Source: Actinomycetota bacterium
GTDB taxonomy: Bacteria; Actinomycetota; Actinomycetes; Mycobacteriales; Pseudonocardiaceae
DNA length: 32,033 nt
Reading direction: 5' to 3'
Assembly (NCBI GenBank): GCA_021324675.1
Contig: JAJPIR010000117.1
Location: 1 to 32,033, forward strand
Of this stretch, positions 1 through 32,033 are shown piece by piece. Position numbers and translations under genes: made by a program. Numbering within the stretch: position 1 is the first letter of the stretch; every line of letters begins with the position of its first letter. The notes under the pieces were generated by a model, which saw only the letters and a list, made by a program, of their open reading frames with translations, was not told the DNA's origin and did not search any database.

Positions 1-65
1 CCACAACCGTCAGATCAACGGCTCGCCGGGCAATCGGTTCCCATCGAGCGGGTAACCGTGTCTGT

Positions 66-1544
66 TCAACGCCGCTGGACACTTAGCCTCCCCGCGGTGA
101 TTCCGATCAGCATGAACAGAAGGTCCCCGGTGCCCCGCAGCGTGAGGTGCGGATCGAGGACAGTGAGAATGAGCACGAACCACCAGCACACCCACAACGC
201 CGAAGCAGCGGCGCCAAGGGCGCTCTGTTGGTTTTCTGGCCGGTCCATGAGCTCGCGCGTGCGGCGCAGCACCACGACCGACAGCCAGACGAATGCGGCC
301 AGCAGCGGGATCCCGCCAACCCACAGCAGTTCGAGATAGCCGCTTTCCAGGTAGATGACGTCGCGCCATCTCTCGGGCGCCTCCAGCACCGAGTCCGGTG
401 AGACGCCCATCAGGACATTGATGAACCCAAACCGCGGCAGATAGAAGTTCGACAGGTTGTTCCAGCGTCCGATCCAGCTGCGCGGCACACCGAACTCACT
501 GAACCCCTGCAACCGGCCGATCAACGCAGGCGCACCGATGGCCAGCGCCACCGGCACCAACCACAGGAACCGCAGGGAACTGTGGCGCACCCCGCTGAAC
601 CGCCACAAGATCAGCGCTGCCGCCACCACGGCGGAGATCCAGGTGGAGAACTGCCCGGTGGCGAGCACACCTGCGCCGAGCACAAGTCCCAGACCTAGCC
701 GCTCCCAGCGTTCCAGCAAGCCCCGGATCCCGCAGCAAACGATCAAAGTCAGGCAGATGATGATGTAGTCGCCGGTGGCAATCGGCGAGGCCAGCGTGGT
801 CGTTCCTCGCTCAGCGAGTGCGGCCGAGTTGCTGTCCGGTACCCACACTGCTTGCAGCATCGAGACGACCGGGCCGAAGTGCAGAGTTTGCAGGATTGCG
901 ATCACCGCGACGACTGCGCCCGGCCAGACGATCAGCCGGAAGCACCGCACCAGCTGGCCATCGGTGCTGACGCTGAAACGCACCAGCAGGTAGATGGCGA
1001 CGAGCTTGCAGACCGGCAGCACCGCCGCAAGATCGGAGCTCGTCAGCGTCTGGCCACGCAACAACATCGACAGCAGCGGCCAAGCCGTCGAGGCCAGCAG
1101 GAAAATGCCCAGTGGTATATCGAGCTGATGTAGCTGCAGCGGTATCCGCTCGCCCCTGCACCACTGTAGGTAAGCACCCGTCAGCGCTCCGGCAAGCAGT
1201 ACCACCAGCAGCGCTTCGTTGGGCCGTACCAGCGGAATGAGATGCCCGCGGTCAATCCCTGCGATGAGCGGCAGGGTGCCGAGATAGGCATATGTCGCAA
1301 AGATCGGCCGGTAGGCGGCCGCAGCGAATATCCCGACCAGCGCCAGCACCCCGATCGCGGCCAGCGCGATGAGCGGGCCAGCGGCGACCGCGAGAATCCC
1401 GCCGACCACCGCGCAACCAGCAGCCCCCAACCCCAACCAGCGGCTCACCACCGGGCTTGGTGAATACCCGCCGGCAGCGGGAGCCGAGCCAGCCCCCCCA
1501 GGGGCGGGAGACGAATTAGAACCCGGCGGGAGGGTTTGTGTCAT
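66..1544 (-). CDS. O-antigen polymerase/ligase-like multi-pass membrane protein (Wzy/WaaL type)
   Basis: A 492-residue, strongly hydrophobic protein with about ten or more predicted membrane segments. A short Pro/Gly/Ser/Ala-rich cytoplasmic N-terminus comes first, and an extracytoplasmic loop sits around residues 330-400 (hydrophilic, with Trp/Arg/Glu). This layout is typical of bacterial polysaccharide polymerases and O-antigen ligases, which join lipid-linked repeat units outside the membrane. Sequence conservation in that family is low, so the call rests on topology plus context. The ATG overlaps the stop of the upstream flippase gene by four bases (ATGA), so the two are translationally coupled. 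It is the last gene of the operon visible here; the 65 bases beyond its stop contain nothing I can assign. Whether it polymerises or ligates cannot be decided. Confidence 0.75.
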   Translation of the reverse strand: MTQTLPPGSNSSPAPGGAGSAPAAGGYSPSPVVSRWLGLGAAGCAVVGGILAVAAGPLIALAAIGVLALVGIFAAAAYRPIFATYAYLGTLPLIAGIDRGHLIPLVRPNEALLVVLLAGALTGAYLQWCRGERIPLQLHQLDIPLGIFLLASTAWPLLSMLLRGQTLTSSDLAAVLPVCKLVAIYLLVRFSVSTDGQLVRCFRLIVWPGAVVAVIAILQTLHFGPVVSMLQAVWVPDSNSAALAERGTTTLASPIATGDYIIICLTLIVCCGIRGLLERWERLGLGLVLGAGVLATGQFSTWISAVVAAALILWRFSGVRHSSLRFLWLVPVALAIGAPALIGRLQGFSEFGVPRSWIGRWNNLSNFYLPRFGFINVLMGVSPDSVLEAPERWRDVIYLESGYLELLWVGGIPLLAAFVWLSVVVLRRTRELMDRPENQQSALGAAASALWVCWWFVLILTVLDPHLTLRGTGDLLFMLIGITAGRLSVQRR

Positions 1545-3190
1545 GACCCACCACCTATCCGTCGCACCGCGACACGCAGCACCAAGACATAGACCCCGAG
1601 CGCAACCACGCCACCCAGGCCGAGAATTGCGAGATCGACGAGCTGATCTCCGTGATCACTTTGTTGGATCCACCACATCGTGGCAGCCACCGGAAGCAGC
1701 GCGACCGTGGCGACCAGCGCAGCAATCAGCCCGCGGACGTCCACAAACCGTTCCGGATGGATCGCGCGCCGCACCCGGCTCAGCACCGTCCCGGCAGCGG
1801 CCAGCTCACCGGCCAGGATGGCCGTGACCAACCAGACCAGACGCGTTGAGTCAGTAGGCAGCAACAATGCCGCGCCCGCGGCCACGACGATCACGCCGAA
1901 GGCCACCTCGCTGGCACGCCTCGGTATGAGATCGTCGAGCCGGGCAAATAGCGCCCGGCGGCCGATGTCATGCACCCCACCGACCAGTTGGGCCACCGCC
2001 ACCACCGCCAGGCAGGCAGCAAGAGGCCCGATCAGGTCCGCATGCCTCAGCTCGCCGTTGGCCAGCAGGTTTGCGGTTGGTCCGGACAGCACCGTGAGCA
2101 ACACCAGCAGCGGCAGGCTGGCAATCACCGCATAGGACAGGCCCTGCCGCCACCCCGAAGCAAAGGTGGCACCATCCTCGCGGTGTGCGGCGTCAGCCAG
2201 CCCGGGCAGAGCCGCCATCGACACCGCCCGGGCACTGACATAGGACAGCGCGAAGAACACCGAATAGGACAGCTGCACCACGAAGGTGCCGCCCGGGACC
2301 GTGCCGGCCAGTGCAAGAAGTACGTACATCGCTGCGGTCGGCCAAGCGGCCACCCCCACCGAGCGCACCAACCTGCGGGTCATCTCGCGGGTCTCCGGGT
2401 CATGCCGCCAGCGCATCGACGGCCAGCTCAGCAACCCCACCCGCGCGGTGCCCACCAGTTGAAGCGCCGCATGCAATGCGACCGCCACGGTGCTGCCCAG
2501 GCCAAGCGTCAGCACCAGCCCGACCGATACCTTGGTGAACTCCAGTCCGCTCCCGTAGTACCAACCGGCGAAGAGCACCGTCAGGATCAGGACACCGTTT
2601 TCCACCACCTGCGCGCCCGCCGCCAGCGCGAAGCGACCGCGCGCCTGCTGGGCGGCCATGCCCAGGTGCAGCAGGATGTACAACGGAACCTGCGGCGCGA
2701 CGAGCAAGATCAATAAGGTGGTGATCCACAGCCCTCGATCGTGTGTAGCCGCGTCCGGGATCCCGAAGGTGAGCGTCCAGGCAACCGCTGGCGACAGGAT
2801 CAACAACAACCCGACCACTGCAGCCGAGATGGCCAGCAGCCATCCCGTCACCTGGCCCAGCAGCTCCCGGCCCCGGGCCACGCCGCCAGCACCGACGGCG
2901 TGGACCAGTCCGGGGACCACCACCATTCCCAGTACCGGCCCGGCGATCATCGTGAACACCATGTTCGGTACGACGTAGCCAGTCTGGAAGGCGTTGGCGA
3001 AGAAGGTCGGCCCCAGCACCGCCCCGATTACGACCACGCGTAGCAACCCCGTCACCCTGCTGACCAGCGTCCAGCCGGCAACAGTGGCCGAGTTCCGAGC
3101 CGTAGCGGTCGGAGCCCTGAGGTCGTCGAGCGCTGTCACTGTGGGGGCGGCCACGACCGGGGCCTCACGGCCTCGTCCGGCGCCGGACAC
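1541..3190 (-). CDS. MurJ/MVIN-family lipid-linked oligosaccharide flippase (Wzx-like)
   Basis: A 549-residue protein with roughly fourteen membrane segments. After a short hydrophilic leader it has the MVIN-family N-terminal signature: residues about 30-75 read NSATVAGWTLVSRVTGLLRV and continue with a G-P-x-F-x-x-A-F-x-x-x-Y-x-x-P-N pattern. MurJ-family proteins move undecaprenyl-linked precursors across the membrane. Because it lies between Wzz-like and Wzy-like genes, I infer that it exports the repeat unit of this operon rather than lipid II, though a MurJ role cannot be excluded. The GTG at 3190 overlaps the Wzz-like gene by 26 bases; later GTG codons (for example before VAAPTVTAL) are alternative starts. 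It is coupled to the downstream polymerase by an ATGA overlap. Confidence 0.85.
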   Translation of the reverse strand: MSGAGRGREAPVVAAPTVTALDDLRAPTATARNSATVAGWTLVSRVTGLLRVVVIGAVLGPTFFANAFQTGYVVPNMVFTMIAGPVLGMVVVPGLVHAVGAGGVARGRELLGQVTGWLLAISAAVVGLLLILSPAVAWTLTFGIPDAATHDRGLWITTLLILLVAPQVPLYILLHLGMAAQQARGRFALAAGAQVVENGVLILTVLFAGWYYGSGLEFTKVSVGLVLTLGLGSTVAVALHAALQLVGTARVGLLSWPSMRWRHDPETREMTRRLVRSVGVAAWPTAAMYVLLALAGTVPGGTFVVQLSYSVFFALSYVSARAVSMAALPGLADAAHREDGATFASGWRQGLSYAVIASLPLLVLLTVLSGPTANLLANGELRHADLIGPLAACLAVVAVAQLVGGVHDIGRRALFARLDDLIPRRASEVAFGVIVVAAGAALLLPTDSTRLVWLVTAILAGELAAAGTVLSRVRRAIHPERFVDVRGLIAALVATVALLPVAATMWWIQQSDHGDQLVDLAILGLGGVVALGVYVLVLRVAVRRIGGGS

Positions 3191-4085
3191 TCATTGCCAC
3201 CACCACGCCGGCCACGATCATGCCGACCAGGGCGCCGGTGCCGGCAGCGATCAGCGGTTGCGGGAACACCGGATCGGGCAACGAGTATGGCGGCGTGAGC
3301 AGCTGCGCATCGGGCCCGGTCTGACCGGTGAGATTCAGCTCATCGATGCGGGCCTGGATCGCCTTCTCGCGGTCCAAGGATGCAGTCAGCTGCGCTCGGG
3401 CGTCGTTGAGCGCGGCTTGGGTAGCGGTTCCAGCCGTGACCGCGGTGGTCAGCTGCTGCACCCGCGTTTGGAGCTGCGCGGTGTTCTGCTTGGCGTCGGC
3501 AAGCTGGGTGTCAAGGTTGCGAGACACTCCCGTGGGCTGCCCGATCAACGTCATGTAGCCGTCCATCACCGATTGCAGCGTCTGCAACGCGGCCAGCTTC
3601 GTCGGGCCGTCGGCTTCGACTTCGATGACGTTGCTGTTATCCAGGACCTGCACGGTGACGGTCTTGTCCAGGTCCTTGAACTGGCGGCCTTCCTTCGTCG
3701 CCACCGGCCCGAGCACGGCCCGACTCTTGAGGTAAACCAGCTGTGTGGACAGGTCTCGACCCTGCTTGAGGGGATCCCCACTTTGCTGCTCCTGCCCGAC
3801 GGCGTAGAGCACCTCTGCGCGGGCGCCGTAGGTCTTCGGCAGAACCAGCGCCGCGGCGAGTCCGGCAGCGGTGCCCAGCAGGACGATCGTCAACGCCAGC
3901 AGCACCAGCCGCGTCGTTACCGGGCCCCCACCGGGCTCTTCAGCGGGGACGTCGAACTGGCTCCCTGAACGCTGCGGTGGCACGTCACCGATCTCCGACG
4001 TCTTCTGCAGTTGATCTTTGGGGTCCATCGAACGTCCGTTCGACTCACTACCCCCATACTGGAAGACCTTGGACATGTCCGTCAC
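3165..4085 (-). CDS. Wzz-like polysaccharide chain-length determinant
   Basis: A 306-residue protein with the layout of the Wzz/polysaccharide co-polymerase family. It has a hydrophilic N-terminus (1-55), a first membrane helix (about 58-82), a periplasmic-type domain rich in Leu, Gln and Ala with coiled-coil character (about 165-240), and a second helix (about 275-297) ending in an Arg-rich tail. No fused or adjacent tyrosine kinase domain is visible. Such proteins set the polymer length made by Wzy-type polymerases, which fits the neighbours. The GTG start overlaps the stop of the aminotransferase gene by four bases (GTGA); an ATG nine bases further in (4076) is an alternative. A second, unrelated-looking Wzz-like protein is encoded in the island at 17407-18111. 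Confidence 0.8.
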   Translation of the reverse strand: MTDMSKVFQYGGSESNGRSMDPKDQLQKTSEIGDVPPQRSGSQFDVPAEEPGGGPVTTRLVLLALTIVLLGTAAGLAAALVLPKTYGARAEVLYAVGQEQQSGDPLKQGRDLSTQLVYLKSRAVLGPVATKEGRQFKDLDKTVTVQVLDNSNVIEVEADGPTKLAALQTLQSVMDGYMTLIGQPTGVSRNLDTQLADAKQNTAQLQTRVQQLTTAVTAGTATQAALNDARAQLTASLDREKAIQARIDELNLTGQTGPDAQLLTPPYSLPDPVFPQPLIAAGTGALVGMIVAGVVVAMSVRRRTRP

Positions 4086-5215
4086 AGCACACCTCCGAGC
4101 ACATCGCAGACCCGCGCAACCTGCTCAACGCTCAGGGTCGGGGACATGGGAAGGGACAAAATCCGGCTGGCCGCGCGTTCGGCGACCGGTAGTTTCTCGC
4201 TGGCCGCCAGCGACTGGTGCAATGCCGCCAGGGCAGGCTGCTCGTGGCACGGGATCGGGTAGTGCACGCCCCATCCGATGCCGGCCGCGCTGAGCGCGGC
4301 GCTGGCTGCCGCCCGATCGTCGACCTCGATGACCGCCAGGTGGTACACGGGTTGGGCGCCGGCTTGCACCGACACCGGTCGGCAACTCGCCGGCAACATC
4401 TCGCGGTAGGCCGCCATCGCCGAGGCGCGCCGTGCGTTGCCGGCGTCCAGCCTCGGCAGTTTGGCCGACAGCAGTGCTGCTTGCAGCGTGTCCAGCCGGC
4501 TGTTGCGGCCTGACAGGTCATGGCGGTAACGGTCTGCGGCACAGCGCCCGTGGTTGGCCATGCTGCGGATTGTCTCGGCCAGAGCAAGATCGCTGGTGAC
4601 CACCGCGCCCCCGTCACCCAGGGCGCCGAGGTTCTTGCCGGGGTAGAAGCTGAACCCGGCCGCGATGCCCACACTGCCCGCGGTGACGCCGTTGTGGCGG
4701 GCACCGTGGGCCTGCGCGGCGTCCTCGATGAGCGCCAGCCCGTGCGCCGCGGCGATAGCCGAGATCGGCTCCGGATCAACCATCTGACCGTAGAGGTGCA
4801 CGGGGATGATCGCTGCGGTCGAGCTGTTGACGGCGGCTTGCGCAGCTGCGGGATCGATCAGCAGGGTGTCGGCACAGACATCGACGAACCTGGGCCGGGC
4901 ACCGGTGGCGCACACCGCTTCCGCCGTCGCGATGAAGGTGTTCGTTGGGATGATCACCTCGTCGCCGGTCCCGATTCCTAGACCGCGCAGGATCAGTTCC
5001 AGAGCGTCGGTTCCATTGGCCACCCCGATGCAGGCCTTCGTTCCGCAGTAGGCCGCGAATTCGCGCTCAAAGCGCTCGACTTCGGGACCGCCAACGAAAT
5101 GACCGTGGTCCAGCACGGACTTCCAAGCCAGGTCGAACTCCTCGCGCAACCCGTTGTTCACGCCCTGGAGATCCAGGAAGGGAACAGAGGTAGGGGCGCT
5201 GTCCCGGGTGGTCAT
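4082..5215 (-). CDS. DegT/DnrJ/EryC1/StrS-family PLP-dependent sugar aminotransferase
   Basis: A 377-residue protein, the usual length for this family of sugar-nucleotide aminotransferases. Visible family features are PFLDL near the N-terminus, GVANGTDALEL (64-74), the PLP-contacting EDAAQAHGA with Asp165, and the Schiff-base lysine Lys194 in SFYPGKNLGALGDGGA. Such enzymes transfer an amino group from glutamate or glutamine to a keto sugar nucleotide. The upstream gene encodes a Gfo/Idh dehydrogenase, so the pair resembles WlbA/WbpB plus WlbC/WbpE, which together turn UDP-GlcNAcA into its 3-amino derivative; the exact substrate is inference. The reading frame is open further upstream to 5377, but I choose the ATG at 5215 because it makes an ATGA overlap with the dehydrogenase gene and gives a normal N-terminus. 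Confidence 0.9.
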   Translation of the reverse strand: MTTRDSAPTSVPFLDLQGVNNGLREEFDLAWKSVLDHGHFVGGPEVERFEREFAAYCGTKACIGVANGTDALELILRGLGIGTGDEVIIPTNTFIATAEAVCATGARPRFVDVCADTLLIDPAAAQAAVNSSTAAIIPVHLYGQMVDPEPISAIAAAHGLALIEDAAQAHGARHNGVTAGSVGIAAGFSFYPGKNLGALGDGGAVVTSDLALAETIRSMANHGRCAADRYRHDLSGRNSRLDTLQAALLSAKLPRLDAGNARRASAMAAYREMLPASCRPVSVQAGAQPVYHLAVIEVDDRAAASAALSAAGIGWGVHYPIPCHEQPALAALHQSLAASEKLPVAERAASRILSLPMSPTLSVEQVARVCDVLGGVL

Positions 5216-6348
5216 GACGCCACCTCGCGGATGCGCTCTGCACCGGCAGGGTCGATGCTGCCGGCAACGAATGCCGGGCGCCCGGTGGCTTCCGCAACGT
5301 CGGTGGCGGCCAAGACTCGAACGATGTCGAGGCCGCGCTCGCCTGAAGTGTTCGGCTTGGCTCCGGTACGGATGCATTCGATGAAGTGGCTGTCTTGTAC
5401 CAGCAGCGGCTCATTGAACTGGATGAATGGCGAAACGATATCGCCGGTGCGGTAGGAAACCGGCATGGCGTGCGATTCGCCGTGGTCATCGGGATCAGCC
5501 GGGTCGACACCGATATCGTATACGCGGATACGCTCATTGTCAGACATATCGTCGTAGACTGCCATTTTGCGGTCCCCGACAACCGTAACTCTGCGAACCT
5601 TGCACGGATCAAGCCAACTCACATGCACAAACGCGTGGGTGGCGGCTTTCTCGAAGTCCAAGCGAAGGTAAGCCACGTCAGCGTGACGGTTTCCGACATG
5701 CCGTTTGGCCCATACCCAGGTCGTCCGGGGAACCTCGTCGAGCAGGAACGAGGCGATCGAGATGTCGTGCGGAGCGAGGTCCCAGATGACATTGCAGTCA
5801 CGCTGGTACTTACCCAGGCTCAGCCGGGCGGCATCGATGTAGAGGATGCGGCCGAGCTCACCAGAGTCGATGAGTTCCTTGAGCTTCCACACCGCTGCGT
5901 TGTATTCGAAGGTGTGACCGGCCATCAGGTGCACGCCATTGGCTGCCGCCGCATCCACCATCGCTTGGGCATCCTCGACGGTCGTGGCCAGCGGCTTTTC
6001 CACCAGCGCGTGCCGCCCGTTTCGTAGTGCTTGCAGCGCGACCGGAGCATGCGCGGATGGCGGAGTCGCGACCACAACAGCGTCGACTCGTCCGAGCACC
6101 TCATCAAGCTGACGTGCTGCCTCCGCGGCTGGATACGCTCTCTGCGCCTCTGCAATCCGCTCGGCATCCTGGTCGACAATGGTGACCTGGACACCCGGCA
6201 TGCTGCTGAGTACGCGCATGTGCTTTGAACCCCAGTAGCCGTAGCCCACTACTGCCACGCGGACGTCGGGATCGAAGGTCGTGAGGTTCCCGGATTCACG
6301 GCGCGCGGAGCTTGCTGCTGGTTGGGTGGTAGTTGCAACGAACTTCAT
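5212..6348 (-). CDS. Gfo/Idh/MocA-family sugar-nucleotide dehydrogenase (WlbA/WbpB-like)
   Basis: A 378-residue NAD(P)-dependent oxidoreductase. The Rossmann dinucleotide site is VAVVGYGYWGSKH (about residues 31-43). The family hallmark E-K-P lies in ALVEKPLA, and the catalytic region contains WDLAPHDI with Asp and His. The first 28 residues are a hydrophilic extension. In this family the EKP lysine and the downstream D/H residues take part in hydride transfer at a sugar carbon. Being directly coupled to a DegT aminotransferase, it most likely oxidises the sugar position that is then aminated. It is the first gene of the polysaccharide operon; a 338-base spacer with no gene lies upstream and should hold the promoter. 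No strong Shine-Dalgarno sequence is seen before the ATG, only a G-rich stretch. Confidence 0.88.
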   Translation of the reverse strand: MKFVATTTQPAASSARRESGNLTTFDPDVRVAVVGYGYWGSKHMRVLSSMPGVQVTIVDQDAERIAEAQRAYPAAEAARQLDEVLGRVDAVVVATPPSAHAPVALQALRNGRHALVEKPLATTVEDAQAMVDAAAANGVHLMAGHTFEYNAAVWKLKELIDSGELGRILYIDAARLSLGKYQRDCNVIWDLAPHDISIASFLLDEVPRTTWVWAKRHVGNRHADVAYLRLDFEKAATHAFVHVSWLDPCKVRRVTVVGDRKMAVYDDMSDNERIRVYDIGVDPADPDDHGESHAMPVSYRTGDIVSPFIQFNEPLLVQDSHFIECIRTGAKPNTSGERGLDIVRVLAATDVAEATGRPAFVAGSIDPAGAERIREVAS

Positions 6349-6686
6349 CGAGACGGGCCCCCTGCCGTCACTCGAGATGTCTTACGACAACTGACAGTAG
6401 CGAAACACACACAGAGAGCGAGCACCTCCAGCTGACCCTAGACGGCCGACTGCGAGCCGTACTCACCCTCTCGAACAGTGGGTTCGCCCCTCCCCACAGT
6501 GCGTATATCTATTGCCCACTGCCTGTCGTTACTTGGTAACTGTAACACCGGGCTCTTTCACCCGAAGGGAGCAAGTCGATACCGCAGCGTATTGGACACT
6601 CTATGTCATCGTCCGATTACGCAGCGGAGTAACTAGTGCTCCCCGACCGCCATGTAGCGGGAGGCAAACGAAGCACGATAATCAGC
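6349..6686. promoter_or_regulatory. Leader/promoter region of the polysaccharide operon
   Basis: There is no gene in this 338-base spacer between the desaturase stop and the dehydrogenase start, both on the minus strand. It is visibly less GC-rich than its neighbours. It contains a perfect 5-bp inverted repeat with a 3-base centre, GTTAC-TTG-GTAAC (6528-6540), followed by another TGTAAC, and a wider repeat CAGTGGG (6476-6482) / CCCACTG (6515-6521). These could be operator or RNA structures. I could not pick out a convincing -35/-10 pair. Confidence 0.4.
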
Positions 6687-7631
6687 TCATGCCCGCGCCG
6701 CGATCTTGGCCAGCCGTTGCGGCGTAGGCCAGCGCACATTCCATACCCAGCCGAGCTTCTCGAAGATCCAGATCACCCGGGCCGAGATGTCGATCTGCCC
6801 CGGGAGCACACCATGCCGTGCCGATGTCGGGTCGGCGTGGTGCAGGTTGTGCCAGGATTCCCCGCCGGACAGGATCGCCATCGGCCAGAAGTTCGCAGCC
6901 TTGTCGCGTGACTTGAACGGTCGATCACCGATCATGTGGCAGATCGAGTTCACCGCCCAGGTGACGTGATGCAAGAACGACACCCGCACGAATCCGGCCC
7001 AGAACAAGCCTGTCAGCACCGCCCACCAGGACCAGGTCACCAACCCGCCGATGATTCCAGGCAACACCAGCCAGATTGTCGTCCACAGCCAGAACAGCTT
7101 GCTGACGCGCACCATCGTCTTGTCCGCCAGCAAGTCGGGGACGAACCGGCGCGGGTTGGTGAGGTCACGGTTGAACAGCCAGCCCATATGGGCATGCCAG
7201 AATCCCTTGGCCAGCGCAAGGGGCGAAGTGCCGAACAACCACGGCGAATGCGGGTCGCCCTCCTTGTCGGAGAATGCGTGATGGCGCCGGTGATCGGCCA
7301 CCCAGTGCAGCAGCGGACCCTGCATTGCGGTGCTACCCAACACTGCCAGGCTGACCCGCAACCACCGCTTGGCCTTGAACGCACCGTGGGTGAAGTAACG
7401 GTGGTAACCGACGGTCACCCCAAGCAGGCTGACGGTGTAAGTGATCATGAACAATACGACGTCCACCCAGCTAAGGCCCCATCCCCAGGCAATGGGCACC
7501 GCCACCAGCAGGGCCAGCATGGGCGCAATGACGAAGATGTAAACCAGAAGGTGGGGGCCAAACGCGCGTCGACCGGACACGATCGGTTCTGGCTGCGAAC
7601 GCTGCTGGTCGGTTTGGGCGCTGCGCGTCAT
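6687..7631 (-). CDS. Membrane acyl-CoA desaturase (delta-9 type, DesA3-like)
   Basis: A 314-residue integral-membrane di-iron desaturase. The three histidine clusters are all present: HRYFTH (H-x4-H) after the second hydrophobic segment, HRRHH (H-x2-H-H), and HNLHH near the C-terminus. Hydrophobic pairs of helices lie before the first and between the second and third clusters. These enzymes introduce a cis double bond into acyl-CoA, typically stearoyl to oleoyl, using O2 and a reductase partner, which is not encoded here. The frame is open to 7673, but I choose the ATG at 7631 because a GAGGAG sits nine bases ahead of it. The gene stands alone, and a palindrome at 7735-7747 upstream may be a regulator site. 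Confidence 0.92.
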   Translation of the reverse strand: MTRSAQTDQQRSQPEPIVSGRRAFGPHLLVYIFVIAPMLALLVAVPIAWGWGLSWVDVVLFMITYTVSLLGVTVGYHRYFTHGAFKAKRWLRVSLAVLGSTAMQGPLLHWVADHRRHHAFSDKEGDPHSPWLFGTSPLALAKGFWHAHMGWLFNRDLTNPRRFVPDLLADKTMVRVSKLFWLWTTIWLVLPGIIGGLVTWSWWAVLTGLFWAGFVRVSFLHHVTWAVNSICHMIGDRPFKSRDKAANFWPMAILSGGESWHNLHHADPTSARHGVLPGQIDISARVIWIFEKLGWVWNVRWPTPQRLAKIAARA

Positions 7632-7734
7632 CAGCCGGTGCTCCTCAAGTCGGCAGACGCGGCCAGTTGCCACGCCGCAGGGGTGCCAACATGCACACCA
7701 GCAGCAGAACCACAGGTGGCGCTCGTGGCATAAC

Positions 7735-7747
7735 TAGGGCAACCCTA
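7735..7747. promoter_or_regulatory. Palindrome upstream of the desaturase gene, possible operator
   Basis: A perfect inverted repeat TAGGG-CAA-CCCTA lies about 104 bases ahead of the desaturase start, in an AT-richer patch. Fatty-acid desaturase genes are commonly controlled by TetR- or GntR-type repressors binding such palindromes; that link is inference. A longer inverted repeat, CGACACGC (7771-7778) / GCGTGTCG (7791-7798), follows between this site and the tRNA gene. Confidence 0.35.
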
Positions 7748-7815
7748 AATTATCGACCCGATGCCCGTCACGACACGCCACGCTAGTGGTGCGTGTCGCG
7801 CGTGTCATCACGTCC

Positions 7816-7883
7816 GGTCTGGGAGGCTGCGCAGACCGCCCGCAACGGGCGTGCCACCATGTACAAGCGGGCCTGCGCCCGCT
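7816..7883 (+). other. Three consecutive hairpins just upstream of tRNA-Gln
   Basis: Three perfect inverted repeats follow one another: GGTCTG (7816-7821) with CAGACC (7832-7837), GCCCG-CAA-CGGGC (7838-7850), and AGCGGGC-CTGC-GCCCGCT (7866-7883). The last ends two bases before the mature tRNA. They could form a structured pre-tRNA leader or a terminator for transcription entering from the left. No poly-T follows. Confidence 0.4.
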
Positions 7884-7885
7884 CT

Positions 7886-7956
7886 TCCGCCGTAGTGTAA
7901 AGGCAGCACCTCGGATTTTGGTTCCGATAGTCCAGGTTCGAATCCTGGCGGCGGAG
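7886..7956 (+). tRNA. tRNA-Gln (anticodon TTG)
   Basis: All parts of a cloverleaf are readable. The acceptor stem TCCGCCG (7886-7892) pairs with CGGCGGA (7949-7955), and the discriminator is G. The D-stem is GTG/CAC, and the anticodon stem TCGGA/TCCGA carries a TTTTGGT loop with anticodon TTG. The T-arm CCAGG-TTCGAAT-CCTGG is perfect. CCA is not encoded. In related actinobacteria a tRNA-Gln gene lies close upstream of glmU; here about 11 kb of accessory DNA separates them, and an integrase remnant follows directly, so the tRNA 3' end is a likely former attachment site. Confidence 0.97.
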
Positions 7957-7967
7957 CAGCTGCTCAG

Positions 7968-7992
7968 GGGGCGGTGCAGAGATCACCGCCCC
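7968..7992 (+). terminator. Stem-loop terminator after tRNA-Gln
   Basis: A perfect 9-bp stem, GGGGCGGTG (7968-7976) with CACCGCCCC (7984-7992), has a seven-base loop and starts twelve bases after the tRNA. No T-run follows, which is usual for actinobacterial terminators. Confidence 0.65.
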
Positions 7993-8002
7993 GGCTCTGA
8001 CA

Positions 8003-8252
8003 TCAGCAGTTGACATCGGTTGTCGCTGAACAAGCGTCTATGCGCGCTGCCAACCGACGCTTGGACTCAGCAAGCACGTGGGCATAGATCATCATCGTGA
8101 GGTGGGATGTTCATCGTGAGGTGGGTGGAACTGGGACCGAGCAGCTCCGTGACTTCCCTGCCGGAGACAGCATGAACCAGCAACAGGCTTGCGCAGGTGT
8201 ACCTGAGGTCATGAACCCGAGACGGGTTGATCGCGGCTGCTTGAGAAGCCAC
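8003..8252 (-). pseudogene. Tyrosine recombinase/integrase C-terminal fragment, frameshifted
   Basis: Minus-strand reading from about 8252 gives a clear phage-type integrase C-terminal domain: VHDLRYTCASLLL (the H-x-x-R box, with Tyr replacing the usual His after the Arg) and REVTELLGPSSTHLTMN. The reading then goes out of register and stops at 8067. A 19-bp imperfect tandem duplication (8092-8110 and 8111-8129, first 15 bases identical) lies exactly there. Removing one copy restores LTMMIYAHVLAESKRRL and runs to a TGA at 8003-8005, placing the catalytic tyrosine in IYAHV. The N-terminal two thirds are missing; upstream the frame is low-complexity Pro/Met. Such enzymes insert elements at tRNA 3' ends, and this one lies 47 bases from tRNA-Gln, as expected. 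Confidence 0.85.
8092..8129. repeat. 19-bp tandem duplication inside the integrase remnant
   Basis: Two adjacent 19-base units share their first 15 bases (TCATCGTGAGGTGGG) and differ in the last four. Nineteen is not a multiple of three, so the duplication shifts the reading frame of the integrase. Confidence 0.9.
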
Positions 8253-8452
8253 GTAAGGACTTGTTAATGCTGGTGTCGGAACCGGCATGGGCATCGGCAT
8301 GGAGCGGTGGTGGGCCAGGTGTGGGTGTCGGGCCCGGCGTCACTACGGCATCCTTGCGGATCTCGACGTCATGGTCGGGGAATCCCATAGACTTTCACTG
8401 TCCCCATACGTAGCGCTGTATACGGATGGTAGATCGCTGGCAGGGGGTTAAT

Positions 8453-8563
8453 GTGCGGCGCGCAAAGCGAGTTCTGCTGGGTGTTGCGGTGTTGACCTGG
8501 TGTTGGTTTCTCCGCGATTGGATCCTGCTGACAGCCCAGCAGTGGTGGCGTAGGAGACACTAA
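8453..8563 (+). CDS. Possible 36-residue single-pass membrane peptide
   Basis: A GTG with GGGGG six bases upstream opens a 36-codon frame. It encodes a basic start (MRRAKR), one hydrophobic helix rich in Val, Leu and Trp (about 7-28) and a basic end (WWRRRH). A perfect 8-bp hairpin, ATCCGGTG (8600-8607) / CACCGGAT (8615-8622), lies 36 bases downstream and could act as a terminator. The positive-inside pattern with flanking Arg clusters is what a real small membrane protein would show, but the frame is too short to exclude chance. No family is recognised, and there is no neighbour that would hint at function. Confidence 0.3.
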   Translation: MRRAKRVLLGVAVLTWCWFLRDWILLTAQQWWRRRH

Positions 8564-8838
8564 CTACGAGGTGTTCTCAAGCGTTTCTGCGGCTGCCTGA
8601 TCCGGTGCCTACACCACCGGATGAGCACAACCCTGCCTAGAGTTACCTACGACAGCTCGATCAGATGATCTGTGAACCGTGATGGGCTCAGACGTCCCCC
8701 TCGCCACATGTTTGATCGCCCCTGCGCCCTGCCATCACTGCCTGACTCTGTAAACCGCATTTCGCGTCTAGTTCCAGATGACGACAGCAGTTTTCGCGTC
8801 AGCCGATGGGTGACGGTGCCCAGCCATTTTGTGATTGG

Positions 8839-8873
8839 TGGTCTGACCATAGACCTTTTGCTGGTCGGACCAG
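8839..8873. promoter_or_regulatory. Pair of FadR/GntR-type palindromic operators
   Basis: Two perfect palindromes share the core TGGTC-N-GACCA: TGGTCTGACCA (8839-8849) and CTGGTCGGACCAG (8861-8873). Both fit the T-N-G-T-N3-A-C-N-A consensus of FadR-subfamily GntR repressors. Their centres are 23 bp apart, about two helical turns, so dimers would bind the same DNA face. TATAGA at 8885-8890, a possible -10, follows, so the second operator would cover the -35 region. The next plus-strand gene is the lipoprotein at 9069. No GntR gene is in the window. Confidence 0.55.
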
Positions 8874-9068
8874 ACCATCACCTGTATAGATCGACCACCT
8901 GACATGGGCCGACATCACCGCGCCGACCAGCCGGTACGCGAGACGCCATGACGGTCACCAGCTCGCGACGACGCACCGCAGCACCGGTAATGCACCTGCC
9001 GGCCATGCAGACATCGCAACAGCATCACAGTGGCGCATCGCGAGACCCGTTGGGGCGTTGTTGCCAGC

Positions 9069-9761
9069 ATGAGACTCCCCAAGGGCAGCTTGATCATGGT
9101 CAGTGGTTTGATCGTGCTGCTCGCCGGCTGCACCAGCGGTAACGGCACCTCGGCCCCGGCCGTCACATCAGCTATCGCCACGCCTCCCGCACCAGGGGCG
9201 GCGACCTCGCCGGACGCCAACGGCGGCACTGACTCGTCATCAAACAGCAGCACGTACTCATCTGGAACTAGCACATCCGACTCGGGTTCCTCGCCCAGTC
9301 CCGCGAACGCGCCGTCCCCCATGAACGCGCCCGCTGCCGCGAACGCGCCTGGTTCCGGGAATGCGCCTGACCCCATGAACCCGCCTGGTCCCGCGGATGC
9401 GCCTGCCACCGGCGCTGGGCCTGCCGGCATGCCAGACCGTGATCACCACGCGCCGCAGCCTGGGCTTAACTGGCGCCTACAGGATCAACAGCCGCAGGAT
9501 CAGCACCCCCAGGATCAACACCCGCAAGACCAACATCCCCAGGATCAACACCCGCAAGACCAACATCCCCAGGATCAACATCCCCAGGACCGACACCCAC
9601 AAGACCAACGTCCCGGGGACCAACACCCACAAGATCAGCACTCACAGCCGCTGGCACCGGGGAACCACAACAACCCTGCCCCTGCCCAGCGCTGCCAGCA
9701 GAATCCTCTCCTGACAGCGTGTGAGCCCCTACCTGGACCCGCGCACCACTCGTTGGGCTGA
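9069..9761 (+). CDS. Repeat-rich secreted lipoprotein with PQDQH pentapeptide repeats
   Basis: A 230-residue protein starting with a lipoprotein signal peptide (MRLPKG, a hydrophobic core and lipobox LLAGC with Cys21), so it should be lipidated and anchored outside the membrane. After a Ser/Thr/Gly/Ala-rich stretch come about seven degenerate six-residue units of the type P-x-P-x-N-A (about 78-118). About eleven five-residue units QDQHP with minor changes follow (about 137-192), then a short tail with a Cys pair. The pentapeptides are encoded by 15-bp repeats, including a perfect 30-bp tandem duplication. Such regions act as extended wall-spanning stalks or low-affinity metal/polyanion binders; the many His and Asp residues are compatible with metal binding, but this is speculation. 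The frame is open from GTG 9030; ATG 9069 gives the proper signal peptide. Confidence 0.75.
   Translation: MRLPKGSLIMVSGLIVLLAGCTSGNGTSAPAVTSAIATPPAPGAATSPDANGGTDSSSNSSTYSSGTSTSDSGSSPSPANAPSPMNAPAAANAPGSGNAPDPMNPPGPADAPATGAGPAGMPDRDHHAPQPGLNWRLQDQQPQDQHPQDQHPQDQHPQDQHPQDQHPQDQHPQDRHPQDQRPGDQHPQDQHSQPLAPGNHNNPAPAQRCQQNPLLTACEPLPGPAHHSLG
9480..9650 (+). repeat. 15-bp/30-bp tandem repeats inside the lipoprotein gene
   Basis: About eleven 15-bp units encode QDQHP. The 30 bases at 9511-9540 are repeated without change at 9541-9570. All units keep the reading frame, so the number of pentapeptides may vary between strains by slippage or recombination. Confidence 0.9.
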
Positions 9762-9768
9762 CTCGTCC

Positions 9769-9782
9769 GGCCGTGGTCGGCC
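9769..9782 (+). terminator. Weak stem-loop after the lipoprotein gene
   Basis: A GGCCG-TGGT-CGGCC hairpin (5-bp stem, 4-base loop) lies eight bases after the lipoprotein stop. There is no T-run. Confidence 0.3.
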
Positions 9783-9940
9783 ATCGGCATCTTGGAGCCG
9801 ATCTCGGTCGTAGGCACTCGTGCCTTATCGACACAGATATCAGTCGAGGAGTTGGCCCGGCCGGGGAGCGGGTCGCCCGGGTCTGATGGACACGTTTTGT
9901 CGGTTACGCCTGCTGAGGCTGCGGGAAGCCCCGGACGAAA

Positions 9941-10273
9941 CTATGCCTGCTGCCTAAGGCCGAGAACATTGCCGTTGACGTCCTTGATTTGAGCCACCAA
10001 CAATCCGCCGCCGACATCCTTTGGTTCCTGTACAATGTCCGCGCCAGCCTCTTTCAGCGAAGCAAGTTCACTCTCGATGTCATCAACGTCTACGTATCCG
10101 ATTGGGCCAACTTTTCCGTTCGGATCCAGCCCCACCTCTTGGGCGCCAACCCTGTAGCCAATGTAATACGGCCCATCCACGTAAGGCTCCACACCCAAGA
10201 ATTGAGTGTAAATCCGTTTGGCTTTATCCGCATCTTTCACCGGATACACGATCAAATCAATGCTTTTTGCCAT
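9941..10273 (-). CDS. VOC-superfamily (glyoxalase/bleomycin-resistance type) protein
   Basis: A 110-residue protein with the beta-alpha-beta-beta-beta repeat of the vicinal-oxygen-chelate fold in its sequence pattern: DLIVYPVKDADKAKRIYTQFLG, later GYVDVDDIESELASLKEAGA, and the closing QIKDVNGNVLGLRQ. It resembles the small stand-alone VOC proteins often annotated as glyoxalase/dioxygenase. The usual metal ligands are not obvious, so the reaction is unknown. ATG 10273 is chosen over 10291 because AAGGAG lies six bases ahead of it. Its codons (AAA, ATT, TAT) and lower GC differ sharply from the core genes, which suggests recent transfer from a lower-GC donor. It lies directly beside an IS3 remnant. 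Confidence 0.85.
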   Translation of the reverse strand: MAKSIDLIVYPVKDADKAKRIYTQFLGVEPYVDGPYYIGYRVGAQEVGLDPNGKVGPIGYVDVDDIESELASLKEAGADIVQEPKDVGGGLLVAQIKDVNGNVLGLRQQA

Positions 10274-10320
10274 GCGAGGCTCCTTATTCAATCGTTTATC
10301 TACCGGGCGCAGTCAGCTGC

Positions 10321-10905
10321 TTATCGAAACGGTGATGCCGCCTGGACGGCCTGTTGCTGCTCGGTAAGCAGAGCTTCATACTCGACGGGAGGCATGTAGT
10401 TCAGCGATGAATGCATGCGCTGGCAATTGTAGAAGACCTCAATGACCTCCACCACGGCGGTCGGGCCTGAGCCCCGAGTTGGCCGGGGATGGCAGTCGAT
10501 GAGCGAGAGCTTCAAGGTGGTGAACCACGATCCGGCCACCGCGTCGTCCCAGCACTGCTGGGGAAGGGACCGGGACTGGTTGATGTGGTGCTCGGCTAAG
10601 AGGGCGGCGAAGTCCCCGGCCGGGTGGATACCCTTGCGGCACGAGGCTGCATGCACCGGGGCAAGCCATAGGTCTGGCGGGACTCGTCGTAGACGCCCTG
10701 GATCCTTGCCAGCTGGGCGCCTGCCGGTACCCGGGCCGGAGGTTCGCGGCGGTGCCATTGATGGAGGGCAGATGTGGAAACCTCCATGAGGGCCGGGCCA
10801 GATCCTCCCGTTCGACGGTGGTCAGCCCGCCGGAGCGGCGCCCGTCGTCCATATCAGCCTGCTTTGTCCCATGATCGAAGCGCCGTCTCGATCAGGTCAT
10901 TCTCG
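10321..10905 (-). pseudogene. IS3-family transposase remnant (orfA end plus orfB, multiply disrupted)
   Basis: Three minus-strand frames together give pieces of one IS3 element. First, the end of OrfA is GGLTTVEREDLAR (about 10820). Next, the start of OrfB reads MEVSTSALHQWHRREPPAR through SRQTYGLPR (about 10787-10680), with a frame change to PVHAASCRKGI. Finally the OrfB C-terminus starts at DFAALLAEHHINQS (about 10614) and ends with the family signature E-V-F-Y-N-x-x-R-x-H-S-S-L-N-Y. Roughly the central catalytic third of OrfB, with the first two acidic residues, is deleted, and the last catalytic Glu (normally in the AVAES motif) reads Gly in AVAGS. It cannot make active transposase. No terminal inverted repeats could be paired. 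Confidence 0.85.
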
Positions 10906-11083
10906 AGACACCGAGCTCACAGTGTTGCTGGGCTTGCGGAGCAGCTTGGCCATCCGGGCCCTCAAATTCGGGAGTGCAGACCGCCGGGGACTGGGGCTCC
11001 TTGTTCGCCTCCTCGAATGCTGTCGCCGGCAGACCAGGAATCTCCTGCCGTTGGGTGATCCGCGCCTTCCTCTCCTCGGTTCC

Positions 11084-11128
11084 CATCACACCGGGGTTCG
11101 CATCACACCGGGGTTCGCATCACACCGG
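11084..11128. repeat. 17-bp tandem repeat, about 2.6 copies
   Basis: The unit CATCACACCGGGGTTCG occurs at 11084-11100 and 11101-11117 without change, followed by a partial copy to 11128. It is non-coding as far as visible, between the IS3 remnant and the next small gene. Confidence 0.9.
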
Positions 11129-11168
11129 CAAAATGAGGCGCCGAACCTAAGCCAGCGATCTGTACTAG

Positions 11169-11199
11169 TCGGGTATGTCGGGTATGATTAGAGCATACC
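11169..11199 (+). promoter_or_regulatory. Possible promoter with 9-bp direct repeat ahead of the small Gly/Tyr gene
   Basis: TCGGGTATG is repeated directly (11169-11177, 11178-11186). The second copy runs into TATGAT (11183-11188), a good -10 match, and GGTATG (11181-11186) / CATACC (11194-11199) form an inverted repeat over it. No clear -35 is seen. The small gene starts 79 bases after the possible -10. Confidence 0.35.
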
Positions 11200-11266
11200 T
11201 GATTGCGTGCTATGGGCCAGTTTAGCCGGCGCCGTGCCCGCTTGGCCCTGCTGGTGGGAGGCCACC

Positions 11267-11461
11267 ATGGCCAATCGTGGCTGGAAAGACGGTTATCAAG
11301 ACGGACACCGATGTGGTTTCGAGGATGGTTCCAGTACGGGATTACAGTTCGCTACACACGACACCGGCGACGAAGACTACGACCGGGGCTACAGCGAAGG
11401 ATATAGCGCGGGCTTCGAGATGGGGTGTGAACAACGCCGCCGGATAGAGAATGGTATGTAA
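11267..11461 (+). CDS. Small protein with repeated G-[YWF]-x-x-G motifs
   Basis: A 64-residue protein starting at an ATG with GGGAGG five bases upstream; the open frame begins earlier (11207) but lacks such a site. It consists of two clusters of glycine-aromatic repeats, GWKDGYQDGHRCGFEDG near the start and DRGYSEGYSAGFEMG near the end, separated by an acidic linker. There is no signal peptide or membrane helix. The period of about four residues would place the aromatic residues on one face of a helix or in an extended repeat. I recognise no family. It lies alone in the island. Confidence 0.55.
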   Translation: MANRGWKDGYQDGHRCGFEDGSSTGLQFATHDTGDEDYDRGYSEGYSAGFEMGCEQRRRIENGM

Positions 11462-11870
11462 GCCCAGATGCTTGCCGTTTGAATCCTATGCTACTGGATA
11501 GGCAGCACGATCCCGATCAGGCTCCAAGGCAAGTCCCTGTCGGCGCACAAACGCCACCCGCTACCGAAGGCGTTCTACTCAGTGGCGCCGAGCCGCAGAA
11601 GATTCCAGGATTTAAGTCAACGCCATGCGCTTTCCAGAGGGCACCTTGACTCCAGAAGGCCCAACTTGGCCTGAGCCTTGTGGATCATCACGTAGTTCAC
11701 CCATCCCGCCAAGCCCAGCCCGTCGGAGAGGGCCGCTGACTCCACGGGACAGGGCGCGCACATACAAGTCGGCAGACCTTGCCGACAGTCGCTTCCCTGA
11801 AGTCGAACAGAATCGCTGCGTTTGCCGCGGGATGTTGTGGGGAAGTCCCCGCCGCAGAAGGGAGCGCGAC
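11462..11870. other. Gene-poor stretch
   Basis: I see no convincing gene in these 409 bases. A minus-strand frame ending at 11617 contains a mildly hydrophobic stretch (GLGLAGWVNYVMIHKAQAKL) that might be a decayed coding fragment, but it matches no family I can name. Confidence 0.4.
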
Positions 11871-12056
11871 ATGGCCGCCAACGCACACAACACCGACGCC
11901 AAGCCCGACAACCTCGTTGGGGTGCCGGAACCGCAACCGCCTAAGGGCGGTCCCGAGGCGGATCCCAATATGCCTGACCCGGCCGATGTGACCCCCGGGC
12001 TCGGCGGAACGTCGGACACCCGGCCACCTTCGGAGACTGAAGACGACGACCGATAG
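11871..12056 (+). CDS. Small acidic proline-rich protein
   Basis: A 61-residue protein starting at an ATG preceded by AAGGGAG at six bases. The open frame starts earlier at 11625, but that part is Arg/Pro/Ser-rich and lacks a ribosome binding site. The protein is hydrophilic throughout, rich in Pro, Asp, Glu, Gly and Asn, and ends in TEDDDR, so it is probably disordered. It has no domain, signal peptide or membrane segment. The good start site is the main reason to accept it. Function is unknown. Confidence 0.5.
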   Translation: MAANAHNTDAKPDNLVGVPEPQPPKGGPEADPNMPDPADVTPGLGGTSDTRPPSETEDDDR

Positions 12057-12477
12057 CCGTACCGATGCCTTCCGTCGAAGGGATTCGCCTCAGCGCGGTT
12101 ACCTTGCTTGATGATCATTTCCTCACCGTCTCCCACCGCCGACCGTGCCCTCGCCTCTTCGGCTACCCCGCTGTTGAGCCGTGACCGGCACGGGTTACCG
12201 CGCCGTGGTTGTCATGCCACCGATAGGAGTCAGCGGCGAAGTTTCCGGCGTGCTGCCGTTTCACCACCGCGCTCCGCCTGGGGATCCGACGCGGCCCAGA
12301 TTGCCGCGTACAGCGCCGCCCAGGCGCTGAGGCGGCAGTCCCTGGGCCGCCTAACCCCTATGCCTGCCCGGATAGCTTGGGAGCGAACTGCTCACCATCG
12401 GCGATCGGGCCAGGAACCCTCCCCCAAGACATGCGCTGCCCTCCCCTATTCGTCCAATTGATCGTAACACTTCAAGG
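12057..12477. other. Gene-poor stretch
   Basis: There is no convincing gene. A plus-strand frame at 12108-12461 is Arg/Ser/Ala-rich without any recognisable motif or ribosome binding site. Confidence 0.4.
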
Positions 12478-12657
12478 GACCTGACCAAGAAGTTTGGGCA
12501 AATCGCGCGGTAGCATCCACAGGAGACCCAGCAAGTCCTCAACAAGGCGGAGCAGATCATTGACGAAAAGACGGGCGGGAAGCATTCAGAGCAACTGGGC
12601 AAGGGCGCCGAGCGGTTGAAGCAGCACCTTGACGAGCAAGGACCTCCGCAGCAATAA
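12478..12657 (+). pseudogene. MT0933-like antitoxin remnant with an in-frame amber codon
   Basis: The frame reads DLTKKFGQIAR-stop-HPQETQQVLNK and then EQIIDEKTGGKHSEQLGKG..LKQHLD before a TAA at 12655. The I-D-E-K-T-G-G-K core followed by a Lys-rich helix is the hallmark of the MT0933-type antitoxin family. A TAG at 12511-12513 interrupts it where the family has a polar residue (CAG to TAG would explain it), and no start codon in this frame is visible upstream. It therefore appears inactive unless translation starts downstream at a non-standard codon. No toxin gene is next to it. Confidence 0.65.
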
Positions 12658-12811
12658 CTCTAGTTTGATTCCTCGCGGCTGGGCCGAGTAAATTGTTTAG
12701 CCAGATTCGCAGCCGGCGACGTGGATCCGGGTTGCCATTCTCTTGTTGGCTCATGAGCAAGAAACCATCTCGTCGAGAACTCGTCAAGAAGCTGCGCGTA
12801 CCGACCGAAGC

Positions 12812-13045
12812 TCAGTCGTCGTCCGAGGGGCGAGGTGCCCCTACCCGATACTCCCATGGCGACCCATGGCAGCGAGGGCACGGCCTGCGCACATCCCGAC
12901 CCGACCACCATGTGGTGCTCCGGAAATGCCCCGCACCATGGCAGCGCGTGCAGCCTTTCTGCGGCCACCAATAGACACGACCGAGGTGCCAAATAATCCA
13001 ACCCACGATTAATAACCACACAATCTGGGTAACGAGGTGACTCAT
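12812..13045 (-). CDS. Small membrane protein with a C-x-x-C-H-G-x-G zinc-ribbon-like domain
   Basis: A 77-residue protein. One N-terminal membrane helix (about residues 4-24: MSHLVTQIVWLLIVGWIIWHL) is followed by two C-x-x-C-H-G motifs, CTRCHGAG (about 33-40) and CPRCHGSP (about 57-64). They resemble half of a DnaJ-type zinc centre and would form one zinc site facing the cytoplasm. Short proteins of this shape occur in actinobacterial mobile elements (my recollection of the families, not a search). ATG 13045 is preferred to 13069 because GGAAAGG lies upstream at about nine bases and the protein then begins with the helix. Function is unknown. Confidence 0.65.
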   Translation of the reverse strand: MSHLVTQIVWLLIVGWIIWHLGRVYWWPQKGCTRCHGAGHFRSTTWWSGRDVRRPCPRCHGSPWEYRVGAPRPSDDD

Positions 13046-13700
13046 CTCACTCAACCTTTCCGCGCCCACCTATACGGCTGCTTTCGCAGTTTTCACAGAG
13101 GCTGAGCGGTCACACCCAGCACATGGCCAATGAGACCCGGGGCCGGCTGCACCCTGCGCGACGACGAGAGCCGTCGAATGGTTATGCACGTCACCGGGCT
13201 GTGGCGGACAAACTCTTCCATGCCACGTCTACAATCGCCGCCATCCACCTAAACTTCCGCGCGGCGTGTCCGATTATTCTTTAAACCCGTTGCCCTTAGG
13301 TCCGGCAGACCACCACCGGCGCCGCTGGTTCGCGTCCTCCCATGACGTCTCGAGCACTGCTCGACCCTGCGCAAACAGAGTAGCTACCGATACTGACTGT
13401 AACAAGATCGCGAAAAGCGTGCATCGTTTTTTAGCCCGCCAGGGCACGCATGCCACAAATGGCACATTGTCGTGATCAACTGATGACCCACCGTGCCTGC
13501 ACAGGCTTGCTCGACGCGCACAGAATCTGATGGTGCAGCCACGGCAGTCAAAGAGATACTAAAATGGTTTCTCCATGCGGCCAGACGGGCACAGAAGGTG
13601 AGCGAAACAGTGAGACGTGTTCGATTCCTGACATATGGTCAGGATGCAGACCTTTTTGGGTAGTCTTGGCGTTTCAGGCGATAATTACATATCAGGGTTT
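13046..13700. other. Gene-poor stretch, partly AT-rich
   Basis: There is no convincing gene in 655 bases. A CCTGAC-ATATG-GTCAGG hairpin (13627-13643) is followed by TTTTT about nine bases later on the plus strand, but no plus-strand gene ends nearby. Confidence 0.4.
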
Positions 13701-16316
13701 TTATGGCGTTTGATATCGTGCGCTGGACAGCAGGGCGGCCAAAGCGCGTTCGGCGGTGGCCGGGTCGGAGCACACAGCGACCACAACATCGCCGAAGGAG
13801 ATCCCGTTATCGGCCTCGACTAGGCGGACCACCTCGGACAAGGTTACCGGAGCTGCCCGGCCCAACCAGCTGGTGTCGCCGCGGAGCTCGGTGGCCAGCG
13901 TGCCCAGCGACCTGGCGAGCCCGCGCGTGTTGCCGCTGAGGTAGTTGAGCAGAGCAGCGGCGAGGCGGTGGGCGCGTTGCTCGGCGGGATTACCGCCGGT
14001 ACGGGACAGGTAGTCAGCGAGGTCGTGGTGCGCCGTTGCGATTTCCCACGGATCGGGCTTGAGGTACCACAGCTGCACCGAGGTGCGCTGCAACTCGACG
14101 GCTTTCTCGGGGTGGCCTCGTTTGATTTCTACCTCGGCACAGGCGCAATAGACCTTCGCGAGCCGCGTGATGTCACGGACGGCGACAAAGACGTCATGAC
14201 AGTCGCGCAGTAACTGATCAACCTCAGCTAATAGACCAAGGTGGAGCAGCGGCAGGTAATCGTTGAACTGGTTGCCCGCGATCTCCTGCGGAGGGGCCCC
14301 GCGCCGGCGTTTCGTGCTGACAATCTCGTTGTTGAGGTCCAATGCGTCGTGCCAGTGCCGTAAAGCCACCGCGGACAAGCGGCCAATGTCCAGGACACTC
14401 TCCCGGGCCCTCCATGGGTTCACGCGGTCGTTGGGGGCGCGTTTTTCGGGCAGGTCGGCCATCCACAATCGCAGCGCTGGTAAATCGAGAAGAACCTGCT
14501 CGTGGTGGCCGAGCAAATTGAGTGTCTGCAACCGCCGGCCTTGATCGCTGACTCGCGTCCAGGAACCGAATCCAGCTTGGCTGGTGTGCTCGATCTTCTT
14601 GATGGCCATTGCCAGAGCGTCATGAAGTCTGCCTTCATCACGGAGCAGGGTGACCAGTTCACCAGCACACGTAGAGGCAACCTGATGGTTGATTCCGGTG
14701 GCGGCCTGGTGATAGGCGCGACGCAGCACTGTCTCAGCCTGGCGCGGATCGACTTTCCGTAGCGCGGCACCGAGCACGACGAGGTCTTTGACAGCGCCGG
14801 TGGCCAGAGCGATCCGCCGCAGGGAACAAATGACGACCAGGCATATGGCCGGGGTGTAGCCGTCCCGGATCAGCGCACGTTCGAGCAAGCAGCTGGCGGC
14901 ATCCCAGTGGTGCTGGCGTAGCAAGTAGCGCGCGGCAGCCAGGCTCGCCTGGACGGTGGGGGCTCGGGCGTCCTCGCCGTCGTGCGACGGCGGGTTTTCC
15001 CTGCCACCCACGACGGAGGTCCACCAGGCGGCGAGTTGCTCGTCGACCGCGGCGCTGACCGGCTCTGGGGTCGCTGCATGGATGGCTCTGGTGACGCCGG
15101 GATGGATCAGGTAATGCATGTGCTCGACGCCAACGAGCGCAGCGCTGAGCAACGGAGCGACTGTGGATGCCACCGACGGCGGTTCTCCAGGCTGAGCCAG
15201 GCGCCGCCACAGGGCGGGCCAGTTCGCGCTGACAACGTCCGGGTTCCGGTCGGCTTCCGCCAGCCGGCACAGCACCTGCAGCATCAGCCGGCCCGGGGCG
15301 GGCACTGTCGCGGCGACAGTGAGCGTCCACGTGGTGAAGATCTGCAGCAGTTGCTCGGCGTCAAGCCGGGTGTGGCCACAGGCGAGGAAAGCGGCCATCG
15401 GCGCCGTGTCGTCTACGGCGGTTTCGATTTCGGCTAGCTGGTAGGCCAGCCGAGGCGGATCGGCTGCTGCCGCGTCGGCGAATTGCAGTAACTGCGGATG
15501 TCCCTGGAAGAGGGTGAGCAGGCAGCGGGCCAGCGCCACGTTGTTCAACAATGCGCGCAGTGTGGGTAGCTCCCCGACCAGTAGCAGCGATTCTTCCAAG
15601 GACAGCGCGTGCAGCGGCCTAATCAACACCGCGTCGACATTGAGCCCGGCCGGCACGACTTGGCTGGCCAAAATCACGCGTGACGGTCCCCTGTGGCTGG
15701 TTAACGCACTGATCAACTGTGCCCAATACGGATCGCGCCACTGGCCATCCGGGGTGAGCAAGGTTTCGAGATTGTCCAGGATGAGCAACATGCCCGCATC
15801 GATGAAGATGGTGGCGAACCTCTCCATGTCCGTGCCGGCGACGACCTTGTTCGCCGTAGCCCACCCGCAGTCCGGCAGCTGCTTGCGCAATTCCACGGTG
15901 AGCAGGCGCAGCGCGTCACACGACTGCTCGGGATCGGTCGGTGCGGACCAGAACGCAAACGCGCGGAAAGCTTGTCGGTGACGGTGGGCGAGCTGTACAG
16001 CGCAGGTGGTCTTGCCCACCCCGGCTATCCCATGAAACAGCACCGCGGTGCGGCCCGATGCGCAGGCCAATGCGCTGCTGGCCGCGGCCATCACCCCGGT
16101 ACGGCCAACAAACCGTGTTGGTGGGGCTGGAAACCCGTCCATCGCGTCATCAGCAGCGTTGAAGATCGGCTTTCCTGCCAGACGTGCCGGAGTTCGCCGG
16201 ACCGTCGAGGTCCGCGCTCCATCTAGCTTGTACGCCCGTCCCAGGAAAAGCGAAAAGAGGACGGCCAGCAAGATCCAGACGAGAATCCCGAGCCCGATCA
16301 TTGTGATCGTCTTCAC
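13701..16316 (-). CDS. Membrane-anchored STAND (NB-ARC-type) ATPase with helical repeats
   Basis: An 871-residue protein. Residues 5-26 are a membrane helix, followed by a basic linker. FVGRTGVM (69-76) opens a STAND nucleotide-binding domain. Walker A is GIAGVGKTT (96-104), Walker B is LLILDNLE (177-184), a sensor-like SRVILASQ lies at 212-219, and the G-x-P motif is GHPQLL (272-277). From about residue 440 to 810 there are helix pairs of TPR character. The last 45 residues (starting TLSEVVRLVEADNGISF) look like a separate small helical module. STAND proteins are signal-activated oligomerising switches used in transcription control and anti-phage defence. No nuclease, protease or DNA-binding effector is visible, so the membrane helix may be the effector or only an anchor. 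The start is GTG 16316 with GGAGG four bases upstream, buried in a hairpin. Confidence 0.85.
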   Translation of the reverse strand: MKTITMIGLGILVWILLAVLFSLFLGRAYKLDGARTSTVRRTPARLAGKPIFNAADDAMDGFPAPPTRFVGRTGVMAAASSALACASGRTAVLFHGIAGVGKTTCAVQLAHRHRQAFRAFAFWSAPTDPEQSCDALRLLTVELRKQLPDCGWATANKVVAGTDMERFATIFIDAGMLLILDNLETLLTPDGQWRDPYWAQLISALTSHRGPSRVILASQVVPAGLNVDAVLIRPLHALSLEESLLLVGELPTLRALLNNVALARCLLTLFQGHPQLLQFADAAAADPPRLAYQLAEIETAVDDTAPMAAFLACGHTRLDAEQLLQIFTTWTLTVAATVPAPGRLMLQVLCRLAEADRNPDVVSANWPALWRRLAQPGEPPSVASTVAPLLSAALVGVEHMHYLIHPGVTRAIHAATPEPVSAAVDEQLAAWWTSVVGGRENPPSHDGEDARAPTVQASLAAARYLLRQHHWDAASCLLERALIRDGYTPAICLVVICSLRRIALATGAVKDLVVLGAALRKVDPRQAETVLRRAYHQAATGINHQVASTCAGELVTLLRDEGRLHDALAMAIKKIEHTSQAGFGSWTRVSDQGRRLQTLNLLGHHEQVLLDLPALRLWMADLPEKRAPNDRVNPWRARESVLDIGRLSAVALRHWHDALDLNNEIVSTKRRRGAPPQEIAGNQFNDYLPLLHLGLLAEVDQLLRDCHDVFVAVRDITRLAKVYCACAEVEIKRGHPEKAVELQRTSVQLWYLKPDPWEIATAHHDLADYLSRTGGNPAEQRAHRLAAALLNYLSGNTRGLARSLGTLATELRGDTSWLGRAAPVTLSEVVRLVEADNGISFGDVVVAVCSDPATAERALAALLSSARYQTP

Positions 16317-16366
16317 CGATCCTCCAAGGTGACGGAGCGCCGCCGGCAGGCTCCCGTGGAGGATCG
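16317..16366 (-). promoter_or_regulatory. Hairpin sequestering the ribosome binding site of the STAND gene
   Basis: In the mRNA sense, CGATCCTCCA (16366-16357) pairs perfectly with TGGAGGATCG (16326-16317). The latter contains the GGAGG ribosome binding site and ends right at the GTG start. The 30-base loop holds an inner stem, CGGGAGC with GCTCCG (one bulged G). The whole would hide the translation start unless opened by a factor or a processing event. Confidence 0.65.
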
Positions 16367-16370
16367 CCTA

Positions 16371-17406
16371 ACTTGAGCTAGCCGTAAGGAGCACGCCAAG
16401 GCGATACCCTAGACAAATCGCAATGGATTCCCGTGATGTAACCGGGCTGCGAACCGACCACTCGAATAGCGTAGTGCGCGACCAGTGATCCGTTTTCAGG
16501 TTCACCTGCAACGTCACTCGGCGCGACGGGAGATGGCCGTTTGTGCGTCTACCGCGACAATGTCACAACAGGTTCAATTTTTTCACGCAACCATTGCCGG
16601 CGATCCGCAGGTCGTGTGCAGACGTTGTGCAGAACGCCTGCTTTGTTCTCCGCATGGCCGCATCGCGGTGTAGGCACTGCGTTGCCCCGCGAGCGGCCAG
16701 AATGCAAAGATCATGATGGTGTCAGGTGGATGCATTCCCGCCGCCTAAGATGATCTACTGGTAATCAGCTCTTGATGCTGAATGTCTCGTCAGAGCATCC
16801 CTCCGGAGCAGGCGCGTCATGATCCGGCTCTGCATCGCTAGCAGACCGCAACGCCAGGTACTGGATCACCTGGGCAGGACTTCACTGGCACGACGAGCAA
16901 GTGGTGACACAGCGGCGGTTACAAGCTGCAATTAGATGGTCACTTAAACACCACATGATTTACGGCAACGGGGTGAACCGGCGGGCAACTTGTTCACGAC
17001 CGCTACTTTCACGCGATTCACTACCGGGGTGGTCTCCACGGCGTCACCCTAATGACCGTTGTTAGCATTCGATGGGTTACGAGGGGTGTCCGTTTCCAAG
17101 TGTGGCGTGAGGGAGAATCGAGAGATCATATAGCAGCGGTCGGCACTAGCCTTCTGGCGGGTGAGGACCCCAGTCATGTTCGGTTCGCCCAACGTATGGC
17201 AGCAGCTCACCATTGATTAATGTTCAGCATGACCAGTGTTTGTGTACGGTCTGCACGGCAAGCGCGTTCCGATCGCTTCCTCCGCGCGGCTCCGGGCGTC
17301 CCACCATGGTGGGGGGTTCAGCCGCAGTTATTGCCGGCAGAAAGGATACCGCGCCGTCCATGCGTGGCTGTCCACAGGTTTCCGGGCACGGGAAGGAACG
17401 GAAAGT
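16371..17406. other. Divergent intergenic region of the STAND and Wzz-like genes
   Basis: This kilobase has no gene I can defend. A plus-strand frame from about 16530 to 16673 ends in a C-R-R-C-A-E-R-L-L-C piece that could be a zinc-ribbon fragment, but its start site is poor. Promoters of both flanking genes should lie here; I could not assign -35/-10 boxes. Base composition is lower in GC than in the core genes. Confidence 0.4.
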
Positions 17407-18111
17407 ATGAGCCTGTCGACCATCCTACGAGCGGCGCTTCGTAGATGGTATATCGCAGCCCCAGGTGTCCTACTTTCGCTCGTTATCGCCAGCACGGTCT
17501 TCAATTACGTACCTCCAAAGTACACTTCAAGCGGCATCGCAGTCCTGGTACGACAAAACAATCCAACGGTACCGAACTCCATCAACCCGATAGTCGGAAG
17601 TGATGGCACTTTTACCACGGCCACATTGACTCTCATGCAGGCCATAGACACACCAACGGTCAAGGCAGAGCTCGGACTAAGACAGGGCGTGGATGACTTC
17701 GACATCAGTAACGTCGGCAAGGCCACCGCAGCCGGCGGGGGCGACCACCCCTTTCTCTATATCTCAACACAAAGCTCAAACCCTCAGAAAAGTACCGAGA
17801 TAGTAGATGATGTCATTGCGGCCGCGCGCCAAAAGTTGACCGACCTGCAGAACGACTCGAATGTGAGGCCCCAGAACCAGATCAAGCTGGAAAGTGTCGT
17901 TGATGCCACCCCGCCGAAAGCAGTCATGAATATCGTCTACGCGGCTACGGGTGGGGCCTTGCTGGTCTGCATTGCCATCACATGCTTCGTAGCTTACGCA
18001 TGGGATACGATCGTTGTCGCCGGACAAAAACGACATATTCACCGATCTGCGTCCCGTGCTAAACAACATGCAGACCCTCGACTCCGCGCAAGCCCGCGTA
18101 AAATAAGCTGA
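17407..18111 (+). CDS. Orphan Wzz/YveK-like polysaccharide co-polymerase, low GC
   Basis: A 234-residue protein starting at an ATG with AAGGA nine bases upstream (an open frame reaches back to 17236 without a better start). It has a short basic N-terminus (MSLSTILRAALRRW), a first membrane helix (about 15-32), an extracytoplasmic domain beginning P-P-K-Y-T-S-S-G-I-A-V with a later I-S-T-Q-S-S-N-P-Q-K-S pattern typical of Wzz-family proteins, and a second helix (about 176-198). The basic tail after it looks out of style and may result from a late frameshift. Family members control the length of exported polysaccharides. No polymerase, kinase or glycosyltransferase is beside it. Its codons are AT-richer than those of the core genes, which suggests a different origin from the 3165-4085 protein. 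Confidence 0.75.
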   Translation: MSLSTILRAALRRWYIAAPGVLLSLVIASTVFNYVPPKYTSSGIAVLVRQNNPTVPNSINPIVGSDGTFTTATLTLMQAIDTPTVKAELGLRQGVDDFDISNVGKATAAGGGDHPFLYISTQSSNPQKSTEIVDDVIAAARQKLTDLQNDSNVRPQNQIKLESVVDATPPKAVMNIVYAATGGALLVCIAITCFVAYAWDTIVVAGQKRHIHRSASRAKQHADPRLRASPRKIS

Positions 18112-18191
18112 CGCCGGGTAACACTAAGGGACTGAAAGGCTATTTTGTCGCCATGTTGGCGGGAGTTTCAGGTCTACACTGATCGCCGTCA

Positions 18192-18621
18192 TTACCCTCC
18201 GTCGTGGTGCCCGCGGACTGGTTGTGCCGTGAGCAAGTCGCGGAGCCGGTTCAGCGCCCGGTGCTGCCCTATGCGCACGGCACCCGGCGTCGAGCCTATG
18301 GTCTCGGCGGTCTCCTCGGCCGATAGTCCCAGCAGGATCCGCAGGCGCAGGATTTCGCGCTGTTCGTCTGGTACCAACGCCAGTAACTTAGCCAGGCGCC
18401 AAGTGGACTCGCCGTTCATCGTCGCTGCCACCGGCCGGCTGCCGATTCCGTCATGACGGGGACATGGGGAACTGCTTCGGCGCGCGGCGATGGACTCCAA
18501 ATGTCCGCGCGGGCAGCACAGAAACAGCAGTGGCCGGCCGCCCTTTTGCCGATTGGCCGATCACCGCATCGACTTTGCGCATATCGAACGTGCGCGCTGC
18601 CACAATGTATCCTGCAACCAA
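18192..18621 (-). pseudogene. ECF sigma factor remnant (region 4 kept, region 2 degraded)
   Basis: From about 18398 down to 18192 the minus strand encodes a clean sigma region 4: LLALVPDEQREILRLR, then LGLSAEETAETIGSTPGAV and QHRALNRLRDLL, closest to the SigD/ShbA-type ECF factors of actinobacteria. Upstream the same strand but another frame (about 18621-18530) gives LVAGYIVAAR..RKVDAVIGQSAKGRP, which resembles the end of region 2 (A-x-x-K-V-x-D-A) of the same group. The part between them is scrambled. A normal factor is around 180-200 residues; the surviving open frame (18192-18500) has 102 and lacks region 2, so it should not initiate transcription. A stand-alone region 4 could in principle still bind DNA or core polymerase. 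Confidence 0.7.
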
Positions 18622-19330
18622 GGCCAGTCGTCCGTTCACACAATCTCCTGCCGATGCCTCACCGATGCGGCTAGATAGCGCAAATAGCAATTCGAGCTCC
18701 GAGTGGGCTCGTGACCTCATGCCGCTAGCCGGACGCAATCAGCTGGCGCCGCCGTCGAATCGTCCACCTACGGATGAATGTAGAATAACTTGGTTCATGC
18801 GGCCAGCTCATTCATCCACTCGACGTAGCACCGTCAGAATAAGAACGAGTACAGTAAGCGATTGGCAACAGTCGGTGCGAATCGTGGTGCTATAGCCGAG
18901 TTATCCTCACGCACCGTGTCGCCTCTCTGGCGTTGGGTAGTGAAGCTTGAAGCTGTATAAGCTTGCCGTTGCCGGTCACGCCATGCTCTCGCGGTCATCT
19001 CACTGTATGACCACTGGCGAATCGTATGATCATGTTTAGGTCATCCTTCATCGCGTGACACCACCGCCTTTACCTGCGACCGAGTTCGAACATCGCAGCG
19101 GCAAAGGACAACGCGCAGTCAAGTTCATGATCGACGCATTGTTCACCACGCGCTGGGAGGAGCATGCAATAGCAGCCTGGGGCAAGCTTGACCACGTGGC
19201 GGCATAGCTGGGACAGCTGGATTGCTACCAGTTGAACAACGAACGCCCCGGCGGCGGCCGCCCTGCCTGGCATCCACGTAGGATCCGGCCTGTTACCCGC
19301 TGCACCATGACAAGGGAAGGACACCTGGCG
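18622..19330. other. Right end of the island and glmU leader
   Basis: There is no firm gene in this 709-base stretch. A 50-codon plus-strand frame (GTG 19055 to TAG 19205-19207), in phase with glmU, gives a hydrophilic peptide containing VKFMIDALFTTRWEEHAIAAW that I do not recognise; it may be a decayed gene end. A repeat of AAGCTT is near 18945-18963. The glmU promoter should lie here but was not identified, and no copy of the tRNA-Gln 3' end is found. Confidence 0.4.
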
Positions 19331-20791
19331 ATGCTCCCAGGCGGGAGCCTCACGACAGCGATCGTGCTGGCCGCCGGTGAAGGCACCCGGATGCGCTCGG
19401 CGGTACCGAAGGTGCTGCACCCGCTGGCCGGGCGGTCCCTGGTGGAACACGCTCTCCGAGCCGTTGCTGGGCTGCACCCCGAGCACCTGGTCGTGGTCAT
19501 TGGCCACGGCCGGGCCGCGGTAGAGGCCCACCTGCAGACGGTGGCGGCCGCACTGGGACGCGAGGTGCGCACCGCGGTGCAGGCCCAGCAGCACGGCACC
19601 GGTCACGCAGTGCGCACGGCCTTGGATGTGCTGCCAGCCGAACTGCCCGGCACCGTGCTGGTCACCTACGGCGATGTACCGCTGCTGGACACCGCCACGT
19701 TGGCGGAATTGATCAGTGAACATCACCGCAGTGGGCATGCGGTGACCGTCCTGTCGGCAGTGGTGGAGGACCCCACCGGGTATGGCCGGGTTCTCCGGGA
19801 CTGCTCTGGTGCGGTGTCCGGAATCGTCGAGCACCGTGATGCCAGCACGGCACAACGCGACATCCGCGAAATTAATTCTGGTGTCTTGGCCTGTGACGCC
19901 ACGGTGCTGCGCGAGGCGCTGGGTCGGCTGCGCCCAGCTAATAGTCAGGGTGAGCTGTACCTGACTGACGTGCTGGGCCTCGTCCACGCCAGCGGGCTTC
20001 CGGTCGGTGCGCACCCATGCCGGGATCCGTGGCTGGTCGCCGGAATCAACGACCGGGTACAGCTGGCCGCGGTGGGTACGGAGCTCAATCGCCGGTTGGT
20101 GGAGCACTGGATGCGGGCTGGGGTCACCGTGGTGGACCCGGCTTCAGCGTGGCTAGACGCCGATGTGCAGCTGTCCCCGGACGTGGTGCTGCATCCCGGG
20201 GTGCAGCTGCATGCGGGCACCGTGGTGGGCCCGGGCGCGGTGATCGGACCGGATTCGACGTTGTCCGGCTGCAGCATTGGAGCGCAGGCGACTGTGGTGC
20301 GGACCCATGGCGTTGGCGCGGTTGTCGCCGAACGAGCGCAGATCGGCCCGTTCGCCTATTTGCGGCCTGGCAGCCGGGTTGGCGAGGGTGCCAAAGTGGG
20401 CACCTTCGTAGAGACCAAGAACGCTGAGTTAGGGCCCGGTGCGAAGGTGCCGCACCTGAGCTATGTCGGGGACGCAACGATCGGCGAGGGCACCAATATC
20501 GGCGCGGCCACCGTGTTCGTCAATTACGACGGCGTGGCTAAGCACCGCACTGTGGTGGGCGCGCACGCCCGGACTGGGGCCGACAATATGTTCGTCGCAC
20601 CCGTGACTATTGGCGACGGCGCTTATACCGGAGCTGGCTCGGTTATCACCCAGGATGTGCCGCCGGGCGCGCTGGGGGTGGCCCGAGGCCGGCAACGAAA
20701 TATCGAAGGCTGGGTGAGCCGGCGCCGCCCGGGCACCCCGGCCGCACATGCAGCGCAGCAGGCCGGCGGCGAGACGACGCGGCAGGAGTAA
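19331..20791 (+). CDS. glmU: Bifunctional GlmU: GlcNAc-1-P uridylyltransferase / GlcN-1-P acetyltransferase
   Basis: A 486-residue cytoplasmic enzyme that acetylates glucosamine-1-phosphate and then couples it to UTP, giving UDP-GlcNAc for peptidoglycan and, here, probably also for the surface polysaccharide. The N-terminal domain shows [31 protein letters not shown] and YGDVPLL. The C-terminal left-handed beta-helix shows [20 protein letters not shown], the [25 protein letters not shown] block and the closing [16 protein letters not shown] hexapeptides. The frame is open to TTG 19232; I choose ATG 19331, which has GGAAGGA about nine bases upstream and leaves a normal N-terminus, while ATG 19307 lacks such a site. 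Its stop overlaps the first possible prs start by one base. Confidence 0.97.
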
Positions 20792-20793
20792 TG

Positions 20794-21780
20794 ATGAGTT
20801 TTTCCACTATGTCAGCGATTCCGAAGAAGAGCTTGATGCTGCTCTCCGGGCGCTACCATCCCGAGTTGGCCGACGAGGTAGCCAAGCATCTCGACGTCGC
20901 CGTCACGCCGCAATCGGCATATTCCTTCGCCAATGGTGAGATCTTCGTGCGGTTCGAAGAATCGGTCCGCGGTTGCGATGCGTTCGTCATGCAAGCCCAC
21001 ACCGCACCGATCAACGACGCCATCATGGAGCAGTTGATCATGGTGGACGCGCTCAAGCGTGCGTCGGCCAAACGAATCACCGCCGTGATGCCGTTCTGGG
21101 GTTACAGCCGCCAAGACAAGAAACATCGCGGGCGCGAACCCATCTCAGCCCGGCTCATCGCAGACATGTTCAAGGTTGCTGGCGCAAACCGGATCATGAC
21201 AGTGGACCTGCACACCTCGCAGGTCCAGGGCTTTTTCGATGGTCCAGTGGACCACCTGTTCGCGCTGCCGGTGCTGGCCGACCACATAAGGCACGCCTAC
21301 GCCGGGCGGGCACTGACCGTGGTCTCGCCCGACTCCGGGCGGGTGCGGCTGGCCGAGCGCTGGGCCAACACCCTGGGTGGTACGCCGTTGGCATTTATCC
21401 ACAAGACCCGCGATCCCAGCAGGCCCAACGAGGCGGTGGCCAACCGAGTGGTCGGCGACGTCGATGGCCGGCTCTGCGTAGTGATCGACGACATGATCGA
21501 CACCGGTGGCACGGTGACCAGTACTGTGGCGGCGCTCCATGATGCGGGGGCCGCAGACGTGGTGATCGCGGCCACTCACGGGGTGCTGTCCGACCCGGCC
21601 ACCAAGCGGCTGTCCAGCTGCGGTGCACGGGAGATCATCCTGACCAACACGCTGCCCATCCCCGACGAGAAGCGTTTCCCGGGTATGACGGTGCTGTCGA
21701 TCGCGCCACTGCTCGCCCGCGCGATCCACGAGGTCTTCGACGACGGCTCCGTCACCAGCCTCTTCGATGGAAACGCATAA
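20794..21780 (+). CDS. prs: Ribose-phosphate pyrophosphokinase (PRPP synthetase)
   Basis: A 328-residue enzyme making PRPP from ribose-5-phosphate and ATP for nucleotide, His and Trp synthesis, and in actinobacteria also for decaprenylphosphoryl-arabinose. Motifs are the ATP loop PFWGYSRQDKKHRGREPISA, the metal-binding DLHTSQVQGFF, and the PRPP-binding VVIDDMIDTGGTV. Two ATG codons stand side by side (20791 and 20794). The second is preferred because AGGAG then has five bases of spacing; with the first, glmU and prs overlap by one base. Either way it is translationally coupled to glmU. Confidence 0.97.
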   Translation: MSFSTMSAIPKKSLMLLSGRYHPELADEVAKHLDVAVTPQSAYSFANGEIFVRFEESVRGCDAFVMQAHTAPINDAIMEQLIMVDALKRASAKRITAVMPFWGYSRQDKKHRGREPISARLIADMFKVAGANRIMTVDLHTSQVQGFFDGPVDHLFALPVLADHIRHAYAGRALTVVSPDSGRVRLAERWANTLGGTPLAFIHKTRDPSRPNEAVANRVVGDVDGRLCVVIDDMIDTGGTVTSTVAALHDAGAADVVIAATHGVLSDPATKRLSSCGAREIILTNTLPIPDEKRFPGMTVLSIAPLLARAIHEVFDDGSVTSLFDGNA

Positions 21781-21791
21781 ACCGTGCTCGC

Positions 21792-21857
21792 GTGTCGCGC
21801 CCCCGTGCCCGGTGTGTCGCGCCCCCGTGCCCGGTGTGTCGCATCCCCATGCTGGGT
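21792..21857. repeat. 22-bp tandem repeat in the prs-rplY spacer
   Basis: The 22-base unit starting GTGTCGCGCCCCCGTGCC occurs twice without change (21792-21813, 21814-21835), then once with several changes (21836-21857), and fades out. Related sequence (GGTGTCGCG, then CCCGTGCCCG) appears again near 21967-21992. It matches, in reverse orientation, the repeats at 23346-23411. Confidence 0.9.
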
Positions 21858-21906
21858 GTGTCCGGCCCTGGTGCCCGGCCGGTGAAGTCAGGCGACCTCT
21901 ACGACC

Positions 21907-21912
21907 TATACT
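21907..21912 (+). promoter_or_regulatory. Possible -10 box of rplY
   Basis: TATACT at 21907-21912 is a close -10 match in the spacer ahead of rplY. No good -35 lies 17 bases upstream (GAAGTC at best). It would give a leader of about 150 bases. Confidence 0.3.
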
Positions 21913-22072
21913 GCTGAGGTTGCCTCGGCGAGGGAGAGCCCGGCGCTCTTCGTGATCGACGCGGCGGTGTCGCGTTCAGCGCGCCCGTGCCCGACCGCGG
22001 AGTCCGGGTTCCACTCACCGCTGCAGCACCGCCGAACCGGCGTCACGCCTAGCAATTGTTAAGGAGTTCATC

Positions 22073-22687
22073 GTGTCCCAGGTCCGCCTGGCCGCCGAAC
22101 TACGCACCGAGTTCGGCAAGGGCGCCGCCCGTCGTACCCGGCGCGCCGGCAAGATCCCCGCGGTGCTCTACGGGCACGGCAGCGATCCACAGCATCTTGC
22201 GTTGCCCGCCCTGGAATTCGCCAGAGTGGTGCGCGAGCAGGGCAGCAACGCGGTACTCAGCCTCGACCTCGGCGGAGCGCCGCAGCTGGCGTTGACCAAG
22301 ACCGTCACCATGCATCCGATCCGCCGCTACATCGAGCATGTGGACCTACTCATCGTCCGGCGCGGCGAAAAGGTCGTAGTAGACATCCATATCGTCGTCA
22401 CCGGCGACGCAGCCCCGGGCACACTGGTCACCCAGGAAGTCACGAATCTCCAGGTGGAGGCCGACGCGTTGGCGATCCCCGAGGAGATCGAGGTGTCCGT
22501 ACAGGATGCCGAGGTGGGCACTCGGGTGCTGGCTTCCGACGTCACGCTGCCGCCAGGCGTGGAACTGCGGACGGACCCGGACCAGCTCATCGTCAATGTT
22601 GTCGCCGCGCCGAGTGCTGAAGAGCTTGAGGGTGAGGGCGCCGCGGAGGAAGAGCCGGCACCGGCTACCGCGCCAGCTACTGAATAG
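22073..22687 (+). CDS. rplY: 50S ribosomal protein L25 (Ctc form)
   Basis: A 204-residue protein of the long L25/general stress (Ctc/TL5) type that binds 5S rRNA in the large subunit. The N-terminal RNA-binding part shows [26 protein letters not shown]. The C-terminal beta domain contains [13 protein letters not shown] and later [11 protein letters not shown], and ends in an acidic Glu/Ala/Pro tail. GTG 22073 has a strong AAGGAG seven bases upstream. It precedes pth, as is common in actinobacteria. An lpqT-like gene, present between prs and rplY in M. tuberculosis, is absent here and replaced by the repeat-bearing spacer. Confidence 0.96.
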
Positions 22688-22713
22688 TCGCGAGGCAGGC
22701 CATCGATGCGGCC

Positions 22714-23310
22714 ATGACCGCTGCGGGCAGTACCAACGGGATCGCCGGTGACATTGCGCTGATCGTGGGCCTGGGCAATCCAGGACCCGGTTACGCCGGC
22801 AACCGGCACAACGCTGGGTTCATGGTGGTCGACGAGTTGGCGCGCCGGGTGGGTGGCCGCTTCACCGCACAGAAGACCGGGGCTGACGTGCTTGAGGCAC
22901 GATTGGCCGGTCGGCGCGTTGTCCTGGCCCGGCCACGGTCATTCATGAACGTCTCCGGTCCGGCGGTTGCCGCCACGGCGCGTTACTTCAAGATTCCACC
23001 GACCGACGTGATCGTCATACATGACGATCTTGATCTCGACTTCGGCGTGCTCAAGCTCAAGCGTGGTGGCGGCGAGGGCGGACACAACGGTCTGCGCTCG
23101 GTATCGGCGTGCCTGGGTACCAGGGACTACCTGCGAGTGCGGTTCGGTATTGGCCGGCCGCCCGGTCGGATGGATCCAGCGGATTACGTGCTCCGTGATT
23201 TTTCGCCCGCCCAACGGCAGGAACTAGATCTGCTGGTAGACCGCTGCGCCGATGTCGTTGAGCAGTTGCTCACCCAGGGGTTGGCCGCCACGCAGAATCA
23301 AGTGCACTAA
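22714..23310 (+). CDS. pth: Peptidyl-tRNA hydrolase
   Basis: A 198-residue cytoplasmic enzyme that frees tRNA from peptidyl-tRNA dropped by stalled ribosomes. Visible motifs are LIVGLGNPGPGYAGNRHNAGF with the catalytic His, RSFMNVSGPAV, VIHDDLDLDFG with the catalytic Asp, and GGGEGGHNGLRS. The first 13 residues are a variable extension. The gene lies 26 bases after rplY and converges with the acyl-activating gene; the 117-base spacer between them holds tandem repeats that may also act in termination. Confidence 0.97.
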   Translation: MTAAGSTNGIAGDIALIVGLGNPGPGYAGNRHNAGFMVVDELARRVGGRFTAQKTGADVLEARLAGRRVVLARPRSFMNVSGPAVAATARYFKIPPTDVIVIHDDLDLDFGVLKLKRGGGEGGHNGLRSVSACLGTRDYLRVRFGIGRPPGRMDPADYVLRDFSPAQRQELDLLVDRCADVVEQLLTQGLAATQNQVH

Positions 23311-23345
23311 CCCGCGCAGGAGCGCGCGACGCGCAGGATACCAGC

Positions 23346-23411
23346 GCGCGGCACGAGGACGCGACACGCGCGGCACCAACGCGCGACACGCGCGGCACGA
23401 GGACGCGACAC
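23346..23411. repeat. 22-bp tandem repeat between pth and the acyl-activating gene
   Basis: Three consecutive 22-base units of GCGCGGCACGAGGACGCGACAC type: units one (23346-23367) and three (23390-23411) are identical, unit two (23368-23389) differs in the middle. The reverse complement begins GTGTCGCG and contains CTCGTGCC, so it belongs to the same family as the prs-rplY repeat. It lies between convergent genes. Confidence 0.9.
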
Positions 23412-23427
23412 GCCGGGAGGTGGGGAG

Positions 23428-25113
23428 CTAGGCGAGGTGGTCGGTGATGTGGGCGCGGAGGGCGGCGCGGCGCAGCTTGCCGGAGGGGGTTTTGGGCAGT
23501 GCTGCTGGTGGGAGGACTACCACGGCGCCTGGGCGCAGGCCGATCGCGTCGACCACCCGGGAGGCGACCTCCTTGCGCAGCAGGCGCTCGGCCTCGGGGT
23601 CTCCGGCCCGGGAAGATTCCACAGCAACGGCAAAGGACTCCCGCCGCTCACCGGCATCAAGGCGCACCGCTGCCACATTGCCAGGCCGCACACCCTCGAC
23701 CTGCCCCGCCGCGCGTTCGATGTCGATGGGATAGATATTGCGCCCGCCCATGACGATGACGTCTTTGCGCCGCCCGCAGACCACCACGTCGCCCTCGGCG
23801 AGATAGCCCTCATCGCCGGTGTCCAGCCACCCGTCAGGATCCTGGGCGGCGCGCGGTCCGATGGTGGTCAGGTATTCCCGCGTCACCGAACTGCCGCGCA
23901 CCTGGAGCTGCCCGACGACGCGCTCCCCCACTTGACGGCCCTCGTCGCCGATCACCCGCACCTGCAAGCCGGGCAACGGTGGTCCCAGCCGGGGGAACTC
24001 CCGGACCTGCGACGCCTGTGACCCGGAGAACTCGGTTGCGACGGCACGGCGCTGGGTTTCCAACGCGCCAGCATCCACCGAATCCACCTGCATGCCGACC
24101 CCGTGCGGAGCGAAGGAGACGCCCAAAGTTGCCTCGGCCATCCCGTAAGCGCACACCATGCAGGTTTCCGGAAGCCCGAATCGCGCCCCGGCACTCGTGA
24201 AGGCCCGCACCGCCGCAGGTTCGATAGGTTCGGCGCCGTTGAGCGCGAAACGCAAGGAGGACAGGTCGAAGTGCTCATCGGTACTGGCCAGCCGGCGAGC
24301 CATCAGCGCGTAACCGAAGTTCGGCGCCGCGGTGATCGTGCCGCGATGCCGGCTGATCAACTGTGCCCACAGCAACGGATGTGAGATGAAATCTGCTGGG
24401 CTGACCTTGACCAGCTCCAGACCCAGCGCCATCGGGATGGTGAGAAACCCAACCATGCCCATGTCGTGAAACAGCGGCAGCCAGGACACCATGACGTCGT
24501 GAGCCGGGTCCAGCGCGGCAACCTGCGCCATCGCGGTCATGTTGGCGTAGAGATTGCCATGGGTGATGCGCACGGCTTTGGGTTCCGCGCTCGAGCCGGA
24601 AGTGAGCTGGAGTAAAGCAGTGTCGTCCTCGTCGACCGGCACTGGCGCGCTCAGTGGCCGAACGGCCGGATCGTCAAGGTCGGCGAGCATCAGGTAGCTG
24701 ATGCCGCGCTGGTCTAGCAATGGAGCCAGCCGATCGAACGGGGATCCGAGCAGCACCTGCTTGGCGTTGATCATGCCGAGCGCCCGGACGGTGTCCGCCG
24801 CCCAGCTCGCCAGATCGGCCCGCGGCGTGGGTTGGTGCAGCATGGTGACGCTCGCGCCGGCCAGCCAGACTCCTTGCACGGCGGGTGCGATCAGCGCCGG
24901 GTCACCGGCGAGTACGGCCACCGCGTCACCGTGCTGGAGTCCAGGCTCGGCGGTGCCGATCAGTGATCCGGCGGCACCCAGCGCCTTGCGGTGGACCTCG
25001 GTCCAGCTGGTGCGGCGCGGCTGGGTGGGTTCACCGGTGGTCATGCCACGGTCAGACCGGGTCGGTGAATCGGGCGCGCAGCGGGCCACCAGGGTGTCGA
25101 GGAAGGCGCTCAC
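23428..25113 (-). CDS. Fatty-acyl-AMP ligase / acyl-CoA synthetase family enzyme (Rv1013-like)
   Basis: A 561-residue member of the adenylate-forming superfamily. Motifs are the P-loop LQLTSGSSAEPKAV, the SWLPLFHDMGM block typical of acyl-AMP ligases, AYGMAEATL, DTGDEGYL, GRRKDVIVMGGRNIYP, and the catalytic lysine in LPKTPSGKLRR near the C-terminus. It activates a fatty acid with ATP for transfer to CoA or a carrier protein; which one cannot be told. No carrier domain is fused. Its place next to pth matches Rv1013 (pks16) of M. tuberculosis, also an acyl-activating enzyme despite its name. It lies downstream of the ABC-F gene, same strand, 86 bases apart. Confidence 0.9.
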   Translation of the reverse strand: MSAFLDTLVARCAPDSPTRSDRGMTTGEPTQPRRTSWTEVHRKALGAAGSLIGTAEPGLQHGDAVAVLAGDPALIAPAVQGVWLAGASVTMLHQPTPRADLASWAADTVRALGMINAKQVLLGSPFDRLAPLLDQRGISYLMLADLDDPAVRPLSAPVPVDEDDTALLQLTSGSSAEPKAVRITHGNLYANMTAMAQVAALDPAHDVMVSWLPLFHDMGMVGFLTIPMALGLELVKVSPADFISHPLLWAQLISRHRGTITAAPNFGYALMARRLASTDEHFDLSSLRFALNGAEPIEPAAVRAFTSAGARFGLPETCMVCAYGMAEATLGVSFAPHGVGMQVDSVDAGALETQRRAVATEFSGSQASQVREFPRLGPPLPGLQVRVIGDEGRQVGERVVGQLQVRGSSVTREYLTTIGPRAAQDPDGWLDTGDEGYLAEGDVVVCGRRKDVIVMGGRNIYPIDIERAAGQVEGVRPGNVAAVRLDAGERRESFAVAVESSRAGDPEAERLLRKEVASRVVDAIGLRPGAVVVLPPAALPKTPSGKLRRAALRAHITDHLA

Positions 25114-25154
25114 AAGCCAGTCACCTTACGGCTGTGGAAGGCGAACCCGCACCT

Positions 25155-25216
25155 CAGCCAGCAGCCAACCGGGCATTCAGCCAGCGGCCAACCGGAGCCT
25201 CAGCCAGTGGCCTCGG
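25155..25216. repeat. 23-bp imperfect tandem repeat across the ABC-F stop codon
   Basis: CAGCCAGCAGCCAACCGG (25155-25172), CAGCCAGCGGCCAACCGG (25178-25195) and CAGCCAGTGGCCTCGG (25201-25216) follow one another at a 23-base period. They run from the spacer into the last codons of the ABC-F gene, as if the gene end had been duplicated outward. Confidence 0.8.
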
Positions 25217-26975
25217 CGACTTCCAACCAGCGATTCTCTAGATCATCTTTTGCGGCGAGAACCGCGCGAAGCTCACTGTCGAGCTCACGGAACGCAACGG
25301 GATCGGCGGCCCGCTGGATGATCTGCTGCTGCAGTTCGGCTTCCCTGCTGGCCAACCGCTCAAGTTGGCGCTCCAGCCGGGCCAGCTCCTTGCGAGCCGC
25401 CCGCAGTTGGGCCGACTGGGTTGAGCCAGCCGGGGTTGATCCAGCCGTCACAGGCAGGCTCGCAACCGGCGCCGGCACTGGCCGGTACCGGGTTAGATAC
25501 TCCTCGATGCCGCCGGGTAGGTGGGTAATCCGCCCGTCACCCAACAGCACCACCACCGTGTCGCAGACCCGTTCGACCAGGTAGCGGTCGTGCGAGACGA
25601 CGACCAGGGAGCCCGGCCAACCATCAAGCAGGTCCTCTAACTGTTGCAGCGTGTCGATGTCCAGGTCGTTGGTGGGCTCATCGAGCAGCAACACGTTGGG
25701 CTCGGTCATCAGCAGCCGGGTCAGCTGCAGCCGGCGCCGTTCCCCACCGGACAGGTCCGCCACCGGGGTCCACTGCCGCGAGGCGGGGAACCCGAGGCGT
25801 TCTGCCAGTTGCGAGGCGGACATCTCCTGGCGACCGAGCTGGACCCGGCGGGAAACCTCCTCCACCGCCTCCAGAACCCGCAGGGATCCGGGCAGGTCAT
25901 CCAGTTCTTGGCGCAGGTACGCCAGCCGGACCGTCTTGCCCTGCACCCGGCGACCCGTCTGGGGCTCGATCTCTCCCGCGAGCAGGCGTAACAGCGTTGT
26001 CTTGCCCGATCCGTTGACCCCGACCAGGCCGACCCGCTCCCCCGGGCCGACGCGCCATGTCTGGGCGTCCAGCAACCGGCGGCCGCCTAGCGTGATGGTG
26101 ACGTCCTCGAGTTCCAGTACTGTTCGGCCCAGCCGGCGGCGCGCGAAAGCATGCAGCTCGACGGTGTCTCGCGGCGGGGGCACGTCGGCGATCAGCGCCT
26201 CGGCGGCCTCGATGCGGTAGCGCGGTTTGGAGCTGCGCGCGGGTGGCCCTCGGCGCAGCCAGGCCAGCTCCTTGCGAGCCAGGTTGCGCCGCCGCTGCTC
26301 GGTCGCGGTGGCCAGGCGAAGCCGCTCGGCGCGGGCATAGATCCAGTCGGCGTAGCCACCGTCGTAGCCGTCTACCCGGCCGTCGACGACCTCCCAGGTG
26401 CGGGTGCACACGGTGTCGAGGAACCACCGGTCGTGGGTGACCACCACCACCGCGCAGCGCCGGGCCAGCAGATGCTCGGCGAGCCAGCCCACGCCCTCGA
26501 TGTCGAGGTGGTTGGTCGGTTCATCGAGGATCAGCAGATCCAGCTCACCCACCAGTGCGGCGGCCAGCGCCACCCTGCGGCGTTCCCCGCCGGACAGGCC
26601 GGAGACTGTCCGGCCCAGACCAAGCGACGGGATACCGAGCCCATCCAGCACTGCGCGGACCCGAGGGTCGGCGGCCCATTCGTGCTCGGCGCTGACGCGC
26701 AGCGGCCCCAGCACCGCGTCGCCCACGGTGACCCGCTCCGGTAATTCGGTTCGCTGGGTCAGCACTGCGAGGCGCAGACCACGGGCACGGCTCACCCGGC
26801 CGGAGTCCGGCGGTTCCACGCCGGCGAGCACCTCCAGCAGGGTGGTCTTGCCACCGCCGTTGAGGCCGACAACACCGATGCGATCGCCCTCGTCGACGCC
26901 AAGGGATATCTCCGAGAGCAATGGGCGGATTCCGTAGGACTTGGAGACCGCCTCCATGTTGACCAGATTGGCCAT
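25200..26975 (-). CDS. ABC-F family ATPase (Uup-like)
   Basis: A 591-residue soluble protein with two ABC domains and no membrane segments. The first has GLNGGGKTTLLEVLAG, LSGGERRRVALA and LLILDEPTNHLD; the second has GVNGSGKTTLLRLLAG, LSGGERRRLQLTRLL and LLLDEPTNDLD. The linker between them is Arg-rich, and a coiled-coil C-terminus (about 525-591) follows, as in Uup. ABC-F proteins act at the ribosomal E site in translation or antibiotic protection; Uup-type members are housekeeping. I choose ATG 26975, which overlaps the ispE stop by one base (TGATG), rather than the open frame to 27074, whose first 33 residues are Arg/Pro-rich. Confidence 0.92.
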   Translation of the reverse strand: MANLVNMEAVSKSYGIRPLLSEISLGVDEGDRIGVVGLNGGGKTTLLEVLAGVEPPDSGRVSRARGLRLAVLTQRTELPERVTVGDAVLGPLRVSAEHEWAADPRVRAVLDGLGIPSLGLGRTVSGLSGGERRRVALAAALVGELDLLILDEPTNHLDIEGVGWLAEHLLARRCAVVVVTHDRWFLDTVCTRTWEVVDGRVDGYDGGYADWIYARAERLRLATATEQRRRNLARKELAWLRRGPPARSSKPRYRIEAAEALIADVPPPRDTVELHAFARRRLGRTVLELEDVTITLGGRRLLDAQTWRVGPGERVGLVGVNGSGKTTLLRLLAGEIEPQTGRRVQGKTVRLAYLRQELDDLPGSLRVLEAVEEVSRRVQLGRQEMSASQLAERLGFPASRQWTPVADLSGGERRRLQLTRLLMTEPNVLLLDEPTNDLDIDTLQQLEDLLDGWPGSLVVVSHDRYLVERVCDTVVVLLGDGRITHLPGGIEEYLTRYRPVPAPVASLPVTAGSTPAGSTQSAQLRAARKELARLERQLERLASREAELQQQIIQRAADPVAFRELDSELRAVLAAKDDLENRWLEVAEATG

Positions 26976-27997
26976 CAGGCACGCGCGAGGGGTTCGTGGG
27001 GCGGCACGGGGCGCGGATCGTCCACGATCCGCGCCCCGTGCACCGGGCCGCTGGCGACCCGAACGGTCCGGCATACGCCGACACCGGCCAGTTCAGCGGC
27101 TACCCGGACGGAAGCATCGGCGCTCGTGCACAAGAACGCGCACGTGGGACCGGACCCGGACACGATGCCGGCCAGCGCACCGGCATCCACGCCAGCCCGC
27201 AACGTCCGGCGCAGCGTGGGGCGCAGCGATACCGCGGCTGCCTGCAGATCGTTGCCGAGCAGGAGGGCGAGCCGTCGCGGGTCTCCCGAAGCCAGCGCCT
27301 CCAGCAGTGGCTCCGCGTCACCGAGTCGCTGCTGCTGAGAACTCTGCGCGCGCAGCCGGTCCAGCTCCCGGTACACATCTGCGGTCGCCAGGCCACGGTG
27401 GTCCAGCGCGATCACCCAGTGGAAGGTATGCCGGGCCAGCACCGGCACGAGGGACTCCCCCCGGCCGGTGCCCAGCGCGGTGCCACCACACAGCGCGAAC
27501 GGCACATCGCTGCCCAACCGAGCAGCCAGCCCAGCGAGCTCTTCGCGGCTGAGATCCAGGCGCCACAGCCCGGCCAGCCCCACCAAGGTGCCCGCCGCGT
27601 CAGCGCTGCCGCCGGCCATCCCACCGGCCACCGGGATGGATTTGCGCAGGACGACGCGGACCATGGGTTGGCGCCCGGCGTGCTCGGCGAGCAAGACCAC
27701 GGCACGCCAGGCGAGATTGCGCTCATCGGTGGGTACTGTCCCGGCGCCTTCGCCGTAGACTTGAACCCCGGGTTCGTCGGTGGCCGCGACGGTCACCTCA
27801 TCCATCATGGACAATGCCTGGAACACACTCACCAGCTCGTGGTAGCCGTCTGCGCGCAGGTCTCCCACAGCCAAGTGTAGATTGATCTTGGCGGGCACAC
27901 GCACGGTAACCGGTTCCGGCACGACGGCAAGCACGGCCCCAGGGTACGGGGCTTCGGCCGCTTGGGTGGTAAGGCGAGCTATCGCACTGGTCGCCAC
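26975..27997 (-). CDS. ispE: 4-diphosphocytidyl-2-C-methyl-D-erythritol kinase
   Basis: A GHMP-family kinase of the MEP isoprenoid pathway that phosphorylates CDP-ME. It has [21 protein letters not shown] at the N-terminus, the ATP loop [34 protein letters not shown], and the third motif [12 protein letters not shown]. The 340-residue length assumes GTG 27997, which overlaps ksgA by 19 bases; a GTG at 27934 would remove a non-conserved leader and start VLAVVPEPV, and is a real alternative. The C-terminal tail after the last motif is Pro/Arg-rich. It is coupled to ksgA upstream and ABC-F downstream. Confidence 0.95.
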
Positions 27998-28878
27998 TCC
28001 CGGGCGATCCGCGCAAAATCGTCGATCGTGAGTTGCTCACCCCGCAAACCGGGGTTCACCCCGGCAGAGCGCAGGATCTGCTCGGCGGTCGCAGGCGACC
28101 CTGCCCATCGCGCCAGCGCGGCCCGCAGCGTTTTACGGCGTTGCGCGAATGCCGCATCGACCAACGCGAAGACCTGCTCTCGGGGCTCTGTAGACGGTGC
28201 TGGCCGGGCGGTCAGAGCCACCAGCCCGGAATCCACGTTGGGCACCGGCCAGAACACCGCACGGGGCACCTGCCCCGCCCGGCGAGCCTCGGCGAACCAG
28301 GCCACCTTGACGCTGGGAGCGCCATAGTTTCGGGTGCCCGGCGGCGCGGTCAACCGATCGGCCACCTCCGCCTGCACCATCACCAACCCGCGGCGCAAGC
28401 TCGGCAGCTCGGCCAGTAAGTGCAGCAGCACTGGCACGCCGACGTTGTAGGGCAGGTTGGCAACCAGCGCGGTCGGTTCCCGGCCACTGGCTGCCTCGAG
28501 CAGCTCCGCGCGCCGGACCCGCAGCGCGTCGGCGTGATAGACGCGTAACGCCCCGGCCCGATCCGGCGCGCGGTCGACCACCGTGGCCGGCAACGCACCG
28601 GCCAGTAGCGGATCTACCTCCACAGCCAGCACCGCATCCACCGCGCCGAGCAGGGCCAGGGTGAGCGATCCCAGCCCAGGACCCACCTCCAACACGACAT
28701 CGTCAGCCGCCAGATCGGCGGTCGCGACGATCCGGCGCACGGTGTTGGCGTCGTGGACGAAGTTTTGCCCTAGCCGCTTGGTAGGCCGCAGCCCGAGGCG
28801 ATCGGCCAGCCCGCGCAGGTCTGCCGCTCCCAGCAACGCGGGAGGCGAGACGGCAGCACCATCAACCTCGGAGTTCAC
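27979..28878 (-). CDS. ksgA: 16S rRNA dimethyladenosine transferase RsmA
   Basis: A 299-residue S-adenosylmethionine-dependent enzyme that dimethylates two adjacent adenines near the 3' end of 16S rRNA. Motifs are [18 protein letters not shown], the SAM-binding [11 protein letters not shown], the catalytic [11 protein letters not shown], and the RRKTLR block near the C-terminus. It starts at GTG 28878. Between the rpfB stop and this start are 46 bases, so it is probably in the same transcript. Loss of this enzyme gives kasugamycin resistance in many bacteria. Confidence 0.96.
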
Positions 28879-28924
28879 CCCGCGGTCTTACCACCGACCC
28901 GGACTGGCGATGCACCCTGGGCGA

Positions 28925-30073
<1,149 letters not shown>

Positions 30074-30107
30074 CTATGTCCAGTCGTCGCAGGTCCGGGC
30101 AGGGGCA

Positions 30108-30158
30108 GCACGAGAATCAACGCGCGCCTTCTCGTGCCGGGATTTGCCCCATCCCGGC
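30108..30158 (-). promoter_or_regulatory. Twin hairpins in the tatD-rpfB spacer
   Basis: Read in the mRNA direction, an 8-bp hairpin (30158-30136: GCCGGGAT/ATCCCGGC with 7-base loop) is followed by a 9-bp hairpin (30137-30108: GCACGAGAA/TTCTCGTGC with 12-base loop). They share two bases and so compete slightly. They end 35 bases before the rpfB start. They may terminate tatD transcription or form an attenuator-like leader of rpfB. The sequence does not fit the c-di-AMP (ydaO) riboswitch known upstream of other rpf genes. Confidence 0.5.
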
Positions 30159-30232
30159 TGATAGTCACGGAAAGCTAACGGTTGGTTGCTCTGGGTGCAA
30201 ACATCCGTCAAGACGTGTTGCCGAAAGGGCAC

Positions 30233-31075
30233 TCAGATGCGGCCAGCGGTATCGGTCGTGCTGAACCCGAAGACTCGCTCAGCGGTCGCGGAGCTCGACG
30301 CCGCCAGCTCCGCCTCATCCTGCCCGCGCAATGCTGCCAGGTCGCGGACCGTGTAGGGCAGGTTGACCGGTTCGTTCCGCTTGCCGCGGTGTGGATGCGG
30401 GGTGAGGAAGGGAGCGTCGGTTTCCACCAGCAGCTGGCCGTCGGGCACCAGCACGGCGGCTTCGCGCAGCGCGCGGGCGTTGCGGAAGGTCACGGTGCCG
30501 GAGAAAGACAGCACGTAGCCAGCGTCCACGCAGGCCCGGGCCATCGCGGCGTCCCCGGAAAAGCAATGAAAGATCACGGTGGACGGCGCTGTCTCTTGCT
30601 GCAGTATGGCGAGCACATCGCGGTGCGCGTCCCGGTCGTGGATCACCAGCGGCTTGCCGAGCCGCTTGGCCAGGTCGATATGCCACCGGTAGGCCTCTTG
30701 CTGGGCCTCGTGCGGCGAGTAGTCCCAGTAGTAATCCAGGCCGGTCTCCCCCACCGCCACCACCCGGGGCGAGGCCGCCAGCCGCTCGAGCTCGGCGCGG
30801 TTTGCATCGGTCATCGCCGCGGTGCGGGTGGGGTGCAGCGCAACCGCAGCAAAGACCCGGTGATCCCAGCTGGCCGCTTGCACCACCCAGCGCGCTGACG
30901 CCATGTCGTCAGCGACGGTGACCACTGCCGCGACTCCCACCGCCGCGGCCCGGTCCAGCGCAGCCCGAACTCCCGCCGGATCGGTAGCACCGCAGGCGTC
31001 CAGATGCGTATGCGCATCGACCGCCGGCACGGGTAACGGCGGTGGGGGCGGCGGCAGGTCAGTTGTCGGTGGCAT
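30233..31075 (-). CDS. tatD: TatD-family metal-dependent DNase
   Basis: A 280-residue TIM-barrel hydrolase. Metal and active-site motifs are DAHTHLD, VAVGETGLDYY, VIHDRDAH, FHCFSG and LVETDAPFLTP. TatD proteins are 3'-5' exonucleases acting in the cytoplasm; the exact cellular role is unclear. The N-terminus before the barrel is Pro-rich (eight prolines in about ten residues), encoded by a GC-run. ATG 31075 is the first good start, but no strong ribosome binding site is visible. It follows metG by 34 bases. Confidence 0.95.
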   Translation of the reverse strand: MPPTTDLPPPPPPLPVPAVDAHTHLDACGATDPAGVRAALDRAAAVGVAAVVTVADDMASARWVVQAASWDHRVFAAVALHPTRTAAMTDANRAELERLAASPRVVAVGETGLDYYWDYSPHEAQQEAYRWHIDLAKRLGKPLVIHDRDAHRDVLAILQQETAPSTVIFHCFSGDAAMARACVDAGYVLSFSGTVTFRNARALREAAVLVPDGQLLVETDAPFLTPHPHRGKRNEPVNLPYTVRDLAALRGQDEAELAASSSATAERVFGFSTTDTAGRI

Positions 31076-31109
31076 TGGGTGCTAGGGCCGCCAGGGCACG
31101 GTCACGCAC

Positions 31110-32033
31110 TCACGGGGCTGGTTCGATCGGCGCCCACTCTGGCCCGGTTCGGGCCAGCTCCGGATCGACTTTGGCAAACAGTGGCGTGGGCTTGGCCAGC
31201 GGGCGGCCTACCTCGATGGGGACGCTGGCCCAGCGGGCATGCTCGGCGGCGTAATCCCCGGTGATCACGGGGTAGTCCGGCCCGCTGCCCTTGACGAGTT
31301 CGCTGACTTCCTGGATCTCCGGCTGGGCCGACCACACCCCGGTACCGCCGAGTTGCTCGTGCACCCGCTGGGCGGCGTGCGGCAGGAACGGCGTCAGCAG
31401 CGTGTTAGCGTCGGAGACCACTTGCAGCGCGGTGTGCAGGATCGTGTCCCGGCGTGCCGGGTCGTCGCCGCGCTTCCACGGTTCCTGCTCGGACAGGTAC
31501 TTGTTCGCCGCGCCGACCACCCGCATCGCCTCGGTGATCGCTGCCTTGAACCGGTTTCGCTCCAGCAGATCCCCGACCGTGTCGAAAGCCGCTCGTGACG
31601 TGCTGAGCAACTCAGTGTCAACGGGCTGCAGTGCCGACGGTCGCGGCACCGCCCCGACGTTGCGGTGGGCCATCGAGATCGACCGGTTGACCAGGTTGCC
31701 CCACTCGTTGGCCAGCTCGAGGTTGATCCGGCGGACGAACTCCTCCCAGGTGAAATCGGTGTCCTGTGTCTCTGGACCGGCCACCGAGATGAAGTAGCGA
31801 AGCGTGTCCGGGCCGAACTCGCGCAGGAAGTCCCCGACGTAGATCACCGTGCCGCGGGAAGTGGAGAACTTTGAGCCGCTCATGGTGAGGAACTCGCTGG
31901 ACACGATCTCGGTAGGCAGGTTCAGCACACCGAACTTACCCGGCTCACCACCACGGTCTCCGGCTCCGTTCTGGCCGAGCAACGTGGCGGGCCAGATCAC
32001 CGTGTGGAAGGTGATGTTGTCCTTGCCCATGAA
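31110..32033 (-). CDS. metG: Methionyl-tRNA synthetase, C-terminal part (cut by window edge)
   Basis: The visible 307 or so residues are the second half of a class I synthetase that charges tRNA-Met. They start in the catalytic domain at [14 protein letters not shown] and include the KMSKS-equivalent loop [12 protein letters not shown] (with Phe-Ser-Thr-Ser in place of the canonical form). The anticodon-binding helical domain follows, with [11 protein letters not shown] and [14 protein letters not shown]. No C-terminal tRNA-binding EMAP-like domain is present, as in mycobacterial MetG. The start lies beyond position 32033. It is the first gene of the metG-tatD-rpfB-ksgA-ispE run seen here. 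Confidence 0.96.

Follow-up and report, generated by a model that had tools for sequence, protein, structure and literature searches.

The window, the whole stretch of 32,033 nucleotides that was analysed, comes from an uncultured member of the Pseudonocardiaceae whose draft genome comprises 5.63 Mb in 364 contigs. A tRNA-Gln gene with the anticodon TTG is located on its plus strand (7886–7957; ARAGORN; Rfam RF00005, 61.9 bits), and the 3' end of this gene is the presumed attachment site. The 3' remnant of a tyrosine recombinase gene, probably from an actinomycete integrative and conjugative element (AICE), lies on the minus strand at 8003–8246 (left end approximate). It is read in two frames and comprises about 75 codons and a surplus of 19 bases. 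This stub points at the tRNA gene, and 45 bases separate the tRNA 3' end (7957) from its TGA, where a preliminary description of the same DNA had counted 47. Between the integrase stop and the tRNA gene there is a 9-bp perfect inverted repeat, GGGGCGGTG/CACCGCCCC (7968–7992). Its fold gave z = −2.38, with 4 of 200 shuffles folding equally well, inspection by eye showed comparable GC-rich stems in a number of intact relatives, and the repeat appears to be terminator-like. ARAGORN also called a tRNA-Ser at 2780–2866 (minus strand) within the murJ ORF, a call that has no Rfam support and is probably false.

The interval between the tRNA-Gln gene and glmU (7958–19313) spans about 11.4 kb (11.37 kb) and is absent in four relatives of the genus. 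The right-hand neighbour glmU (19328–20791, plus strand; the listed ORF starts at 19232) had its best named match, at 83%, in JAICHZ010000191.1, a Pseudonocardiaceae MAG. Alignable DNA on the glmU side begins 7–170 bp past tRNA-Gln in G001, G005, G006 and G007, that is, in four of the ten genus genomes, a count made without G003, whose contig ends at the junction. The gap from tRNA-Gln to glmU is 0.98–1.39 kb in G002, G009, G008 and G010, and glmU was not found in G004 within the 13.5 kb up to the contig end. Next to the tRNA gene, DNA of the integrase tail could be recognised by eye clearly in G002, G004, G009 and the window, but only faintly in G008 and G010. A second tRNA end has left traces in G010 (45 positions, 89%) and G002 (26 nt, 88%). 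A search of 7958–19340 in the window found no attR relic or second tRNA 3' end, the sole weak tRNA-like match in the window covering 28 nt from the 5' half (79%, E = 0.011). By tblastn on 8150–19350, neither RepSA nor FtsK nor any other element gene was credibly matched (best E 0.28 over all queries), and comparisons of the island with the corresponding stretches of G002, G004, G008, G009 and G010 recovered only the glmU side by blastn and nothing by tblastx.

Lesions of the integrase stub

Between 8261 and 8112 the minus strand gives ...INPSRVHDLRYTCASLLLVHAVSGREVTELLGPSSTHLTM, an integrase C-terminus as far as LTM, and then goes out of frame; the following minus-strand frame, TMMIYAHVLAESKRRLAARIDACSATTDVNC (8098–8006), carries IYAHVLAESKRRL... 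and continues to the TGA at 8003–8005. These two frames bear out the preliminary description, in which the integrase frame was lost at a 19-bp tandem duplication, and the catalytic-type Tyr codon (8084–8086) is located directly beside this repeat. The catalytic set of tyrosine recombinases consists of R, K, HxxR, H/W and Y. The stub keeps HDLR, as well as the Tyr in the other frame, while the part with the first Arg/Lys is gone and the His of LGH is replaced by Pro. With the 386-residue integrase of the relative L126 as the reference, about 320 N-terminal residues are missing.

Nothing credible was found in a search for the integrase N-terminus over 8150–19350. The best matches (E about 0.001) fall within an ORF of 871 aa (13701–16316, minus strand) and were taken as chance, as was a match of 1e-4 to the same ORF that was obtained from a smaller stretch without composition correction. 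This ORF itself encodes an ATPase domain resembling AAA_16 (25.9 bits against a cut-off of 32.6) and shows weak AfsR-like similarity, and PADLOC gave no match for it. The window DNA at 8240–8640 scored against integrase DNA like its own shuffles, and a weak alignment of the relative L134 that reached 8330 was not counted as int. The integrase relic of G004 has frame breaks of its own. A truncation point shared between the window and G004 was not found; the blastn alignment between G004 and G046 continues upstream at 62%, and in the upstream shuffle test 32, 108 and 112 of 200 shuffles scored as well or better for the window, and 43, 7 and 10 of 200 for G004.

The preliminary description had regarded the duplication as the inactivating event, so that the integrase would have been complete until the 19 bp were duplicated and the remainder would have been lost later. 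Duplication aside, about 75 codons are indeed open from INPSRVHDLR to a stop where the integrases of L125 and L128 stop, but the missing N-terminal part and the altered LGH stand beside the duplication as further lesions, and their order is not readable from the sequence. We therefore consider this course of events unlikely, and the duplication may have struck a gene that was already dead.

Relatives of the stub and the type of element

Profile searches gave weak matches to the stub. Pfam Phage_integrase (PF00589), with which the preliminary description had proposed to check the recombinase reading, stayed below the cut-off of 27.1 bits both for the 64-aa first piece (E = 0.0064, 16.7 bits) and for the pieces joined by X (E = 0.019, 15.2 bits). 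No Pfam match was returned for the 34-aa second piece alone, nor any NCBIfam match for the stub at E ≤ 0.001; the integrase PHROG 7685 matched at E = 0.0044. None of the 32 matches that PF00589 gave in the own genome lies on the contig that holds the stub.

The recombinase identity was settled by the relatives in the family genomes, the Pfam matches being weak. Homologues of the stub were found at E ≤ 1e-5 in 24 of 297 family genomes, the own genome counted, and the other 23 loci comprise 18 open frames of 398–631 residues (stop to stop), one of which has a TGA within the matched region, and five shorter ones. Identities between the stub C-terminus and its ten best family matches were 49–57% in the genome search and 42–48% by gapped blastp. 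By its homology to these longer members, the stub clearly reads as a fragment of a tyrosine recombinase family member rather than as a working one. When the genus was searched with the fragment, matches at E ≤ 0.001 were obtained in 8 of 11 genomes, the own genome counted; the others share 33–44% identity, which indicates that there is no close intact copy within the genus.

The claim of the preliminary description that an integrase fragment lies beside a tRNA gene and points at it is supported, and this is the arrangement usual for such genes. In our reading, a tRNA 3' end faces the 3' end of the integrase within about 100 bp in 19 of the 23 relative loci, and the facing tRNAs are those for Asn (7), Val, Pro, Thr and Arg (2 each), and Ala, Lys (overlapping), Ser and Gln (1 each). 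Two of the remaining four loci are without a tRNA call, and in the other two the tRNA is 680–890 bp off. According to PMC3218068, the vast majority of AICEs with tyrosine recombinases are found in tRNA 3' ends, and closely related AICE integrases seem to share the tRNA target, yet different tRNAs are possible.

The best match of the stub among the 297 family genomes was the integrase of G046, a genome from another genus of the same family, which is likewise located at tRNA-Gln(TTG) and has 44 bases from its stop to the tRNA gene, against 45 here. Genes for FtsK/SpoIIIE, DUF932 and RepSA were found in the neighbourhood of this integrase (L125/L149), which is how pSAM2-type AICEs are composed. 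The element is far more complete than the relic in the window, although in that draft its integrase gene is split between two frames and no far end of it was detected within the 10.5 kb examined. RepSA was present in all three element stretches scanned (L149, L150 and L151), and FtsK in the two that were scanned for it, L149 and L150. Two of the five stretches examined, L150 and L153, which are the tRNA-Asn and tRNA-Pro relatives, have exact att repeats, 43 and 45 nt long. RepSA is also present in 10 of the 11 genomes of the genus of the window.

The stub resembles pSAM2-type AICEs in the homology of its C-terminus, in its integration at a tRNA 3' end and in an integrase that faces the tRNA gene, and differs from them in that about 75 int codons are present and that RepSA, FtsK and the attR half of an attL/attR repeat were not found. 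As no element genes and no attR relic were found in the window, the element type rests on the relatives, and these point to an AICE as the source of the stub. Derivation from a temperate phage integrase, which would have the same fold and the same site preference, appears quite improbable. The intact integrase of L126 does match 2981 phage records, all of them below 60% identity, but its identity to phage is 32–35% among the matches listed and 45.9% to the best plasmid record, and the presence of RepSA in the three scanned element stretches also argues against a phage. A scan of viral contigs with the fragment gave 14 pattern matches, none of which was confirmed.

The tandem repeat and the history of the site

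The 19-base duplication described earlier is real but imperfect. On the minus strand, the copy beside the catalytic-type Tyr codon (8087–8105) and the second copy, with the outgroup-like ATGAACATC (8106–8124), are alike at 17 of 19 positions and share 15 consecutive identical bases from 8092; the boundaries 8092–8110/8111–8129 given previously correspond to a shifted register of this repeat. At a minimum score of 30, the 19-base repeat was not listed by Tandem Repeats Finder. Runs of at least 15 identical bases at a spacing of 7–30 occurred six times in the window, this repeat included, and not at all in 40 dinucleotide-preserving shuffles.

Compared with G004 and G046, which read ATGAACATCTACGC, the window has 19 additional bases exactly at the repeat; that both outgroup copies lack them supports the preliminary description on this point. 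Because they are absent both from the sister G004 and from G046 in another genus, the extra bases are most simply explained as a derived event in the lineage of the window, which was probably made by slippage or by recombination between short repeats. The removal of one copy, from which a repaired reading LTMMIYAHVL had been proposed, does yield a frame that goes on to the stop at 8003. The Met before IYAH in that reading is, however, not ancestral, since the Tyr-side copy differs from the outgroup-like copy at two positions; the ancestral residue was most likely Asn, as in the TMNIYAHVL of G004 and G046.

The upstream-gene tree and the combined tree both place the genome of the window (G000) and G004 as sisters with a support of 1.000. 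Apart from this pair, genomes with and without relics are intermixed in the flanking-gene trees, which fits one old insertion followed by losses as well as it fits repeated insertions. We infer that the relics of the window and G004 descend from one insertion. Provided that they do, the duplication most simply dates to after the split from G004; if the relics are separate insertions, it could have arrived with the element.

Taken together, we favour, with a probability of about 87%, the reading that the stub is the relic of an AICE integrase at tRNA-Gln, that the element decayed and that the 19-base duplication also arose in the stub. A self-transferring element would once have sat in the tRNA-Gln gene. 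The genes for its transfer and replication would have been lost or replaced by other DNA, as would roughly four fifths of int and the attachment site at the far end, and the tandem duplication would have arisen within the int stub, just ahead of the Tyr codon and most simply post-split. That the extra 19 bases are an artefact of assembly or sequencing seems very improbable: the draft is in 364 contigs and neither outgroup has these bases, but the two positions at which the copies differ are unlike a simple duplicated assembly piece.

Under the favoured reading of a decayed AICE, the locus adds to the cases in which an integrated element has decayed beside a tRNA gene and introduces no new principle, while its relatives show other stages, from far more complete elements through a short relic with an attR trace to relic-free sites. 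The literature already contains AICE integrases left truncated where the element had inserted (PMC9513070), and the window is one more instance. As described in that paper, AICE decay in Streptomyces leaves partial integrases at insertion sites where other strains have no element. The window is similar in its partial integrase and in a site that is empty or filled among relatives; the decayed Streptomyces AICEs, as described there, keep two direct repeats and related cargo, whereas only the tRNA side was found here.

The GATGTCA direct repeat and other DNA of the island

A motif search identified a direct repeat of GATGTCA in a 13-base register over the integrase stop codon (7998–8004 and 8011–8017, minus strand), and no second pair with at most two mismatches in all was found in the window besides that at 7998–8017. 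Among the 18 relatives displayed, both copies were exact and in the same place in six, one was exact with a poorer second copy in six, and none was exact in six. In L150 (3054) and L153 (5336), the two stretches with att repeats, the pair recurs in exact form some 98 bases inward of the far att repeat, so that the repeat lies within both ends of these two elements; 200 shuffles of either stretch gave no exact pair. The pair at the int end of L150 has two mismatches, and L153 has another pair, with one mismatch, beyond the limits of its element at 579. Pairs at the integrase stop lie at 16056 in L153, 8361 in L149 and 1409 in L151. That the window has kept such a pair speaks for its descent from an element of this kind. 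Arm-type sites are known for such recombinases, and the GATGTCA pair is likely a candidate arm-type binding site for the recombinase or an excisionase, which makes it a small testable lead. A literature text search for the motif together with 'integrase' returned no AICE paper among the matches listed. It is very improbable that the tRNA-Gln/glmU junction has kept the stub and the pair because this short segment still works in docking, as a reused landing pad for incoming elements of the family and not just debris.

Several other features were observed in the island. A transposase remnant lies at 10321–10758 on the minus strand (PHROG 157, E = 9.2e-16; Pfam rve_3 just under the cut-off). The segment 8353–8720 is a dispersed DNA element with seven copies in 6 of the 11 genus genomes. 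It was considered as a gene and rejected, as the codon-position differences of 79/75/85 carry no coding signature; its hydrophobic 36-aa ORF (8453–8563) is open in all seven copies with no third-position excess, and had no match in 189 other family genomes. Tandem repeats with 18-base units (9298–9405) and with 15/30-base units (9480–9641) are also present.
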